Shown: positions 1 to 64,000 of the stretch, in pieces
Position numbering within the stretch: position 1 is the stretch's first letter
Layout: each line of letters opens with the position of its first letter
DNA from: Salinarchaeum sp. IM2453
GTDB taxonomy: Archaea > Halobacteriota > Halobacteria > Halobacteriales > Salinarchaeaceae
DNA length: 64,000 bases
Reading direction: 5' to 3'
Assembly: GCF_019693215.1 (NCBI RefSeq)
Contig: NZ_CP081183.1
Location: 248,001 to 312,000, forward strand
The notes under the pieces: generated by a model
Told to the model about the DNA's origin: nothing
Database searches by the model: none
Seen by the model: the letters and a program-made list of their open reading frames with translations, nothing else
Translations under genes and position numbers: made by a program

Positions 1-1
1 C

Positions 2-112
2 TTGGCTCAGCCAGCACTTGTCGGTTTCAAACCACAATATCCCAACCAAGCGGTGCGGTTCCGTGGGAATCCCACGACTTCACTCGTGTGGAGGAAATCA
101 ACACTTCGGTAA
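2..112 (+). pseudogene. Relict of the 3' end of a TnpB-type (IS1341) gene
   Basis: An open frame runs in from near the window edge and stops at 110-112. Its translation contains NQAVRFRGNP, which matches the pattern AVRCRGR in the relict tail at 50647-50888. At DNA level both copies carry the core agcggtgcgg flanked by a short stem (tccca/tggga). No catalytic part of a transposase or nuclease is visible, so this is a decayed tail; the element may extend left of the window. The assignment to TnpB rests on similarity to haloarchaeal IS1341 tails from memory. Confidence 0.4.
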
Positions 113-961
113 TTGCAAATATTTTTGCGTCATTTTGTCATAGAACAATATGTGGATATTCGTGACTTCGCCCGAGGAACGGTTAGCTGGGAGCACCTAG
201 AGGATATTGGACTGAAACTTGTAACTCGCCTCGGACAAGATCAGGCAAGGATTAGATTTCTTAATGCAGATAACTGGCTATCCACCCCGTTGGTGGTTGA
301 TGATGCGTACTTTGTGAAGGTAATTACTTCTCAGAACGTAATGGTCCACAGTCTGATGACACGAGCACGCAATGCCGGTGCAATGATGAGTGGAACAATA
401 GGATTTTTCGGTCAATTTGAAGATCCAAGGGCGATGGGAGAGCACGAACTAAAAACGATTAGTCAAATGCGAGAGATTGGGATCAATGCTCCAGACACAA
501 TTGATCATTTTGAACACGATGGATCCAGCGTAGTCGTACTTGAGTATCTTGATGAGTTCAGAACGTATGATCAACTTGCTATCGATGAGCAGCGTATGTA
601 TGCAGAAGATATTTTACGGTATTTGGCATTAATGCATGAGCACGATTTTGCACACGGAGACATTCGTGATGAAAATATTCTCATCGCTAATGGAGAGGTA
701 TATTTTATTGATGCAACTTCCATTCAACAGGGTCAATTGAATGCCGCACAGGCGTATGATGTTGCATCGGTCTTGGCAGTGCTAGGACCACGGATTGGAT
801 ATCGAGAAAGTGTTTCAATGGCAGTCAACATGCTTGGAGCAGGAATTGTTAGGGACGCACAGCGGTATGCACAGTTTGTCTACTTTCGGCCAGACCATAC
901 GTTCGATATCCATCAATTACAGGATGAAATTCAGCACGTTGTCGGACAAGAGCAAACTTGA
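113..961 (+). CDS. RIO/BUD32-like atypical protein kinase
   Basis: Probable small atypical serine kinase or ATPase of the RIO/lipopolysaccharide-kinase-like fold, found widely in haloarchaea; the substrate is unknown. The catalytic loop is visible as HGDIRDEN at residues 181-188 (His181, Asp183, Asn188). The metal-binding Asp is in YFIDATS near residue 200, and the invariant Lys is probably Lys69 in YFVKV. There is no glycine-rich P-loop of the eukaryotic kinase kind, as expected for this group. The first in-frame start is TTG at 113, directly after the stop of the transposon relict; GTG at 152 is a reasonable alternative because homologues as remembered begin near DFARGTVSW. The upstream region is transposon-derived, so the native promoter may have been replaced. 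Confidence 0.75.
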   Translation: MQIFLRHFVIEQYVDIRDFARGTVSWEHLEDIGLKLVTRLGQDQARIRFLNADNWLSTPLVVDDAYFVKVITSQNVMVHSLMTRARNAGAMMSGTIGFFGQFEDPRAMGEHELKTISQMREIGINAPDTIDHFEHDGSSVVVLEYLDEFRTYDQLAIDEQRMYAEDILRYLALMHEHDFAHGDIRDENILIANGEVYFIDATSIQQGQLNAAQAYDVASVLAVLGPRIGYRESVSMAVNMLGAGIVRDAQRYAQFVYFRPDHTFDIHQLQDEIQHVVGQEQT

Positions 962-1060
962 TCAAGCGGGCATACCGATTGCTTTCTTATCTTTTAGCTT
1001 GTTTGCCTAGTGCTCCCCACATGGAGTTTGTGATATCAGAAAGTAAAACGAGACGTCAGC

Positions 1061-2449
1061 TCAGATATCGAGCCAGGCTGAGAAGTCCTCAGTGAGGAAC
1101 TCCCAGTAGTCAAGGATACCAAGAACAAGTGAGACAACCAAGACAATAAGAACTGGAATACGGATCATCCAAATCCAAGTCGTTCCCCAATCGCCCAAGT
1201 CTTTGACACCTTTACCAAGTTCATCAATCGCAAAGTCCGACTGTTGCCAGCCAATGAATGCAGCCAGCAGTAGAGCACCAAGCACGAGCAAGACTCCATC
1301 AACAAGAAGGTCGAAGAAGTCCAGTAGGACAAGATCATACGCACTGAGAAGTCCAAGCAGGAAGATTAACCCACCTGCGCCGGCTGAAGCGCGCATTCGT
1401 TCAACACCCAGTTCATCAACTGCGTACGAAACAACTACCTCTAGAATGCTGATAGCACTGGAGAGTGCACCGATTGCGACAACAAAGAAGAAAATCGTAC
1501 CAAGGATACGTCCACCGCTGACATCAGCAAATGCTTCAGCAAGGCCGATGAACAGTGCGCCAACACCACCTTCACCGGGCGTTACACCAGCAGTAAAGAG
1601 TACTGGGAAGATAACAAGACCGATGATGAATGCAATCAGTGTGTCAAGACCGATAATCGCAGCACTGTCTTTGGCAAGGTTCCGATCTTCTCCAATATAT
1701 GATGCATAGGTAATCATCACACCCATACCGAGCGAGAGTGTGAAGAATGCCTGACCCGCAGCAGCCGGCAGAATACTCGTCCAGTCTGAGGCAATTACTC
1801 CAAAGTCAGGTGAGAGGTAAAACTCATATCCTTCACTTGCTCCATCGAGTGTGTAAGCGTATGCGACAAGGACAGCGGTAATCGCAATGATAGCAGGAAC
1901 CATCAGTTTAACTGCGAGCTCAATACCACGGCGAATACCGAGACCAACAATGAAGATTACGATTGCCATGAAGATAGCATGGAAAATCATGGCCTCAGTG
2001 CCGGTCGCGATATTATCGAATAATAACGCTGCAGCAGACACGTCTTCGAGTCCTGCTGCATCAGCCTCATATTCCCCGATAGCGTTACTGTATCCATCGG
2101 TGATACCAATCAGAGTATATCGGATCGTCCAACCAGCGACAACACTGTAGTATGAAAGAATAACAAATCCTGTTACGACAAAGACGTATCCAATATATCT
2201 GAAGGGCCCTGTAGCAAGTTGTTTCAGCGCACCAACTGGATTGCGATCTGTTCGCCGGCCAACAACAAACTCAAGCAAAATTGCAGGTAACCCGATAATC
2301 AGGATGAAAAGCAGGTATACCAGCAAAAACGCCGCACCTCCTTCTTGACCGGTAATATAAGGGAATCGCCAAATATTCCCTAATCCCACGGCACTACCGA
2401 CGGCCGCGAGGATAAAACCAAGGCGTGTAGCCCATCTTTCTCGTTCCAT
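1061..2449 (-). CDS. NSS (SNF) family sodium-dependent transporter
   Basis: Secondary transporter of the neurotransmitter:sodium symporter family (LeuT/MhsT-like), expected to import an amino acid or related solute with Na+ across the membrane. The first membrane helix carries the family signature GSAVGLGNIWRFPY, which forms part of the sodium and substrate sites, followed by about ten more hydrophobic segments over 463 residues, normal for prokaryotic members. ATG at 2449 (MERERWATR) is preferred over the ATG three codons upstream because family members begin with this charged segment just before helix 1. The substrate cannot be told from the sequence. It is transcribed alone, divergent from pccB, with about 215 bases between them. 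Confidence 0.9.
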   Translation of the reverse strand: MERERWATRLGFILAAVGSAVGLGNIWRFPYITGQEGGAAFLLVYLLFILIIGLPAILLEFVVGRRTDRNPVGALKQLATGPFRYIGYVFVVTGFVILSYYSVVAGWTIRYTLIGITDGYSNAIGEYEADAAGLEDVSAAALLFDNIATGTEAMIFHAIFMAIVIFIVGLGIRRGIELAVKLMVPAIIAITAVLVAYAYTLDGASEGYEFYLSPDFGVIASDWTSILPAAAGQAFFTLSLGMGVMITYASYIGEDRNLAKDSAAIIGLDTLIAFIIGLVIFPVLFTAGVTPGEGGVGALFIGLAEAFADVSGGRILGTIFFFVVAIGALSSAISILEVVVSYAVDELGVERMRASAGAGGLIFLLGLLSAYDLVLLDFFDLLVDGVLLVLGALLLAAFIGWQQSDFAIDELGKGVKDLGDWGTTWIWMIRIPVLIVLVVSLVLGILDYWEFLTEDFSAWLDI

Positions 2450-2665
2450 GATACACATTGCTGATTTACGGAATAGAATAAAAGTGTGTTGATATCAATC
2501 GATAATTACAAAAGCAAACAGGTGGAAGAAACAAGAATAGTTACAGAGCTAAGATTTTCACCGACAATACTGGCATGCTACCTATACGCAAAGTAAGTTG
2601 TTTGCAGAACGTTTTTTGCATCTCTGGTCAATTCTTCGCTAAATGACGTATTGGAGGGTCGTCAC

Positions 2666-4216
2666 ATGACGATGGAAGATCGAATTGATGAACTACAGGA
2701 CCTCAAGGAAGAGGCACGACTCGGTGGCGGTGAAGACCGAATCGAGTCGCAACACGAGAAGGGGAAGATGACCGCACGCGAGCGGATTGAGTATTTCCTT
2801 GATGATGGAACATTTACAGAGTTTGATCAGCTGCGAACACACCGCACTCATGACTTTGGAATGGAAGAAAAGCAGTTGTTAACTGATGGTGTTGTGACAG
2901 GATATGGAGAAGTAAATGGGCGAACAACGTTTGTATTTGCGCATGACTTCACCGTATTTGGTGGCTCACTCGGCGAGGTATTTGCTGACAAAGTCTGTAA
3001 GGTGATGGACAAGGCGATGGAGGTTGGGGCTCCAATTGTTGGGCTCAATGATTCAGCCGGTGCTCGGATTCAAGAAGGCGTTGATGCACTAGCTGGATAC
3101 TCAAAGATTTTCCAGCGAAATCAAAAAGCGAGTGGTGTTGTACCACAAATTACGGCAATTATGGGCCCATGTGCTGGTGGAGCAGTATACTCTCCAGCAA
3201 TGACAGACTTCATTTTCATGGTGGAAGACACCAGTCACATGTATATTACCGGGCCAGGGGTGATCAAGACGGTTACCGGAGAGGAAGTAACGCATGAAGA
3301 GCTCGGAGGAGCAATGACACACGCATCAACAACGGGGGTTGCACAGTTTACTGGTCAGGACGATGAAACAACACTCGATCAAATTCGTCGGCTACTTTCA
3401 TACTTACCACAGAACAACATGGAAAGTCCTCCGAGGATTGATCCATGGGATGATCCAAAACGAAAAGACGACGAATTAAAATCAATTGTTCCTCCAGAGC
3501 CACGGAAGCCATATGATATGCAGCGTGTCATTGAGTCAATTGTCGATGAAGGGTCATTCTTTGAAGTTGCTGAAAACTATGCCAAAGAAGTTGTTACTGG
3601 ATTTGCGCGGATGGACGGCCGAGCTGTTGGGCTCGTTGCAAACCAACCCCGTGTGAATGCCGGTACGCTAACAGTTGATTCCAGCATGAAGGCATCTCGT
3701 TTTGTCCGAACGTGTGACTCATTCAACATCCCAATACTCACATTTGTTGACGTCCCGGGGTATATGCCAGGAACAGACCAAGAACATCGAGGTATTATTC
3801 GACACGGGGCAAAGCTTCTCTATGCATACTCTGAAGCGACCGTGCCACTTCTCTCAGTTATCACACGGAAAGCATATGGAGGCGCTTACTGTGTGATGTC
3901 GTCCAAGTTCCTTGGATCAGACATTAATTATGCGTGGCCAACCGCAGAGATCGCTGTGATGGGGCCACAGGGCGCAGTGAATATTCTATATAGCGACGAG
4001 TTAGAACAAGCAGATGATCCAGAAAAACGGCGAGAAGAGCTTATTGATGAGTTCCGAGAGAAGTTCGCAAATCCATACACTGCAGCAGACCGTGGATATC
4101 TCGACGATGTAATTGAGCCACAGGAGACGCGTCCGCGGCTCATCAGTGATCTTGAGATGCTACAGTCAAAACGTAAGTCGAATCCAGATAAAAAGCACGG
4201 AAATATCCCACTATAA
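2666..4216 (+). CDS. pccB: Propionyl-CoA carboxylase carboxyltransferase (beta) subunit
   Basis: Carboxyltransferase subunit of an acyl-CoA carboxylase, transferring CO2 from carboxybiotin to propionyl-CoA (possibly also acetyl-CoA) to give methylmalonyl-CoA. The 516-residue protein has the N and C carboxyltransferase halves with oxyanion-hole glycines in MGPCAGGAVYSP and KAYGGAYCVMSS. The start is ATG 2666 (MTMEDR): GGAGG at 2653-2657 lies at the right distance, an unusually clear Shine-Dalgarno for this window. A longer TTG frame at 2651 would consume it. It is followed after two bases by the small subunit pccX. The biotin carboxylase/carrier subunit is not in the window. In haloarchaea this enzyme feeds propionate use and the 3-hydroxypropionate branch for PHBV synthesis. 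Confidence 0.92.
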   Translation: MTMEDRIDELQDLKEEARLGGGEDRIESQHEKGKMTARERIEYFLDDGTFTEFDQLRTHRTHDFGMEEKQLLTDGVVTGYGEVNGRTTFVFAHDFTVFGGSLGEVFADKVCKVMDKAMEVGAPIVGLNDSAGARIQEGVDALAGYSKIFQRNQKASGVVPQITAIMGPCAGGAVYSPAMTDFIFMVEDTSHMYITGPGVIKTVTGEEVTHEELGGAMTHASTTGVAQFTGQDDETTLDQIRRLLSYLPQNNMESPPRIDPWDDPKRKDDELKSIVPPEPRKPYDMQRVIESIVDEGSFFEVAENYAKEVVTGFARMDGRAVGLVANQPRVNAGTLTVDSSMKASRFVRTCDSFNIPILTFVDVPGYMPGTDQEHRGIIRHGAKLLYAYSEATVPLLSVITRKAYGGAYCVMSSKFLGSDINYAWPTAEIAVMGPQGAVNILYSDELEQADDPEKRREELIDEFREKFANPYTAADRGYLDDVIEPQETRPRLISDLEMLQSKRKSNPDKKHGNIPL

Positions 4217-4218
4217 CA

Positions 4219-4458
4219 ATGTCACTTGAGATCTCACCAACCGCTACCGAGGACGAAGCAGCAGCAATTGCTGCAGCGGTTAGTGCACACATACACGATC
4301 AAGAACAGGCTGCTACGGCAGGTGACAACGAAGAAGAGACTTGGGAAGGGGATCAGTGGCAATTTGCAGCACGAATGCAGCAGACAAAACGTAAAAGCGT
4401 TCGTATTCCGAAGACAGCGCCGACAGATCCGTGGACAGCAGCAGACCGACTGGAATAA
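4219..4458 (+). CDS. pccX: Small third subunit of propionyl-CoA carboxylase (PccX-like)
   Basis: A 79-residue acidic protein beginning two bases after the pccB stop. The length, Ala/Glu-rich N-terminal helix (EDEAAAIAAAVSAHI) and basic-proline tail ending PTDPWTAADRLE match the small subunit PccX described in Haloferax mediterranei, which is needed for a functional haloarchaeal propionyl-CoA carboxylase. Its position right behind pccB supports the same role. Its molecular mechanism is not visible in the sequence. It is co-transcribed with pccB and ends before the hairpin at 4501. Confidence 0.8.
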   Translation: MSLEISPTATEDEAAAIAAAVSAHIHDQEQAATAGDNEEETWEGDQWQFAARMQQTKRKSVRIPKTAPTDPWTAADRLE

Positions 4459-4500
4459 TTCACGGCAGTTAGGCCAGTCTGTCGGGGAAGTATTTATTTG

Positions 4501-4521
4501 CCTCAGGGCCTGTCCCTGAGG
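4501..4521. terminator. Hairpin between convergent pccX and FAU-1 genes
   Basis: A perfect 8-bp inverted repeat, cctcaggg / ccctgagg with a 5-base loop, lies in the 63-bp gap between the converging pccX and FAU-1 genes, right against the FAU-1 stop. T-rich sequence (tatttatttg) precedes it. It could terminate transcription on both strands; this is inferred from position and shape only. Confidence 0.4.
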
Positions 4522-5934
4522 TTATTCAAGTGCTTTTTTGACACGAGAAGCAACTTGCTTTGCCCGTTCAGCGAGCGATTCCGATATATTTCCACTTTCA
4601 ACTGCGTGTGAGAGTTCGTCTGCATCAACAATTTCAACGGTTCCATCAGGACGCTTGATTACGTCAATATGTAAGTCAACATAGCGAATCTCGTTTGGAA
4701 ACACCTCAATTGGCGTACAGATATTGACATATGTCCCTTTCTTTTCTCCATCCGGACTCTGATAGACTGTGGGATACCACTCACGGCCTTCAACTACTTT
4801 TGTTACCGCAATATCCCCTGAGGAGCGCGTCGTTCCAAGGGCATCATATGTTCCACTGCCTTTCATTGTCCGGCGAACGGTGATTTTTCCATCTGAGCCG
4901 ACTGAAGAAACGGTCGCTTCACCGAGCGTGTATAGATCGCCATTAGGTTTACCGTGCTGAATTTGCACGGAGGATCCTTCTCGTGGACCGAATTGCTCAA
5001 ACACCGCTTGGGTCGGAAACTCTTCAGTTGGACCGCCACAAATCCGCTCAACAAAGTCGACAGCGTCTGATGCGTTGTCCGAGCCAGCTTTGATTCGATG
5101 GTGGCCGATCATCGTAGTTAGCACCTCGCGTCGATATGTGTCCATGGTAAATCGAGCATTACGCCCAAACCATGCCCATACAGTTCGGAATGGCATAGCA
5201 ACTGTCCGTGGCGTTGATGATGTTGAACTTCCGGACTGTTCGAGCTCAGAGCCGATTGAACTAGCAAGATCAGCGACAGCAGAAAGCGCCTTATCACGAG
5301 CGTCCATAGGCGCCTCAAGGGCATGAGTATGCCATTCAACACCCCAGTCTTCTGGTAGGTTTGTCGAAAGTAGTTCTGTAGAACGAGCCAGTTCAGTTGC
5401 GTCTACACTATCTGAATCGACTGAAATGCCATCTGATCCATAATGAAGTGTCACCATCGGTTTTGATACAGAGATATCAGGAGACACCAAGGGTGCTCGA
5501 TCAGACCAAGGTGGAGTCGGCTGTATAACTTGAACGCGAAAGGTGTCGCCAATATCAACATATCCATCAACCGCATCAAATGGAAGGTACCCTTCATTAC
5601 CACCTGGAAGAGAGAGAATGGCTGCACCTCCCCGAGTATCGTCCACAACACCGTCAAAGATTGCACCAAACGGTGTTGGATCCGGCCAATGGAATATCTC
5701 GTCACTTAGCTCCTTCAAGTCAGTGGTGAGCGTCTCGGTAGTCTCATCCGGTCCAGTAACAGAGATACCCTGCCTATCGCGAGACATGTCCACAGTAACG
5801 TCTGCTGGCATGTGTTGTAATTCGGCATCGAATCGGCTGTTGATAGAGGGAGAAGGTTGAACGATCTCATGGCCGGAATCAAGAAAGTATTCAGTAAGTG
5901 CTGTTGCGTAAATGCCGCGCAAGCGAATCCTCAT
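4522..5934 (-). CDS. FAU-1-type RNA-binding protein / ribonuclease with DUF402
   Basis: Matches the archaeal FAU-1 (AU-1) family: an N-terminal region related to RNase E/G (S1-like, about residues 60-170, with GGAAILSLPGGNEGYLP) and a C-terminal DUF402 domain (about 350-450, with TPIEVFPNEIRYVDLHID). FAU-1 proteins bind AU-rich RNA and one member was reported to process 5S rRNA precursors. The length of 470 residues is normal for haloarchaeal members. The start ATG 5934 gives MRIRLRGIYATALTEYF, which fits the family N-terminus. The gene lies downstream of riboflavin synthase on the same strand, with a 160-bp gap holding a palindromic repeat, so co-transcription is uncertain. Confidence 0.8.
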   Translation of the reverse strand: MRIRLRGIYATALTEYFLDSGHEIVQPSPSINSRFDAELQHMPADVTVDMSRDRQGISVTGPDETTETLTTDLKELSDEIFHWPDPTPFGAIFDGVVDDTRGGAAILSLPGGNEGYLPFDAVDGYVDIGDTFRVQVIQPTPPWSDRAPLVSPDISVSKPMVTLHYGSDGISVDSDSVDATELARSTELLSTNLPEDWGVEWHTHALEAPMDARDKALSAVADLASSIGSELEQSGSSTSSTPRTVAMPFRTVWAWFGRNARFTMDTYRREVLTTMIGHHRIKAGSDNASDAVDFVERICGGPTEEFPTQAVFEQFGPREGSSVQIQHGKPNGDLYTLGEATVSSVGSDGKITVRRTMKGSGTYDALGTTRSSGDIAVTKVVEGREWYPTVYQSPDGEKKGTYVNICTPIEVFPNEIRYVDLHIDVIKRPDGTVEIVDADELSHAVESGNISESLAERAKQVASRVKKALE

Positions 5935-6011
5935 GTCTATGCGTTTTATGCACGCAGATATCAGCTTTGGTAATCTGAGCTGTCTTGAGCTCTACCGAAA
6001 TAGCAGACAGA

Positions 6012-6044
6012 GTGCCTCGGGGCTTGACCCCGGAGCAGTTCACG
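6012..6044 (-). repeat. Intergenic palindromic repeat, copy 1 (inverted)
   Basis: Read on the minus strand this segment contains gtcaagccccgaggca, the same core as copies at 48551, 50390 and 54525. It forms an imperfect hairpin of G and C runs in the gap between ribE and the FAU-1 gene. It may be a small mobile palindrome or a relict insertion-sequence end, and may also act as a terminator behind ribE. Confidence 0.45.
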
Positions 6045-6097
6045 GATTGGATGATGTGGGGAAAAGGTGGAAGCATGCAGAGACAGGGCGTATATTC

Positions 6098-6691
6098 TTA
6101 CTTCAGATTTCGATCTTCAAGCATCCCTTCAACATATTTTGCAATCACATCATATTCAATGTGGACCGGGTCGCCAGGTTGTTTCTCAGAAAGTGTCGTT
6201 AGTTCATACGTTTCTGGGATGATGGCAACATCAAATGTATCTTCACGGAGTTCAGCAATAGTCAAACTGATTCCATCAATGGCAATTGACCCCTTGGAAA
6301 CAAGATATTGAGACATCTCCGGAGTGTCAAATGTAAATCGCCAATCTTCGTCAACCGAGCTAATATCTGTAACAGTTGTAACACCATCAACATGACCCTG
6401 CACAATGTGCCCATCATAACGACCGTCTGCCGGCATTGCTCGTTCAATGTTGACTTCATCCCCGATATCAAGCTCCCCGAGGTACGTTACATTCCGGGTC
6501 TCTTCTGCAAGAAATGTCTCAAACCAACTGTCACCATGTGCCTCAACGGTCAGGCAAACGCCTGAAATAGCAATGCTTTGACCGTGTGAGAGCTCATCTC
6601 CGAATGGTACATCTATCTGTAGTCGAAGTCCATCAGTTGATTCCTCGCGTTCAATTATTTCGCCAGTCCCTTCGACAATGCCGGTAAACAT
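6098..6691 (-). CDS. ribE: Riboflavin synthase (alpha-type)
   Basis: Catalyses dismutation of two 6,7-dimethyl-8-ribityllumazine molecules to riboflavin and the pyrimidinedione precursor. The N-terminus MFTGIVEGTGEI is diagnostic. The two internally repeated lumazine-binding domains are visible: SIAISGVCLTV in the first and GHIVQGHVDG...SIAIDGISLTI in the second. The 197-residue length is standard. The bacterial-type trimeric enzyme is what haloarchaea use, unlike methanogens with their own RibC. Its partner lumazine synthase (ribH) is at 34671 and FAD synthase (ribL) at 33045, so the pathway is scattered. Start ATG 6691 is the only sensible one. Confidence 0.95.
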   Translation of the reverse strand: MFTGIVEGTGEIIEREESTDGLRLQIDVPFGDELSHGQSIAISGVCLTVEAHGDSWFETFLAEETRNVTYLGELDIGDEVNIERAMPADGRYDGHIVQGHVDGVTTVTDISSVDEDWRFTFDTPEMSQYLVSKGSIAIDGISLTIAELREDTFDVAIIPETYELTTLSEKQPGDPVHIEYDVIAKYVEGMLEDRNLK

Positions 6692-6796
6692 ACGTTATAT
6701 TGAGCATAGCGAACAGAAAACAATAGCGAAACCGGCGGACAGAGCAGATTTACGTTAAACGCCATTATGAGCGCTAGAAAAAGAAGTAGCGCGCAA

Positions 6797-8647
6797 TTAG
6801 TCGTTATGCGAAGTCAGCTCAACAGTTCCATGCGTATTGAGGACATCGGCATCATCGGAGCGTTGTGGTTCATTCCAAAGCAAGACATCAAGTGGAAGGG
6901 TTGGAGCCCCGCTAATAAGATTCTCAGCTAGCACAAGACGTTCTCGGGCACGAGACATCCCGACGTAGAAGACACGACGTTCGTTGTCAGTGAGGGTCGG
7001 AACGGGACTTGTTGATTTGGTAAATTCATCAACCCCAGGCACATCAGTTGGATCCTCGACAGTTGCTGCCATTTGTTCAACAACCTTCTCTGTAAGATCA
7101 GTTGCCATGAGGACATGATCTGCTTCACGACCCTTAGCAGAGTGAATGGTACCAACCCGAATACGATCACGGGGAATAGAACCTCGATTAAGCCGGAAAT
7201 ATGCATCCATACTTTCAGCTTGGAAAGATGTGATTTTCCGAGACATATCAGCGGCAGATTTTGGACCGGGCATGAATGGAGCATGGTCCGTAATCAGCTC
7301 AGGTTCGATCGTAATTTCTGTCAGATCATCAGTATCGGCGTCTTCAAGCCGTTCATCGATCACATCGAATAAATCATCACGATCGTTGGTTCCAAACGCA
7401 GCATCGGCCAGCATATCGGCGAGCCGTCGTGCCTGCAGACCATCAATCGGCTCGTTAGCGTCGATGGCTTCGATTGCGTTGACAAACTGTGAAAGGCGAT
7501 CCGTCCACATCCGCTGGTCTGTCATTATTTGGAACGGAAATCCTTCGTCGATAAACTCATCGATAAACTGGAACATCTGGTATCGAGCCCGAAACAGAAG
7601 CATAACGGTTTCATCGGTATCTAAAATAGTTTGCCTAACCTCACGTACGACATCAAGCATCGACGGGCTCCGCATTGCTTCAACCAACCCGCCCTCTTTA
7701 CGAGGGTTGAGGTCTTTCTCCTGTCGCTTGTCGATATGGGAAATTTCCTGGTTTACCACTTCAAGAACATTGGAAGGGAGACGATATGAGTTCGGAAGAA
7801 TGACATCTTCGGTCACATCCTCATCGAGAAGTAGGTTTGGATCAGCACCCTGCCAGGAATACACTACCTGGTCGTCGTCGCCGGCAATAAGTACACGTTT
7901 GATGTACGGTTTCCACTCTTCGTAGACATCATATTGTAGTGTAGTGATATCCTGAAATTCGTCAATAATAAGATAGTCAACATTAGGAACGAGCGAGCGT
8001 TGTTTTACGCGTTCGAGCATGTCAGCAAAGCCAATCAAGTCGTGATCGCCTTTGTATACTCGCCACGCACGAATTGCCTCAGGAACATCAACTCGATCAT
8101 CATCACTTGGCCACGTTGGAGTGTATTTGTTTCCGTCCTGTGCGTTAGGGTCTTTTTCAGGAGGTAAACGGACTTTTTCAACGTCCCACTGAAATGGAAC
8201 ATCATACCAGTCGGCTACATCTCTCCGGGTCCGCTGTAACCACTGGCTTGTTGCGATGACTTTGTTACCCAATGTTGTTGATCGGGCGGTTCGACGACTA
8301 GCTCCTCCATGTTCGTCCTCATACTCGATACCAAATTCTTCACAGAACTCTTCTTTATCCGATTCTGAAACAACATCATTTCGGGACAAGTTAAGAAGTT
8401 CATACGCTTTTGAGTGCATCGTACAGACATTTCCCTGTAGAGACCGTGGCGAGCAATCGAGACGCTCAGCAAGACGCTCACGGATTTCTGCTGCCGCAGC
8501 ACGAGTATATGAGACTACAAGGATATCGCGAACAGTTACATCATCGTTTTCATCGAGTATTTTCTCGACACGATCAAGCAACGCTGTCGTTTTCCCACTT
8601 CCCGGCCCCCCAAAGAGGCGAGTTATCGACGGCTCCGATGTTGACAT
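6797..8647 (-). CDS. UvrD/PcrA-like superfamily 1 DNA helicase
   Basis: ATP-dependent 3'-5' DNA helicase of superfamily 1A. Seen in order: Walker A GGPGSGKTT at residues 13-21; motif Ia with SYTRAAAAEI; DEXX box LIIDEFQD; motif III AGDDDQVVYSWQGADP; motif IV-like LPNSYRLPSNV; motif V GTIHSAKGREADHV; motif VI VFYVGMSRARERL. The length of 616 residues is somewhat shorter than bacterial UvrD/PcrA, as is usual in haloarchaea. Likely roles are repair or removal of proteins from DNA. It is transcribed away from the pilus-like cluster that starts near 8775, leaving a shared upstream region of about 130 bases to the small frame there. Confidence 0.92.
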   Translation of the reverse strand: MSTSEPSITRLFGGPGSGKTTALLDRVEKILDENDDVTVRDILVVSYTRAAAAEIRERLAERLDCSPRSLQGNVCTMHSKAYELLNLSRNDVVSESDKEEFCEEFGIEYEDEHGGASRRTARSTTLGNKVIATSQWLQRTRRDVADWYDVPFQWDVEKVRLPPEKDPNAQDGNKYTPTWPSDDDRVDVPEAIRAWRVYKGDHDLIGFADMLERVKQRSLVPNVDYLIIDEFQDITTLQYDVYEEWKPYIKRVLIAGDDDQVVYSWQGADPNLLLDEDVTEDVILPNSYRLPSNVLEVVNQEISHIDKRQEKDLNPRKEGGLVEAMRSPSMLDVVREVRQTILDTDETVMLLFRARYQMFQFIDEFIDEGFPFQIMTDQRMWTDRLSQFVNAIEAIDANEPIDGLQARRLADMLADAAFGTNDRDDLFDVIDERLEDADTDDLTEITIEPELITDHAPFMPGPKSAADMSRKITSFQAESMDAYFRLNRGSIPRDRIRVGTIHSAKGREADHVLMATDLTEKVVEQMAATVEDPTDVPGVDEFTKSTSPVPTLTDNERRVFYVGMSRARERLVLAENLISGAPTLPLDVLLWNEPQRSDDADVLNTHGTVELTSHND

Positions 8648-8774
8648 AAACAGTACAAAGGTGAAGAACGGTTATAAGCCCAGCGGGTTTCCTCGGCGGA
8701 TATCTATGTTGAAATTTATATATGTCTGTAATCTCTAGAATCCAAAATTGGGCAATTTGGTAGGTAATTCAGCC

Positions 8775-8891
8775 ATGAGTACAGGTACAGGACTGAATAA
8801 TCAAAACAAAGATATCCGTATAAGGAACTTGTTAACCACTCCAGATGAAGCCCCGGGCAATCGTCGTGACCACCTGTACAATGGTTTTTGA
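8775..8891 (+). CDS. Possible 38-residue small protein ahead of the pilus-like cluster
   Basis: ATG at 8775 opens a 38-codon frame ending at TGA 8889-8891, 30 bases before the first clear gene of the cluster. The peptide begins MSTGTGLNNQ and ends RDHLYNGF, with a charged middle. An AT-rich TATA-like stretch (aatttatatatg) lies at about 8714-8725, upstream. No family is recognised. It could be a genuine small leader gene or chance; conservation between species would decide. Confidence 0.3.
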   Translation: MSTGTGLNNQNKDIRIRNLLTTPDEAPGNRRDHLYNGF

Positions 8892-8921
8892 AGGATAACG
8901 AGGGCAATCAAAGCCAGACCA

Positions 8922-9317
8922 ATGGGATGCAATAATACATCAGAGTTCAACCAGACAGGTACAGCAGAGACGACCGACAAAGACGCAGAGATACAACGAC
9001 TTGAGAAACGGGTTGCAGAACTTGAAGCAACCGTACAGTCGTTTGAATCATACATCAGCCATATTGAAGAAACAGATGGAGTAGTGGAGCGACGAGCCAA
9101 TGTAGCACTCGCAGCCGTAGATCGGCTTGAAAAAAGAGTCAACACAATTGAATCCGAGCTAGAACAAGATACACAGATAACAGAACCCAATCAATCGTAT
9201 TCTACATCACCTCCGCAAGAGGATAAAACAGAATCGCAATTTGATGCAGTTCTTGGAAACAGTGGATCATCACGAGAAACAGCAGATATCATCAAGCGGA
9301 TTCAGGGCAAGCTATGA
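8922..9317 (+). CDS. Coiled-coil protein, first gene of pilus-like cluster (DUF7310-like)
   Basis: A 131-residue soluble protein. Residues about 20-85 form a strong predicted coiled coil (AEIQRLEKRVAELEATV, later AAVDRLEKRVNTIESEL). A low-complexity Ser/Pro/Gln linker follows, then a short C-terminal amphipathic segment (TADIIKRIQGKL). It resembles a haloarchaea-only family (DUF7310, name from memory) always found next to the ATPase/TadC genes. Its stop overlaps the start of the next gene by four bases (ATGA), indicating translational coupling. It might be a cytoplasmic adaptor of the ATPase; that is inference from position. Confidence 0.65.
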   Translation: MGCNNTSEFNQTGTAETTDKDAEIQRLEKRVAELEATVQSFESYISHIEETDGVVERRANVALAAVDRLEKRVNTIESELEQDTQITEPNQSYSTSPPQEDKTESQFDAVLGNSGSSRETADIIKRIQGKL

Positions 9318-9994
9318 TTCGAGTTGTGCTTGCTGTTTTGACGACGCTTGCACTGTTTGGTATATCATTACCAGCGATTGAAAGTGTCCAAACAAGCCAG
9401 ACAGAAGACGCTATAGAAGCAGAACTACAGACACTTGATCAGACAGCAAATGAGCTATTAGAGACAGAAGAAGAGATTGAAGCACCAGGATCGCGTAGCA
9501 CGGTGTCAATTGAGCCACCAGAAGCAAGTATGACGCATGCTCCGGTCAAGTATATTAATATTTCCCCGGACGAATTTCGATATCAGGTAGATGGAGGAGC
9601 TGAGCGGACAATTAATCCAGAGACACCGTTTATCCGATCCGCTGGAGCACAGACAGAGAAGATAATAATCAGCGGCAGTCAGGCTGAGAAACTCATACTG
9701 GAACCAGTAACAGTCGACGACACACAAAAGGTTCACATCAAGCGACTTGGTTCAGATATTGATTTCAAACAATCAACTAACGAAACATCAAGGTCCGACC
9801 CAATAGATGACAGAGATGCAGTAAGCCGAGATCCAAACAAGGGAACAGAAGACAAAACAGAGGAAAGAGCCTCAAGACCAGAGCAAAAAATCTCGCAACA
9901 CGATCCAAACAAAAACGAAGAAAGTCAAGATGATTCACTGTTCGACCGGTTGACCGGAGCGGTTGATCGCGTCCTTGGGTTTATACCGTGGTAG
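9314..9994 (+). CDS. Membrane-anchored protein of pilus-like cluster (DUF7311-like)
   Basis: A 226-residue protein beginning with a hydrophobic segment (MIRVVLAVLTTLALFGISLP) that would anchor it or act as a signal sequence. The central domain (about 60-150) looks like a small beta-rich module; a disordered, charged region rich in Asp, Glu, Lys and Ser follows, and the end is amphipathic (LFDRLTGAVDRVLGFIPW). It belongs to a haloarchaeal family seen only in this cluster (DUF7311 from memory). It is coupled to the preceding gene by an ATGA overlap, and the ATPase gene begins 17 bases after its stop. Possible role: periplasm-facing or cytoplasmic scaffold of the apparatus. Confidence 0.65.
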   Translation: MIRVVLAVLTTLALFGISLPAIESVQTSQTEDAIEAELQTLDQTANELLETEEEIEAPGSRSTVSIEPPEASMTHAPVKYINISPDEFRYQVDGGAERTINPETPFIRSAGAQTEKIIISGSQAEKLILEPVTVDDTQKVHIKRLGSDIDFKQSTNETSRSDPIDDRDAVSRDPNKGTEDKTEERASRPEQKISQHDPNKNEESQDDSLFDRLTGAVDRVLGFIPW

Positions 9995-10010
9995 GAAGCC
10001 AACCCATTTT

Positions 10011-11903
10011 ATGTTGAATCTCATCAAGCGATTTCAAACATCTTCCTCTGGATGTACATGTAGGATTGCGGATGGAGGTGAGACACTCAATGCAATATCA
10101 TGTAGTGGTGATTTAAGCACATCGCCACAGTGTCGGAAGACAGCAATCAAAGCGGTTACGGGAACACAACTATCAAAGCTTCGTGTAGTTTCCTCAGGCA
10201 TCGAGCGAGTATATAACGAACAGACGGTTAGGTTTCTCAGGGCCGCTGGTGAATTTGCGACACTTGTCAAAGAGTACGACCAAACACTTGCCGCCAAATC
10301 ACTGACAGATCCGTTAGAAGCAGCAGCGGCAGCCGATGCTAGACCAGATCCAGTGAGGGATATTGCAGCAGAGACTGGGTTGGTTGAGCTCGCATCATCT
10401 ATTAACGACTACCAGCATGGATTCACTCCAGGGATAAAACCAACAGTTGCCGATGCAGAAATTGTTCACACCCTGCCTGAGGCAGCACAAAAAACAGCCG
10501 AAATAGAGCTACCGACTGACGGAAAAGCACGAATCTTTGAGACTCTCAAGCAGGAAACTGACTATTATCAGGTGCTGCCGGTTGAGTTTCAAATGGAGAA
10601 AGCAGCACTGCGGGTATTACAGGATGCATATGACTGGCTCGCTGAACATGCTACGAAAAGTACGTTGTCTGCTATGGTACAGGCAATAAGAAATGTAAGT
10701 GACGGTGGTGATGAGTTGAATGACGTATCAATTCGAACATTAGCCAAGGTTCTTCAGAAACATACACATGGATATGGGATTATTGAAGACCTCTTTGCAG
10801 ATCCAGCAGTGGATGATGTGTATGCAACTGCACCTGCAGCAGAAAATCGGTTATGGATCGTGCGGAGTGGACAGACACTACAAACAAATATCAGATTAAG
10901 TCAAAGTGGAGCTGAAGCAATCGCATCACGCCTGCGACGAGAGAGTGGTCGAGGATTCTCTCGGGCAGCCCCTACATTGGATGCAACGGCGGATCTATCG
11001 CATGGACAAGCACGGGTCGCTGCCGTCGCTGATCCAGCCACAGATGGGATTGCGTTTGCATTCAGATCAGGGTCGAAGCAAGCCTTTACACTTCCACGAT
11101 TAATTGCAAATGGGACCGTATCTGCAAGGGCTGCAGGATTACTTTCAACGGCTGTTCGGCGAGACGCAGCAATGCTAATCGGGGGAACAAGAGGAGCAGG
11201 AAAAACCACGCTACTTGGCTCGTTACTTTGGGAATTGCCACAGTCAGTGCGGACAATTACAATTGAGGACACACCCGAATTACCAATCGATGCTTTGCAG
11301 GCACACGATCGAGATGTACAGCAATTACAGACAAGTCTTGATGACGGGCCAGGAATTGATCCGACAGAAGCGCTGCAAACAGCACTTCGGCTTGGTGAAA
11401 GCGCATTAGTACTTGGAGAAGTCAGAGGTGAAGAAGCAGCAGTTCTCTATGAGGCAATGCGGGTAGGAGCAAGTGGCTCAGCAGTATTAGGTACAATCCA
11501 CGGAGATGGAGGCAGGGACATCAAACAACGAGTGACGGGCGATTTGAATGTATCAGAGCCATCATTTGCAACAACAGATCTAATTGTTACTCTTGAGCAG
11601 CACCAAGCACCATCAGGTGAGCAGACTCGACGCGTTAAGCGTATTGAGGAGGTGATTGGCACTGAGCAAGTTCGCTTCGAACCGCTATTTGCGCTTGATG
11701 AGGGAGAGCTACAGCCAACAGGTCGCATTGACCGCGGAAACAGCCATCTAATCGATCAATTAGCAGCCTCTGACGAGACATATGCTGAGATACGGACAAA
11801 GGTAAATCAGCAAGGCGAGCTGTTACATACACTCGCCAGTGGTGGAGAAACAGCACCAGAACATATTACAACTGCATACGCACAGCAAGGAGGGGCAGTA
11901 TGA
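10011..11903 (+). CDS. VirB11/TadA-type secretion ATPase
   Basis: Hexameric motor ATPase of the type II/type IV pilus and secretion family (PulE/VirB11/TadA), expected to power pilin assembly or secretion at the inner face of the membrane. In 630-residue numbering: Cys15, Cys17, Cys31 and Cys41 at the N-terminus suggest a metal site; an N-terminal domain runs to about 340; Walker A is GGTRGAGKTT at 391-400; the Asp box is TIEDTPELP; Walker B-like ALVLGEVRGEE is near 465-475; the His box is LGTIHGDGG. ATG 10011 (MLNLIKRFQ) is chosen over an in-frame start at 9963 lying inside the previous gene. The end overlaps the TadC gene by four bases. Confidence 0.88.
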   Translation: MLNLIKRFQTSSSGCTCRIADGGETLNAISCSGDLSTSPQCRKTAIKAVTGTQLSKLRVVSSGIERVYNEQTVRFLRAAGEFATLVKEYDQTLAAKSLTDPLEAAAAADARPDPVRDIAAETGLVELASSINDYQHGFTPGIKPTVADAEIVHTLPEAAQKTAEIELPTDGKARIFETLKQETDYYQVLPVEFQMEKAALRVLQDAYDWLAEHATKSTLSAMVQAIRNVSDGGDELNDVSIRTLAKVLQKHTHGYGIIEDLFADPAVDDVYATAPAAENRLWIVRSGQTLQTNIRLSQSGAEAIASRLRRESGRGFSRAAPTLDATADLSHGQARVAAVADPATDGIAFAFRSGSKQAFTLPRLIANGTVSARAAGLLSTAVRRDAAMLIGGTRGAGKTTLLGSLLWELPQSVRTITIEDTPELPIDALQAHDRDVQQLQTSLDDGPGIDPTEALQTALRLGESALVLGEVRGEEAAVLYEAMRVGASGSAVLGTIHGDGGRDIKQRVTGDLNVSEPSFATTDLIVTLEQHQAPSGEQTRRVKRIEEVIGTEQVRFEPLFALDEGELQPTGRIDRGNSHLIDQLAASDETYAEIRTKVNQQGELLHTLASGGETAPEHITTAYAQQGGAV

Positions 11904-13603
11904 TTAATCGGTCATTACAGGTCCTTGCTAAAGCATTTCCGTTTGATGTTAACGGTGATAAAGAACTACAGCAAGCTCTTCGCTTTCTAGATAGCGATTT
12001 ATCTACGAAAACAGTGATTAAAGCAGGGTATGTGACAGCATTCCTGACATGTATGTTACTGACCCCACTGGTACATCTTGTCCCTACTGGACACCAGATT
12101 GAATATCTAATTGGGATATTGTTGATCGCAATTGTCGCTGGACAATTAATATTCAAATACCCGCTTATAATGGCAACACTGCAGCAAACGACAGCACTCG
12201 GGACGGCCCCAGCACTTATTGGACGTGCAATCCTTCGAATGCGGATCGATCCATCGGAAGAAACTGCGGTTGCATTTGCAGCAAAAACCGGAAATGACAG
12301 ACTGTCAAAAAGCCTCTCGAAGCACATTAACCGTGCTGCTGGAGAACCTGGATCAGGGCTTGATACATTTGCAAAAGAATGGCAGCAATGGTTTCCAGCG
12401 TTAGGTCGTGCAGCACAGTTACTTGGAACAGCTGGGTCTGCTCCGCCTGCACAACGGGAACGAGCATTAAATAGAGCACTATCTGCCGTGCTGAACGGAA
12501 CGAGTGGCGAACTCCGTGCGTTTGTGACAAACGTCAATGGACCAGCAACAGCACTCTATGCATTTGGGGTATTGATACCGTTAGCGCTGGTTGCTGTGCT
12601 TCCGGGAGCACATGCCGCTGGTGTTACAATTACAATGCCGGTTATTGTGCTTATCTATAATGTCATCCTTCCAGTTGCTCTGCTATCTGCCTCAGTATGG
12701 TTGTTATTACGACGCCCAGTCGCATTTCCACCACCACAGGTTACAGAAGAGCATTTAGATAAAACACGGAGCAAATGGTACATCATTGGGCTCGGTGTTT
12801 GCACTGGGGGTGCCGCTGGAGCAGTGAGTAAGATGCTCATTGGCCTATGGACAGTTCCAATTTCGGTCACAGGAATTGGAGTTGGATCGACGCTCGTTCT
12901 CTGGTACCGACCACATACGAAAGTTAGAGATAAGGTCCGAGAAGTTGAGGCTGGACTGCCAGATGCTCTGTATTTAATTGGGCGACAGGTAGATGAGGGC
13001 ACATCAGTCGAGCGAAGCATCGCTGAAGCAGGAAAGGGGTTGCAGGACGAGACAGGTAAGCTACTAACGGATGCTGCACGACGACAAGAGGTGCTTGCTG
13101 TGGGTATTCGAGAGGCGTTACTTGGTGAACAAGGAGCTCTGACACAGCTCCCCAGCCGACGAACTAAAAACTTAGCATCACTACTTTCTATTGCCAGTAA
13201 AGAAGGTCAGCCAGCAGGACATGCAATCGTAGCTATGGCAGACCATCTTGATGAGTTGCAGTCTGTAGAGCAAGAAGCCAGACACGAACTAGCCAAAGTC
13301 ACAAACACACTTACCAACACAGCTGCAATTTTTGGACCGCTGGTAGCCGGATCAACAGTAGCGCTTGCCGAAGGTATGCATACATTTGGCGAAGGAGAAG
13401 ATATTCAAACAATCGCGGTTAGCGAGCTAGGACTGGCGATTGGCGGGTACGTACTCTTGCTTGCTGTGGTTTTAGTCGGATTATCGACAACGCTCAAGCA
13501 TGGGCTTGATCGGCCGACAATCGGGTACGGAACGGGTGGTACGTTAATCAGCGCAACAACTGTCTTTTTTGTAGCATACTACGGGACAGAATTACTGCTT
13601 TAG
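11900..13603 (+). CDS. TadC/PilC-type membrane platform protein (T2SSF)
   Basis: Polytopic membrane protein of the type II secretion F family, the platform on which the ATPase acts in pilus and secretion machines. It has 567 residues with hydrophobic segments near residues 45-75, 80-95, 210-235, 240-265, 300-325, 480-510 and 540-567. Two cytoplasmic helical T2SSF domains lie between them, the second with the typical GLPDALYLIGRQVDEG and HLDELQSVEQEARHEL. The duplicated architecture matches archaeal PilC/FlaJ relatives. It overlaps the ATPase stop (ATGA), so the two are made together. Downstream are pilin-like genes, preceded by a new promoter. Confidence 0.85.
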   Translation: MINRSLQVLAKAFPFDVNGDKELQQALRFLDSDLSTKTVIKAGYVTAFLTCMLLTPLVHLVPTGHQIEYLIGILLIAIVAGQLIFKYPLIMATLQQTTALGTAPALIGRAILRMRIDPSEETAVAFAAKTGNDRLSKSLSKHINRAAGEPGSGLDTFAKEWQQWFPALGRAAQLLGTAGSAPPAQRERALNRALSAVLNGTSGELRAFVTNVNGPATALYAFGVLIPLALVAVLPGAHAAGVTITMPVIVLIYNVILPVALLSASVWLLLRRPVAFPPPQVTEEHLDKTRSKWYIIGLGVCTGGAAGAVSKMLIGLWTVPISVTGIGVGSTLVLWYRPHTKVRDKVREVEAGLPDALYLIGRQVDEGTSVERSIAEAGKGLQDETGKLLTDAARRQEVLAVGIREALLGEQGALTQLPSRRTKNLASLLSIASKEGQPAGHAIVAMADHLDELQSVEQEARHELAKVTNTLTNTAAIFGPLVAGSTVALAEGMHTFGEGEDIQTIAVSELGLAIGGYVLLLAVVLVGLSTTLKHGLDRPTIGYGTGGTLISATTVFFVAYYGTELLL

Positions 13604-13659
13604 GCACTACGAGCACATTCAGTCCAGTTTCTTGGTCTCTTAGTGGAGACTGTATACAG

Positions 13660-13668
13660 ATTTATAAG
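13660..13668 (+). promoter_or_regulatory. Internal TATA box for the pilin-like genes
   Basis: The sequence tttataag is centred about 26 bases before ATG 13691, the distance expected for a leaderless haloarchaeal transcript beginning at that ATG. It lies in the only real gap (87 bases) inside the cluster, so the pilin-like genes may be expressed separately from the motor genes. Confidence 0.55.
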
Positions 13669-13690
13669 TGAGATGGCGGCCAATATCGCT

Positions 13691-14161
13691 ATGCACGGAC
13701 CACCAATCCAGGCCTGGTACGTTTTTGTTGCTGTCTCTCTCGTTAGTATTGCTATTGTTGGGGTAGCCATTGAGGTGACCCCGACTTCAAAACCACAAGC
13801 ACAGTCGGTAGCAGAGACAATCGATAGTGTCGCTGCAAGTCCACCACCAACAACCGGAAAACATCAGACAGATGCAGAGTCAATGCGCGTCACCCCCCGG
13901 TCTGTTGAATTACAGAAAAATGGAAAAAGAGCCTATGCAACGTTTCAAATCAGTACAGTAACTCCAACCGTGCACAATGCAACGCTTCAGAAAGTGCTAC
14001 AGGGAGTTCCTCCAAGCCAAGTATATGAGACTGAAACGGCATTTGCAAACGCTACCAGAGAGGCACAACTCCAGAATTCGACATGGCAGCCGCTAAACGA
14101 GGAAGTAACAATTAGATCTGTTTCATGGGGTGAGACAGATGCAACGCTGGTCGGCAAGTAG
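13691..14161 (+). CDS. Single-pass membrane protein of pilus-like cluster (DUF7283-like)
   Basis: A 156-residue protein starting MHGPPIQAWYVFVAVSLVSI, i.e. a short N-terminal tail and one membrane helix (about residues 9-30) followed by an exported domain. The N-terminal helix with an outside globular part is pilin-like in layout, though no clear prepilin peptidase site is seen. The start at 13691 is preferred over longer frames beginning 13643 or 13673 because a TATA box sits 26 bases upstream of it. It corresponds to a haloarchaeal cluster-specific family (DUF7283 from memory). The 3' end overlaps the next gene. Confidence 0.65.
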   Translation: MHGPPIQAWYVFVAVSLVSIAIVGVAIEVTPTSKPQAQSVAETIDSVAASPPPTTGKHQTDAESMRVTPRSVELQKNGKRAYATFQISTVTPTVHNATLQKVLQGVPPSQVYETETAFANATREAQLQNSTWQPLNEEVTIRSVSWGETDATLVGK

Positions 14162-14534
14162 AGGTCAGGTAGAGCCTCTTGCAGCACTGGTTGCAGTTAT
14201 GGCTGTTTGTACTGGTATAACGATGTATGCGGGCGTTGCGGTAGAGTTTACAGACCAAAAAGAAGATCGGTCAGTAGCTGATCCAACACTTGACAGAGTA
14301 TCGACCGACCTCCTGACAGATGGAAGTATTGATCCCTCAGAACTATCAGACAAAAGCTACCTCGCTCCGCGAGATCATAAGCTCGCTATTACAGTTGAAA
14401 CACCGCAACGGAAGTGGGACTGTGGTAAATCTGCCCCATCAACGGCAGAATCCGCTTCAAAGCCAGTGAGTGTACAGGTTGATCGAGGAGTCATCGAGAC
14501 AGGGACACTGACCGTGGAGGTATGGAATGCATAG
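14139..14534 (+). CDS. Pilin-like protein (DUF7285-like)
   Basis: The N-terminus MQRWSASRGQVEPLAALVAV shows a basic residue and Gly just before a Gln/Glu-containing hydrophobic helix, close to the haloarchaeal class III (type IV pilin-like) signal pattern, with possible cleavage after SRG. One membrane helix is followed by about 100 exported residues with a Cys at about residue 93 in the WDCGKS segment. The ATG at 14139 is used; a GTG three codons earlier is possible. It overlaps the genes before (23 bases) and after (8 bases), so the group is tightly coupled. Haloarchaea-only family (DUF7285 from memory). Confidence 0.65.
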   Translation: MQRWSASRGQVEPLAALVAVMAVCTGITMYAGVAVEFTDQKEDRSVADPTLDRVSTDLLTDGSIDPSELSDKSYLAPRDHKLAITVETPQRKWDCGKSAPSTAESASKPVSVQVDRGVIETGTLTVEVWNA

Positions 14535-15375
14535 GGATCGAGGTATCAGCACAGTGTTTGATGTACTGTTGTTTCTTTTAATCGTTAGTGCAGCTATTGG
14601 ATTGCTCGTCACTGGATACTCAGAGGAAAGCGAACAGCCTACGATGGAGACTGCATCAGATGTCGTGACCATCTTATCAACTAGCACCGAGACGATAGTA
14701 TATACTCCAGATCACTCAACAGTCAATACAACAGATATCGATACTAGATCCGACTATGGGACGGTTGCACACCTGTTGGCTACAGCAGCCGTTTTAGAAG
14801 CAGAAAAATCAGGAGAAGAGATTGCAGCCACGCCAGCGTATACACAGGCAGTAACAGAGGCAACCAAGGGTGCAACAGCCCCGGTTGAGGATCGAGTACA
14901 AGTCAGGGCAATTTGGGAGCCAGTTCCAGATGGCTCGGTAAAAGGAGAAGTTATCGTCGGGGATTCCCCTCCACCTGATAAAGATGTGCAGGCGGCGTCA
15001 ATCTCAATACCAGTTGCAACTACTGATACACCTGAGCAGGCAGAAAAGTCAACGCAAGCACTCAGTACGGTACTTGCTCAAGCGACCATTGAATCGCTCT
15101 TTGACACCCATCGGACAAAGACGGCAATGGAATCCAGTCATGATGAAGCAGAGATCAGTATCGCACGCTATCAGGATGCTGCCACGACGCTTGATACAGA
15201 TCTATCGATTGCGCTTGAACAGGAGGATAATAGCCTTGCAAGGTCAATACTTGTAGGTGCTCTTGAAGAAGAATACCGTCGTGATATCGTGAGAAACCCT
15301 GACTCAGTGTCTGATATTTCAGACAAAGCAGCGCCGACAGAGGTAACAATTGTGGTTAGGACGTGGTCAGCATGA
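14527..15375 (+). CDS. Pilin-like protein (DUF7284-like)
   Basis: The N-terminus MHRDRGISTVFDVLLFLLIV closely follows the archaeal pilin pattern: charged residues, Arg-Gly, then Ile/Val-Ser and an uninterrupted hydrophobic helix; cleavage after RG is expected by prepilin peptidase PibD. The remaining ~250 residues are acidic and exported, with a helical second half. It has 282 residues, larger than an ordinary archaeal pilin (about 130-170), so it is more likely a minor or pseudopilin. It overlaps the following large gene by ATGA. Family DUF7284 from memory. Confidence 0.65.
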   Translation: MHRDRGISTVFDVLLFLLIVSAAIGLLVTGYSEESEQPTMETASDVVTILSTSTETIVYTPDHSTVNTTDIDTRSDYGTVAHLLATAAVLEAEKSGEEIAATPAYTQAVTEATKGATAPVEDRVQVRAIWEPVPDGSVKGEVIVGDSPPPDKDVQAASISIPVATTDTPEQAEKSTQALSTVLAQATIESLFDTHRTKTAMESSHDEAEISIARYQDAATTLDTDLSIALEQEDNSLARSILVGALEEEYRRDIVRNPDSVSDISDKAAPTEVTIVVRTWSA

Positions 15376-18347
15376 AGTTAGCAGAAGATGAACGAGCGCG
15401 AGTTCCGTTTGCATTGATTGCAATACTGTTACTTGTCAGTGCTGGAACGGTTGTCTACGTTCAACCAAATGAAATCACTGTAGAAGATGAAACAGCAAAG
15501 GCGACTGAGCGGTCAGTTGCGGCCGCGGAGACAATTGTGCGAGATGCAACACAGGAAGCAGGGGCAATAGCAGCCAGTGCACCAGTGACTGATCCGGAGA
15601 AGGATGGATTTGGTCAGGTACTGGATGACAATCGGACATTTGAGTCATACTTTGAGTTGCTAACCTACAGAGAAGCCGAAGACCGGATGCAGGGCCATAC
15701 AGTTGAGATTGAAGAAACGAAGGCATCGATGACACTACCAGAGATCCAAGATACAACGACAGCCAAGCAAGCAATCGATAAAACAACAATTGAATCAGAT
15801 GGAGATGGAACAGTAACAGCGACAATTGAGGGGGTAAAATTGCAGGCAGAAAACGAAGAATACGAGGTATTCAATGAAACACGAACAATTTCAGTTACCG
15901 TTCCAACCCCGGTACTCATGATGCATGAGAAGGTTGAAAAATTTGAATCAAAATTAGATGAAGGGCCAGTTGCTAGAAGCGGCTTAGGAGCAGAGCTGTC
16001 AGGTCGGTTGTACGCAATGGCCTGGGCACGGGGGTATGCACAATATGGTGGTGCCCCAATCGCGGACGTGTTGAATCATGAGCACATTGAATTAGCAGCT
16101 GCTGGGAGTGCAATTGACCTACAAGAAGAGGTATTTGGGACAGCAGATCCAGAAGCAAAGGAAGGGCTTGTCAAAGCAGGAGCAGATCTTGCAGCGGATG
16201 AATTACTACCAGACCGCTGGAGCGGTATCGCAGATGCGGCACTGCCAGATCCAAATACCAATCCAGATTCAGCAGACGAAATTGATTCACCAGGGTTACA
16301 GAGCACAGAGATAAGTGTTGATATACTTGCTGATGAGGCCTATCACGAAATAGCGGTTAAAGGGGATACAGTTGAAACGATTATTGATGATGCACATGAG
16401 GTTGAAACGCGTATAGAAGCAGAAACCGAGAAAAAGCAGGTAAACCAACTTAGAGCTGAGAGTCCAAGAGGCCCAGAGTGGCAAAAGATCAGTGAAGAAT
16501 CATCCTTTGAAACAATCTCTGTCGAGCAGCGCGATGAGGCAGAAATTCCAGCAAGCGGCCACTGGCAAACGATCGAAACAAAACAGCGGACCGTTACAAT
16601 TGAGCGAACAGTTAATCGAACGTGGTTGAAAGGATCAGAACTCAGAGAGTCAACAGACATCTATGAGGAAACACATGCAGTTGGGATCGGAATATATGCG
16701 ACATCTCCATCGGTCGCACATGCTCCAGCAGAAGGGATTTATGACATAGATACACCAGGAAACCCACCATCAGGAGCTGTCGGTCCTTCTATCTCAGACG
16801 CTGCTATTGAGAAGCAATTAGACAAACGGGGAAGCGTTGACGAGGTTGCAGAAGAGGCAGTTGTTGATACGATCGATACAGAACCGAAGGTTATTGAAGT
16901 TGAGCCACCCGAAGCAGTACAAGCCTGGGTCTATGACGACATAGCGTCGCTTCGTGATACAGTACGTACTTTGAGTGTTGAAGTTGATCAAACAGAGATG
17001 GTAACCAGTGCACAGCCAACAAGTCAGCTGAAGACGGTTGTAGAAAAGCATGAGGAACAGTTGGTCAATAAACCAGATCAATACGAAAGTCGGGCACAGA
17101 AAGCGTTGATAGGTGCCAGATCTGCATATCTCGATCATCTACTGGACCATCTGAACGATGATACAGAGGAAACTGCCTCGATCCAAGATGCCTTGTCAGA
17201 CCAAATCGACCGAATTATATCAGGACCAGAAGCAGCAATTGACGACCTCATTCAACGAGGTATGGATCATACACGGCCAGAGCCAGCGGATATTACAGCA
17301 GATCCGCCAGCAGAAAATCTCTCGTTGGCTGTTGAAAGTGATCCGTCGCATTTGACAAAGGCAGAAGTCACAACGACATCACCACGTGTTGAAAGGGAAG
17401 AATACCACCCATTGTCGATGCGAACAGCAACAGTTGCATCACTTCCTGCAGATCGTATTGTTGAGGCGTTAGCTGACCGATTATTGACGAGTGACGAAAC
17501 CGTCTCACCAGAAGTTGCAGCTAGGGTAATGCTGCAGGCAGACAAAATTCCGGCGGACATAACGCCATCAGAACTTCAAGAAAACAAACAATCTCTGTAT
17601 AGCGAGTTAGAGACAGTCAAAACAGAAGCCAAACAGGAGGCAGTACAAGATCTTGCTGAGCCGACAACATTGGGGTATGTCGAGCGATACCAAGCGGTTG
17701 AAAAAGGACTGTCAAACTGGGATACTGTTGGTGGACAAATCCTTGCAATGAGCAATGGCACTGCAGCAGAGGCGATTGCTGAAGAAGTAGAAACAAAGGA
17801 TAAACGAACATACGCTGCAGATCGAGCTGAGTCGACACTACGAGTTACGTTTTCAGAACACCTGACTGATGAAGATGTTGAGATTCCTGAAGGGCCAGTA
17901 ACTGACGTTGCTGACAAAGCACGATCAGTCGCAGAGGATACAGCAGAAGACGTCATTGAAGATCACACTGAGAAGGTAAAAGATAGACTTGATCAACGTC
18001 TGAACGGAGGTTTATCAATGGCCCCTGCCGGGGTACCTCTGCTTCCAAAACCAGGAGCATGGTGGGCAACAGCAAATGCATGGACAGTTGAGTTGGAAGG
18101 TGAGTATGCATCATTTGCAGTTCGAAGTCCGCAGGGATCACCTGAAACAGGTGGACAAGTAACCTATGTCCGATCGAACGAAGAAGTAGAGATGGACATG
18201 ACTGGAAACGGGATGAAAGAGACAATTGGGTCATCGGAACGAATTTCATTTGACACGTGGACTACTGTGGTGGTTGTTGTTCCTCCCGGCAAATCAGGTG
18301 TCGGAAACATGGAATCTGATGGAATTGAATCCTCAAATGGTTGGTGA
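15372..18347 (+). CDS. Giant pilin-like exported protein (DUF7286-like), about 991 residues
   Basis: Start ATG 15372 overlaps the stop of the previous gene (ATGA); an upstream GTG at 15363 is less likely. The N-terminus MKLAEDERARVPFALIAILL is a charged tail plus one hydrophobic helix, pilin-like in layout. About 950 exported residues follow, very rich in Glu, Asp, Ala and Thr, mostly helical with coiled-coil stretches (e.g. residues 330-370 and 560-640). The last ~90 residues are more globular, with GGLSMAPAGVPLLPKPGAWW near residue 880. It would be the largest component of the apparatus, a candidate tip or stalk protein. Family DUF7286 from memory; function unknown. Confidence 0.65.
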   Translation: MKLAEDERARVPFALIAILLLVSAGTVVYVQPNEITVEDETAKATERSVAAAETIVRDATQEAGAIAASAPVTDPEKDGFGQVLDDNRTFESYFELLTYREAEDRMQGHTVEIEETKASMTLPEIQDTTTAKQAIDKTTIESDGDGTVTATIEGVKLQAENEEYEVFNETRTISVTVPTPVLMMHEKVEKFESKLDEGPVARSGLGAELSGRLYAMAWARGYAQYGGAPIADVLNHEHIELAAAGSAIDLQEEVFGTADPEAKEGLVKAGADLAADELLPDRWSGIADAALPDPNTNPDSADEIDSPGLQSTEISVDILADEAYHEIAVKGDTVETIIDDAHEVETRIEAETEKKQVNQLRAESPRGPEWQKISEESSFETISVEQRDEAEIPASGHWQTIETKQRTVTIERTVNRTWLKGSELRESTDIYEETHAVGIGIYATSPSVAHAPAEGIYDIDTPGNPPSGAVGPSISDAAIEKQLDKRGSVDEVAEEAVVDTIDTEPKVIEVEPPEAVQAWVYDDIASLRDTVRTLSVEVDQTEMVTSAQPTSQLKTVVEKHEEQLVNKPDQYESRAQKALIGARSAYLDHLLDHLNDDTEETASIQDALSDQIDRIISGPEAAIDDLIQRGMDHTRPEPADITADPPAENLSLAVESDPSHLTKAEVTTTSPRVEREEYHPLSMRTATVASLPADRIVEALADRLLTSDETVSPEVAARVMLQADKIPADITPSELQENKQSLYSELETVKTEAKQEAVQDLAEPTTLGYVERYQAVEKGLSNWDTVGGQILAMSNGTAAEAIAEEVETKDKRTYAADRAESTLRVTFSEHLTDEDVEIPEGPVTDVADKARSVAEDTAEDVIEDHTEKVKDRLDQRLNGGLSMAPAGVPLLPKPGAWWATANAWTVELEGEYASFAVRSPQGSPETGGQVTYVRSNEEVEMDMTGNGMKETIGSSERISFDTWTTVVVVVPPGKSGVGNMESDGIESSNGW

Positions 18348-18431
18348 ATTCAGAAAAGAGGGAATCAGTTGGAAGAAGAGCATAGTGAAGTTATTATTTA
18401 GTTGCGCAACGGAGGTAAAGTACAATCGTAA

Positions 18432-18869
18432 ATGAGAGGGTTGCTCAATCAGGATCGGACTGATATTCCTCTGGGGGCTGCTGAAGACCGTTACAAAAGC
18501 TACATCGACGCAATCAGGCGGATTATTGATCAACATAATAGACAGAAAATACAGCAAGAAACTGCCCTTGATTTACCTCAAGTAATACGATTACAGAAGA
18601 GAAATCCACGAGAAATCACCATATATGAAGCAGCGACAGTAGAGGCACTTGTTGAGCCGCTTCCCCCACAGGAACTTGCATTACAGGCTCGAGAAACACT
18701 GGTGTTGGGAATGGCTGTTTCAGTCACAGACGTAAAATCACTTTTTCCAGAAGTCGAAGGGGTCACTTCAAAAGAGAAGTTGCAATCACTACTCGACGGT
18801 GAGAGATCCTGTAGTCTCACTCGTTACGCAGAAATTGAAGCAGCAGTTGCACGGCAACGATTAGCTTGA
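18432..18869 (+). CDS. Haloarchaeal protein of unknown function (DUF5791-like)
   Basis: A 145-residue soluble protein. The second half (ALQARETLVLGMAVSVTDV ... LQSLLDGERSCSLTRYAEI) matches my memory of the haloarchaeal DUF5791 family. The helical repeats with a Leu-rich centre could form a small DNA- or protein-binding helical bundle, but no active-site motif is seen. It lies 84 bases after the pilus-like cluster on the same strand. It overlaps the convergent gene on the other strand by nine bases at its 3' end. Confidence 0.55.
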   Translation: MRGLLNQDRTDIPLGAAEDRYKSYIDAIRRIIDQHNRQKIQQETALDLPQVIRLQKRNPREITIYEAATVEALVEPLPPQELALQARETLVLGMAVSVTDVKSLFPEVEGVTSKEKLQSLLDGERSCSLTRYAEIEAAVARQRLA

Positions 18870-19601
18870 TGAGTTCCTATGTTTGGCGAGTGCTTCCTGA
18901 AGAGACATTTCCCCATTAGCGACTGCCTTCGCCAGTTGCGTTGATATCTCTCGGTTTTCTGGTGACTTCTGCCGTGATTCTTGTTTTATTTCCTGAAGTT
19001 CGCCGGTTGTTGGATCCACATCACGAGCATCAATGGTATCACCGGGGCGACCAGCAATATTGATCGCTGCAATAATATCACCGGTACCACTAGCTCCTGC
19101 ACCTAAGACCGGGGTTGTGCGCGTTTCATCAACTAGCTCAACAGACAGATCGTCATCGAGGGAGTCAATGATTTGTGCTCCTTTGATACGGGCACCATCA
19201 CCGACACGGACAACCACGTCATCATGGTTGGCTGCTTCTTCGTGAATGACATCAGGTGCATTTGAAGCAGGAACTTGAAAGACGGCAACGACAGTATTTC
19301 CAACGACAACGGCAATTCCGGGCTTGTCCCCCGGGTCAACACCGATGACTCGCTGTGCGTCATCACTTCGACCAACAGTTAGTGCTTTTTCAACTGCTGC
19401 TTGTATACCATCTGGTGTAGCGCGAATGACTTGGAGTTGACTGTCATCAGGGACAGGATCTTTCGGACTACAAAGAAGAACAGTTGCACTATCCGGAAGT
19501 GAATCGCCCGGCTTAGCAGTCGTGAAGTCTGCCTCTTGGGATTTTAGTTTATCAACGAGGTCGTGGTACAATTCAAAGTCGTCAGTTGCGACGACAATCA
19601 T
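18861..19601 (-). CDS. Conserved protein with RuvC/RNase H-like segment, function unknown
   Basis: A 246-residue protein. An N-terminal alpha/beta part (MIVVATDDFELYHDLVDKL) is followed at about residue 88 by VIGVDPGDKPGIAVVVGNTV, which has the form of the first strand and catalytic Asp of RuvC/RNase H-fold nucleases (hDPGxxxxGhAhh). DDVVVRVGDGA and DETRTTP follow. The C-terminal ~60 residues are helical. Its family appears limited to archaea. It may be a nuclease or a catalytically altered relative; further acidic residues needed for activity are not certain by eye. Start ATG 19601. Confidence 0.55.
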   Translation of the reverse strand: MIVVATDDFELYHDLVDKLKSQEADFTTAKPGDSLPDSATVLLCSPKDPVPDDSQLQVIRATPDGIQAAVEKALTVGRSDDAQRVIGVDPGDKPGIAVVVGNTVVAVFQVPASNAPDVIHEEAANHDDVVVRVGDGARIKGAQIIDSLDDDLSVELVDETRTTPVLGAGASGTGDIIAAINIAGRPGDTIDARDVDPTTGELQEIKQESRQKSPENREISTQLAKAVANGEMSLQEALAKHRNSSS

Positions 19602-19700
19602 AGAGTAGTATTATACTGAGTACTGCTTCGATATAGGTATTATCAGTTCTTCCACAGAGACGAAAATCTGTCTTAGCAGTTGTTGCAAATACGGTTTTCT

Positions 19701-19904
19701 TTATTCAGTAGTGATCCACACCAAGGAGTTCCCGACTTGGCGGCTTTCAGCACATCCCCTTTCTTCAAGGGATTTGAGGCGCGTGTATGCCGTTCGCCGG
19801 GTGCAACCAACCTCATCAGCGATCTCGGACGTACCAGCCATTCCATCTAGAGATCTAATTGGGGGACCACGGACAGGTCGTGAAGTACCTCGGCGATCGT
19901 TCAA
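19701..19904 (-). CDS. Small winged-helix protein inside the inverted-repeat element, probably shortened
   Basis: A 67-residue frame. Residues about 18-67 form a winged helix: LDGMAGTSEIADEVGCTRRT is the HTH helix pair, followed by RLKSLEERG and a wing ending NSLVW. This module is common in haloarchaea as a small DNA-binding protein, sometimes beside toxin genes. Family members as I recall have about 10-15 extra residues between the basic N-terminal tail and LDGMAGTS; these seem to be lost here. The stop codon lies inside the left terminal inverted repeat, so the gene and element moved together. Confidence 0.5.
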   Translation of the reverse strand: MNDRRGTSRPVRGPPIRSLDGMAGTSEIADEVGCTRRTAYTRLKSLEERGCAESRQVGNSLVWITTE

Positions 19905-20053
19905 TTGGGACTGCGAAGAACGGCCTCACTCGGGGCGGCTCACACTCCCGATATGGCTTCGGTGAACTCCGGCTGAAATCGCTTCACAACCCGTGTCAAG
20001 AAATGGACAGAACGAGTAGATTGACCAACGCACAGATCCTCAAATACTGCTGA
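19892..20053 (+). pseudogene. Transposase C-terminal fragment
   Basis: The frame contains RSIGTAKNGLTRGGSHSRYG, which aligns with RSRSKNRLTRVGDHPKYG encoded at 50124-50177. Both look like the end of the same insertion-sequence transposase, possibly IS4/ISH8-like; the family name is a guess. No catalytic DDE part is present. It lies within the inverted-repeat element. Confidence 0.4.
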
Positions 20054-20226
20054 ATTCGCCGGGATTATTCCAGCGGAAATTCTGAATAAAGAAATCGTAT
20101 TTGCAACAACTGTTAGACCGTTAACTCAATTTGAATATTCCAGATCTTGGCGGCAAGTTCATTCAACGATGGATTGGGAACCTAACATCACTGTGTTTTT
20201 GCATGGACCAGTCATAGGTATCTTCT

Positions 20227-20928
20227 GTGAATTCAGATCCAGTATCAACTGGCTGTGATGCTCTTGACGAGTTACTGGGCGGAGGAATAGAGCGAGAAGC
20301 GGTAACACAAGTTTATGGACAACCGGCGGCAGGGAAGACCAACATCGCACTTAGCACTGCGATTACAAATGCGGCTACCGGTGACAAGACGATATATATC
20401 GATACTGAAGGTATTTCGGCTGATCGTTTTGAACAGATTGCTAAGCAGCAGGCTACTGGTGATGTTGACGAGATTGCCTCGAATGTGATCATCAAGGAAG
20501 CTACTACGTTTGAGGAACAGCACGGAGCAATTCAAGAGGTCGAGGAAATTGTGTCACAGGCGTCTCTGATCGTGGTTGACAGTGCAACTGGATTCTATCG
20601 ATTACAGCGTGATAAAGAAGCAGAGGAAGGTGAGTCACTGCGCGAAATTGCTAATCAGATAGTTCATTTGCTCGGGCTAGCACGCAAGCAAAACACCGCA
20701 GTACTGATTACAAACCAAGTATTCACAGACCCAGAAAAGGAACAAGTTCGTCCACTGGGAGGACATACCCTCAAGCACTGGACAGCGACAGTACTTCGTG
20801 TTGATCGCTTCCGAGGAGGTAATCGGCGTGCAACACTTGAAAAACATCGGTCACAGCCAGCAGGCAAAAGCGTAACATTTCAGATCACTAAAAAAGGGAT
20901 TCAGTCAGGAGATACGCCCAGTCGATGA
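20227..20928 (+). CDS. radB: DNA repair and recombination protein RadB
   Basis: Archaeal RecA/RadA paralogue that assists RadA in homologous recombination; it binds but hardly hydrolyses ATP. It is a 233-residue single core domain without the N-terminal helix-hairpin-helix domain of RadA, as expected. Walker A is GQPAAGKT near residues 35-42, Walker B ASLIVVDSATGF near 115, and the L2-side segment HTLKHWTATVLRVDR near 180. The start is GTG at 20227 (MNSDPVSTGCDALDELLGGG pattern). It lies just right of the inverted-repeat element; its promoter region may be partly element-proximal. Confidence 0.93.
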   Translation: MNSDPVSTGCDALDELLGGGIEREAVTQVYGQPAAGKTNIALSTAITNAATGDKTIYIDTEGISADRFEQIAKQQATGDVDEIASNVIIKEATTFEEQHGAIQEVEEIVSQASLIVVDSATGFYRLQRDKEAEEGESLREIANQIVHLLGLARKQNTAVLITNQVFTDPEKEQVRPLGGHTLKHWTATVLRVDRFRGGNRRATLEKHRSQPAGKSVTFQITKKGIQSGDTPSR

Positions 20929-20988
20929 CAGCAGCAAGGCTGTTTAGCTGACTTACTCACACAAGACAGTGGACTCAAAAAGGAGGAG

Positions 20989-21255
20989 TTACAGTCGACC
21001 GACGTTTTCAACTTCAACGCTTTCAACATCTTCAACGCCTGCAAATGCCTCCTCAACGGCTTCAGTGCCACCTGCATCGTCTGGAACGATCACAGTTGGG
21101 AGAAGAGCAGTCAAACCGAATGCAACGTCATCACGTTCGACATTGCTGATTTTGGCGCCTTCCGGAAGGGCGTTTTCAAGGCGTTCATGTAGATCGTCAA
21201 GATCTACCTCTGGCGATTCTGGCATGACCTTAAGTTGGGCTGCTACTTTACTCAT
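20989..21255 (-). CDS. ef1b: Translation elongation factor 1-beta
   Basis: Guanine nucleotide exchange factor for aEF-1A. At 88 residues it is typical of the archaeal single-domain protein: [20 protein letters not shown] at the N-terminus, [20 protein letters not shown] in the centre, and [12 protein letters not shown] at the end. ATG 21255 is chosen because family members start at MSKV or similar and because it overlaps the stop of the upstream zinc-finger gene (ATGA). The two form a conserved archaeal pair, so the zinc-finger protein is probably made in proportion to this factor. Confidence 0.95.
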
Positions 21256-21431
21256 GGTCCTGTAAATCCACACTCAGAGCACTTATAGAGATTGCTTTGC
21301 TTGCGACACTTCTCACACCGATTGATCTCGTTACCACATTCTGGACACGAGAACGACGCTGCATTCGTGCCCATGACTTTAATACCACAGGAAACACATT
21401 GTCGAGTTCCCCGTTGCTCTGACTGACTCAT
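21252..21431 (-). CDS. Small double zinc-finger protein (HVO_2753-like)
   Basis: A 59-residue protein with four CxxC motifs (CVSC, CPEC, CEKC, CSEC), enough for two zinc sites. The layout matches the archaeal small zinc-finger family that includes Haloferax HVO_2753, reported to bind two zinc ions and to be needed for swarming and biofilm formation. ATG 21431 ([12 protein letters not shown]) is preferred to an extended frame because homologues start just before the first CxxC. It is translationally coupled to ef1b, suggesting a ribosome- or RNA-linked role. Confidence 0.8.
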
Positions 21432-21613
21432 ATCATCTTGTTGCCGACAACAGCGTAAAACTCTTTTCAAGACCATCCTTATCCAGAGCAATATATATTA
21501 GAACTCAACAAAGAGCATGTGGCTTGTCCACTCACACATCCGAATGGAACCTATATCCGGTTATCTTCCTCATCAACTCCCAGTCAAAAACGCTCATCAA
21601 TCAAAGTGATGGA

Positions 21614-22855
21614 TCAAAACCCAAAGATGATTGGACCCATCAAGACACCCATTAGATGAACCCGATAAGCATGAAGCCGGACCGGAACAAATCCGATCAG
21701 AGTTGCAACAACAAACACGACTATGCCGATAGCACCTGCAAAAAGAAAGGAAAGAACAACAAGCAGGCAAAGGACAACCGCCGCAATGTACACGTGATTA
21801 ATTCCTCGAACCACTCGCAGATAGAGATCACCAATAACAACGACCAGAACAGTTGCAATACCGCCAGCAATAACTACACTTAAAACTAGTATTGGAAGCT
21901 CAAGTGGGGCGGAGGCCTCTTCAAATGCAACCATTACACCAGATCGCGGTTGACCAATCGTTGCCAGCGCAAATAGTGCAAAGATTGCATTTGAAGTGTC
22001 GACGCCGCTTGTAGCAACAACATACCCCCGCTTGTCAACACCACCTGGAAGAACAAAGAGTACTGCCACCGCAGCGATTGCAGCTGAAATGCCTGGAAGA
22101 TATCCAACAAGTGCTCCTGAAGTTGTGCCAGCAAAGACAGTGACACTAATTCGCCGCTTTGATGCATGAATTCGGGCATCTTGTTGCCGGGGAATACCGT
22201 TGCCAGCCATTGCATCAATGAGCATAGGCGCGCCGAATAGACCAGCAAAGATTGGAGCCAACATTCCTCCAGCAGAAAGGGGTGCATCAGGGGAGAGATC
22301 AAGCGTAAGGGCACCAAGTGCTGTGCTCAGCAAAAACGCAAGCAATCCGCCAAAACGGCTCTTATTTGAGGACTCTGAGATAATCAGACCAGCAACAACA
22401 GCCGCAAGCAGATACTCAATATGAGCTCGCAATGTCGGATACACAATCTCAACGACAATTGTAAGTGGTATCACGACCGGTAGAGCAAGTAAAACAGCAA
22501 AGCCACTGCCGAGTGCCGATAACCGAATTGCTTCTCGACCACGACCATTAAGAACAAGACGATGGCCAGGAAGCGCAACAGGAGCCATTTCTGCATCAGG
22601 CACTCCGATTGTCAATGCTGGTATAACATTGATAAATGAATGTGTGACACCAGCAGCGAGCATTGCCACGCCGGCCAAAAGCGGATCAATAGATATACCC
22701 GCGACTGCAGAAGCAAGCAACAATGCAAAGTTATTGGCATGAAGTCCTGGTACGAGACCGCTGATTGATCCTAATAGAACACCGAAGAGAATAGCGCAAA
22801 GGATTAGTCCAGTCTGTTGTGCATGTGCTACTAAATCGACACTCAATCCATACAT
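21614..22855 (-). CDS. TctA-like multi-pass membrane protein
   Basis: A 413-residue integral membrane protein with about ten or more hydrophobic segments. It contains ISGLVPGLHANNFALLLAS near the N-terminus and LVGYLPGISAAIAAVAVLF in the second half. These paired Gly/Pro motifs are the duplicated signature of the TctA family (COG1784), the large membrane component of tripartite tricarboxylate transporters. Archaeal members usually stand alone without the TctB and TctC partners, as here, so the substrate and even a transport role are unproven. Start ATG 22855 (MYGLSVDLV) is preferred over an upstream GTG. Confidence 0.8.
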   Translation of the reverse strand: MYGLSVDLVAHAQQTGLILCAILFGVLLGSISGLVPGLHANNFALLLASAVAGISIDPLLAGVAMLAAGVTHSFINVIPALTIGVPDAEMAPVALPGHRLVLNGRGREAIRLSALGSGFAVLLALPVVIPLTIVVEIVYPTLRAHIEYLLAAVVAGLIISESSNKSRFGGLLAFLLSTALGALTLDLSPDAPLSAGGMLAPIFAGLFGAPMLIDAMAGNGIPRQQDARIHASKRRISVTVFAGTTSGALVGYLPGISAAIAAVAVLFVLPGGVDKRGYVVATSGVDTSNAIFALFALATIGQPRSGVMVAFEEASAPLELPILVLSVVIAGGIATVLVVVIGDLYLRVVRGINHVYIAAVVLCLLVVLSFLFAGAIGIVVFVVATLIGFVPVRLHAYRVHLMGVLMGPIIFGF

Positions 22856-22936
22856 TACCACGGAATGGTACGGATCTCAGATATGAATCTAAGGATCAGA
22901 AGTGCAAAAAGGAAACGACTGGATTAGCGAACGTGG

Positions 22937-23278
22937 TTAGCCGAAGAGTTCGCCAAGACCTTCACCGGATGCGTCGTCATCGTCATCGTCTTCTTCTTCT
23001 TCTTCCTCAGCGCCTTCTTCTTCAGCTTCGTCTTCTTCTTCATCGGCATCAGCGTCTGCATCATCAGCGGCGGCAGCAGCGCCTGCTCCACCAGCTGGGA
23101 CAGCAGCAGCTTCTTCGATTGCTTCCTCAATGTCGACGTCCTCAAGTGCAGCAACAAGTGCCTTGACACGGGATTCCTCGACGTCAACACCTGCTGAGCT
23201 AAGGACGTCTGTAAGGTTGTCTTCGTTAATCTCTGCGCCTGTTTCGTTCAGGATGAGAGCTGCGTATACGTATTCCAT
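22937..23278 (-). CDS. rpl12: Ribosomal protein L12 (P1-type stalk)
   Basis: Acidic stalk protein of the large subunit that recruits translational GTPases. A 113-residue protein: an N-terminal dimerisation domain ([20 protein letters not shown]), an Ala-rich hinge and an extremely acidic stretch, ending in [11 protein letters not shown], the conserved factor-binding tail. The tail matches that of L10 upstream (AGLGNMFG). It is the last gene of the L1-L10-L12 operon, 15 bases behind L10. Confidence 0.96.
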
Positions 23279-23293
23279 AGTTCTAAGTTATGA

Positions 23294-24334
23294 TTATCCA
23301 AACATGTTTCCGAGCCCAGCTGCAGCGTCATCATCGTCATCATCATCGTCATCTTCTTCTTCATCGGCTGCATCTTCAGGCTCTGATTGTTCATCTACCT
23401 GTTCATCAGTTGTTTCGGACGATTCCGCCTGATCAGTCGCGACATCGACGTCCTGAAGTTCTTCAGGCAAGGCTTCGTCATCATCGATCTGTGCGGCTAG
23501 AGCGCGAACTTGAGCGTCTGCCTTGCTGACGAGATCATCCGCAAGGGATGGACTGGCGATAGACGCTTGAAGTCCGAGGCTCTTGGCCTCTCCTTCTGCT
23601 TTTGCAATGAGAGTGGATGCCGTGCGATCCGTTGGGAAAACAGCATTGACGGATAGGTTCCGGGCACGTGCTGCTGCTGCTGAAACGTCTGAACGGTACT
23701 GCTCGACATCGATGTCGAGTTCTTCCGGACCGAACAGAACACCATCAGACACAACAGCACGCAGGTCAAGCCCAACTTCTTTGGGTTCGAGCCCGAGTTC
23801 ACTTAATACGTTAGCGAGGTCAGTTGAAACTTCTTCGCCAGCTTCACAGACAAGGCTGTCTTCGGTAACGTGAATTGAACCGTCTTGAATACGGGCAGCT
23901 GCACCAACACTTTGTAAGTCACCGACAAACGGACCAGGATCAACTCCTGTGTCACCTTCTTCGATGACAATATCGTTTGGAGCAACCTCACCCGCACCAA
24001 TTGGTGCCGGAGTCTTTGATTCCTCAAGTTGCTGGTATAGCCCAAACGGATTATCGTTTGTGCCGATAATACCAACTTGTCCGCTAATCTGTTCGTTAAG
24101 CTGATCAACGCCACCCTCAACATTGTCAAGGGCTCGTCGAAGCAACGTATTTCGGCTTACACGAAGTTGCGCTGTGCCGTGAAGCTCATTACGCATCTGC
24201 TGGAGCTGACGACTTGGAATACCAGCAATGTCAACAATACCAACACTCTCGTATGACTGGATAATCTCCGAGATGTTGTCGACCTCTTCCTGTTTCCACT
24301 GCGGAATCGTCTCAGTTTTGCGTTCACCACTCAT
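23294..24334 (-). CDS. rpl10: Ribosomal protein L10 (P0-type stalk base)
   Basis: Base of the ribosomal stalk, anchoring L12 dimers on 23S rRNA. It has 346 residues. An N-terminal rRNA-binding domain ([29 protein letters not shown]) is followed by an insertion domain, then helices that bind L12 dimers ([28 protein letters not shown]). A long Glu/Asp tail ends AAGLGNMFG. It begins one base after the L1 stop and precedes L12, the standard archaeal operon order. Confidence 0.96.
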
Positions 24335-24335
24335 A

Positions 24336-24974
24336 TTACATCACCTCCACAGCAGGCCCCATCGTTGTCTTCACATAGACAGAATCGATATTCTGGGGAC
24401 CTTTCTCGAGGTTTGCATACAGTCGACGGAGAATTACGTCGATATTTTCAGCGACGTCTTCAGCACTCATTTCTTCAGAACCAACTAGTGTATGGAAGGT
24501 ACGCCGGTCACCGCTACGAACCTGTACGGTGTTTTTCATCCGACTGACGACTTCAACTACATCGTCATCCGGAGAAAGCGGTGTCGGCATTTTTCCTCGT
24601 GGGCCAAGAATAGTACCGAGATATCGACCAATGTCTTGCATCAGCGCCTCTTCAGCAACGAAGAAGTCAGTCGCTTCAGCAAGGTCTTTGGCCTCATCGT
24701 CATCATCACCAAGGTCAGCAAGCTCATCTGCATCGAAGACGTTATCAGCAACGTCTTCAGCACGAACAGCCGTTTCACCCTCAGCGAAGACTACAATACT
24801 TGTTTCTTGCCCAGTACCTTCAGGCAACACTACCTCTTCATCAATACGATTCGATGGATCGTCTAAGTCGATGTCGCGCAGATTAATAGCCAAATCGACG
24901 GACTCTTGGAAATTGCGATGTGGAGCCTCGTCTAATGCGCGAGATACTGCGTTCTCTATTTCCTGATCTGCCAT
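24336..24974 (-). CDS. rpl1: Ribosomal protein L1
   Basis: Forms the mobile L1 stalk at the E site of the large subunit and, in archaea and bacteria, represses its own operon by binding the mRNA leader. The 212-residue protein contains the family segments [10 protein letters not shown] near residue 123 and [12 protein letters not shown], with the C-terminal [14 protein letters not shown]. It is the first gene of the L1-L10-L12 operon; L11, often nearby in haloarchaea, is not directly upstream here. A structured leader at 24984-25008 resembles its rRNA target. Confidence 0.96.
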
Positions 24975-24983
24975 TGTTCACCC

Positions 24984-25008
24984 CCGTAGTCCGCTTGCGC
25001 TCCTACGG
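24984..25008 (-). promoter_or_regulatory. Hairpin in the L1 operon leader, probable L1 autoregulatory site
   Basis: On the minus strand, ccgtag and ctacgg pair around gagcgcaagcgga, ten bases before the L1 start codon. The asymmetric purine-rich internal loop (ggagcg...gcgga) is the kind of motif L1 binds on 23S rRNA and in archaeal L1 mRNA leaders. Upstream, gcttaagtg at about 25059-25067 may be the TATA box. Binding itself is inferred. Confidence 0.6.
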
Positions 25009-25082
25009 ATTGTTACAACAGGCGGTGCCTGTCTAGTTAAAAACGAGGCCAATGGTGCACTTAAGCCCGTCGAAGCGTCCTC

Positions 25083-25379
25083 TCAGTGCTGGTGGCCTGT
25101 CATTTCGCCAAATGTTTGTCCAAATCGCTGTTCAAATGCATCCATTGTTGCTTCTTCGATCTCTTTGAGTTCATCACTCGCCTCTGTCTTGCCATGGTGG
25201 ACCGCTCCATGAAGCTGCTGAGCAGCCATAAGCATGGCAAAGTCACCAATTACAACAGATGGCCCTTCGTCTTCTTCTCGGAGCATATCAATAGCCCCAG
25301 CCGGGATAGTGAGTGTATCAGAATCATCGCCTGGGCCCTCAATTGTGAATTGATACTCAGAATCGGATTGTTCAGCCAT
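25083..25379 (-). CDS. Haloarchaeal protein of unknown function (DUF7545-like)
   Basis: A 98-residue acidic protein starting MAEQSDSEYQFTIEGPGDDS and ending TFGEMTGHQH, with a helical centre (MLMAAQQLHGAVHHGK). It resembles a haloarchaea-only family (DUF7545, name uncertain). The start at 25379 is preferred to an upstream ATG at 25427 because the extra 16 residues look unlike protein of this family. It lies upstream of the L1 operon on the same strand, about 75 bases from the L1 leader hairpin. No function can be assigned. Confidence 0.6.
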   Translation of the reverse strand: MAEQSDSEYQFTIEGPGDDSDTLTIPAGAIDMLREEDEGPSVVIGDFAMLMAAQQLHGAVHHGKTEASDELKEIEEATMDAFEQRFGQTFGEMTGHQH

Positions 25380-25619
25380 ATGAGAAATATGTGGCCAAGC
25401 CTTTTGAACATTGTCAGAATCGATCAAACCGGTACCACTGGTCTGTAAACATCCCCTAACTTTGGTTATTTTAGTGGAATCGCTGCTTTGAAAGATGATT
25501 TACTGTACAATTAGTTGAATATTTGCCGATTTATGTTGTTATTTACGCTAAAAACCAAATATTAACTAAAAGCGAAGAATGACAAGGAAGCTAATAGCGT
25601 GATTGCCTAATGTAGGGGT

Positions 25620-25892
25620 ATGAGCGAGAAACTCAAAACAAAAACAGAAAAATATGAACAACTGCTTGAGGCGGCATTGACGGAGGCCTCTCCTGCACAA
25701 GAGCAGGCCGCTGCTGGGAAAGAATGCATAGAAATGGCCCAATCCTACCTTCGGGATGGACAGCATTTCAAACAAAACGATGATCTGGTGAATGCACTTG
25801 CTGCATTTTCATATGGTCATGGTTGGCTTGATGCTGGAGCTCGGGTGGGCGTGCTTGAGGTGCCGACACAGGGACATCTATTTACACAATAG
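25620..25892 (+). CDS. DUF357 family protein
   Basis: A 90-residue helical protein matching the euryarchaeal DUF357 family: EKYEQLLEAALTEA at the N-terminus and the conserved end NALAAFSYGHGWLDAGARVG. The fold is a short helical bundle; members sit near information-processing genes, and their role is unknown. Start ATG 25620 has no Shine-Dalgarno and is probably leaderless. It lies ahead of a TFB gene but is separated from it by 200 bases containing a promoter. Confidence 0.8.
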   Translation: MSEKLKTKTEKYEQLLEAALTEASPAQEQAAAGKECIEMAQSYLRDGQHFKQNDDLVNALAAFSYGHGWLDAGARVGVLEVPTQGHLFTQ

Positions 25893-26000
25893 CCGTATTA
25901 TTCGGGGTTAATTCATATAGGTATAGATTAATCCTATAAATCATTAATACCGACACACTTTTGCGAGAACATGCGACAAATATAAGTCAAACAGCGCAAG

Positions 26001-26035
26001 CTTTATAAGCCTTAGTACCTAACATTCTGTTAGGA
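26001..26035 (+). promoter_or_regulatory. TATA box and leader hairpin of the first TFB gene
   Basis: ctttataagc at 26001-26010 is a good haloarchaeal TATA box about 90 bases before the TFB start. It is followed by an inverted repeat, cctaac / gttagg with a five-base loop, near the expected transcription start. Unlike most genes here, this one would therefore have a leader of roughly 65 bases, and the hairpin near its 5' end could be an operator or RNA stem. Confidence 0.4.
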
Positions 26036-26094
26036 TCAGGGGAAAAACTGGCTCATTATTAACACCGAACAGTGGTCCCCGTTCCACCTCTATC

Positions 26095-27072
26095 ATGACT
26101 CGTAATCCAACCCGAACGCGAACAGACGAACGAACCTCAGAAGAACAGGATGAGAGTGTTGATCAGTGTCCTGAATGTGGTGGTAATCTCCGTAGTGACG
26201 AAGAACATGGTGAAACCGTCTGTGAAGAATGCGGTCTCGTAATCGAAGCTGACGAAATTGATCATGGCCCCGAATGGCGGGCATTCGACGCAAAGGAAAA
26301 AGACGAAAAATCACGTGTCGGAGCACCGACAACAAAGATGATGCACGATGAAGGGCTTTCAACGAACATTGGCTGGCAGGACAAGGATGCGTATGGTCGG
26401 CAGTTGAGCTCACGACAGCGACAGAAGATGCAACGGCTCCGAACATGGAACGAGCGGTTCCGTACCCGTGACTCAAAGGAACGTAATCTCAAACAGGCAT
26501 TGGGTGAGATCGACCGAATGGCATCCGCACTTGGTCTCCCAAACAATGTTCGGGAGACAGCGAGTGTCATCTACCGGCGTGCACTTGACGAAGATCTCCT
26601 TCCAGGCCGATCGATTGAAGGCGTAGCAACGGCGTCATTGTATGCCGCCGCTCGACAAGCTGGAACGCCACGAAGTCTCGATGAAATTACCGAGGTAAGT
26701 CGTGTCGATAAAATGGAGCTCACACGAACGTACCGTTATATCGTTCGTGAGTTGAACCTCGAGGTAAAACCAGCTGATCCGAAGCAGTACGTGTCACGGT
26801 TTATCTCTGATCTGAGCCTTTCAGAAGAGGTTGACCGTACAGCACGAGATCTGCTTGATCAAGCACGGGACCGCGGTATCCACAGTGGTAAATCGCCAGT
26901 CGGCCTTGCTGCCGCTGCAGTGTACGCAGCTTCCCTGCTCACAAACGAAAAGGTGACCCAGAACCAAGTCAGCGAAGTAGCAGATGTATCAGAAGTTACG
27001 ATTCGAAACCGATACAAAGAGCTGCTTGATGCTGCCGAAGGTGATGACCCTGGTACACCAGCAGCCGTCTGA
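26095..27072 (+). CDS. tfb: Transcription initiation factor IIB (TFB), copy 1
   Basis: Bridges TBP on the promoter with RNA polymerase. It has 325 residues. The N-terminal zinc ribbon has CPEC at about 22-25 and CEEC at about 43-46. The B-reader/linker follows (EWRAFDAKEKDEKSRVGAPT), then two cyclin-like repeats (about 125-215 and 220-310), each ending in a recognition segment such as RTYRYIVREL and EVTIRNRYKEL. By eye it is about four-fifths identical to the copy at 37588; the N-terminal tails differ. Haloarchaea typically carry several TFBs for different gene sets. Start ATG 26095. Confidence 0.94.
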   Translation: MTRNPTRTRTDERTSEEQDESVDQCPECGGNLRSDEEHGETVCEECGLVIEADEIDHGPEWRAFDAKEKDEKSRVGAPTTKMMHDEGLSTNIGWQDKDAYGRQLSSRQRQKMQRLRTWNERFRTRDSKERNLKQALGEIDRMASALGLPNNVRETASVIYRRALDEDLLPGRSIEGVATASLYAAARQAGTPRSLDEITEVSRVDKMELTRTYRYIVRELNLEVKPADPKQYVSRFISDLSLSEEVDRTARDLLDQARDRGIHSGKSPVGLAAAAVYAASLLTNEKVTQNQVSEVADVSEVTIRNRYKELLDAAEGDDPGTPAAV

Positions 27073-27159
27073 AGTTTCTCTTTTGTTTTTCCTTTAGCTA
27101 AATAGTAGCAAAACACCGAACTAAGGCTAAACTGGATGCGTTTTTCTGCTAAAGAGAAT

Positions 27160-27564
27160 TTATTCACTAGTTGAGGACAACGCACCACAAGCGGCACAGC
27201 GGAGCATCAGCGTTCCTTTCTCGCGCTCTAAGTTTGTATCTGGAAGACCACACTCATCACAAAGAACAAATCGATCAGTATAGTGTGAAAGCGCTTCATC
27301 AACACGGTTCTGTGAGAATTCCCCAGTCAAACGGGCTCGACCACTCTCATCAATATGACCGGCTGTACCTAGCTCATTTTGAAGATAACGCATAACATGA
27401 TCCTCGTCACGGCCGAGCGTATCAACTGTAGACTGAAAGTTTTCGTATACAGTAACGTTGCCTTCTTGACGAATATTTGGGGTTGGAACTTCAAATCGAC
27501 TAGAATCGCCTTCAATATCTGGTGTCTCATCCAAGGCCCGGTCAAGTTGGTCTTGATAGTCCAT
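27160..27564 (-). CDS. eif2b: Translation initiation factor aIF2 beta subunit
   Basis: Beta subunit of the heterotrimeric factor that delivers initiator tRNA. The 134-residue archaeal form has an N-terminal helix that contacts the gamma subunit (MDYQDQLDRALDETP), a central alpha/beta domain (HVMRYLQNELGTAGHIDESG) and a C-terminal zinc ribbon with CDEC and CAAC. Start ATG 27564. It is transcribed alone, convergent with the first TFB gene, with an 87-base gap. Confidence 0.94.
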   Translation of the reverse strand: MDYQDQLDRALDETPDIEGDSSRFEVPTPNIRQEGNVTVYENFQSTVDTLGRDEDHVMRYLQNELGTAGHIDESGRARLTGEFSQNRVDEALSHYTDRFVLCDECGLPDTNLEREKGTLMLRCAACGALSSTSE

Positions 27565-27757
27565 GTTTACATATTGGTCCGAGCAGATATAAGCGCTTTA
27601 ACTCAGGATTATTCATTGTTAGAACATTTAATCCGGAGTTAAGAGCATTTCGCAAAAAGACAAATTATCTTCAAAAAGCGCATAAGAAAGCAGAGAACCG
27701 TGTTAACAGAACCCAAGATAATACTATAACCCTCCAGTTAGTATAGTTTATTGCATT

Positions 27758-28003
27758 ATGAAAAAGCAAGAATTGATTCATCTTCACGGGTTACTCGCTG
27801 AGGTGTCGAATGATATTGCGGCATACTACGAAGCCGAGCTTGAGCTTGAAGAATACGAGTCGCTTGGTGTACGGCCAACATCAATCCATCAATCTAAGAC
27901 AGATCACAAGGCGGCCGTATCAGCACTTGCCCGTGGAATTACATCGGAGATGCACGAACTTGAAGAAAAAGAAGAAGAAGCTGTCGCAACTACTGCAGAT
28001 TAA
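27758..28003 (+). CDS. UPF0058 family protein
   Basis: An 81-residue helical protein with MKKQELIHLHGLLAEVSNDI at the N-terminus and SLGVRPTSIHQSKTDHKAAV in the middle, matching the haloarchaeal/archaeal UPF0058 family; the tail is Glu-rich. The function is unknown. A TATA-like box (actataac) lies around 27722-27730, about 30 bases before ATG 27758, consistent with a short or absent leader. Confidence 0.85.
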   Translation: MKKQELIHLHGLLAEVSNDIAAYYEAELELEEYESLGVRPTSIHQSKTDHKAAVSALARGITSEMHELEEKEEEAVATTAD

Positions 28004-28207
28004 ATTCTAATTGTGTGTATTGACGTGTCGTTGGAATTAGCTCGGAGAGACATCTGTCTGCCTTTTATCGGACAATTACTTCAAATCAGTCGCCAACAGT
28101 AGCTTACGGGGGACGTACTCTGGTGTCAAATCTAGTGTTGTCGCTTCGAACTATGATATACATTGGTCTAAAGAAGAGTCTCAACCGCTGGGAAAGTACC
28201 AGAGAGA

Positions 28208-28657
28208 CTATTCGATCAGGTCTTCAAACTCTGGCAGGACTTCTTCCTCATCATCGTCGGGGTCGACATCCTCATCAGCTGGAGAATCGCTGTCCTGCTC
28301 AGCATCTTCGTCTTCTTCTTCCTCCAGTACTTCTATTTCGATGACCTCAAGCGGGATATTCTCGAGGCATTGACCGATCTCCTTTCGAGCGATCCGAGAC
28401 GCATGTTCCTCACGTTCGACGTTGAACACCGTCATCTCAAGTTCAAGAGCAACTAGACTCTCGTCGGCCGCGATAAACGCTGGCTCAAGTTGCTCGCCGC
28501 AGTGAGGACAGGAGCGCTCTCCCATGTTGATCTCAACATAATTGAGATCCGGGTTGAGCATTTCTCCTGTTTTTGAAATAGCTATTCGGACCGCTTCGTC
28601 AGGCGTCTCTACATCGTAGACCGGCACGGCTGCCTCGACAACAACTCTGCAGTTCAT
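28208..28657 (-). CDS. UPF0212 (DUF555) family protein
   Basis: A 149-residue protein. The first ~110 residues (MNCRVVVEAAVPVYDVETPD..., CPHCG near residue 50, EREEHASRIARKEIGQCLEN) match the archaeal UPF0212/DUF555 family. The last ~40 residues are almost pure Asp/Glu. One CPHC pair suggests a metal site completed by another pair or by dimerisation. Function unknown. Start ATG 28657. The 200 bases on its downstream side show no gene. Confidence 0.85.
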   Translation of the reverse strand: MNCRVVVEAAVPVYDVETPDEAVRIAISKTGEMLNPDLNYVEINMGERSCPHCGEQLEPAFIAADESLVALELEMTVFNVEREEHASRIARKEIGQCLENIPLEVIEIEVLEEEEDEDAEQDSDSPADEDVDPDDDEEEVLPEFEDLIE

Positions 28658-28776
28658 GGCTATTTGGTCTTTTCTCAGTCAAACAGTATGAAGGTTAGCC
28701 TTTTCGATCTGGTACTTAATTATTTTCAGTTATATTTTAGACATATTTATACACAATAACAAATAGAAGTGAGTCC

Positions 28777-30420
28777 ATGGCTTGGCGGGTATGTCTATAC
28801 TTCTTACTCGGAATGATTATTATAATTGGGTGTCCGGTTGTTTCCGGAGACCAACAGGAAAGGTCATCTGGTGCGGATATATCTGCTGATCAACAGGTAC
28901 ATCCAGAATTAACGAAATTATACCCTAATCCTCCAACGCACGGGAACGAAGGAGAATACATAGCTATCACGTTTACTGGGCCACAGAATGTATCGGGGTG
29001 GGAGCTCCATGATGATGGAAGGCAAGTCGCAGAACTCCCTGCAATAACAGTTAGTGGAACAGTCGCATTTAGTCATGATCCAGATACAGCAGCAGAGTTT
29101 ACTGATTACCCGGTGTATCCACTCTCCGGATGGTTACAGCTCGCTGTTCAAGGTGACGGGCTGTCGTTGAAGACAGACGGTGGCACAACGTTTGACAGTG
29201 TTAAGTACGACCACGCGCCAGAAGAAAGCCGATATGAACGAGAGGGAAGTGAATGGAGTTGGGTACCGGTTGAGCAGCCAGATTTCACATTTCCCGATAT
29301 ACAGCCGGCATCGGCAGAAGCATTTGTTCTACCAGATAGTCCCGATCGGATTATGACCGCATTACGTGCAGCAGAACATGAAATTCGACTTGCTGGTTAT
29401 ACCTTTGAATCAGAGCAGGTAACTGAGACATTAATCGAGGCGCATCACCAAGGAGTAGATGTTTCTGTGCTAGTTGAGCAGGCACCTGTTGGAGGGATGA
29501 GTAAGAAACAGGTATCACTGCTCGATAGACTTGAGAACGCAGGAATAGAAACCAAGGTAACGGGTGGAGAAGACAGTCGATACCAGTTCCATCATGCAAA
29601 GTATGCGATTATCGATGATACGGCATTGATTATGACAGAAAACTGGAAACCATCGGGGACAGGCGGAAAAGGAAGCCGTGGATGGGGTGTTTTGATTGAA
29701 GATCGATTGTTTGCACAACAATTGACTGAAGTGTTTACTGTCGATAGCCGGCACGAGGACGCAAGCCGATGGAGCTCTAAGAGAATCACAGTTGATCCAG
29801 TCGAAGAGTCGCAGGCAGATGGATCGTTTGATACTGAGTTTGTGCCACAGGCAGTGGATGTAGAAACAGCACAACTCGTTGTCGCACCATATGATGCTGA
29901 TGAAGAGGTAGATAGACTATTAGCAACAGCTGATGAGTCGATCATGATTAAGCAGATGAGCATAGAAGACACAGACTTCCAGTGGCTTGACTCAGCAGTT
30001 ACAGCAGCAAAGCGAGGGGTTGAGGTAGAGATTTTACTGAGTGAAGCTTGGTACGTACGAGAAGAAAACGAAGCACTGGTTGATCAGTTAACAAACAAAG
30101 CGGATCGGGATGACATTGACCTGACAATCACAACAGCGGATTCAGGAGACAACTTCAAAAAGATTCATACAAAAGGCGTGATCATCGATGAAAGACATGT
30201 CGTATTAGGAAGCATCAACTGGAATGAAAATTCAGTGCACAACAACCGAGAAATTGCCGTAATTCTGACCGGAGATGATGTGGCTGGGTATTATGCTGAT
30301 GTGTTCAGTGCGGATATGCAGTCTGGATGGGGAAATTATCCGATTATGCTAATCGGAGCAACAGTACTGACTTGGTGCACTGTAATGGCTATATTAGCAA
30401 AACGACTCGAATGGATATGA
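28777..30420 (+). CDS. Exported phospholipase D-like protein with two HKD motifs
   Basis: A 547-residue surface protein. The N-terminus MAWRVCLYFLLGMIIIIGC ends in a lipobox-like IIGC (Cys19), so it may be a lipoprotein. Residues about 45-150 look like a lamin-tail/beta-sandwich domain (GNEGEYIAITFTGP). Two phospholipase D repeats follow, with complete motifs HAKYAIID near residue 273 and HTKGVIID near 464, each followed by an Asn-Trp pair. A C-terminal membrane helix (PIMLIGATVLTWCTVMAIL) lies near the end. Both HKD motifs being complete suggests an active phosphodiesterase, on phospholipid or nucleic acid outside the cell; the substrate is unknown. Confidence 0.8.
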   Translation: MAWRVCLYFLLGMIIIIGCPVVSGDQQERSSGADISADQQVHPELTKLYPNPPTHGNEGEYIAITFTGPQNVSGWELHDDGRQVAELPAITVSGTVAFSHDPDTAAEFTDYPVYPLSGWLQLAVQGDGLSLKTDGGTTFDSVKYDHAPEESRYEREGSEWSWVPVEQPDFTFPDIQPASAEAFVLPDSPDRIMTALRAAEHEIRLAGYTFESEQVTETLIEAHHQGVDVSVLVEQAPVGGMSKKQVSLLDRLENAGIETKVTGGEDSRYQFHHAKYAIIDDTALIMTENWKPSGTGGKGSRGWGVLIEDRLFAQQLTEVFTVDSRHEDASRWSSKRITVDPVEESQADGSFDTEFVPQAVDVETAQLVVAPYDADEEVDRLLATADESIMIKQMSIEDTDFQWLDSAVTAAKRGVEVEILLSEAWYVREENEALVDQLTNKADRDDIDLTITTADSGDNFKKIHTKGVIIDERHVVLGSINWNENSVHNNREIAVILTGDDVAGYYADVFSADMQSGWGNYPIMLIGATVLTWCTVMAILAKRLEWI

Positions 30421-30447
30421 CTTTTAACTAGGCTGCTTACAGCGGGA

Positions 30448-30501
30448 GCGAGGCAAAGCCAACCTCTGAAGGAGTGGGTTTTCGCCTCGCACTGTCTATA
30501 A
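30448..30501. repeat. Hairpin and IS-end-like repeat between convergent genes
   Basis: gcgaggc (30448-30454) pairs with gcctcgc (30484-30490). The segment 30475-30501 matches 38946-38972 at 25 of 27 positions. It resembles the hairpin right end of haloarchaeal IS200/IS605 elements. It fills the 98-base gap between the converging PLD and RecJ-like genes and may serve as their terminator. Confidence 0.5.
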
Positions 30502-30518
30502 CATCAGCTGGCTACAGT

Positions 30519-32402
30519 TCACATAGCGCTCGTTGTGCTACCAACCTGTTCGTCAATTTCAGCGTCAGCCATCTTTTCAACTAGCGCAGAAAGAACCTCG
30601 TCACGGCGGCCTTCAACAAACTTGACTGAGCCAACAACCAAGTGACCACCACCACTTATTCCAGCACCTGGTATTTCCTCATTCAGTTCAGCAACCATCG
30701 TTGGGATATCAAGACGCACACCGTCACTTCGAAGGACAGCAAAGTCAGGACCATATCCGATTGTGATGGCTGGGGTATCATTTTCTTTGACTTTCTGATC
30801 ATGGATTGCACCAGTTGTCTTTCCGGGAGCTGGATATTCAAATCGGCGTGCATATTCATCGACATCGATCTGGTACAGGTCAATTCCATTTGGTAGTGTT
30901 TGGTGCTCGACGTGTGAGAGTGCTACATCAAGCTGCTCGTTGACTGCTTTTTGAGCCTGATCTGAAAGTAACGAAACAAGTTCTTGATGTTGTTTATCGT
31001 TACCAGAGAGGTTCAGAACATCCTCAATAAGATATCCACCATCGTTGTATCGGAGCCAGTGAGCCGCATAGTCCAGTGCTTCGCCGATATTTTCAAGAGT
31101 GGCTTTTTCGTATCCTGCATCAGCTGCCAACGAAAGATAATCATTCATTGTTTCTGCACTTGAGCGGTCTGCAAGGCCTGCAACAGCAGGAATGTGTTCG
31201 AGATTCTCCGTTAGAGATGGATCGATCATTCGAGCCAGCTCGACAGACATCATACCCGTCGTGACACGATAGTCTTCACCGTGGAGGTATGGATTCACGT
31301 GGGCTTCAAGAAGTGGATCAACAGCATCCGGATCTGGGTGGTGGTGATCAACAACGATAATAGGTACATCGTAGTGTCGAAGGGTTTCATATGCAGGGGT
31401 GTCTTCTTCAGTACTACCGTTGTCAAGCATCAGTAACAACGGAAGTTTTTGGCCATGTCGCTGTCGATCTTCAAGCGCATGCGATAGATCCCGTGTTGAA
31501 TCTTCCATCTCGTAGAACGGAGCTTTGCTCGGGAGTCGTCGAAGGAGATGCTGGTGGGCATCTTCATCTAAATGGTATGAATTAATGAACGATCGGAGTG
31601 CCTGATAAACAGGAACACTTGCACACATCCCGTCACCGTCTGCATGATGGCGAATCCGAATTGGTCGTCCTTCTAAAACGCTACGACGGAGCATTTGTGC
31701 TACCTCTTGTAGATCGGAATAGATCTTATCAAGCGCATCCCAATCGATAAGCGGATCAACATCCGCTGGCTCTGCCGTCTCGGAAATCGCCGCATTGATG
31801 CGATCTGCAACGGCCGACTGTTTTTCATCACGGATTATGGTGAGGTCCGTCAGTTCAACCTGAAGGGATTCATCGCGGCGTTCTACCGTGCCGGTTGCCC
31901 GTACATACGCGTCAAGTTCAATCTCCGGGTAAGCCCGAACTCCGGGATCAACAAATGCAGTACACGGAATGATACCATTCCCATCGTTAACGTGGAAAAT
32001 CGTCGGACCGTCTGTTTGTTTGATCTGTATGACTTGTCCTTGAAGGTGAACGGTCTCACCAACATAACCGGTAAGATCAGTTATTGAAGTAATATCAAAG
32101 TCGTGATAGACTTCTTCAATCCGGTGTTGTTGTGTCTCAACAGCAACCTCGTCAAGAGCAATGTCGCCGTTTTGCCGTTCTTCTTCGATTGCTACTACAA
32201 TCTCGTCACCAACATCATAGTCATTTTCAAGATTTGAGGAATGGACCAGCCCCGAAACAGCATCGGAAAGATCAACAAATACACCGTAATCAACTACTCC
32301 ATTAACCGTTCCAAGATACCATCGATCAAAGTCTAAGTCGTCCCGAGTGCAGTCGTCAGCAAGCCGATAAATAATATCAGTCTCATCATCCGCAGTTGTC
32401 AT
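30519..32402 (-). CDS. RecJ-like DHH phosphoesterase with S1 and OB domains
   Basis: A 627-residue protein with an N-terminal S1 RNA-binding domain (about 25-90, GVVDYGVFVDLSDAVSGLVH) and an OB fold (about 110-195, TVHLQGQVIQIKQTDGPTIF). A DHH catalytic domain follows, with RHHADGDGM near 252 and IIVVDHHHPDPDAV near 347. The DHHA1 domain contains GISGGGHLVVGSVKF near 585. This is the archaeal single-strand exonuclease/GAN-like family, related to RecJ and Cdc45. The metal-binding residues HADGD and DHHH are intact, so nuclease activity is likely. It may act in replication or repair; the S1 domain suggests RNA as an alternative substrate. Start ATG 32402. Confidence 0.9.
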   Translation of the reverse strand: MTTADDETDIIYRLADDCTRDDLDFDRWYLGTVNGVVDYGVFVDLSDAVSGLVHSSNLENDYDVGDEIVVAIEEERQNGDIALDEVAVETQQHRIEEVYHDFDITSITDLTGYVGETVHLQGQVIQIKQTDGPTIFHVNDGNGIIPCTAFVDPGVRAYPEIELDAYVRATGTVERRDESLQVELTDLTIIRDEKQSAVADRINAAISETAEPADVDPLIDWDALDKIYSDLQEVAQMLRRSVLEGRPIRIRHHADGDGMCASVPVYQALRSFINSYHLDEDAHQHLLRRLPSKAPFYEMEDSTRDLSHALEDRQRHGQKLPLLLMLDNGSTEEDTPAYETLRHYDVPIIVVDHHHPDPDAVDPLLEAHVNPYLHGEDYRVTTGMMSVELARMIDPSLTENLEHIPAVAGLADRSSAETMNDYLSLAADAGYEKATLENIGEALDYAAHWLRYNDGGYLIEDVLNLSGNDKQHQELVSLLSDQAQKAVNEQLDVALSHVEHQTLPNGIDLYQIDVDEYARRFEYPAPGKTTGAIHDQKVKENDTPAITIGYGPDFAVLRSDGVRLDIPTMVAELNEEIPGAGISGGGHLVVGSVKFVEGRRDEVLSALVEKMADAEIDEQVGSTTSAM

Positions 32403-32544
32403 GATAGAAAAAGCTTTGCAGCCAGGATGTAAAACCGCTTTGCAATACTGTCCGCAGGGTGCTCAGAGAAATAGTTGATCCCACGGCATGCTGGAAAGGA
32501 GATATTCGGAATGTTTAGCTAGCTTAGGCCCCAACCATTGAGGC

Positions 32545-33048
32545 ATGGGTTTGCTCGGATCATTATTTCGATCGAGTGAGGTTCTTGGGATTGCAGAGGA
32601 GACCCTACAGTTTGGACTCCGAGCGAGCGAACAAACACATCCAAATGAGTATATGGGGTTACTTCGAGGGACGGAGGCAAAGAAGTTAGGACTTGACCGG
32701 ACAGGCCAAGTAATTACAGATATTCTGGTAATTCCAGGAACAAAATCAGGGAACACGAGTGCAACATTGAAGACGAACAAAGTTCCAAATGATCGGAAAT
32801 CAGTTGGATCAATCCACTCACATCCAAGTGGGGTGTTAACCCCAAGCTCTCAAGATTTGCAGACATTTACACGGGGGGAAGTGCACATTATTGTTGGATC
32901 TCCGTATCAGAGACACAGCTGGCAGGCCTATGATGCGTCTGGAAAACGAATCAATCTCGATGTGATTGATGTAGAGCTACCCGACAGCGAGGAATTTTTC
33001 CATTTTGACGAGAGTGATTTGGATATTGACGATGCAGGTGAACAATGA
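32545..33048 (+). CDS. JAMM/MPN metalloprotease-like protein
   Basis: A 167-residue single JAB1/MPN domain protein. The JAMM motif is complete: Glu35 (NEYMGLL), His91 and His93 (SIHSHPSGV), then Ser101/Ser102 and Asp104 (PSSQD). This makes a zinc isopeptidase likely. Haloferax has two such proteins, one of which (HvJAMM1) removes ubiquitin-like SAMPs; this one resembles the second type by context, as remembered. Its stop overlaps the ribL start (ATGA), so the two are translated together, an unexpected pairing with flavin synthesis. Start ATG 32545; the acidic tail (FDESDLDIDDAGEQ) is typical of halophiles. Confidence 0.82.
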   Translation: MGLLGSLFRSSEVLGIAEETLQFGLRASEQTHPNEYMGLLRGTEAKKLGLDRTGQVITDILVIPGTKSGNTSATLKTNKVPNDRKSVGSIHSHPSGVLTPSSQDLQTFTRGEVHIIVGSPYQRHSWQAYDASGKRINLDVIDVELPDSEEFFHFDESDLDIDDAGEQ

Positions 33049-33473
33049 CTACGGTACTGGCACAGGGAACATTTGACATTCTACATCCTGGACATCTTCA
33101 TTATCTTCGTGAAGCAGCGGCAGAGGGCAATGAACTACACGTGGTGGTTGCCAGATCAACCAATGTAACACATAAACAACCCCCAATATTATCTGGTTCA
33201 CAGCGTCGGGAGATGGTTGGCGCACTCGAGATGGTCGATGAGGCACATCTCGGGCACCCAGAAGATCCACTGCAGATGGTCGAGAAAGTCAATCCAGATA
33301 TAATTGTTTTAGGGCATGATCAACACCACAATGTCGACAGGATTGAACAGGGGGTAAAACGACGCGGATTTGATTGTGAAGTAAAACGTGCGTCACCACG
33401 GGATCCGACCGACGATGAGATTCTTTCGAGCCGAAAGATCATCCAACAAATTCTCGACGAACGGAGGAAGTGA
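33045..33473 (+). CDS. ribL: FAD synthase (archaeal RibL type)
   Basis: Nucleotidyltransferase that adenylates FMN to FAD. A 142-residue protein of the cytidylyltransferase superfamily with the HxGH motif in FDILHPGHLHYL (about residues 10-21), the central PDIIVLGHDQHHN and the C-terminal ILSSRKIIQQIL that stands for the ISSTxxR motif. The size and motifs match archaeal RibL. Coupled by four-base overlap to the JAMM gene. It works downstream of riboflavin synthase (6098) and lumazine synthase (34671). Confidence 0.9.
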   Translation: MTTVLAQGTFDILHPGHLHYLREAAAEGNELHVVVARSTNVTHKQPPILSGSQRREMVGALEMVDEAHLGHPEDPLQMVEKVNPDIIVLGHDQHHNVDRIEQGVKRRGFDCEVKRASPRDPTDDEILSSRKIIQQILDERRK

Positions 33474-33500
33474 AAAATTCCCGTCTAAATAAGTATTGGC

Positions 33501-34643
33501 TTATATAAGGTCGTTTTCAGCAAGTCGTTCAACAGCTCCTCGTAATCGAGGTTTGCTATTGGCGTATGAGATTCGTGCGTATCCAGGAGTTCCAAACGCA
33601 TTGCCGGGAACAGTTGCAACGTGAGCTGTCTCAATTGCATTTTCACACCACGCTTGATCGTCCTCTGCGACAGGGAGCATCATATAGAATGCGCCATCTG
33701 GGACAGAGACAGACACGCCGTGATCCTCGAACAGATCGACAAGGAAGTCGCGACGTTCTTCGAATGCAGCAACCATTTCTTCAACAACCTCGTCTGTATT
33801 CTCAAGTGCTTCAATACCAGCGCGTTGGACAAAGTTGGTCGCACATGAAACAGAATGTGACTGCAGTTTTCCAGCTTGGTCAATAAGATCTTGTGGAGCC
33901 GCAAAGTAGCCAAGTCGCCATCCGGTCATTGCGTAGGTCTTTGAGAACCCGTTGACAGTGATTGTTCGGTCTTCCATTCCATCGAACGTCCCTAGGCTGG
34001 TTGGCTCAGCATCGTAGCAGACAGTGTCATAAATCTCATCACTGATGACAGCGATGTCATGCTCAACAGCTAAGTCACGGACACCGGCCAGAGCAGCATC
34101 AGAGAACACAGCTCCGGATGGATTTGACGGCGAGTTAACGATCAACAATTCTGTATCATCTGAGACGACCTCTTCAAGATCATCCAGTGCTGGCTCAAGT
34201 TGGAAATCATGCGAAGAAAGATCAACCCGAGCAAGATCACCGCCAGCAATCTTGACCATAGCCTCGTAGGATACCCATGCGGGGTCAAGTAGTACTACTT
34301 CGTCTCCTGGGTTCACAATGGTTTGAACAACTTCAAAAAGAGCCTGTTTACCGCCAGGAGTTACCATAATCTGATCTGGATCATATGAAAGTCCATCAGA
34401 AGCGAGTTTATCGGCGATTGCAGACCGGAGCTCCGGAATACCACTTGACTGTGTATATCCAGTATGTCCGTTGTCTAGAGCCTCCTTACCAGCTTCAACA
34501 ATGTTGTCTGGCGTGTCAAAATCAGGCTCGCCAACGCTAAGGTCAATAACGTCTGCTCCTTCTGCTTCTAACTGTGATGCTAGGTCGCTAATAGCAAGTG
34601 TTGCACTTGGTTCGACACGTTCAACGCGTTCTGAGAATTTCAT
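33501..34643 (-). CDS. Class I/II PLP-dependent aminotransferase (aspartate aminotransferase-like)
   Basis: A 380-residue fold type I aminotransferase. Visible are the substrate-side segment DVIDLSVGEPDFDTP, the cofactor segment GGKQALFEVVQTIVNPGD, the Asn/Asp/Tyr sites in NSPSNPSGAVFS and ISDEIYDTVCYD, and the PLP lysine in NGFSKTYAMTGWRLGY near residue 233. Closest in style to archaeal aspartate or aromatic aminotransferases (AspC group); the exact amino donor cannot be told. Start ATG 34643. It is on the same strand as ribH, 27 bases downstream of it, so they may be co-transcribed. Confidence 0.88.
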   Translation of the reverse strand: MKFSERVERVEPSATLAISDLASQLEAEGADVIDLSVGEPDFDTPDNIVEAGKEALDNGHTGYTQSSGIPELRSAIADKLASDGLSYDPDQIMVTPGGKQALFEVVQTIVNPGDEVVLLDPAWVSYEAMVKIAGGDLARVDLSSHDFQLEPALDDLEEVVSDDTELLIVNSPSNPSGAVFSDAALAGVRDLAVEHDIAVISDEIYDTVCYDAEPTSLGTFDGMEDRTITVNGFSKTYAMTGWRLGYFAAPQDLIDQAGKLQSHSVSCATNFVQRAGIEALENTDEVVEEMVAAFEERRDFLVDLFEDHGVSVSVPDGAFYMMLPVAEDDQAWCENAIETAHVATVPGNAFGTPGYARISYANSKPRLRGAVERLAENDLI

Positions 34644-34670
34644 ATACTATTTACTATCAATAGGAGGGAT

Positions 34671-35102
34671 TTACCCGTTGCGCTCTTCGTTTTGTATCTC
34701 TCGTAGTTCGCGAACAAATTGTGCTGCATCCTCAATTGTTCGTTCTCCTATGGAGATTCGCTCACGAGCCTCCGCTCCCGACATTCCAGGACCGGTAATA
34801 CCTAATAGCACGGGAGTGTCTCGATCAAGGCTCACTTCTGTAAGCGACTGTGTTGTTGCAGTTCCGATTACTTGATCGTGATCAGTATCTCCCGTTACAA
34901 TTGCTCCAAGGACAGCTACAGCGTCAATATCGTCTCGTCGAGCAAGTCGATCAGCAGCGAGTGGTGAGTCGTATGCCCCAGGAACATGTATTATTTCAGC
35001 AACTTCTACATTGTGTTGTTCTGCAGCATCGATTGCTTGTTGTTCCATTGACTCAGTCACAGACCGATTAAACTGGGCAACAATTAGTCCAAGGCGAATC
35101 AT
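34671..35102 (-). CDS. ribH: 6,7-dimethyl-8-ribityllumazine synthase
   Basis: Condenses 5-amino-6-ribitylamino-uracil with dihydroxybutanone phosphate to lumazine, the substrate of riboflavin synthase. At 143 residues it matches the archaeal length. Motifs: MIRLGLIVAQFNRSVTESM at the N-terminus, VPGAYDSPLAADRLARR in the centre, AVLGAIVTGDTDHDQVIG with the catalytic His in the middle, and the C-terminal helix EDAAQFVRELREI. ATG 35102 is chosen over 35117 because the family begins directly before the first beta strand. Confidence 0.93.
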   Translation of the reverse strand: MIRLGLIVAQFNRSVTESMEQQAIDAAEQHNVEVAEIIHVPGAYDSPLAADRLARRDDIDAVAVLGAIVTGDTDHDQVIGTATTQSLTEVSLDRDTPVLLGITGPGMSGAEARERISIGERTIEDAAQFVRELREIQNEERNG

Positions 35103-35182
35103 ATGTTGTGCTTGCACTGAAGCATGCTTAGTACTACTGCCTTTGGCCGAAGCCTTTTGCTGGTCCTGCCCTAATGTGATGT

Positions 35183-36313
35183 ATGTCGGCTATTGCCCCG
35201 ATGCTCATTGAAACATTAGGTATCGTAGGACTATTGCTACTGTTGTTGTTTGTTGTGACGATTTACAGCGCGGTTGAAATTGTCGATGCATACGAAAAAC
35301 GTGCACTGACAGTATTTGGTGAGTATCGGAAGTTGTTGGAACCGGGGTTCAACTTCATACCACCGTTTGTTTCCAACACATATCGGTTCGATATGCGAAC
35401 ACAGACACTTGATGTTCCACGGCAAGAAGCAATCACACGGGACAACTCACCAGTAACGGCTGATGCAGTAGTCTATATTAAGGTAATGGACGCAAAGAAG
35501 GCATTCCTTGAAGTTGACAACTACAAAGAAGCCGTCTCAAATCTAGCGCAGACAACGCTACGTGCTGTTCTTGGTGACATGGAGCTTGATGATACACTGA
35601 ACAAGCGCCAAGAAATCAATGCTAAGATACGTGAAGAGCTTGATGAGCCAACTGACGAGTGGGGGATCCGAGTCGAGTCCGTTGAAGTACGTGAGGTAAA
35701 TCCATCAAAGGATGTCCAGCAAGCGATGGAGCAGCAGACATCTGCAGAGCGGAAACGTCGTGCAATGATTCTCGAAGCACAAGGAGAGCGACGAAGTGAA
35801 ATTGAGCGTGCTGAAGGTGAGAAACAGTCGAACATCATTCGTGCGCAAGGTGAGAAACAGAGCCAAATTCTCGAAGCACAGGGAGACGCAATTTCAACCG
35901 TGCTTGGTGCACGGGCTGCTGAGTCTATGGGTGAGCGTGCGGTAATCGACAAAGGAATGGAAACACTTGAAGGGATTGGCCAAGGAGACTCGACGACATT
36001 TATCGTGCCACAAGAGCTTTCATCATTGGTCGGCCGATACGGAAAGCATTTGTCAGGATCTGATGTCAAAGAGCAAGACGGGACACTTGACAGCTTGAAC
36101 TTTGATTCTGAAACACGCGAACTACTCGGGCTCGACGATATCGAGGAAATAATTTCACAAATTGACGAGGAGACTGAAATGGATCTTGAGCAGATGGAGC
36201 AGGAAGCACAGGCTATAAAGGAAGGCGCAGCTGGTGCAGACCTCAAAGATCCAGACGAAGTGATAGAAGAGATGGAAGGGGAACCACCAGGCGTTGAGAC
36301 CGAGACAGAATAA
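35183..36313 (+). CDS. SPFH/band 7 (stomatin-like) membrane protein
   Basis: A 376-residue prohibitin/stomatin-type protein. It has an N-terminal membrane helix (about 8-30, LGIVGLLLLLLFVVTIYSAV) and a band 7 domain from about 30 to 210 (GEYRKLLEPGFNFIPPFV, NLAQTTLRAVLGDMELDD). A Glu/Ala/Gln-rich coiled-coil follows (EAQGERRSEIERAEGEKQS), then an acidic C-terminal extension of about 100 residues rich in Glu, usual in haloarchaea. Such proteins form membrane scaffolds and often partner with NfeD proteases; no NfeD gene is adjacent here. Start ATG 35183, 80 bases from the divergent ribH. Confidence 0.9.
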   Translation: MSAIAPMLIETLGIVGLLLLLLFVVTIYSAVEIVDAYEKRALTVFGEYRKLLEPGFNFIPPFVSNTYRFDMRTQTLDVPRQEAITRDNSPVTADAVVYIKVMDAKKAFLEVDNYKEAVSNLAQTTLRAVLGDMELDDTLNKRQEINAKIREELDEPTDEWGIRVESVEVREVNPSKDVQQAMEQQTSAERKRRAMILEAQGERRSEIERAEGEKQSNIIRAQGEKQSQILEAQGDAISTVLGARAAESMGERAVIDKGMETLEGIGQGDSTTFIVPQELSSLVGRYGKHLSGSDVKEQDGTLDSLNFDSETRELLGLDDIEEIISQIDEETEMDLEQMEQEAQAIKEGAAGADLKDPDEVIEEMEGEPPGVETETE

Positions 36314-36407
36314 TGTTGGATCTCTGAAGACAGCAAAAAACAAACGTATTCTCGAACCACAGAGGAATATCTTTATTGTTGGAAATCGTATAAACTATTG
36401 TGTATAG

Positions 36408-37046
36408 ATGACCAGTCGCGATGTTGACGAAGATAAGCGAACAACGCTTCGGCGGTTTGCTGCGCTGGGAGCAACACTTCCGGTCGCTGGAATTGGAAGT
36501 TCCACAACCGCATCGGCAGACACATCCTCTAAAAGCGATGCTAGAGACGCAATTTCCGGATACATCAACACGACACCAGGGGCTCATTTCTCGAAGATTC
36601 GTGACGACCTACAACTTGGGACAGGGGAGACACAATATCATTTACAGGAACTAGAAAAGTCCGAACAAATATCAGCACAAAAAGATGGCGACTACAAGCG
36701 CTACTTCATTGCGGGAGAATTTAGCGATTTTGAAAAGACAATGTTGGGATACTTACGGCGAGAGACACCACGACATATGATATTGACAATTTTGGAGAGT
36801 CCAGGACTAACAGGAGCCGCATTGGCTGACAAGATTGGGGTCTCCGCGCCAACAATCAGTAAATACGGGTCTGAGCTGAGCGAGAACAATATTATAGCGC
36901 GTGATGACGGATATCAGGCAAAGAAGCCTGAGCTAACAATTACGCTCTTGCTCCGGTACGCAAATTCATTTGATACGGAAACGGTTGAGTTCGCACAGTC
37001 AGCAGACGACCTTCTTGAATATCGGCTGGACACTACGAAGAGGTGA
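36408..37046 (+). CDS. Double winged-helix protein with Tat-like N-terminus
   Basis: A 212-residue protein. Residues about 12-40 read TTLRRFAALGATLPVAGIGS followed by STTASADTSS, which has the twin-Arg, hydrophobic core and A-x-A shape of a Tat signal or membrane anchor. Two winged-helix domains follow: about 45-100 (INTTPGAHFSKIRDDLQLGT, GETQYHLQELEKS) and about 115-170 (MILTILESPGLTGAALADKI, SAPTISKYGSELSE). In haloarchaea, tandem winged-helix regulators with membrane anchors are known; a cleaved Tat leader would be odd for a DNA-binding protein. It could be a membrane-tethered sensor. The 3' end overlaps the convergent gene at 37033 by 14 bases. Confidence 0.7.
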   Translation: MTSRDVDEDKRTTLRRFAALGATLPVAGIGSSTTASADTSSKSDARDAISGYINTTPGAHFSKIRDDLQLGTGETQYHLQELEKSEQISAQKDGDYKRYFIAGEFSDFEKTMLGYLRRETPRHMILTILESPGLTGAALADKIGVSAPTISKYGSELSENNIIARDDGYQAKKPELTITLLLRYANSFDTETVEFAQSADDLLEYRLDTTKR

Positions 37047-37278
37047 CTTTCCATGTCGTACTGGATGAGTATCCCCATTTTTCAACGGCGATATCAAGGT
37101 CATTTTCTGCGATAGCAATCATATTTGATCCAACTTCTTTTGGAGACATATCGAGTTCCTCTGCAATGAGTCGAGACTTAAAATAAGTCTGCCCCGGAGT
37201 ATTTTGTCGAAGGTATTGGAGGATTCGAAGCTGTTTGTTAGTCAATGAAGGTTCGTCGGTAATTGTAGCTGCGCTCAT
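37033..37278 (-). CDS. Small winged-helix protein (DUF7123-like)
   Basis: An 81-residue haloarchaeal protein containing a winged helix: SLTNKQLRILQYLRQN, then SRLIAEELDMSPKEVGSNM as the HTH, and EKWGYSSSTTWKV as the wing. It matches the haloarchaeal family DUF7123 (from memory), likely a DNA-binding regulator. The start at 37278 (MSAATITDEPS) is preferred to an upstream frame whose extra residues (MKYTKRNKCELT) are not family-like. Its end overlaps the preceding convergent gene by 14 bases, so mutual antisense effects are possible. Confidence 0.7.
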   Translation of the reverse strand: MSAATITDEPSLTNKQLRILQYLRQNTPGQTYFKSRLIAEELDMSPKEVGSNMIAIAENDLDIAVEKWGYSSSTTWKVTSS

Positions 37279-37587
37279 GATTTCAACAATAAGTACGGTC
37301 AATTCACACTTATTGCGTTTGGTATATTTCATTAACCCTTTGCTTTCTTGCGTTTTTTATTCTTCCGCGAGGTAGATATTGGTAAATAAAGTCAGATATC
37401 CCTCAAAGAACATGAACAGTTGGTACAGTTTGTTATGTTTTGGAGAGCAAGTCATCGAGGACAAATAACATGACAACGGCTATCATAAGTAGCTAATACC
37501 AAAGTGTTTAACCAGATTGCACTGGGTGATTACATTAGGCCAACTACTGGACACATTCTGTGTCCGGTTTAGAAACCAGTTATTAGA

Positions 37588-38547
37588 ATGAACGAACGCA
37601 TACAGCAATTCAACCAAGAACAAGAGGAATCGGAATCAACAGACGCAGATGTTGCCTGTCCGGAATGTGGTGGGACAGTCATCAATGACGAAGAGCACGG
37701 AGAGTCTGTCTGTTCAGAGTGTGGGCTCGTCGTCGAAACCGACGAGATCGATCACGGGCCGGAATGGCGCGCATTTAATGCCAAGGAAAAAGATGAGAAA
37801 TCGCGTGTCGGAGCACCAACAACAAACACGATGCATGATAAGGGCCTGTCAACAAATATTGACTGGCGAGATAAAGACGCATACGGGAACGCATTAGGAT
37901 CCCGGCAACGGGAGAAAATGCAACGGCTCCGAAAATGGAACGAGCGATTCCGTACCCGTGACTCAAAAGAGCGTAACCTCAAACAGGCACTCGGCGAAAT
38001 CGATCGAATGGCATCTGCACTTGGTCTCCCCGATAATGTTCGTGAAACAGCCAGTGTTATTTATCGACGTGCACTTGAAGAAGATCTCTTGCCAGGCCGA
38101 TCAATCGAGGGAGTGTCAACGTCGTGCGTGTATGCTGCCGCGCGACAGGCTGGTGTACCACGAAGCCTTGATGAGATTGCGGATGTCAGTCGTGTAGAGA
38201 AACATGAGATTGCCAGAACATACCGCTATGTTGTCCGAGAACTCGGACTAGAAGTGAAGCCAGCTGATCCAGAAAGCTATGTTCCACGATTTGCGTCTGA
38301 CCTTGAACTTTCAGACGAAGCAGAACACCGGGCCCGGATGCTGCTACAAAACGCGAAGGACAAAGGGATTCACAGCGGCAAGTCACCAGTCGGACTGGCT
38401 GCCGCGGCAGTGTATGCGGCCTCACTTCTAACAAACGAGAAAACAACACAGGCAGAAGTAAGCGAGGTTGCCGACATTTCAGAGGTAACAATCAGGAATC
38501 GATATCACGAGTTGCTTGAAGCAGAAGAAACGATTAACGCTATCTAG
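37588..38547 (+). CDS. tfb: Transcription initiation factor IIB (TFB), copy 2
   Basis: A second TFB, 319 residues, with the zinc ribbon (CPEC, CSEC), the same B-reader (EWRAFNAKEKDEKSRVGAPT) and two cyclin repeats (RTYRYVVRELGLEVKPADP; EVTIRNRYHEL at the end). It is strikingly similar to the TFB at 26095, with most differences in the N-terminal tail, in the first cyclin repeat and at the very C-terminus, so the pair looks like a fairly recent duplication kept as distinct general factors. No clear TATA box is seen in the 255 bases upstream; gtgtttaacc near 37503 is a weak candidate. Confidence 0.94.
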   Translation: MNERIQQFNQEQEESESTDADVACPECGGTVINDEEHGESVCSECGLVVETDEIDHGPEWRAFNAKEKDEKSRVGAPTTNTMHDKGLSTNIDWRDKDAYGNALGSRQREKMQRLRKWNERFRTRDSKERNLKQALGEIDRMASALGLPDNVRETASVIYRRALEEDLLPGRSIEGVSTSCVYAAARQAGVPRSLDEIADVSRVEKHEIARTYRYVVRELGLEVKPADPESYVPRFASDLELSDEAEHRARMLLQNAKDKGIHSGKSPVGLAAAAVYAASLLTNEKTTQAEVSEVADISEVTIRNRYHELLEAEETINAI

Positions 38548-38645
38548 GAGATTCTGTTAAGCAAGAGTTGCATTAGCGATCTATCTCGCTGGTTTTGGTT
38601 TTGTAATATTTGACCGGACTATCCTGAAGTTATCACAGGCGAATT

Positions 38646-38972
38646 GACATCCTCCACCGGCTAAAGCTGGTGGGCGTTCGTCTCGCTACCGCTGTATGAA
38701 CGACTATTCCGCGACAGCTCAGTCGCCTGAGAAAACGGATAATATCGGGATTCGGACCGCACTACTTCTGAAGAAATCCCTTCGGGCCGCTGGCTGTGGA
38801 CTCCGGTAAGCACGGAATCTCCAAATCTCATGCCGAGTTCGGAGACTACAGTTTGGTCCCGCCAAGAGCCTAGTCATACTGACGAGGCTGCAAGCCGGAA
38901 CCTCCCAACAGTTATAAGTTTGACTTCCTCCCACCCCTTCAGGGGTGGGTTTTCACCTCGCACTATCTATAA
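38646..38972. mobile_element. Decayed IS200/IS605-type element without intact gene
   Basis: The segment starts with a hairpin, ccaccggc / gctggtgg (about 38652-38671) preceded by ttgacatcc, and ends with another, ccacccc / ggggtgg (38930-38949) preceded by ttgacttcc. Such paired subterminal hairpins are typical of IS200/IS605 ends. The interior 38736-38908 is clearly similar to 50647-50817, a TnpB tail relict, and holds no intact frame. The right end shares 25 of 27 bases with 30475-30501. It fills the gap between the second TFB gene and aroD. Confidence 0.55.
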
Positions 38973-39017
38973 GATAGACTCGGCGGATTTTTGATGATTC
39001 GTTGGTACATATTATAT

Positions 39018-39701
39018 ATGGACTTTCAGTCGTTTGTGCTGGCGGCAAGCACAGGCAACCTTGCCGAGACAGACGATCCAGTGGTTCAGGCTCGGGCTAA
39101 TGCAGTTGAATACCGAATGGATCTTGCTTCGAAGCCACTTGAGTCATTGAGTCAGTACGATGGTACACTGCCAGTGATTGCGACAAACCGAGTTGAATGG
39201 GAAGGTGGAAAAGCACCAGACACGGAGGACCGAATTGCAAAGTTGAAAACTGCAGCAGCAAATCCAGCAGTTGAAGCCGTAGATATTGAACTTGAAGCAA
39301 TCAAGCGTGGTGATGCCGATCAACTATTATCTGAAAGTCATGTCAAAAACGGAGAGACATCTGTAATCGTTTCCGTACATGATTTTGATCGGACACCACG
39401 GATTGAAGATCTCAGAGACTTGCTTGACCAAGCTTTAGAATATGGAGATATTGGTAAATTAGCTGTGAAAGCAAATGGGGTTGAAGATGTTCCGCCGTTG
39501 TTAACCGTGACAAGAGAGTTCGCCGCACAGGGACAGAAGGTCGCAACAATGGCAATGGGTGAGGCAGGAAGCCACTCACGGGCTGTTGCTCCGTTGTACG
39601 GGTCAACAATTGGGTATGCTCCAGCAAAACCCGGCCAGGCGACTGCCCCAGGACAGTTGGATTTAACTACACTTGCAAGTCTCATTGAAACACTATCATA
39701 G
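39018..39701 (+). CDS. aroD: 3-dehydroquinate dehydratase, type I
   Basis: Converts 3-dehydroquinate to 3-dehydroshikimate. A 227-residue class I TIM-barrel enzyme: NAVEYRMDLASKPLESLS contains the substrate-binding Glu/Arg, VIVSVHDFDRTP holds the catalytic His, KLAVKANGVED the Schiff-base Lys, and the end has STIGYAPAKPGQATAPGQL, the conserved Gln/Pro loop. ATG 39018 (MDFQSFVLAAS) is chosen because the nine extra residues of the longer frame run into transposon debris. It acts on the product of the aro' genes at 40154 and 41550. Confidence 0.92.
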   Translation: MDFQSFVLAASTGNLAETDDPVVQARANAVEYRMDLASKPLESLSQYDGTLPVIATNRVEWEGGKAPDTEDRIAKLKTAAANPAVEAVDIELEAIKRGDADQLLSESHVKNGETSVIVSVHDFDRTPRIEDLRDLLDQALEYGDIGKLAVKANGVEDVPPLLTVTREFAAQGQKVATMAMGEAGSHSRAVAPLYGSTIGYAPAKPGQATAPGQLDLTTLASLIETLS

Positions 39702-39703
39702 AG

Positions 39704-40150
39704 ATGTCAGAACGACAACCGTGGATCGCCGGGATTTTGGCACTGATATATCCCGGACTTGGACATGTATACCTTCGCGAATGGGGACGAGCAGTCATGT
39801 GGTTCGTGTTAGCTCTGGTTGCGGCAGTGATTGTGATTCCGGAACACGCATTTGACAGTTTTGAGGCGTCTCCAAGTTTTGACGGGCTGCTTGAAGCAAC
39901 AGAGATAATCCAAGCAGAAACAGAGCCACTCGGAATTGCAACGCTTGGTGTTATTGTTGGGTTCAGTGTAATCGATGCATTTGTGCTTGCTCGGCGTTCC
40001 TCTACGGACAGTACTGATGAGCAACTAGAACCAAAGACAGAAAAACCAAAATGTCCCGAATGTGGGAAGCCGCTTGATGAAGATTTAGACTTCTGTCACT
40101 GGTGTACGACAAAAATCGATAAAAAGAAGATAGAACGAGAAGAGGACTAG
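39704..40150 (+). CDS. Membrane protein with C-terminal zinc ribbon
   Basis: A 148-residue protein with three hydrophobic segments: IAGILALIYPGLGHVYL (about 8-24), AVMWFVLALVAAVIVIP (about 30-46) and ATLGVIVGFSVIDAFVL (about 79-95). A cytoplasmic zinc ribbon follows with CPEC and CHWC. The GHxYLR segment after a Gly/Pro turn is common in small haloarchaeal membrane proteins, some annotated DUF7575/zinc-ribbon. Function unknown. It starts two bases after the aroD stop, so it is co-transcribed with it, and it converges with the 3-dehydroquinate synthase II gene leaving three bases. Confidence 0.7.
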   Translation: MSERQPWIAGILALIYPGLGHVYLREWGRAVMWFVLALVAAVIVIPEHAFDSFEASPSFDGLLEATEIIQAETEPLGIATLGVIVGFSVIDAFVLARRSSTDSTDEQLEPKTEKPKCPECGKPLDEDLDFCHWCTTKIDKKKIEREED

Positions 40151-40153
40151 TTC

Positions 40154-41335
40154 TTATTTTTCGATGATCTTCTCATCAATCGCCTCGCCGAAGTGGCGCG
40201 CAGTCTGTTCATAGTAAACTAAAATTTCATCTCCGGCAGATAAATCAGTAACCGCTTTCCGATCGTCTGGAGTTGGGACTTTAATTGTTTCCGCATTCTG
40301 AAGAAGAGTCTCAATACGGTCAGTTCCATCTTCTGTTTCTACTTCTGCTTCGATGCGGAACATTGGACGTTGCTCAATTTTTGCTCGTCCAACAACTGCT
40401 TCCCGGGTTTTTCCGTTACGGTTGACAATCTGGACTTCGTCACCACTCTCAAGCTCAGAGAGATACTTTGTTTCCCCACCAGGAGTTCGTACATATGCGT
40501 GGACAGCACCTGCATTAACCCGAAACGGTCGGGAAGCAACATATGGCGAATCGGCAGTTTCAGCGTGGACAAAGAAAAGTCCGCGAGACATAGACCCGAC
40601 AAGCATCCCTTCGTCATGATCAAGTAGTTTCCCGGTATCGACACACACGCGATCAGCAGATCCTGCACGTTCAACAGATGTTACCTCAGCCCAAGTTAGA
40701 TCAAGTGTTTCTCGTTCAAGCTCGTCTCGTACTTCAACCGTTTTATGAATCTCACTGGGATCGTCAGTATCCAAGAGTACAGCGTCGGCTCCAATCTCAA
40801 GCGTTTCGTATGCAGTCTGAGCTTCTTTTGCAGTAGTTACCCCTGCAACGAGTTCTGTTTCCTCGCCGATACGGGCGATCAGGTTCTCAAGCGGAATGAT
40901 TTGCCAATCTTCACCGATAACTATCGTATGATCTGCTGTTTTGGCCGCTTCCTCAGCAAATGCCTCGTAATTCTCATCTAGAATTCGGATGTAAGCACCA
41001 TTTGCTGCATCATCTGAGCGACGAAGAGCCGAAATATCAGCAGACCCGGAGAAGTCTTCTGGAAGAGATACACTTCCGTCACCTTCTCCATTTTTCCCCA
41101 CAATGACAGCATCGGAAGAGACATCCTGCTGACTATGTTCCTCAAGCCTGTCAGCATCGCCACCACTACGGAACGCTGCTATATTGACATCGCCGAGATC
41201 ACGGACGCGTTCAACATCAGTATCATCTACTAATACCCAATCAACTCCGGCTTCAATTCCAGCAGTGATGCGCTTTTTTCTTTTTTCCCAGTTACCGACA
41301 GCTGAATCAGCTTTGAGCCAGACGGATCGTGTCAT
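40154..41335 (-). CDS. 3-dehydroquinate synthase II (archaeal AroB')
   Basis: Converts 2-amino-3,7-dideoxy-D-threo-hept-6-ulosonate to 3-dehydroquinate in the archaeal route that bypasses DAHP. A 393-residue protein beginning [20 protein letters not shown], with [32 protein letters not shown] and [20 protein letters not shown], all family landmarks. The frame extends 59 codons upstream of ATG 41335, but that part covers non-coding, IS-like sequence. It follows the heptulosonate synthase gene on the same strand with a 214-base gap, so it may have its own promoter. Confidence 0.92.
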
Positions 41336-41549
41336 TATTGTATTCACTCGCAGTCCGGTGGCTTGAACGTGGCGATTGAAACTGATCCTGACAAGAACAT
41401 AGTCAACTACCATTTCGATGAAAAGACAACCGAATACTACTGAATTACATAACAGTAACACCGCCTGAAACGCCGGGATTCTCTCGCTGACTGGACATAG
41501 CCCTACCCGCAACGGAGCCGGAAGTCCACCTCGCTATCTAGTTTAGAAG

Positions 41550-42329
41550 CTATCGAAAGTGTTCCATTGCTGTTTCGACATCTTCATTCTCGTGTATAAT
41601 CGCCGAAACAGCAGCAGTGATCGATTCAGGATTATCGTGCTGGAAAATCGATCTACCCATCGAAACGCCAGCACCACCAGCATCAAGCGCACCACGAGCC
41701 ATCTCGATAGTTTCTCTGTCACTACTGCGGCTTCCACCGGCGATAACGACCGGGAGTTGAGTTGATTCAATAACGTGCTTGAAACTCTCTGGGTCACCAC
41801 TGTATGCGGTTTTGACAATGTCCGCACCGACTTCTTCTGCAAGACGAACAGCATGTCCAAGGGACTCTGCGTCATGCTCATCAATGTCTGGACCTCGTGC
41901 GTACGCCATTGCTAAGGTTGGAATACCGTAGGAGCTTGCTGTACTGGTGAGTTTACCCAGAGCCTCAAGCTGCTCGCGTTCGAACTTGCTTCCAACATTG
42001 ATGTGGAACGAAACGGCATCGGCTCCAGCACGAATGGCATCTTCAACAGTGCCGGTTTGTCGTTTATCATTTGAATCGGGGCCAATTGATGTAGAAGCAT
42101 TGAGATGAACGATATATCCTGCACCGTTTTTGTTCGGATGTACGCGAGGAGCAATCCCTTTCTGGGTTAGAACTGCATCTGCCCCGCCCGCAGTTACCGC
42201 GCTGATAGTTGATTCAATGTCTTTGAGACCCTTTACGGCCCCAAGTGTGATACCATGGTCCATCGGAACGATAAGAAATCGGCCATCAGTGCCGATTCTA
42301 TTAAGTCGTGCTTGAAGTCCTGCTGTCAT
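41550..42329 (-). CDS. 2-amino-3,7-dideoxy-D-threo-hept-6-ulosonate synthase (AroA')
   Basis: Class I aldolase-type enzyme making the first committed aromatic precursor from aspartate semialdehyde and a deoxyketohexose phosphate source. A 259-residue TIM barrel with FLIVPMDHGITLGAVKGL at the N-terminus, the Schiff-base Lys in DIVKTAYSGDPES near residue 170, and the phosphate-binding IAGGSRSSDRETIEMARGAL and GAGVSMGRSIFQ. It lies 33 bases behind trpA on the same strand, so the trp and aro' genes probably form one unit. An alternative call, fructose-bisphosphate aldolase class I, is less likely given the aro' neighbour. Confidence 0.9.
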   Translation of the reverse strand: MTAGLQARLNRIGTDGRFLIVPMDHGITLGAVKGLKDIESTISAVTAGGADAVLTQKGIAPRVHPNKNGAGYIVHLNASTSIGPDSNDKRQTGTVEDAIRAGADAVSFHINVGSKFEREQLEALGKLTSTASSYGIPTLAMAYARGPDIDEHDAESLGHAVRLAEEVGADIVKTAYSGDPESFKHVIESTQLPVVIAGGSRSSDRETIEMARGALDAGGAGVSMGRSIFQHDNPESITAAVSAIIHENEDVETAMEHFR

Positions 42330-42362
42330 AATGATTGTATGAGAGACTGTGGCAATCTCGTT

Positions 42363-43199
42363 TTATTTTCCTTCCGGTTCTGGTGCGGAAGAGATCTGTC
42401 CGCGCTGTGCTCCAGTTGTAAGCTCCTGAGATAATGACCGAAGCTTGTCAGCCGTTTCTTGTACAGGTCGGTTCTGTTCGGTGCCTTCTGCAATGATATC
42501 TACAAGTGCACTGCCAACAATAATACCGTCTGCGCCTGCATTGATAATTTGTTCGGCGTGATCGCCAGTTTTGATTCCAAATCCAACTGCTTTTGGTAAG
42601 TCCCAGTCAGCAATCCGGTCTAGACTTTCCTCGGTCTGGGACGAAAGTTCATCCCGCGCTCCTGTCGTGCCAAGACGAGCCTGAACATAGACATATCCGG
42701 ATCCAAGTTCTCTGATTCGATCAAGCCGGTGACCTTTGGTTGTTGGTGCAACAATAAAAATGAGGTCTAGACCAAACTCATCACAGACATCGTGAAGAGG
42801 ATCAGCCTCCTCTGCTGGCAGATCCGGAACGACGAGACCATCAATTCCGGCGTCTGCTGCGCGCTCGACAAACGCACCTGGGCCCTTCTCATCCCCGTAT
42901 TGATAGATGAGGTTATAGTAAGTCATACAGACAAGGGGGACATCGACATCAAGGTCAGCAACAAACTCAAAAAACCGGTTGGGTGTCATTCCGGAAGACA
43001 GGGACCGGACTGTCGCTTCACGGATTGTTGATCCATCTGCAACGGGATCAGAGAATGGAAGGCCGAGCTCAACAACATCAGCGCCGCCTTCGACCACCGC
43101 TTCGACATAAGCAAGTGATGACTCATAGTCTGGATCGCCAGCGGCAAGATATGGTACGAATGCTGGACCGTCGTCAAACGCATTAGCGATGTCGCTCAT
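42363..43199 (-). CDS. trpA: Tryptophan synthase alpha chain
   Basis: Cleaves indole-3-glycerol phosphate to indole and glyceraldehyde 3-phosphate. It has 278 residues. The catalytic Glu is in [16 protein letters not shown] near residue 40 and the catalytic Asp in [18 protein letters not shown]; the phosphate loop is [15 protein letters not shown] and [12 protein letters not shown]. It overlaps the upstream trpB by four bases (ATGA), consistent with stoichiometric alpha-beta complex formation. The C-terminus has a short charged extension. Confidence 0.96.
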
Positions 43200-44437
43200 G
43201 TATGATCACCCTCAAACAGGCTGAGATCTGGTGCATTTTCAATGTCATATGACCCCGTCTCCTCGATAACCGTTTCGAGGTCTTTGTCTCCACGGCCAGA
43301 CACATTGATTACGACTGACTCCCCAAGCTCGTCTGCATGCTTTTCCAAGTATCCGAACGCATGGGCTGTCTCGAGAGCAGGAATGACACCCTCATCAGCA
43401 GAAAGTCTGTGGAACGATTCAAGAGCGACGCGGTCGCCTACATTTACAGCATTAACTCGTCCAATATCGACCAAATGAGCCAGCTCAGGGCCAACAGCAG
43501 AATAGTCAAGGCCAGCAGAAACAGAATGAGATTCCATGATCTGACCACTTGAGTCCTGTAGTAGCTTTGTTCGGGCCCCGTGTAGAATACCCTCGTCACC
43601 TGTCGATAGCGTTGCAGAGTTCGGGGCTACGCCGCGCTCTTCATCAATTTCAAGTGAAGATCCGCCAGCTTCCACAGCGTACAAGTCAACGGATTCGTCG
43701 TCAACAAAGTGGTGGAAGGTACCGATTGTATTTGATCCTCCGCCAGCACAGGCAATTACAGCGTCCGGTTGATGACCAATCTCTTCTTCAGCCTGCTTTC
43801 GAGTTTCTTCGCTAATTACAGACTGGAAATCACGAACCATTGACGGGAATGGATGGGGACCAACGATTGATCCGATAACGTAGTGTGTATTTTCGACAGA
43901 TTCTGCCCAGTCACGCATTGTCTCTGAGATCGCTTCTTTCAGTGTTCCGCGGCCAATGTCAACTGGATTAACATCCGCTCCGTTAATCAGCATACGGAAT
44001 ACATTTGGTCGCTGGCGATTGATATCGGTACGACCCATATAGATTTCACATGGCATATCAAGATGTGCAGCTGCCATAGCAGTGGCAGTACCGTGTTGCC
44101 CAGCACCAGTCTCAGCGATGATCCGTTCTTTGCCCATGTACTTTGCCAGTAATACCTGTCCAAGAGCATTATTCAGTTTGTGTGCTCCTCCGTGGAGAAG
44201 GTCCTCTCGCTTGAGATAAACGTCAGTGTCGTACCGATCACTCAAGCCTTCAGCGTACTGTAACGGGGTTGGCCGACCACCAAATCGTTGTAACCGCTGT
44301 CGGAATTCGTCCATGAAGCCGTCCTTGTTGTTAAGGACGTACTCCTCGTATGCTGTTTCAAGTTCCTCAAGTGCAGGCATTAACACTTCAGGAACGTACT
44401 GTCCGCCGTAATCGCCGAATTTGCCATCTGTACTCAT
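43196..44437 (-). CDS. trpB: Tryptophan synthase beta chain
   Basis: PLP enzyme condensing indole with serine to tryptophan. It has 413 residues. The PLP Lys is in [19 protein letters not shown] near residue 98; the catalytic Glu in [20 protein letters not shown]; and the phosphate cup in [13 protein letters not shown]. The N-terminal [20 protein letters not shown] is the TrpB1 type that pairs with TrpA. It sits between trpC and trpA; the gap to trpC is 43 bases. Confidence 0.96.
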
Positions 44438-44480
44438 ATTTATATTATTTTTGTGATTGCTATGTCTGTCTATCGATACA

Positions 44481-45272
44481 TCAACTAATGTGAGGAGTTG
44501 TTAGCTGGCGCGTGTTTTTACGAATGGTCTGCATGTCAAGTTTTGATCCGTGATCCATTATTGCACTACCAATAAGCAATCCATCGGCGCCAGCAGATTG
44601 CATTCTTTCTACGTCCTCAGGCGTCTTAATTCCGCTTTCTGCAATAACTGTGACATCATCAGGAACTGTAACTTCAGAAAGTACAGTTTCAACTGTTGAA
44701 AGATCAACCGTGAGTTCTGTGAGATCACGGTTATTGATACCAATAATTTGTGCTCCCGAGTTAACTGCTTCTTGGAACTCAGCAGAGGTATGTGTTTCAA
44801 CAAGAACATTGAAACCACGGTCGCGTGCTGCCGTAATCATCGACTCAAGATCATCAAGAAATCGAGCAATGAGCAAAACTGCGTCTGCTTTGACTGCATC
44901 TAACTGGGATTCCTCAAGAATGAAGTCCTTTCGCAGAACCGGGATATCAACAGACTCTCGGACTGAAGCGAGCATTTCTACCGATCCATCAAAGTGCTCT
45001 GGTTCGGTAAGAACGGATAATGCAGCGGCTCCTCCATCAGCCATCGCCTCAGCAAGTTCAACCGGATTATCAGAACGTTTGCCAGCAGTCGTTGGGCTTG
45101 TTGGTTTGATTTCAGCAATAACCGGTATACGGCCATCACCAGCCGCACGAGTAAGTGCATCGGATAGGCTCTGGGCTTGAACAGAGATTCGACCGCTGGG
45201 CGAGGAGCGGTTCCGAGCCTGCGAAAGAATATTAGATACCGCCGGATTTATTTCGTCATCAATACCCATCAT
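44481..45272 (-). CDS. trpC: Indole-3-glycerol-phosphate synthase
   Basis: Cyclises carboxyphenylamino-deoxyribulose phosphate to indole-3-glycerol phosphate. A 263-residue TIM barrel: [15 protein letters not shown] carries the catalytic Lys and Ser/Pro site, [20 protein letters not shown] the second Lys, [12 protein letters not shown] and [14 protein letters not shown] the later barrel strands, and [11 protein letters not shown] the phosphate end. ATG 45272 is supported by a TATA-like tcttatgta about 27 bases upstream on the minus strand (near 45299). It is the first gene of the trpC-trpB-trpA-aro' group; trpD, trpE and trpF are not in the window. Confidence 0.94.
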
Positions 45273-45500
45273 TGTTCATTAACGGACGGATATGTACATA
45301 AGACTTGCGGGAAGCGATCAGCATAAGATAGCGCGGAGCCCCCTTCCTCAACGAGCAGCGCAGAGAGACGCCTGTCTCTCAAGCAGCGCAGTAGGGAGGG
45401 GAGGAGCGCGTCACGTCCCTCCACTAACACTGCTATCTGCACTCAACTCCCCCAATACTTAATAAAAGAATCTAACTGAATCGAAAACGCTGAAACACAT

Positions 45501-46745
45501 ATGGAAGTGCGTCGGACATTGCCAGTGAAACTCGTTGTGGCCGACAGCGACAGAGACGCACTTCTCGAAACCATTGACCAATATAAACACTGCGCCAACA
45601 CGACCAGCGACCACTGCTGGGACGAGAACGACTACAAGAAAACAGCCAAGTACGCTGTCAAAGACGAACTGTACCACGACCTCAAAGCAACCCACGACTT
45701 GACGGCGAATCTCGTCCAGCAAGCCATCTTCCAAGCCGTTGAAGCCGTCAAATCTGGCGTCGAACGCCTCGAAAAGAACGAAGACACCAGCCGACCCGAG
45801 TTTACCGCTGACACCGCTCGCTACGACAAACGCGCTGCGACCTTCCACGACGACCACGTTTCCTTGTCGACCGTGGACGGGCGTATCGAGGCTGACTATG
45901 TTCTCCCGGTAGACGAGACAAACACACCGTTCGAAGAGTACCTCAACGACGACGAGTGGGAGTTTCGCACCAGTACACTCCACTACAAGCCCTTCGACGA
46001 CGAGTTCTGGTTGCACATCGGCTTCAAACGGATCGAGGAAGCCACCGACAGCACACAAACTGACGCCGCTGTCCCCGAGAACAGGACAGTCCTCGGGATC
46101 GACCTCGGCGTCGAAAATCTTGCGGTCGCGTCAACCGGGCGGTTCTGGACGGGTAACGAACTCGACCACTGGCACCGTGAGTTTCAACAGCGGCGGGGTG
46201 ACCTCCAACAAACCGGCACACAGGAGGCCCACCGCACGCTCCAGCGCGTCTCAACAAAAGAAACGGCCTACTACAAGCAGTATTTGCATATCGTCGCCAA
46301 CGAGATCGTCGAAGAAGCGGTCGAACACGACTGTTCGGTGATCGCCTTCGAGGATTTAATTGACATCCGCAAACGAGCACAGGGGGCGACGTGGCATCAC
46401 CGCTGGCGATTCAACCGCCTGTATGAGTACGTCGAGTACAAAGCGAAGGCCTACGGGATCGACGTTGAGGAGTTAGAACGGAGTCCGCAGGCGAAGACGG
46501 TGCCAGCCTACTACACCTCACAGCGATGCAGCAGTTGTGGGTTTACCCACGAGGACAACCGCCCCACGCAAGCGCACTTCGAGTGCCAGAAGTGTGGCTA
46601 CGAGAATCACGCCGACTACAACGCCGCCAAGAACGTGGCAGTACGCTGCTGTCGCCGGCTACTCCGTCGCAACCAGACTGGGGGCGACGGAGGCGCACCC
46701 GTAGACGTTGCGCTGAATGGCGGGACGATGACCGTGAACGTGTAA
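45501..46745 (+). CDS. tnpB: RNA-guided endonuclease TnpB (IS1341-type)
   Basis: A 414-residue TnpB, ancestor-type relative of Cas12, which uses an omega RNA from the element end to cut DNA. The RuvC triad is intact: Asp201 in LGIDLGVEN, Glu284 in IAFEDL, Asp372 in ENHADYNAAKNV. The zinc ribbon has Cys343/Cys346 (CSSC) and Cys362/Cys365 (CQKC). The N-terminal wedge/REC part (about 1-190) is of normal length. The C-terminus VDVALNGGTMTVNV is a standard haloarchaeal tail. No tnpA is nearby. All key residues being present suggests an active nuclease. Codon use is more GC-rich than neighbours. Confidence 0.92.
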   Translation: MEVRRTLPVKLVVADSDRDALLETIDQYKHCANTTSDHCWDENDYKKTAKYAVKDELYHDLKATHDLTANLVQQAIFQAVEAVKSGVERLEKNEDTSRPEFTADTARYDKRAATFHDDHVSLSTVDGRIEADYVLPVDETNTPFEEYLNDDEWEFRTSTLHYKPFDDEFWLHIGFKRIEEATDSTQTDAAVPENRTVLGIDLGVENLAVASTGRFWTGNELDHWHREFQQRRGDLQQTGTQEAHRTLQRVSTKETAYYKQYLHIVANEIVEEAVEHDCSVIAFEDLIDIRKRAQGATWHHRWRFNRLYEYVEYKAKAYGIDVEELERSPQAKTVPAYYTSQRCSSCGFTHEDNRPTQAHFECQKCGYENHADYNAAKNVAVRCCRRLLRRNQTGGDGGAPVDVALNGGTMTVNV

Positions 46746-46880
46746 GCACTGAAGCCCCTTGGACGGGGAGCCAGGCCTCTCCGTGCCACCTCATCGGTGG
46801 CCAGAACGGGGGTCCATGTCAAAGCCCCACCCTCAACGAGCGAACGCCTTGTGGGTGAGCGAAGTAGGGTGGGTAGTTTA
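46640..46880 (+). ncRNA. Possible omega RNA over the tnpB 3' end and right end
   Basis: In TnpB elements the guide-scaffold RNA spans the end of tnpB and the right end; in Halobacterium such sense overlapping transcripts have been described for IS1341-type genes. Here the region holds several hairpins: ggcacgga/tccgtgcc-like around 46763-46786, ccacc/ggtgg (about 46784-46800), and the terminal palindrome at 46823-46876. Extent and ends are inferred only. Confidence 0.35.
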
Positions 46881-47002
46881 CTGGTCTAGTAATCATCTGA
46901 TAGGTGGGTCTGTAGACGGTTATTCGCTTTTCTATTGATAACTGGTTGATTTTTTTGGAGGCACAACAGAAACAGGGTGAACTACGCCTGCCTACTCACC
47001 GA

Positions 47003-47047
47003 CTTCGGCGGCTCCTTGAGAACGGGGACATAGCCTGCAGAAGTTAA
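47003..47047 (+). repeat. 45-bp relict repeat upstream of dnaG
   Basis: This segment matches 50858-50902 at 37 of 45 positions, and all eight differences are transitions. In the second copy it forms the last codons (FGGSLRTRT) and the stop of a relict TnpB-like frame; here it would read FGGSLRTGT and stop, so it is the last piece of a similar decayed gene. Its final bases, gttaa, merge with the probable dnaG TATA box. Confidence 0.6.
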
Positions 47048-47146
47048 ATATATGTGCTGTTAAGTACCAAGTGTATTCGTCCATGACTATCTTCATGGAT
47101 AGTTTCACTCATCACCATTCACTCATGTCATCGGAGGCGATCACAT
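47043..47146 (+). promoter_or_regulatory. dnaG promoter and leader with Shine-Dalgarno
   Basis: gttaaatatatg at 47043-47054 is a plausible TATA box. A small hairpin, actatc / gatagt (47086-47103), lies in the following leader, and ggagg about ten bases before the ATG is a clear Shine-Dalgarno. The gene would thus have a leader of roughly 70 bases, in contrast to the leaderless genes around it. Confidence 0.45.
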
Positions 47147-48406
47147 ATGCAACATACAGGAAAATATCTCATACACGCACGAATCGAAGCAGATGGGGTG
47201 GTCGAGCGAAGTGATGTCGTTGGAGCCATCTTCGGACAAACAGAAGGATTGCTGGGCAAAGAACTTGAGTTGCGAAACTTGCAGAATGCATCAAAAGTTG
47301 GACGGATTGATGTGGAGATTGATAGTAATCAAGGGCGTTCAGTTGGGGAAGTAACAATTGGAACGACGTTAGACCGGGTTGAGACGGCCACAGTAGCTGC
47401 AGCACTGGAAACGATCACGCGAATCGGACCTTGTGAGGCATCAGTGACCGTTACAGAAATTGAGGACGTACGAGCTGCCAAGCGTAAAGAGGTCGTTGAT
47501 CGGGCGCATGAGTTGTTAATTGAGTCATTTGATGGCGGGATGACTGGTGAAGAAATTATTGAAGAGGTCAGACGACGAGTTCGAAAAGATGAGATAACAA
47601 CTTATAAAGGACTACCAGCTGGGCCCAATGTGGCCACAAGTGATGCAATTGTTGTTGTTGAAGGGAGATCGGATGTGTCGCGTCTATTAGAGGCAGGGAT
47701 TAAGAATGCAATCGGAGTTGAAGGCACAGATATTCCAGAAGAAATCGGCAGACTGACTCAGTCACGAACAACAACGGTATTCTTCGATGGTGACCGTGGC
47801 GGGGAGTTATTGCTTAAGGAGCTTAACCAGATTGGAGCAATTGATTATGTTGCCGTAGCACCGGAGGGTCAGTCTGTCGAGGATCTATCTCGTAGAGAGA
47901 TACTAGAAGCATTGAGACAAAAAGTGACATACAGCACTGTCGAAAACCCGATGTCTGCAATCGATCAGGACGAGATAGCTGGAAAGAGTACACAGAAAAA
48001 TCAAGACAAACACACAGATGTTGAGCAGGATGATAAGCAAGTTGCTAGCACTGATGGAGCAGGGAAGATTATAAAAGAACGCAAAACAGAAACCACAGAG
48101 CCAACGACAGTACGGGATTATGTTAAGAAAGTTATCAAGCAGGAAGCCGGAGAAGTATATCTCCTTGATAAAGACCAGAATGTGCTGACCACTGATAGCG
48201 CAGAGAGTGCATTTGGAGTCATCGAGACAGCAGACGAAGTCCCGGAGACAGTGATACTTGATGGTTCAATATCACAGCGAATACTTGATGTTGCAGCACA
48301 GCGCGGAGTCGACCGAATTATTGGAACCGCAAAAGAACAATACACAAAGCAGCCAACCAATGTCCGTGTACAGACAGCCGACAAGATTCTTTCTGGTCCT
48401 CGTTGA
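47147..48406 (+). CDS. dnaG: Archaeal DnaG-type primase/exosome subunit
   Basis: A 419-residue archaeal DnaG. It has a Toprim domain with the metal-binding Glu in VVVEGRSDVSRLLEAG near residue 175 and the Asp pair in FFDGDRGGELL near 220. The N-terminal ~160 residues (TGKYLIHARIEADGVVERSD) are the archaeal domain replacing the bacterial zinc finger, and the C-terminal ~130 residues follow a variable Lys/Asp/Glu linker. Archaeal DnaG has been found with the RNA exosome as well as having primase activity. Start ATG is supported by a GGAGG upstream. Confidence 0.93.
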   Translation: MQHTGKYLIHARIEADGVVERSDVVGAIFGQTEGLLGKELELRNLQNASKVGRIDVEIDSNQGRSVGEVTIGTTLDRVETATVAAALETITRIGPCEASVTVTEIEDVRAAKRKEVVDRAHELLIESFDGGMTGEEIIEEVRRRVRKDEITTYKGLPAGPNVATSDAIVVVEGRSDVSRLLEAGIKNAIGVEGTDIPEEIGRLTQSRTTTVFFDGDRGGELLLKELNQIGAIDYVAVAPEGQSVEDLSRREILEALRQKVTYSTVENPMSAIDQDEIAGKSTQKNQDKHTDVEQDDKQVASTDGAGKIIKERKTETTEPTTVRDYVKKVIKQEAGEVYLLDKDQNVLTTDSAESAFGVIETADEVPETVILDGSISQRILDVAAQRGVDRIIGTAKEQYTKQPTNVRVQTADKILSGPR

Positions 48407-48550
48407 ACTTCTTCAACCGTTGAGGCTGCCTTTTCGATCTACTTTGTCCTCCAACAGAGCATAATATAAAAGATCAAACATCGGCTTGAGTGTCTGAAAT
48501 TGCATCAGTAAACAGTACACGATGTTTTGAGCGTGTCACCTGCTCGGGGG

Positions 48551-48587
48551 GCAAGCCCCGAGGCATTCGCCTTGATTATTCTGTGAA
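48551..48587 (+). repeat. Intergenic palindromic repeat, copy 2
   Basis: caagccccgaggcattcgcc followed by ttgattattctgtgaa; it is shared with 50390-50427 over most of its length, and its core with 54525-54560 and (inverted) 6012-6044. With the preceding ctcgggg it forms a 7-bp stem with ccccgag. It lies in the gap between the convergent dnaG and DUF92 genes and could terminate either. Confidence 0.5.
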
Positions 48588-48601
48588 AATTAGTATTCAA
48601 C

Positions 48602-49972
48602 CTAATTGTCCAGCGCTGGGAGAGGCGGAAGCTCAGCAGTACCAACAGCAACTACCAAGATGGCTGCAATGATTGCACCAGAAAAGGTCGCAAGGAAATT
48701 GACACTACCATTGCCAAGAACCCGTCCTTCAACAGTCGCTCCAAGAAGGCTATCAATGACCATGCCAGCCACGCCAGCAGTGACAATGACGAGTGCTTCC
48801 CATGACGCAACTGCTGGGAATGTATAATAGGCAAGGCCTGCAATAATAGTTGCTCCGACAATTCCTGCAAGCATGCCTTGCCAGGTGATGCCTCCATCAG
48901 TTCCGGGTTCAACAGGCTTCAATGTCGTAATCAGCCGGGTACGACCGTATGAGCCACCGATTTCACTTGCTAAAGTATCACTGAGTGCTGTTGCGATCGC
49001 TCCGGCAAATGCAAAGACATAGAGAAGCGCATCACCAGAGATTGCACCCGCTTCAGTTAATGCATAAAAGAACAGAGCACCCATTCCGACACTGGCATTT
49101 GCAAGAACATTTTCGCCTCCACGAGCCCCTTGATTTTTCTCCGCGACACCGTGCTGCAGTTTACGTTCGTATCTAAACTTCGATGAAATACCACCAATGG
49201 CAAAAAATGCAAACAATACAGCAAACCAGTTGTAGCCGCCAAGAACAATGGCAAGTAATCCAAGAAGAACACCAGCGATCATTCCCTCAACAGAAGCAGC
49301 ATCAAAATAGTATGCAAGGGTACCAAGAGTGAATGTAATAAGGACAGCAACGCTGATTGCGACGAGATCAGCATCAATACCGACTGCTGTAAGTAACCAC
49401 AACAAAAGGCCCACCGAAAAGATAACAGGCGGTTCGTCACGAGAAAAAAGCATTGAGTGTATGAGGGCAGCCAATAACGCGCCAGATAGAGTTAGTGTGA
49501 CAACAACAGGAGCAGCAAATGTTGTAATCTCGAATGTCCACATTGGAATGAGAACACCAAGAATTCCACCGATTAGTGCACCACCGATATACCCGAAGGT
49601 GGGATTAATACGCTTGATAATTGTCTGGCTAATAACTGCTCCAAGGTTGCCTAACGCCACAAGAAAAATAGTGCCAGTAAACACGGCCATTGGCATTTCG
49701 CCGGCACCAGCTAGTGTCCCTAACACAGCTGCTGAAAGAGAAAATCCAAACAAGCCACGAAGTCGACCGGCATCATAATCACCTGGCCGGGCAAGAAGAT
49801 TAAAAACTGGTCCACTAGTAATAACGACAGACAACAATGCGACTAATGCAAACGGAAGCCCCGCAGCGGTTTCAAACATCGGCGCAATAAACGCAAGCGC
49901 CCCGATAAGTGTAAACCCACTTGCTCGCCGTATGTTTTCGTTCACACGTACGAAAATCCGGGGGTTGGTCAC
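48602..49972 (-). CDS. DUF92 family membrane protein
   Basis: A 456-residue integral membrane protein with about twelve hydrophobic segments. The C-terminal half carries DUF92 landmarks: AFFAIGGISSKFRYERKLQH, GARGGENVLANASVGMG, ALSDTLASEIGGSYG and MVIDSLLGATVEGRVLG. The N-terminal half is an additional membrane region, normal for haloarchaeal members. DUF92 relatives include a phytyl-phosphate kinase in plants, and in haloarchaea the gene sits near cis-prenyltransferase genes, so a role with polyprenyl phosphates is plausible but unproven. Start ATG 49972. Here the prenyltransferase-like gene is 950 bases away, separated by transposon debris. Confidence 0.82.
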   Translation of the reverse strand: MTNPRIFVRVNENIRRASGFTLIGALAFIAPMFETAAGLPFALVALLSVVITSGPVFNLLARPGDYDAGRLRGLFGFSLSAAVLGTLAGAGEMPMAVFTGTIFLVALGNLGAVISQTIIKRINPTFGYIGGALIGGILGVLIPMWTFEITTFAAPVVVTLTLSGALLAALIHSMLFSRDEPPVIFSVGLLLWLLTAVGIDADLVAISVAVLITFTLGTLAYYFDAASVEGMIAGVLLGLLAIVLGGYNWFAVLFAFFAIGGISSKFRYERKLQHGVAEKNQGARGGENVLANASVGMGALFFYALTEAGAISGDALLYVFAFAGAIATALSDTLASEIGGSYGRTRLITTLKPVEPGTDGGITWQGMLAGIVGATIIAGLAYYTFPAVASWEALVIVTAGVAGMVIDSLLGATVEGRVLGNGSVNFLATFSGAIIAAILVVAVGTAELPPLPALDN

Positions 49973-50123
49973 TTAACATTCCTGATTCTCTCTCCCGAAT
50001 TGAAGATCAAAACTGGATAGTATTGAACAAGACAAATAGTCCACTGATCTGAACTATCCAGTCATTCGCTTATCAGGACAGTTTTCCATGTACAGGAGAT
50101 CATCGGCGACGACAGCAGCCGAA
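49973..50123. other. Non-coding flank left of transposon debris
   Basis: This stretch between the DUF92 start and the first recognisable transposase fragment holds the DUF92 promoter region and otherwise nothing I can identify. Together with the following 800 bases it forms the largest gene-free gap in the window. Confidence 0.5.
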
Positions 50124-50216
50124 CGATCGAGATCGAAAAACAGGCTCACTCGCGTCGGGGATCACCCGAAGTACGGCTTCAGAGAGTTCCAAGACAAATC
50201 GGTACCGAAGCGAGGT
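50124..50216 (+). pseudogene. Transposase C-terminal fragment
   Basis: The frame encodes RSRSKNRLTRVGDHPKYG and continues FREFQDKSVPKR. It matches the fragment RSIGTAKNGLTRGGSHSRYG in the inverted-repeat element at 19892. Upstream and downstream parts of the transposase are absent. It is a decayed copy of the same insertion-sequence family. Confidence 0.45.
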
Positions 50217-50389
50217 GATGATCAAGGGAATGGCACTCACGATGAAAGTAATGAGGCCCATAGTAGCGTAATGGAAATGAGACCTAAGAGACCAATCATT
50301 TTCTCGGTATCCAGGTGGTTGGTTCCGCAGAGGCAGATCAATAAAATAATCGGACTATCGAGAACTGCTAAAACGTCAACTGCCTCAGA

Positions 50390-50427
50390 GTCAATCCCCG
50401 TGGTATCCGCCCCGATTATTCTGTGAA
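50390..50427 (+). repeat. Intergenic palindromic repeat, copy 3
   Basis: gtcaatccccgtggtatccg followed by ccccgattattctgtgaa, similar to copy 2 at 48551-48587, including an identical gattattctgtgaa end. The G/C stem is partly lost here. It lies within the transposon debris upstream of the prenyltransferase-like gene. Confidence 0.5.
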
Positions 50428-50463
50428 CTGCGCATGCTTACAGGGGTAGCGAGGCGAGCGCTC

Positions 50464-50549
50464 ATCGGCTTTAGCCGTCCTCAGAACGCTTCGCGTTCTG
50501 ATGGGCTGCACAAGACCTTCGGTCTTGTGAACGGGGGATGAAGCCGACA
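50464..50549. other. Branched hairpin structure in transposon debris
   Basis: An outer stem (tcggcttta at 50465-50473 with tgaagccga at 50539-50547) encloses two perfect hairpins: cagaacg / cgttctg (50482-50500) and caagac / gtcttg (50511-50527), both with cttcg or similar tight loops. An alternative stem, cggc / gccg, overlaps the outer strand. The design suggests a structured RNA or a single-strand DNA structure such as an IS200/IS605 end; it lies about 100 bases before the TnpB tail relict. Confidence 0.5.
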
Positions 50550-50646
50550 ATTGGGAAGTATTCCACGAGACTGAGCTATTCCGGAGTTAAACTGTGATCG
50601 AGACGTAGATGTGATTGCACCGAGGCGGTCTTGCCGCCGTTGTAAC

Positions 50647-50902
50647 CGGATAATATCGGGGGTCGGGCCACACCACGTCTGAAGGCATCCCCTTCAGGCC
50701 GCTGGTTGTGGATTCAGATCAGCACGGGACCGCTGAATCCCATGCCGGGATCAGAGAGGGCGGTTTGGTCCCGTCGGGTCCGGTCATGCCGATTGGACTG
50801 CAACCCTGAAACTCCCAGCCCAGCGGTGCGGTGCCGTGGGAGGAGGTCAATTGCTGCCTTCGGTGGTTCTTTGAGGACGAGGACGTAGCCTGCAAAGGTT
50901 AA
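50647..50902 (+). pseudogene. Relict TnpB tail and right end
   Basis: The frame ending at 50888 encodes CNPETPSPAVRCRGR and ends AFGGSLRTRT, a pattern resembling IS1341-type TnpB C-termini; no RuvC part remains. The DNA holds a stem, ctccca / tgggag (50812-50842), around the agcggtgcggtgccg loop, and is similar to 38736-38908 and to bases 40-100 of the window. The final 45 bases recur at 47003-47047. It ends 26 bases before the prenyltransferase-like gene. Confidence 0.5.
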
Positions 50903-50928
50903 GGATACTCAAAGAATAGGTGTGAGAT

Positions 50929-51537
50929 GTGGGAATATACGATAGATATCTTGCATTGCGGGTTCGAACACAGTCCTCCTCACCGCCGGATCACGTTGCA
51001 CTAATTATTACAGAACGTGATCTGTTGGAGCCAGATGCATTTGAGACACTTGAGGAGTTTTTTGAGTGGGCATTTACATACGGAGCATCGACAATTACTG
51101 TCTATGTAAGTGTGTTAGATGAAGGAGCAATTCCATCATTAAGGCACTCGCTATCACAGGTATCAGCACCAAAGCCAGTGTCAATTCACGGACCGAATGA
51201 TGAAACATATCAGGATGCTCCGATACAGATCAGTGTTGGATTAGGCGGAAAACACGAGTTTACAGAGGCAGTACAAGAGATTGCAGAACGAGCGGTTAAT
51301 GGGGAGCTTAACCCAGAAGAGATATCAGAACAAGATATCGAGCAGTCTCTAGCGTTTCCAGAGGCACCTGATCTGATAATCAAAACTGGGGAAGAACGGC
51401 TATCCGACTTTATGATCTGGCAATCAGTCTACTCTGAGCTATACTTTACAGATGTTAACTGGCGTGATTTCCGACGTCGTGATTTCCTACGTGCAATTAG
51501 AGAATACAAAAACAGAACCCGTCGGTTTGGAGAATAA
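50929..51537 (+). CDS. cis-prenyltransferase (UppS)-like protein lacking the catalytic Asp motif
   Basis: The C-terminal half is clearly undecaprenyl diphosphate synthase-like: PDLIIKTGEERLSDFMIWQ (149-165), YSELYF (168-173, with Glu170 for Mg) and DFRRRDFLRAIREY. At the N-terminus, where active enzymes have HVAxIMDGNGRWA with the essential Asp, this protein has HVALIITERDLLE (22-34), so the catalytic Asp and Asn are missing; the first Arg of IRTSGE is Lys152. At 202 residues it is shorter than UppS (about 250-310). It may be a non-catalytic partner like NgBR/Nus1 of eukaryotes, or a divergent enzyme. Start is GTG 50929. Confidence 0.75.
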   Translation: MGIYDRYLALRVRTQSSSPPDHVALIITERDLLEPDAFETLEEFFEWAFTYGASTITVYVSVLDEGAIPSLRHSLSQVSAPKPVSIHGPNDETYQDAPIQISVGLGGKHEFTEAVQEIAERAVNGELNPEEISEQDIEQSLAFPEAPDLIIKTGEERLSDFMIWQSVYSELYFTDVNWRDFRRRDFLRAIREYKNRTRRFGE

Positions 51538-51740
51538 ACTATTCACTCATAGTCTAAGCAGGCGTACCGACTTCCAGCGGAGCCAAAAGAATACGGTAGA
51601 GTGATCAGACAACATTTGACCATCTACATGGATTAATCGGTGTAGGTAATAAATATTGTGAAGATCTTGTCAGAACAAGTGGACAATGATAAATGCATTG
51701 TATGAAAAACTAGGCAATATTCTATACAAGAACCCACCAT

Positions 51741-51750
51741 TTTTATACTT
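51741..51750 (+). promoter_or_regulatory. TATA box of the cold-shock gene
   Basis: ttttatactt is centred about 27 bases before ATG 51773, indicating a leaderless transcript starting at that codon. It rules out the longer frame that opens at 51686. Confidence 0.55.
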
Positions 51751-51772
51751 GTGTCACTTCGGTACAGATGCA

Positions 51773-51967
51773 ATGCCAAGCGGAACGGTTGATTTTTTCA
51801 ACGATTCTGGCGGTTACGGATTCATCGATACTGACGCCTCTGACGAGGACGTATTCTTCCACATGGAAGACATCGGCGGCCCAGACCTTGAAGAAGGTCA
51901 GGAAGTCGAGTTTGAGATCGTGGAAGCCGACAAAGGCCCACGAGCGAAGAATCTAACTCGCCTGTAG
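51773..51967 (+). CDS. cspA: Cold-shock domain protein (CspA family)
   Basis: A 64-residue single cold-shock domain: MPSGTVDFFNDSGGYGFIDT contains RNP1-like GGYGFI, and EDVFFHMEDI is RNP2. It binds single-stranded RNA or DNA and acts as RNA chaperone. Length and sequence are typical of haloarchaea, where CspA proteins are abundant. Start at 51773 is supported by the TATA box 27 bases upstream and by the domain boundary. Confidence 0.93.
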   Translation: MPSGTVDFFNDSGGYGFIDTDASDEDVFFHMEDIGGPDLEEGQEVEFEIVEADKGPRAKNLTRL

Positions 51968-52121
51968 AGCGACTAGTTTTGACAAGGAGATAACTGCGCA
52001 CTAGCGTGTCTAGTGCGTTGGAAATTATTCACCGTACAGTAGCAACACTGTCATAGGTGCATGATATCGGGGGCTTTCGCCAGTCTCTTCTATGGGAGAG
52101 TCAAAGACATAAGTAGCAATT

Positions 52122-52559
52122 ATGAGTGACGATCCCTCTGCAGAAGTTGTTGATCCAGACCTGTATCATCGTACCCAGCGACTGCTAAAGCCGGGAGATA
52201 TAGAACTGGAAGGTCTAATCATACATTCTGAGATTCCTGGGTCAGATGATATGGAAATGACTGATTTAACAATAGAGATTGGCGACATCATTGCGTCACA
52301 TGCTACAGATAAGGAAGTATATGTTTACTCTGGAACAGACGACCCAGAATTTGCGTCAAATCAGCATCAAGGATTGACAATTGATGGCGATGAGTTTGTC
52401 TGGGAATGTCAGCAACTCCTTCGAAACGGGACATATGACATTGTGTTCTACTATGAGGCTGAGACTGACAGTGACGCGATTGTTAAGGAGGTAACTGCAG
52501 AATATGAGGTTCAAGCAGTACCTGTTGAAAATGCAGAAGAACAAGAAGACGAAGAGTAA
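52122..52559 (+). CDS. Haloarchaeal protein of unknown function (DUF5778-like)
   Basis: A 145-residue acidic soluble protein with LYHRTQRLLKPGDIELEGLI, VYVYSGTDDPEFASNQHQGL and EFVWECQQLLRNGTYDIVFY, which match the haloarchaeal DUF5778 family from memory. No catalytic motif is visible. The C-terminus is a Glu/Asp tail. It is convergent with the TRAM-domain gene, 13 bases apart. The region before its start (gggagagtcaaagac) has no clear Shine-Dalgarno. Confidence 0.7.
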   Translation: MSDDPSAEVVDPDLYHRTQRLLKPGDIELEGLIIHSEIPGSDDMEMTDLTIEIGDIIASHATDKEVYVYSGTDDPEFASNQHQGLTIDGDEFVWECQQLLRNGTYDIVFYYEAETDSDAIVKEVTAEYEVQAVPVENAEEQEDEE

Positions 52560-52572
52560 AATTCAGATGCAG

Positions 52573-52845
52573 TTAGCCTGAATAGGAACTTTCTCCAACG
52601 ACCTTGACAAATTCTCCTTCTCCGACAGACCGATCAGAATCGAATGACGTAACGCGCACACGAACTTGTTTGCCCTTATGTTTTTTAGGGAGATCATTGA
52701 CGTAAAGTTGTGTGTCTCCAATCCGAGCAAGACCACGTTGACCGTCGTGTTCTGAGACAAAGACATCAACAGTGCTGTCGACATCAAGCGTTGGGCGTCC
52801 GGTTCGGAACTTCCAGCCTTTGAGATATTTTTTGAAGAAGCTCAT
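52573..52845 (-). CDS. TRAM-domain small protein (DUF7513-like)
   Basis: A 90-residue protein with a TRAM-like beta-barrel: VDVFVSEHDGQRGLARIGDT, VNDLPKKHKGKQVRVRVTSF and GEGEFVKVV. TRAM domains bind RNA, and single-TRAM proteins are known archaeal cold-responsive RNA chaperones; this one has an N-terminal basic-aromatic extension (SFFKKYLKGWKFRTGRP). Its ATG overlaps the stop of the NhaC antiporter gene (ATGA), so it is translated from the transporter mRNA. Why the two are coupled is unclear. Confidence 0.7.
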   Translation of the reverse strand: MSFFKKYLKGWKFRTGRPTLDVDSTVDVFVSEHDGQRGLARIGDTQLYVNDLPKKHKGKQVRVRVTSFDSDRSVGEGEFVKVVGESSYSG

Positions 52846-54392
52846 AGGTTCATCACATCCTCACTTTCGCGGTCAGTAATGTATTCACGGCCAAATCCTG
52901 TAATTGCTGCGATGATAAAGACAGCTAACAGTAACCAGCCTTGGAACACAAACGGAACAACCTCGATTGGATTTACAACAGCCTCTGCAGGGAACCAATC
53001 AAAGTCATCAGGGAGAGAGCTCATAGCCTCAAACCCAACTAACACACCACCAGACCATGGGAAGATGTATCCAAGTGCGGCTGTCTGCGCATCAAGGATA
53101 TTAGCTCGGCGATAGCTGTTAAGATTAAATCGCTCTCCAACACGGGAGATATACGGTCCAATAGCAATTTCGGCAGCAGTGTTAATCGTAATTGCAGAGT
53201 TAATTAATGCTGCAGTGCCGACCATTGTCAACTCGGCTCGACGTACTGTCGTTGCCAGCTTGTCGTATGTGAAGTCTAAGATTGCTCTGAAGGCTCCACC
53301 TCGCATCATGATCTGTGCACCGGCAACAATAAGCAACACCAGCACAGAGAGGTCAACAAAACCGACAATGCCTTCATACAGGCTACCAGAGACGGTCGCC
53401 TGATCTGCAGTCTCAACAATCTCAATGATTGCTATTTCACCGACAACATCTGCAAGTGGGGCAGATTCAGGTGCAGTGAACTGAACAATATCGCCAGCGC
53501 TTGAAAGGTTGAAGACCAAATTAAGCGCAATTGCGACAACAATTCCCCAGGAAATAGCCTCAACAATATGACGGCCAGCAATAGCAGCGCCAATGACAAC
53601 AAACATCGAGAGTAGATGTACCAGCCCGAGAGGATCACTCTGTTCGTTGAGTGCCTCCAGAGCTTGTTCTCCGACACCTTCGTAGACAGGGAGCGTACTG
53701 CTAACGAAGATGAAAAGTGGGAACGCTATTGCAGCAGCAATAATCACGTATTTGAACCGACTGGCAACGACGCCTCCGATATCAGCATCTTGGGTGACAG
53801 CACTAACGATTGTGGTGTCACTGACTGGTGCAAGATTATCACCGAAAATAGCGCCGGAAAGGATAGCACCAAACATGAGCACTGGATCTGCGCCGAGCGC
53901 AATTCCAGCTGGGAAGAACAGCGTAACGAAAGCGATTGTCGCACCATACCCAGTACCAATACCAGTCGTTAACAATGCAGCAAGAAGGAACGTAAGTGCA
54001 GGGAAAAGAAGCGAACCAACTTCAAGCGCATCAGCCGCCCAAACTAATCCTTCTACGAAATCACCAGCCTGCAGCGTTTCAGAGAACATGCCTGCCCACA
54101 GCCACGCAACAATCGCTGTGACAGCCACCGGCTGTGTCATGCCCTCGAAAATTGTATTTGCGTATGTTTTCCATGACCCCTTTACAAAGAACATTCCAAG
54201 GATCAGTCCAATCGCCATCCCGACAATCAGCCCGGCAGTGTCTGAGACATACCAAAATGCTGTCTGGAAGATTGCCCAGATGATAAAAAACACGATTGGA
54301 ATTGCACTCATCCCTCGCCCCCCGTAAAATTCTATCGAGGGGCTGTCGTCTGCCTGTATCGCGCTATCACGAACAGGATCCTGTTCTGACAT
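52842..54392 (-). CDS. nhaC: NhaC family Na+/H+ antiporter
   Basis: A 516-residue membrane protein of the NhaC/ion transporter superfamily, expected to exchange Na+ (or an organic anion pair such as malate/lactate) for H+. It has about eleven hydrophobic segments; family landmarks are TTGIGTGYGATIAFVTLFFP, GAILSGAIFGDNLAPVSDTT (the conserved GDxxSPxSDTT-like loop) and GPYISRVGERFNLNSYRRAN. The substrate cannot be settled from sequence. Start ATG 54392 (MSEQDPVRD). It is the first gene of a two-gene unit with the TRAM-domain protein. Confidence 0.88.
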   Translation of the reverse strand: MSEQDPVRDSAIQADDSPSIEFYGGRGMSAIPIVFFIIWAIFQTAFWYVSDTAGLIVGMAIGLILGMFFVKGSWKTYANTIFEGMTQPVAVTAIVAWLWAGMFSETLQAGDFVEGLVWAADALEVGSLLFPALTFLLAALLTTGIGTGYGATIAFVTLFFPAGIALGADPVLMFGAILSGAIFGDNLAPVSDTTIVSAVTQDADIGGVVASRFKYVIIAAAIAFPLFIFVSSTLPVYEGVGEQALEALNEQSDPLGLVHLLSMFVVIGAAIAGRHIVEAISWGIVVAIALNLVFNLSSAGDIVQFTAPESAPLADVVGEIAIIEIVETADQATVSGSLYEGIVGFVDLSVLVLLIVAGAQIMMRGGAFRAILDFTYDKLATTVRRAELTMVGTAALINSAITINTAAEIAIGPYISRVGERFNLNSYRRANILDAQTAALGYIFPWSGGVLVGFEAMSSLPDDFDWFPAEAVVNPIEVVPFVFQGWLLLAVFIIAAITGFGREYITDRESEDVMNL

Positions 54393-54524
54393 GCAATCTG
54401 GCGTATGTACTCAGCACATAAGAACATATATTTACAAGATATATTCGCTAAAATAATGACTAAAATTTTATTGAAGACTTCACCAATTGAGAAAGTAGCC
54501 TAGACACTATATATTAACTCCCGC

Positions 54525-54560
54525 GGTTCAAGCCCCGGGGCAGTCGCCTTGACTGCCTGT
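54525..54560 (+). repeat. Intergenic palindromic repeat, copy 4
   Basis: Contains gttcaagccccggggcagtc then gccttgactgcctgta: the caagcccc...ggca...cgccttga pattern of copies 2 and 3, with a perfect gccccggggc palindrome. It lies in the gap between the universal stress protein and the NhaC gene. Confidence 0.5.
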
Positions 54561-54598
54561 ATATATGATATTCAAATCATAGCTTCGGAAGGGGAACA

Positions 54599-54618
54599 CT
54601 CACGGATTCAGCCGTGAG
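54599..54618. terminator. Hairpin behind the universal stress protein gene
   Basis: ctcacgg / ccgtgag form a perfect 7-bp stem with a 6-base loop, seven bases beyond the stop of the universal stress protein gene (minus strand). Its position suggests a terminator. Confidence 0.4.
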
Positions 54619-54624
54619 AAGAGA

Positions 54625-55056
54625 TTACTCTTCTCTGACAACAAGAACAGGAGCCGAGGCATTGTCTACAACTCGTTCGGAAACACTACCAAGAGATTTG
54701 ACTTTTTCGCGAGGAGATTTTCCATGTGAGCCGACGACGATAAGGTCAATATTATTGCTAGTGGTATAATCAAGAATTTCTTTCCATGGGGTCCCCTCCT
54801 CAATTGTTGTCGTTACATCGAGGCCAGCAGCAGTTGCTTCTGTTTCAAGTTGTGCAAGCGCATTTTCGCCCTCAGACTGAAGTGACCCGCGAATATCAGA
54901 CTGTGAGTCTTCGGCCGCAGCAAGAACAATGCGTGAATCAACAATATAGAGGCCATGAACTGTTGCTTCTGAAGATTTAGCGACTTTGAATCCATGTGTC
55001 GCTGCAGTCATTGATTGGTCACTGCCATCAGTGGCAACCAAGATATCCCTGTACAT
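54625..55056 (-). CDS. Universal stress protein (UspA family)
   Basis: A 143-residue single UspA domain: MYRDILVATDGSDQSMTAAT at the N-terminus and the ATP-binding signature GSHGKSPREKVKSLGSVSE (G-2x-G-9x-G-S) near the C-terminus, so it is the ATP-binding class. ATG 55056 is chosen because the longer frame from 55131 would run into the tRNA gene and the family begins at this Met. Role in stress response is inferred from the family. Haloarchaea have many paralogues. Confidence 0.92.
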   Translation of the reverse strand: MYRDILVATDGSDQSMTAATHGFKVAKSSEATVHGLYIVDSRIVLAAAEDSQSDIRGSLQSEGENALAQLETEATAAGLDVTTTIEEGTPWKEILDYTTSNNIDLIVVGSHGKSPREKVKSLGSVSERVVDNASAPVLVVREE

Positions 55057-55126
55057 AGATACTAGTTTGTAGGCAGGTGATATAGATATACGGGTCGCTA
55101 AGGGAAGATGAAATAAGGAAAATGAG

Positions 55127-55201
55127 TGCACCGCCAGGGATTTGAACCCTGGTCATCGGCTCGAAAGGCCAATATGATTGGCCGGACTACACCAGCGGTG
55201 C
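55127..55201 (-). tRNA. tRNA-Glu (anticodon UUC)
   Basis: Read on the minus strand, acceptor gcaccgc (55201-55195) pairs perfectly with gcggtgc (55134-55128); the discriminator is A. The anticodon stem ttggc/gccga encloses loop ctttcga with anticodon ttc; the T arm is caggg-ttcaaat-ccctg. The D arm pairing is weaker but acceptable. CCA is not encoded. There is no intron. The next gene downstream is the universal stress protein. Confidence 0.93.
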
Positions 55202-55563
55202 GCTACATTGATTCATTGTCCATTAGTCATTAAAAGCCTTCCGTAATGTGATTACAGAGATGAAAGACAACAACTCACATGCGAAGTGAGTCCATCAAAC
55301 GATCATCAGTTATTGAAGTTGCAAAACCTATTCAATATCCGATACGGTTACAGTCGAAACAGACTTGCTGTGCTTCCGGACTGAATCAAGAAGTTGTATC
55401 ACTAACAACTGTTATAAGAATGGATATGACGAAGGTTCATTGATGTTCTCCCCCGAATAAAGCCGGAAGTTCGCTCAAAACCGCTGCAAGTGTATGATTA
55501 CAAGGTACCGGCAGGTTCAGGGAATAACAAAATGTGTTTACAGACGTGTGCTAAGCGTTGTAT
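55202..55563. other. Long intergenic region between tRNA-Glu and the YeeE genes
   Basis: About 360 bases without a gene. Near the tRNA, gcttttaatgac on the minus strand (about 55227-55238) may be the tRNA TATA box. An inverted repeat ctcac/gtgag lies near 55272-55290. The stretch gaataaagccggaagttcgct near 55455 resembles transposon-end debris such as that near 41500. I see no protein-coding frame. Confidence 0.4.
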
Positions 55564-56070
55564 ATGTTTGGTATATTCGACGTACTACTTTTTATACCGA
55601 TGTGGGATGAACTCTTTCCAAAGGGGATTGAGCAATACCTTGTGGGCGGCATTTTCATTGGAGTTGGTACCGCTGTTATTTACTGGGGGACAGGGATTAT
55701 CGCTGGCGCGAGTACGTTTTTAGAGTCGACATTGTCGTATGTCTCAAGACTTGATCGGTTTCAACAGACAAGGTTTGTACTGACACGCGACTGGCGCGTG
55801 GTTTTTACACTTGGCATCGTGCTTGGGGCAGCAATCTATCAGACACTACTAGTTGGAGAGATATGGACAACTGACGTACAGTGGTGGCGGTTGTTAGTTG
55901 GAGGGGTATTGATTGGTATTGGAACACGCGTTGGAAAGGGGTGTACCTCTGGACATGGAATTTGTGGAGTCGGGTCGTTTTCACATGCCTCATTGGTTAA
56001 TGTAGCTGTGTTTCTGCTGATTGCGATTGGAACAGCATTAACGGTTCAGGCAGTGGGGGTGACGCCATGA
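55564..56070 (+). CDS. YeeE/YedE family sulfur transporter, N-terminal half
   Basis: A 168-residue membrane protein with about five hydrophobic segments and the family motif GKGCTSGHGICGVGSFS near residue 125, whose Cys residues conduct thiosulfate in the bacterial YeeE. In haloarchaea the transporter is split in two genes, and this is the first half. Start ATG 55564 (MFGIFDVLL) or the later ATG at 55600 (MWDELFP). It overlaps the second half by four bases (ATGA), so both are made together. Confidence 0.82.
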   Translation: MFGIFDVLLFIPMWDELFPKGIEQYLVGGIFIGVGTAVIYWGTGIIAGASTFLESTLSYVSRLDRFQQTRFVLTRDWRVVFTLGIVLGAAIYQTLLVGEIWTTDVQWWRLLVGGVLIGIGTRVGKGCTSGHGICGVGSFSHASLVNVAVFLLIAIGTALTVQAVGVTP

Positions 56071-56495
56071 CAGAAGCAGAACACCCAGCGTTTCTGCCAT
56101 TGATTTTCGCAGGTGGTCTACTGTTTGGGTTCGGTCTTGGATACAGTGAAATGGCGCAGCCGGAAGTAGTTTTGTCGTTCCTGCAGTTGAGGGACCTTGG
56201 ACTACTGTTTGTGATGGGCGGGGGCGCCGGTGTCATGATTATCAGTTTTTATTTAGCCCCACGGATTGTTGGTAATGCACCTTTGACAAACGCATCATAC
56301 GGTCGGCGTATCAAGTCACTCGATCAAAACGTGTTATATGGCGGCGTAATCTTCGGCATTGGGTGGGGACTTTCAGGAGTATGCCCTGGGGCAGGATATG
56401 CAAGTCTTGGCATTGGAAATTACCCAATTTTGCTGGCCATTGGAGGCATGTTCATTGGAGCATATCTACAGGGATACTGGCGGTCAAACGGATAA
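56067..56495 (+). CDS. YeeE/YedE family sulfur transporter, C-terminal half
   Basis: A 142-residue membrane protein with four hydrophobic segments and the second pseudo-repeat motif GLSGVCPGAGYASLGIG near residue 115, containing the conserved Cys. It begins MTEAEHPAFLPLIFAGGLLF. Together with the preceding gene it would form a complete transporter for thiosulfate or another sulfur compound; the second-half motif with Cys-Pro-Gly is the typical partner of GKGCTSGHG. Confidence 0.82.
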   Translation: MTEAEHPAFLPLIFAGGLLFGFGLGYSEMAQPEVVLSFLQLRDLGLLFVMGGGAGVMIISFYLAPRIVGNAPLTNASYGRRIKSLDQNVLYGGVIFGIGWGLSGVCPGAGYASLGIGNYPILLAIGGMFIGAYLQGYWRSNG

Positions 56496-56661
56496 TGTGA
56501 GCATTGATATTAATCATATTCAGATTAGCCATTCAACGCAACGATGACCGCTCTTTGCCGATAGAGTACGCCGGGGGCACTGGAATCGATCCTGAGATAC
56601 TTTGCCACAAATATGCTGTCGATAGAAAAACATTCACATGCTGGTAAAGCAACAGAGAGGT

Positions 56662-57390
56662 ATGAAGCAAATTCGGTTTCGAGATCCAGCCGGTGCTGTA
56701 CGCACAGGGCAATGGGAAGAAGGTGTAATCAAATTTGGGGATAGCACGTACAGTCCAGATGACATAGATATTCTTCCGCCATGTGAGCCAACAAAGATCG
56801 TTTGTGTAGGAAAAAACTACGCTGCACATGCTGATGAATTGGACTCAGAGGTCCCAGATCGTCCACTTTTGTTTTTAAAGCCACCTAATACTGTTGCTGG
56901 ACACACAGATACAATTCAGCTGCCAGAAGGAAAAGAGCGCGTAGACTATGAGGCGGAACTAGCCGTTGTGATTGGATCGCAGTGTCGAAATGTTGATCCG
57001 AAAGATGCAAAAGAAGTCATCGCTGGCTATACCTGCGGGGTAGATCTCTCAAACCGAGATGATCAGTGGGAGGAGCAAAACTGGATACGCGGAAAGGCAT
57101 TTGATGGAGCAGCGCCTCTTGGACCTGTGCTTGCGTCTCCGGATGAGCTACCAGATGATGCACAGGTTCAGCTATGGGTGAACGATGAGCAACGGCAGGA
57201 TGCGTCTATCGAGCAGTTGTACTTCTCAATTGAGGATCTCATTGCTGAAATAACGGAGTATATGACTTTAGAGCCGGGTGATGTGATTATGACTGGAACA
57301 CCAGAAGGGGTCGGTCCGCTATCTGATGGTGATGAGGTGCGCGTTCAGGTTGAAGGAGTTGGTGAGCTCAGACACACAGTCAAGCGTTGA
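56662..57390 (+). CDS. Fumarylacetoacetate hydrolase (FAH) family enzyme
   Basis: A 242-residue FAH-fold protein: IVCVGKNYAAHADELDSEVP, DYEAELAVVIG with the metal-binding Glu pair, GYTCGVDLSNRDDQ with the metal Asp, KAFDGAAPLGPVLASPDELP and PGDVIMTGTPEGVGPLSDGD. This core is shared by fumarylpyruvate hydrolases, acylpyruvases and oxaloacetate decarboxylases, so the reaction cannot be fixed. ATG 56662 (MKQIRFRDPAGAVR) is preferred over ATG 56638 because it matches the usual haloarchaeal N-terminus. It stands alone. Confidence 0.85.
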   Translation: MKQIRFRDPAGAVRTGQWEEGVIKFGDSTYSPDDIDILPPCEPTKIVCVGKNYAAHADELDSEVPDRPLLFLKPPNTVAGHTDTIQLPEGKERVDYEAELAVVIGSQCRNVDPKDAKEVIAGYTCGVDLSNRDDQWEEQNWIRGKAFDGAAPLGPVLASPDELPDDAQVQLWVNDEQRQDASIEQLYFSIEDLIAEITEYMTLEPGDVIMTGTPEGVGPLSDGDEVRVQVEGVGELRHTVKR

Positions 57391-57414
57391 ATATAAGCGA
57401 GTCGGCGGCAGTAT

Positions 57415-58161
57415 TCATTCGATTGTGTTAACAAACAGGGATTGGTGAAGCTCTGTTGTGACAGCGTCCATAAGCGGTTTCATATTCACAGTATCTTCTT
57501 GATTGTATTTGATTAGTGTTTCAAGCGCTCCATCTTTTCCCGATTGGTATTCATACCATAAGCGAACAGCATCTTTACCGGAGATATCAGGCGATTCACG
57601 GGAGATGCCAAATTGCTGTTCAAGTTCAGAGAGCGTGCAAGAATATCCGACTCGACGGGCTAAAAACATCAGATCAACGTGAGGGCGATCGAAAGTTACA
57701 TCAAATGATTTCCGTAGAAACGGCAAGTCAAACCGCGAGCCATTAAATGTAACAAGCAAACACGCATTATCAATTCTGGCCTGTAACTGGTCAGCGGTAA
57801 GATCGTGTCCCTGTACGAGAGTCTCAGTGGATCCATCTTGGTGTATTGAGACGGTAGTTACAGTATTGTTTTGCTGATCTAAGCCAGTGGTTTCAATGTC
57901 AATGAACGCAGTATTTGATCGAAAATTTTCATACAAGCGCCAATGCTCAGAATCAGGAACGGACTGACAGAAGAAATTTGGATTCTCTCGGTCAAGATGT
58001 TGTGATGCCTGATCGATGTAGGCATTGATATTCTGTGCTCGAGTAGGACCGACGACATCGCCAGAGAAATCTTCCCAGTGTGTTATGCCATGTTGCCAGA
58101 GTTTTTGTTCGGTCTTCTCCCCAACCCCTGATGCAGGTATGAAACTATTCTCAATTCGCAC
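57415..58161 (-). CDS. RNase H-like (YprB-type) exonuclease domain protein
   Basis: A 248-residue protein. An N-terminal helix-hairpin-like part (FIPASGVGEKTEQKLWQHGI) is followed by a YprB/DnaQ-like RNase H fold: FIDIETTGLDQQNNTVTTVS (Asp-Glu pair), FNGSRFDLPFLRKSF, HVDLMFLARR and KYNQEDTVNM (last Asp). All acidic residues of a 3'-5' exonuclease are present. The start is GTG 58161 (VRIENSFIP): a TATA-like gtttatacc lies about 27 bases upstream on the minus strand, and the longer frame to 58290 would overlap the divergent MinD-like gene. It may act in DNA repair or RNA turnover. Confidence 0.8.
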   Translation of the reverse strand: MRIENSFIPASGVGEKTEQKLWQHGITHWEDFSGDVVGPTRAQNINAYIDQASQHLDRENPNFFCQSVPDSEHWRLYENFRSNTAFIDIETTGLDQQNNTVTTVSIHQDGSTETLVQGHDLTADQLQARIDNACLLVTFNGSRFDLPFLRKSFDVTFDRPHVDLMFLARRVGYSCTLSELEQQFGISRESPDISGKDAVRLWYEYQSGKDGALETLIKYNQEDTVNMKPLMDAVTTELHQSLFVNTIE

Positions 58162-58183
58162 ATGAAAAGAAAAGCCAACAGCA

Positions 58184-58192
58184 GGTATAAAC
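58184..58192 (-). promoter_or_regulatory. TATA box of the YprB-like nuclease
   Basis: On the minus strand gtttatacc is centred about 27 bases upstream of GTG 58161, consistent with a leaderless transcript. The divergent gene starts at 58244, so the two promoters share about 80 bases. Confidence 0.5.
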
Positions 58193-58243
58193 ACCACGGC
58201 ATGTGGCGATAATTTATCAATCAAAACGAGTGCATCCCAGTAT

Positions 58244-58891
58244 ATGATTGGGGTAATCGGTGCCAAAGGAGGTAGCGGCCGGACAACCACTACACTTGGA
58301 GTAGCACAGGCAATAGGAACCAGACAACAGCCAGCACTGGCAGTTGATTGTGATTGGGGAATGCCAGAGTTGCACTTGCTTGCAAATGTTGATCGGTATC
58401 CGATAGCTAAACTCTCAGATCAGGACCAAATTCCAACGCAAAGTCAGGTTCGACGGCCCGATCAGTGGAGTACGGTCCGAGTATTGCCCGCAATAGAGCC
58501 AACGCGAGAACAAGGAATTCAACAGATGTTAGATCAAATGCGCTGGGAAGGCCAAATAATAGTAGACGGACCAAGCGGTGTGGGTCAAACAGTAAGTAGT
58601 ATAATCAAAGCATCAGACCAAGTAATCGTCACCGGTACTGGAACTACGGTAGGGATTCAACAGACAGCTAAGACCATACGGATGGCAAATACACTCGACA
58701 CCCCCGTAATTTCCGCTGTTATCCGTGAAGGAACACCCCCATATAATGCGTTTAATGGAATTATTCCAGAATGTCGAGTTCATACAGTCCCAGAGATTTC
58801 AGACGATCCACTATCGGCAACTGCAACCAAAGACGCGTATCAGGAGATTAGCAACGCTATTGGGAGCGTTGCACAGAAAGAGATGGTGTAA
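58244..58891 (+). CDS. MinD/ParA-like ATPase with Arg in the P-loop
   Basis: A 215-residue deviant-Walker ATPase: MIGVIGAKGGSGRTTTTLGV at the N-terminus has the signature Lys8 but Arg13 where most members have the P-loop Lys (KGGxGKT). ALAVDCDWGMPELHLL follows, then IIVDGPSGVG as Walker B-like, and VIVTGTGTTVGIQQTAKTIR. A C-terminal amphipathic end (NAIGSVAQKEMV) may touch the membrane. Relatives in haloarchaea are MinD paralogues placing surface structures rather than dividing the cell. The role is unknown. It is divergent from the YprB-like nuclease gene. Confidence 0.8.
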   Translation: MIGVIGAKGGSGRTTTTLGVAQAIGTRQQPALAVDCDWGMPELHLLANVDRYPIAKLSDQDQIPTQSQVRRPDQWSTVRVLPAIEPTREQGIQQMLDQMRWEGQIIVDGPSGVGQTVSSIIKASDQVIVTGTGTTVGIQQTAKTIRMANTLDTPVISAVIREGTPPYNAFNGIIPECRVHTVPEISDDPLSATATKDAYQEISNAIGSVAQKEMV

Positions 58892-58897
58892 AATCAG

Positions 58898-59851
58898 TTA
58901 TTCTTCGGAAAGTTCCTCAACGAGCTCGTCAGCATCAACATCGGCGTCTTCGAGTGCATCTTCAACATCGGCGTCAAGTTCGCCACCTAGGCCGCCCATC
59001 ATACCGCCCATCGGTCCGGCAGCAGCACCGTCAAGGACTTCACGAACGATAACGCGGTTAACATCAGCATGCTCGATGACATCCTGAACGATCTGCTGTT
59101 TTGAGAACATCCACTGCTGATTCATCGTCAGTTCTGGCGTGGATTCAACGTACAGCGTTTCTTTTTCGGTTGTGACTGTTTCATATTCCGGCTCAGCATC
59201 TTCGTCGTCATCATCATCGGATTCAATAAGTTGAGTCTCTTCAACTTCGTCGGTCTCAATAAACATCTCAAGATCAATACCGAGGTAGGCGTCAAAGAGC
59301 CCTCGAGCTTTCTCAATACGATCTTCGACTTGTTCAATAATTTCGTACTCGTATTCGATGTCATCGCCAGCGAGTGGATGATTGAAGTCAACTCGGGCAC
59401 GACCGCCGATGACAGCTTCGACATGTCCGTGTTCTCCGTCGATATCCACATGAGCACCTGGATACCGATCGTCTTCTGGGATCTTTTCGGCACTGATGGT
59501 TCGTACGTCGTCAGGATCGTGTGCACCAAATGCTTCATCAGACGGAACTACGACAGACCCAGTGTCACCAGCCTCCTTGCCTTCGAGATCGGACTCAACT
59601 TGCTCAAACAAGTGTCCGTCTCCAACTATGATTACGCGAGGCTCAAATGACTGATCCTGATCAGCAACACCTTCTTCCTCAGCAACTTCTGGATCAGTTG
59701 TGTCTACAAGTTGTCCATCTTCTACGGTCCGTGCAGTAAAGTCTAGTCGGACAAAGTCTCCAGTTTGAATACCGCTCGTGTCTGCCTCATCTACCTCAGA
59801 TTCAGATACATCGTCAGCGTCAGCGGCAGATGCTTCTTGTTCGTCGGCCAT
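58898..59851 (-). CDS. FKBP-type peptidyl-prolyl isomerase (SlyD-like, extended)
   Basis: A 317-residue protein. The FKBP/IF domain pair spans about residues 25-190: GDFVRLDFTARTVEDGQLVD, FEQVESDLEGKEAGDTGSVV, and HPLAGDDIEYEYEI before the flap. A C-terminal domain of about 120 residues follows, ending in a Gly/Met patch (GPMGGMMGGLGGELDA) and an Asp/Glu-rich tail, typical of large haloarchaeal FKBPs. It catalyses proline isomerisation and probably chaperones. ATG 59851 (MADEQEASAA) is supported by gtttaaatg on the minus strand about 25 bases upstream; the longer start at 59875 would fall in that promoter. Confidence 0.9.
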   Translation of the reverse strand: MADEQEASAADADDVSESEVDEADTSGIQTGDFVRLDFTARTVEDGQLVDTTDPEVAEEEGVADQDQSFEPRVIIVGDGHLFEQVESDLEGKEAGDTGSVVVPSDEAFGAHDPDDVRTISAEKIPEDDRYPGAHVDIDGEHGHVEAVIGGRARVDFNHPLAGDDIEYEYEIIEQVEDRIEKARGLFDAYLGIDLEMFIETDEVEETQLIESDDDDDEDAEPEYETVTTEKETLYVESTPELTMNQQWMFSKQQIVQDVIEHADVNRVIVREVLDGAAAGPMGGMMGGLGGELDADVEDALEDADVDADELVEELSEE

Positions 59852-59960
59852 ACGATATACTACTGTGTTCGACATTTAAACTGTGTGATCCATGCTGCGC
59901 ATTGCTAGATGTGAAGATACAACCGTCAATCTTTTTTAATACGGTCCTGTTCCGGTGGGC

Positions 59961-60500
59961 ATGTACGAAGTTGAGCTTAAAGTTAGGGCAGATCACGAGA
60001 CTATAAAATCACGATTGGAGGAGTCAAACATTACAGTAGATCGAGCAATTATCCAAGAGGATACCTATTACAATGCCCCACACCGAGACTTCGCAGAAAC
60101 AGATGAAGCCTTACGAATCCGACGGCAACAGGAGCAAAGCGCCGACGAATGGGAAGTAATTGTTACGTACAAGGGGCCACTGTTAGATGAGAAGTCAAAG
60201 ACCAGAGAAGAAATAGAGACTCACATAGCAGATGGCGAGACGTTTGATACAACACTCCAGCGCCTCGGATTTACACCAGCAGCAACAGTCCGTAAAGAAC
60301 GCGAATACTATCAGTTAGGGGAGTACGAGCTGACATTAGATGCTGTGAAGGATGTTGGTACGTTCATTGAAATTGAGACGGAAACCGAAACAGACATTGA
60401 GGAGGCTCGGGAGGGGGCTTACGAGCAGCTTGAGGAGCTCGGGCTTGACCCAGAAGATCATATCCAACAATCATATCTAGGAATGTTACTCGAAGATTGA
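59961..60500 (+). CDS. cyaB: CYTH domain protein (class IV adenylate cyclase/ThTPase-like)
   Basis: A 179-residue CYTH tunnel-fold protein: MYEVELKVRADHETI has the ExExK signature, DTYYNAPHRDFAETDEALRI, and YKGPLLDEKSKTREEIET with the basic substrate-binding residues, followed by GTFIEIETET with the metal-binding Glu row. It may act on thiamine triphosphate, polyphosphate or ATP; the CyaB annotation is by homology only. ATG 59961 rather than GTG 59955; a TATA-like ttttttaata lies about 24 bases upstream, consistent with a leaderless transcript. Confidence 0.85.
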   Translation: MYEVELKVRADHETIKSRLEESNITVDRAIIQEDTYYNAPHRDFAETDEALRIRRQQEQSADEWEVIVTYKGPLLDEKSKTREEIETHIADGETFDTTLQRLGFTPAATVRKEREYYQLGEYELTLDAVKDVGTFIEIETETETDIEEAREGAYEQLEELGLDPEDHIQQSYLGMLLED

Positions 60501-60702
60501 CACCATCGCCGCGCTGAAGCGCAAGGGCACCCAGCTGTCGGCTTTATCTTGATCGTCAACTTCTTCAGGGTTAACCCCGAGGGTCGTCAGTAACCTCGGC
60601 CTCTGACCCAACTGGGTAGACTGGTATACCCATTGAGATTCCGTAACGATTGTTGGCAGTTGATGAAAGTTTGAAGCCTCTGTAAGAGTACATTCTCAGA
60701 TA

Positions 60703-61683
60703 ATGGGAAATCCGGATTTACGAGAAATTGCGGCGATCGAATCGATGGCAATGGACGATATTGCAGGATCGACACTTGCCATTGATACACACAACTGGTT
60801 ATACCGGTATCTGACAATCGTTGTACGATATACAAACAGTGAGGCGTACACGACGAGTGATGGCACTGAGGTGGCAAATCTAATTGGAATTGTCCAAGGA
60901 GTATCGAAGCTACTTGAGCATGATATTACACCGGTATTTGTTTTTGATGGGATTCCAACTGATCTGAAGGAAGATGAAATCAAGGCAAGGCGTAAAAGTC
61001 GAAAGCAACGCGAGGAGCAACTCGAAACGGCCAAAGAAGAGGGTGATCAGGTTGAAATCGCACGGTTGCAGTCGCAAACACAGCGGTTGACTCCAACGAT
61101 ACTAGAAACATCGAGAGAGCTACTATCGATACTTGACTGTCCTGTCATTGAGGCACCAGCAGAGGGGGAAGCACAGGCAGCCCACATGGCAAAAGAGGGT
61201 GCAGTTGATGGTGTCGGATCTGAAGACTACGATACCCTGCTATTTGGTGCACCAACTACGTATCGAAAGCTAACAAGCTCTGGAAATATTGAGCGAATGA
61301 ATCTTTCAAAAACGCTTGAAAAACACGACATCAGCTTTGAGCAACTCGTGGCAGCAGGGATTCTCTGTGGAACAGATTTCAATGATGGGGTACACGGGTT
61401 TGGTCCAAGAACTGCGATCAAGGCTATCAAAAAGCATGGAACACTTGATGCAGTACTCGAAGCAAATAATGTTGAAGTTCCAATGGCCGATCGAATTCAA
61501 TCGCTGTTTCGTGATCCAACAGTGACAAGTGAATATAAGTTTGATAAATCGGTTGCTCCTGATGTCGACGTAGCTCGGGAGTACCTTACATCGAACTGGG
61601 AAATAGAACCCACGGAGATTGAGCGAAGTCTAGAACGGATTACGACAGCCACACAGCAGACGGGGTTAGACGACTGGACATAG
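60703..61683 (+). CDS. fen1: Flap endonuclease 1
   Basis: Structure-specific 5' nuclease for Okazaki fragment maturation and repair. It has 326 residues: the N-terminal XPG domain has IDTHNWLYRYLT and VFVFDGIPTDLKEDEIKARR (metal Asp and clamp Lys/Arg); the internal XPG region has APAEGEAQAAHMAKEGAVDG and GSEDYDTLLFG; the H3TH segment is GTDFNDGVHGFGPRTAIK. The C-terminus QTGLDDWT is a PCNA-interacting (PIP) box. Start ATG 60703 (MGNPDLREIAAIE) is the family N-terminus. The 200 bases upstream include G/C-rich inverted repeats resembling transposon debris. Confidence 0.95.
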   Translation: MGNPDLREIAAIESMAMDDIAGSTLAIDTHNWLYRYLTIVVRYTNSEAYTTSDGTEVANLIGIVQGVSKLLEHDITPVFVFDGIPTDLKEDEIKARRKSRKQREEQLETAKEEGDQVEIARLQSQTQRLTPTILETSRELLSILDCPVIEAPAEGEAQAAHMAKEGAVDGVGSEDYDTLLFGAPTTYRKLTSSGNIERMNLSKTLEKHDISFEQLVAAGILCGTDFNDGVHGFGPRTAIKAIKKHGTLDAVLEANNVEVPMADRIQSLFRDPTVTSEYKFDKSVAPDVDVAREYLTSNWEIEPTEIERSLERITTATQQTGLDDWT

Positions 61684-61820
61684 TCATTATTGACCGATTC
61701 TGGTAAATTAGGGAACAGATAGAAAGTCCAAACACAGGATGCTGATGATCAAGCAATAACCGGTGTCTAGTCAGGTCAAGTCGGGCAAGGTTGATCACAT
61801 TTACACAATTGATAAACGAA

Positions 61821-61830
61821 CCCTTTAAGC
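61821..61830 (+). promoter_or_regulatory. TATA box of rpl21e-rpoF unit
   Basis: ccctttaagc is centred about 27 bases before ATG 61854, indicating a leaderless transcript. It excludes the longer frame that opens at 61791. Confidence 0.55.
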
Positions 61831-61853
61831 CGCCACCTACGCAAAAACGGTAT

Positions 61854-62144
61854 ATGCCAAAATCGAATGGACCAAAACAAGGAACGCGGAACAAGTTACA
61901 AAATGATCCGCGTGAACGGGGAATTTCCCCGCCGCAGCGATCAATCGCGGAGTTTGAAGAGGGAGAAATCGTTCATCTTCGACTTGATCCGAGCATTCCG
62001 GATGGACAATTCCATCCTCGGTTTAATGGACTGACAGGTGAAGTCGTTGGTATGCAGGGGTCTGCATACAAGGTCGAGGTTGAAGATGGCAACGCTGAAA
62101 AAACAGTTCTTGCGAATCCAGCCCACCTCGTCTCTCAGGAATGA
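61854..62144 (+). CDS. rpl21e: Ribosomal protein L21e
   Basis: A 96-residue archaeal/eukaryotic large-subunit protein: the basic N-terminus [20 protein letters not shown], then [20 protein letters not shown], and [20 protein letters not shown] with a KOW-like turn. It is the first gene of a unit that continues with rpoF (ATGA overlap). Start at 61854 is set by the TATA box 27 bases upstream and by family length. Confidence 0.95.
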
Positions 62145-62497
62145 CTATCTTCAAAGAGACAGTTGACGAAGAATATTTGACAATTTCTGAGGCAAAGGAG
62201 CTGCTTGAAGAGGTTCAGATGGAACGGGCAATGCAGGATGAGCGTGAAGTAACATATGAATTGGCACGAGCAATTGAACACGCAAATCAGTTTGCGGTTC
62301 TTGAAGCCAATGAGGCACAGGAACTAGTCGCTGAACTACAGGAACTCGAAAAGGTCGATGAAAAGACCGCATACAAAATTGCAGACCTTCTCCCTGAAAC
62401 CCGCGATGAACTGCGGACAATATACGCTAAAGATCGGTATACGCTTACTGGCGACGAACTTGACGAGATTCTGAATATTGTTGCCAAGTACGTATAA
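62141..62497 (+). CDS. rpoF: RNA polymerase subunit F (Rpb4)
   Basis: A 118-residue Rpb4 homologue that pairs with subunit E (Rpb7) to form the stalk of archaeal RNA polymerase. [38 protein letters not shown] and the HRDC-like helices [19 protein letters not shown] match the family. Its ATG overlaps the rpl21e stop by four bases. The order rpl21e-rpoF-DUF655-rsmA is widely conserved in archaea. Confidence 0.92.
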
Positions 62498-62593
62498 TCC
62501 GACATACAATCACGCGGAGTCGTCACACATTTTTGACAATCACATCGACGTGTACAACCATTGTTAAGTATCCGGTACTCTTAGGATACAACA

Positions 62594-63175
62594 ATGAGCC
62601 AATCCGACAGCAGTGAGGAAGCCACACATGCAGTGGTTCTTGATTTCCTCGCACATGGGCGTACGGATGACAGCAGTCCACAGTATCAGCGGTCTCCAGT
62701 AGCATATGCTGTTGGTCCAGAATCTTTCAGATTATTTGAGATTGCATTTGAGGATAATCCGGATGTGACAATTGGTGATGAAATAATTGTTGAACCAGCT
62801 GAAAAACGGGTTGGAATTGAAGCGATTCGACAGGTTGAATACGAGGATTTATCGAGCGGAGCTAAATCAGAACTCGACTATGTAATCGAAGAGATCGTCG
62901 AGGCACAAGAAGATCGGTTTGTTGAGTTCTATAATACGGCTCAACCGATTACACTTCGGTTGCACCAGCTAAATCTTTTACCTGGGATCGGGAAGAAACT
63001 CCGAAATGGAATCCTTGACGAACGAAAGCGAAAGCCGTTTGATGACTTCGATGAGATCGAGGAGCGAGTGTCTGGGCTTCATGATCCAAAGGGAGTAATT
63101 GTCGAGCGTATCACTGAGGAGCTACAAGAAGACGATTTAAAGTATCAGATTTTCGTTGGACGAGACGAGGAATAG
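62594..63175 (+). CDS. DUF655 family protein
   Basis: A 193-residue protein with an N-terminal OB-like beta domain (HAVVLDFLAHGRTDDSS, DEIIVEPAEKRVGIEAIRQV) and a C-terminal helix-hairpin-helix region (LLPGIGKKLRNGILDERKRK, VSGLHDPKGVIVERITEEL). It matches archaeal DUF655, conserved between rpoF and rsmA; the HhH suggests nucleic-acid binding, perhaps in transcription or rRNA work. Start ATG 62594. The stop is followed directly by the rsmA ATG, so they are translated together. Confidence 0.9.
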   Translation: MSQSDSSEEATHAVVLDFLAHGRTDDSSPQYQRSPVAYAVGPESFRLFEIAFEDNPDVTIGDEIIVEPAEKRVGIEAIRQVEYEDLSSGAKSELDYVIEEIVEAQEDRFVEFYNTAQPITLRLHQLNLLPGIGKKLRNGILDERKRKPFDDFDEIEERVSGLHDPKGVIVERITEELQEDDLKYQIFVGRDEE

Positions 63176-64000
63176 ATGATGCGCGATCCAGACCAGTTGC
63201 TGGCACGAGCGGGTGTGCGCGGGAACCCGAAGAAGGATCAGCACTTCTTAATTGATGATCGAATACTTGATCGGCTACCTACGTATTTGGATGAGATAAC
63301 CGCTACCACCGGAACAATCCTCGAGATAGGTGCCGGAACGGGTGCACTTACCGACCGGTTGCTCGCCGCTGGAGACCACGTAATTGCTATTGAAAGGGAT
63401 CAGGAGTTAGTAGAATTCCTACGGAAAGAGTTTGCAGATGCAATCGAAGAAGGAAGAATGACGGTAATCCAAGGAGATGCTCTTTCAGTTGAACTTCCTG
63501 AATTTGACAGTTCTGTCTCGAATCTACCATATGGAGTCTCCAGTGAAATACTCTTCCGATTGTTGCCAAAGGGTCGACCACTGGTTGTCACTGTTCAAAA
63601 AGAGTTTGCAGAACGGATGGTTGCAGAACCAGGAACAAGTGATTATGGACGGTTATCAGTGAGCACAGACTACTACGCAGATGCAGAAATTGTCGAACCG
63701 GTTCCTCCAGAAGCATTTTCCCCGCCACCAGCAGTAGAAAGTGCTGTGGTTCGGCTACAGCCAACTATAGGAGCAGATACAGTAAGCGATCCAGAATTTT
63801 TCCTGCGGTTCGTGAAAGCAGTATTTACACAGCGTCGAAAGACACTGCGAAATGCAATCCGGAACACAACGCATATCTCTGGAATTACAGACGCAAATGC
63901 GCTTGTTGAGGAAATAAGCGAAGATTTACTTCGTAAACGACCTGGGAACATTACTCCTGAAGAATTTGCTACACTGGCCGAAAAAGCAGTAGCATACACA
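63176..64000 (+). CDS. rsmA: 16S rRNA adenine dimethyltransferase, partial at window end
   Basis: KsgA/Dim1 family enzyme that dimethylates the two adjacent adenines near the 3' end of 16S rRNA. The frame of 275 codons is open to the last base and continues beyond. Visible: KKDQHFLIDDRILDRLP at the N-terminus, the SAM-binding ILEIGAGTGALTDRLL, catalytic motif SNLPYGVSSE, VQKEFAERM and AFSPPPAVESAVV, and TQRRKTLRNAI. The start is ATG 63176 or the next codon (ATG 63179); it directly follows the DUF655 stop. About 10 residues are probably missing from the C-terminus. Confidence 0.93.
   Translation, partial: MMRDPDQLLARAGVRGNPKKDQHFLIDDRILDRLPTYLDEITATTGTILEIGAGTGALTDRLLAAGDHVIAIERDQELVEFLRKEFADAIEEGRMTVIQGDALSVELPEFDSSVSNLPYGVSSEILFRLLPKGRPLVVTVQKEFAERMVAEPGTSDYGRLSVSTDYYADAEIVEPVPPEAFSPPPAVESAVVRLQPTIGADTVSDPEFFLRFVKAVFTQRRKTLRNAIRNTTHISGITDANALVEEISEDLLRKRPGNITPEEFATLAEKAVAYT

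What the first reader, a model, noticed from the sequence alone, without database searches (positions are those of the whole stretch)
8775..18347. Same-strand cluster for an uncharacterised pilus-like or secretion apparatus
Seen: eight closely packed genes (many ATGA overlaps) with a VirB11/TadA-type ATPase, a TadC-type platform, a coiled-coil protein, a membrane-anchored protein and four proteins whose N-termini are a short charged tail plus one hydrophobic helix. Known: archaella, Aap/Ups and Pil systems all use this ATPase-platform pair, and I recall these accessory families (DUF7283-7286, DUF7310, DUF7311) only from haloarchaea, without known function. Inference: a distinct type IV pilus-like or secretion machine. 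No obvious major pilin, no prepilin peptidase and no archaellum genes are in the cluster.
Basis: partly seen in the sequence, partly recalled or inferred. Interest (0 to 1): 0.75.

Follow-up and report, generated by a model that had tools for sequence, protein, structure and literature searches.

The report
Haloarchaeal type IV pilus-like machine
The eight genes are the core of an uncharacterised hair-building machine found in most salt-loving archaea and, in rearranged form, in some methane-making archaea, and its missing main hair subunit and a DNA-pump-like motor turn up in a second gene pair elsewhere in the same genome, which suggests, but does not show, that it handles DNA.

Summary
Eight same-strand genes (8922-18347, not from 8775) encode DUF7310, DUF7311, a TadA/VirB11-type ATPase, a TadC-type platform, DUF7283, DUF7285, DUF7284 and DUF7286. 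DUF7286 occurs in 226/294 Halobacteria genomes, and the gene order is nearly fixed. Three proteins start with a prepilin-like signal; in DUF7286 it is the most conserved stretch of about 1000 residues.
The system is not haloarchaea-only. Methanogens carry 7285-7284-7286 homologues, and the sister clade of this ATPase (SH-aLRT 100), with the same N-terminal Cys motif. This matches 'subclade 4F' of a 2016 pilus census.
New here: the 'missing' major pilin and a partner motor. A prepilin-like protein with a beta domain (DUF7382) and a short HerA-like ATPase form a second locus, 33 kb outside the window. Among 140 Halobacteria genomes (three decayed loci set aside) the pilin is in 108/108 with DUF7286 and 1/32 without; HerA is in 104/108 and 0/32. 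Methanogens repeat this (32/35 against 0/29 for each).
Best reading: a type IV filament machine with a DUF7286 tip complex and a HerA motor, probably DNA-handling (inferred). Adhesion only or protein secretion are not excluded. No function has been tested.

The parts
8922..9317 (+). DUF7310 coiled-coil cytoplasmic protein (131 aa); likely the arCOG07564-type coiled coil of subclade 4F
   Evidence: Pfam PF23991 2e-14; profile hits coiled-coil genes beside the pilin mC in methanogens, E 4e-8 (L269) and 7e-7 (L272)
9314..9994 (+). DUF7311 single-helix membrane-anchored protein (226 aa), homologue of methanogen prepilin-like mA
   Evidence: PF23993 2e-36; hhalign with mA 94%, E 1e-7; mA profile hits DUF7311 members at 4e-7; found next to HerA in L246
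10011..11903 (+). TadA/VirB11-type filament-assembly ATPase (630 aa) with N-terminal CxC..C..C motif; the ORF runs from TTG 9963
   Evidence: T2SSE 1e-16; best solved relatives are the archaeal type II/IV secretion ATPase 2oap, CpaF and FlaI; Walker A GTRGAGKT, Walker B region GEVRG, HGD box; clade
11900..13603 (+). TadC/T2SSF-type membrane platform protein (567 aa)
   Evidence: homologues in nearly all system loci and beside the sister ATPases of methanogens (about 1e-100); alignment members match PF00482 T2SSF, best 7e-7
13691..14161 (+). DUF7283 single-helix exported protein (156 aa), no clear prepilin site
   Evidence: PF23954 3e-46; N-terminal alignment
14139..14534 (+). DUF7285 minor pilin-like protein (131 aa), MQRWSASRG/QVEPLAAL
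   Evidence: PF23956 1e-32; [R/K][G/A]-Q-x-E-P conserved, homologues in methanogens
14527..15375 (+). DUF7284 minor pilin-like protein (282 aa), MHRDRG/ISTVFD
   Evidence: PF23955 9e-68; AlphaFold2 pLDDT 89 with N-terminal helix plus alpha/beta domain, no PDB fold match
15372..18347 (+). DUF7286 large pilin-like protein (991 aa), ERA/RVPFAL; predicted filament-tip protein
   Evidence: PF23957 2e-284; N-terminal block 92% against 51% mean column identity; AlphaFold2 pLDDT 78, no PDB fold match
18432..18869 (+). DUF5791, co-directional neighbour, judged not part of the machine
   Evidence: 289/294 Halobacteria, kept where the system is lost and encoded elsewhere in some genomes that have it

Best explanation
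A type IV filament machine of the archaeal VirB11/TadC kind ('subclade 4F'). SHOWN by comparison: the ATPase, platform, five membrane-anchored exported proteins and coiled coil form one conserved operon; a pilin-like protein mC (DUF7382 domain) and a short HerA-like ATPase form a second locus inherited with it. INFERRED: the genome's single class III peptidase trims 7285, 7284, 7286 and mC; 7285, 7284 and the large 7286 form the priming/tip complex (as GspI-J-K or PilV-W-X-PilY1 do elsewhere), with 7311 and 7283 as accessory subunits; the ATPase, docked on the platform, then polymerises mC under that tip; DUF7310 is a cytoplasmic adaptor or regulator. The HerA-like hexamer is the unusual part. 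HerA-fold ATPases move DNA, and DNA import in Sulfolobales pairs Ups pili with HerA-type CedB/CedD, so I commit to a filament that captures or moves DNA between cells or from outside. Probabilities: type IV filament machine 0.9; HerA a functional partner 0.85; DNA as substrate about 0.45.
For: Prepilin-like N-termini conserved to methanogens in 7285, 7284 and 7286; the 7286 motif is its most conserved stretch and was the only pattern the finder chose. ATPase clade with methanogen sister, SH-aLRT 100. mC follows TadC directly in Methanocella-like genomes, lies next to DUF7310-like genes in Methanosarcina-like ones and beside the operon in some haloarchaea. Co-inheritance: mC 108/108 with against 1/32 without; HerA 104/108 against 0/32; within-genus co-variation in five genera; mC and HerA starts within 3 kb in 91/104; 32/35 against 0/29 for each in methanogen and related genomes. 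The neighbour DUF5791 does not co-vary. Deletion scars G012 and G067 lost HerA, and mC is truncated or gone. HerA keeps GKRGYGKSYT and LLIDEAH motifs; its relatives by sequence are HerA-type ATPases, most of them DNA translocases.
Against: No experiment. The ComEC channel domain is essentially absent from Halobacteria and no CedA-like channel was identified. HerA is missing from one genus that keeps the rest (g21: G036, G037, G049, G100), so it is not strictly required. CedB and CedD scores are weak (22.5 and 25.8 bits, cut-offs 700 and 600). PMC7749143 reports that pibD does not affect mating in Haloferax volcanii, so a role in cell-fusion mating is unlikely. Two of the five anchored proteins (7283, 7311) lack a clear prepilin site.
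Confidence: 0.47

Rival explanations
1. An ordinary adhesion or surface-sensing type IV pilus. DUF7286 is the adhesive tip, mC the shaft, and the HerA-like ATPase regulates or powers the machine (for example as a retraction or remodelling motor) without touching DNA.
For: Other haloarchaeal type IV pili with tested function serve adhesion (PMC6491452, PMC4858521). DUF7286 is large, exported and extended. In methanogens its gene is followed by an ArtA-sorted sarcinarray surface protein, and its C-terminus occurs in cassette-like arrays, as expected of a variable surface-exposed tip.
Against: Gives no reason why a HerA-type ATPase should be inherited with the system across two archaeal groups.
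Confidence: 0.33
2. A short pseudopilus secretion system: the ATPase and platform push a pseudopilus of 7285, 7284, 7286 and mC to expel proteins through the envelope.
For: A set of minor pilin-like proteins including one very large subunit recalls GspI-J-K of type II secretion (established knowledge); no abundant PilA-family major pilin is in the cluster.
Against: Archaea lack an outer membrane and no secretin or channel gene is linked; no substrate gene is conserved beside the operon in haloarchaea; a dedicated pilin mC exists.
Confidence: 0.15
3. The second locus is only a co-inherited passenger: mC and HerA belong to another process lost in the same lineages.
For: Correlation is not function; in haloarchaea the two loci are usually far apart.
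Against: mC sits directly after TadC, with HerA close by, in Methanocella-like genomes; DUF7311 sits beside HerA in G050; losses are concerted within five genera; DUF5791 shows that the pattern is not shared by any neighbour.
Confidence: 0.05

Closest known systems
Archaeal type IV pili, 'subclade 4F' of Makarova, Koonin and Albers 2016 (PMC4858521)
   Same: VirB11-family ATPase with an N-terminal Cys-rich region, TadC, a halobacterial coiled-coil protein, a mostly stand-alone pilin that is tandemly duplicated in methanogens and lies next to other components in Methanocella; present in Halobacteria and Methanomicrobia
   Different: The census text names no HerA-like partner, and I could not map its arCOGs to DUF7283-7286/7311 (supplements not readable). 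Its linked S-layer-like and FtsZ-like genes were not seen as operon members here.
Sulfolobales Ups pili with the Ced DNA importer (CedA/CedB/CedD)
   Same: Type IV pili working with HerA-fold ATPases; DNA exchange
   Different: HerA here is short, without the N-terminal domains of CedB/CedD, far below their cut-offs; CedA counterpart not found; different pilins
Bacterial Tad/Flp (type IVc) pili
   Same: ATPase closest to the TadA/CpaF group (TIGR03819 142 bits; CpaF structures); TadC-type platform; minor pilin-like N-termini resembling TadE/TadF (recalled resemblance)
   Different: Below the TadA cut-off (373 bits); no Flp, RcpA secretin or TadZ in the locus; one fused platform gene
Archaellum
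   Same: ATPase and platform core
   Different: No FlaH, FlaF, FlaG or archaellins in the cluster; FlaI model 101.7 bits against cut-off 550

Membership tests
Archaeal type IV pilus systems (VirB11/TadC) | VirB11/TadA-type ATPase adjacent to a TadC/T2SSF platform | tested here: met
Archaeal type IV pilus systems (VirB11/TadC) | Proteins with class III (prepilin) signal peptides | tested here: met
   by conserved sequence motif only, in 7285, 7284, 7286 and mC; not by peptidase assay
Archaeal type IV pilus systems (VirB11/TadC) | Prepilin peptidase in the genome | tested here: met
   one A24/Arc_PepC_II gene at G000:C1:931800 region
Archaeal type IV pilus systems (VirB11/TadC) | A filament is assembled | not testable with these tools
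   needs microscopy
Subclade 4F (PMC4858521) | Distinct ATPase clade shared by Halobacteria and Methanomicrobia, with Cys-rich N-terminus | tested here: met
   I could not place the paper's own sequences in the tree
Subclade 4F (PMC4858521) | Dedicated, mostly stand-alone pilin, tandemly duplicated, next to other components in Methanocella | tested here: met
   mC; identity with arCOG02981 inferred, not looked up
Subclade 4F (PMC4858521) | Halobacterial intracellular coiled-coil protein | tested here: met
   DUF7310
Subclade 4F (PMC4858521) | S-layer-like gene in the locus | tested here: inconclusive
   none in the haloarchaeal operon unless DUF7286 was counted as such; sarcinarray surface gene in methanogens
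Archaellum | FlaI-type ATPase with FlaH, FlaJ, FlaF, FlaG | tested here: not met
   NF058587 101.7 bits, cut-off 550; no such genes in the cluster
Bacterial Tad pilus | TadA equivalog score, Flp pilin and RcpA/TadZ | tested here: not met
   TIGR03819 142.1 bits, cut-off 373; no such genes in the locus
Ced DNA import | CedB or CedD equivalog ATPase | tested here: not met
   22.5 and 25.8 bits, cut-offs 700 and 600
Ced DNA import | CedA-type membrane channel | not tested
   no CedA search was run
Bacterial competence pilus | ComEC channel in the genome | tested here: not met
   PF03772 in 6/143 Halobacteria, all weak, one genus; not in G000
Type II secretion | Secretin and GspE/GspG homologues | tested here: not met
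   GspE model 23.6 bits, cut-off 630; no secretin seen in the locus

The most novel reading that the evidence does not exclude
A DNA-transfer or DNA-uptake apparatus of Halobacteria and methanogens: a type IV filament with a three-subunit tip (DUF7285, 7284, 7286), a dedicated DUF7382-type pilin and its own HerA-family DNA pump, ancestral to both groups, whose tip protein is diversified by silent cassettes in Methanosarcina.
Probability: 0.35. Interest if true: 0.85.

Novelty: new variant of a known kind. Interest (0 to 1): 0.62.

Why it matters
It turns seven unexplained protein families, one unlinked pilin and one orphan HerA-like ATPase into a single machine that most sampled haloarchaea carry, with a clear gene list. 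How archaea take up or exchange DNA is open: PMC10133366 states that archaea lack identifiable ComEC homologues and that the DNA transporter is unknown. A pilus co-inherited with a HerA-type motor in genetically tractable Haloferax and Methanosarcina makes one answer directly testable. If it proves an adhesion pilus instead, it would still show a HerA-family ATPase working with a type IV filament, which to my knowledge has not been described outside the Ups/Ced pairing.

Tried and rejected
DUF5791 as a ninth component: rejected, near-universal and kept by genomes that lost the system. Methanogen protein mC as a homologue of DUF7283: rejected (hhalign E 0.58). DUF7283 or DUF7285 as homologue of methanogen mB: only weak (E 0.002 and 0.0006), left open. 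DUF7284 and DUF7286 as duplicates of each other: not supported (E 0.05). Structure-based identification: Foldseek of both models gave no PDB match below E 0.1, so neither a pilin fold nor an enzyme fold could be named; the DUF7286 model is only moderate (pLDDT 78, pTM 0.52). Viral carriage: no relative in viral contigs. Defence-system reading of the HerA gene: PADLOC HerA models hit only as family-level similarity, and no NurA-like or nuclease partner was recognised beside it in the neighbourhoods read (not tested by profile). ComEC-type competence: channel absent. One fragment row (L155:5100-5200) was put into alignment A6 by mistake; it does not affect the T2SSF result. Literature searches for DUF7286 found no paper and for DUF7382/arCOG02981 with haloarchaeal terms nothing on this system later than the 2016 census.
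Full report
OBSERVATION. The stated start 8775 is wrong because the frame is interrupted. Pfam gives DUF7310, DUF7311, T2SSE, DUF7283, DUF7285, DUF7284 and DUF7286. The platform protein has no Pfam hit alone, but 4 of 11 members of its alignment hit T2SSF, and the same profile finds the proteins beside the sister ATPases of methanogens. DUF5791 follows but is a neighbour: 289/294 Halobacteria have it, including those without the system.

LINKAGE. DUF7286 is in 226 of 294 Halobacteria genomes and 59 of 78 genera. Profiles run over fetched loci show the order 7310-7311-ATPase-TadC-7283-7285-7284-7286 almost everywhere; in 69 full-flank named loci (Haloferax, Halorubrum, Halorussus, Natronomonas, Haloquadratum, Halobacterium and others) the ATPase and platform are linked in 67 and the full order is kept in 60.

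N-TERMINI. 7285 ([RK][GA]/Q-x-E-P), 7284 (R[GA]/x-S-T-V-x-D) and 7286 ([DE]R[GA]/RVPFAL) have prepilin-like starts kept in methanogen homologues; some haloarchaeal 7284 proteins start directly at the hydrophobic part. In 7286 this block is the most conserved of about 1000 residues (mean column identity 0.92 against 0.51), and it was the only pattern chosen for the collection scan. 7283 and 7311 have plain signal anchors. 7311 matches the methanogen prepilin-like protein mA (hhalign 94%, E 1e-7, against 0.2-0.8 for unrelated controls). Cleavage itself is inferred.

BEYOND HALOARCHAEA. Divergent DUF7286 occurs in 35 non-halobacterial genomes of a 295-genome phylum sample, and Methanosarcina acetivorans rings among the named controls. 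In Methanocella-like genomes (identified from memory of contig length, unverified) the order is mA-mB-7285-7284-7286 followed by a sarcinarray surface protein. The ATPase is elsewhere in those genomes, with its platform. In two trees (80 rows FastTree; 55 rows IQ-TREE PMSF) all window-type ATPases form one clade (99), and their sister is exactly the ATPases of six trio-bearing methanogen genomes (joint clade 100), apart from 37 other archaeal ATPases including the other three pilus ATPases of this genome. Both groups share an N-terminal Cys cluster that the others lack (one methanogen row, L134, could not be scored there because of a stray Walker match, but its sequence shows the motif). The program warns of long branches at the midpoint root, so the position relative to the remaining ATPases is not claimed.

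THE MISSING PILIN AND THE MOTOR. In the Methanocella-like genomes the gene after TadC encodes a small prepilin-like protein (here mC: [RK][GA]/hEGLPhRLhh plus a beta domain). Its profile finds one main copy per haloarchaeal genome; in this genome at C1:214442-215011 (minus), 33 kb upstream of the window, with DUF7382 (4e-20) and Ig-like matches. Divergent from it is a 367-aa HerA-like ATPase orthologous to one lying near ATPase/TadC/mC in Methanocella (55% mean column identity, invariant Walker motifs). In 143 Halobacteria genomes, setting aside three decayed loci: mC in 108/108 with DUF7286 and 1/32 without; HerA in 104/108 and 0/32 (Fisher 3e-30 and 2e-27, not corrected for phylogeny). Paralogous HerA hits of 230-254 bits were counted as absent; split or partial hits in G006, G011, G112 and G045 as present. 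Within five genera (g5, g6, g12, g13, g30) all three vary together; g36 has one exception (G110, mC only). mC and HerA start within 3 kb of each other in 91 of 104. In 64 other genomes of the phylum: mC 32/35 against 0/29, HerA 32/35 against 0/29 (one 251-bit hit in G316 counted as paralogue, the split G426 hit as present). The loci also trade members: DUF7311 beside HerA in G050, DUF7310-like coiled coils beside the tandem mC pair in Methanosarcina-like genomes. Two decayed loci show the operon's 5' end joined to the end of DUF7286 (G067 L271, G012 L084), with HerA gone and mC truncated or gone. I regard this as strong evidence of one functional system.

STRUCTURE. AlphaFold2 gives DUF7284 a confident model (pLDDT 89: N-terminal helix plus alpha/beta domain) and DUF7286 a moderate one (78: helical region, long beta hairpins, C-terminal beta domain). 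Neither resembles a solved fold. This excludes little but gives no support to an enzyme reading.

MECHANISM. See the best explanation: class III peptidase processing (one such gene), tip complex of 7285-7284-7286, mC shaft built by ATPase and platform, HerA motor. Shown: co-inheritance, linkage, motifs, phylogeny. Inferred: every physical step and the DNA substrate. For DNA: HerA-type ATPases are mostly DNA translocases (established knowledge; solved relatives), and Sulfolobales couple Ups pili with HerA-type CedB/CedD for DNA import (PMC11868833); type IV-like pili are needed for transformation in Methanococcus maripaludis (PMC10133366). Against: no ComEC, weak Ced scores, a genus without HerA, and no effect of pibD on Haloferax mating as reported in PMC7749143.

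KNOWN OR NEW. The 2016 census of archaeal pili (PMC4858521) describes 'subclade 4F' with a Cys-rich ATPase N-terminus, a halobacterial coiled-coil protein, and a stand-alone, tandemly duplicating pilin tied to the system through Methanocella. All fit. The HerA-like partner is not mentioned in its text in this role, and the searches run found no later study of the system. Hence: new variant of a known kind, with an unreported motor and a completed parts list.

Noticed in passing
L091:11197-17536 (G490), L096:14124-17389 (G410), L113:84-4384 (G454): Tandem arrays in Methanosarcina-type genomes that alternate sarcinarray surface-protein genes with signal-less copies of the DUF7286 C-terminus (80-84% identical to residues 1078-1369 of the full gene in L091), with mosaic DNA identity of 73-95%; they look like silent cassettes for varying the tip protein and its partner.
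   Followed up: partly
L271:5787-7430 (G067) and L084:11902-12780 (G012): Deletion scars in which the start of the operon (DUF7311 or DUF7310 remnant) is joined to the C-terminal part of DUF7286, with DUF5791 intact beside them.
   Followed up: yes
L119:13297-13779 and L154:12575-13480: A small A24 prepilin peptidase gene (L119 confirmed by Pfam; L154 by eye) lies between the HerA-like ATPase and a further pilin-like gene (mD) in Methanocella-like genomes, a possible dedicated peptidase that the haloarchaeal loci lack.
   Followed up: partly
L266:43-804 (G468): A TctA-like transporter gene (recognised by eye) lies two genes from the pilin mC; TctA-like proteins were implicated in archaeal natural transformation (PMC10133366). 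Could be coincidence.
   Followed up: no
genus g21 (G036, G037, G049, G100): Keeps the operon and the pilin mC but has no HerA-like orthologue; unexplained.
   Followed up: no
window 8922-9317 and homologues: The length of the coiled-coil protein DUF7310 varies widely among open frames (124 to over 500 aa), partly through uncertain start sites.
   Followed up: no
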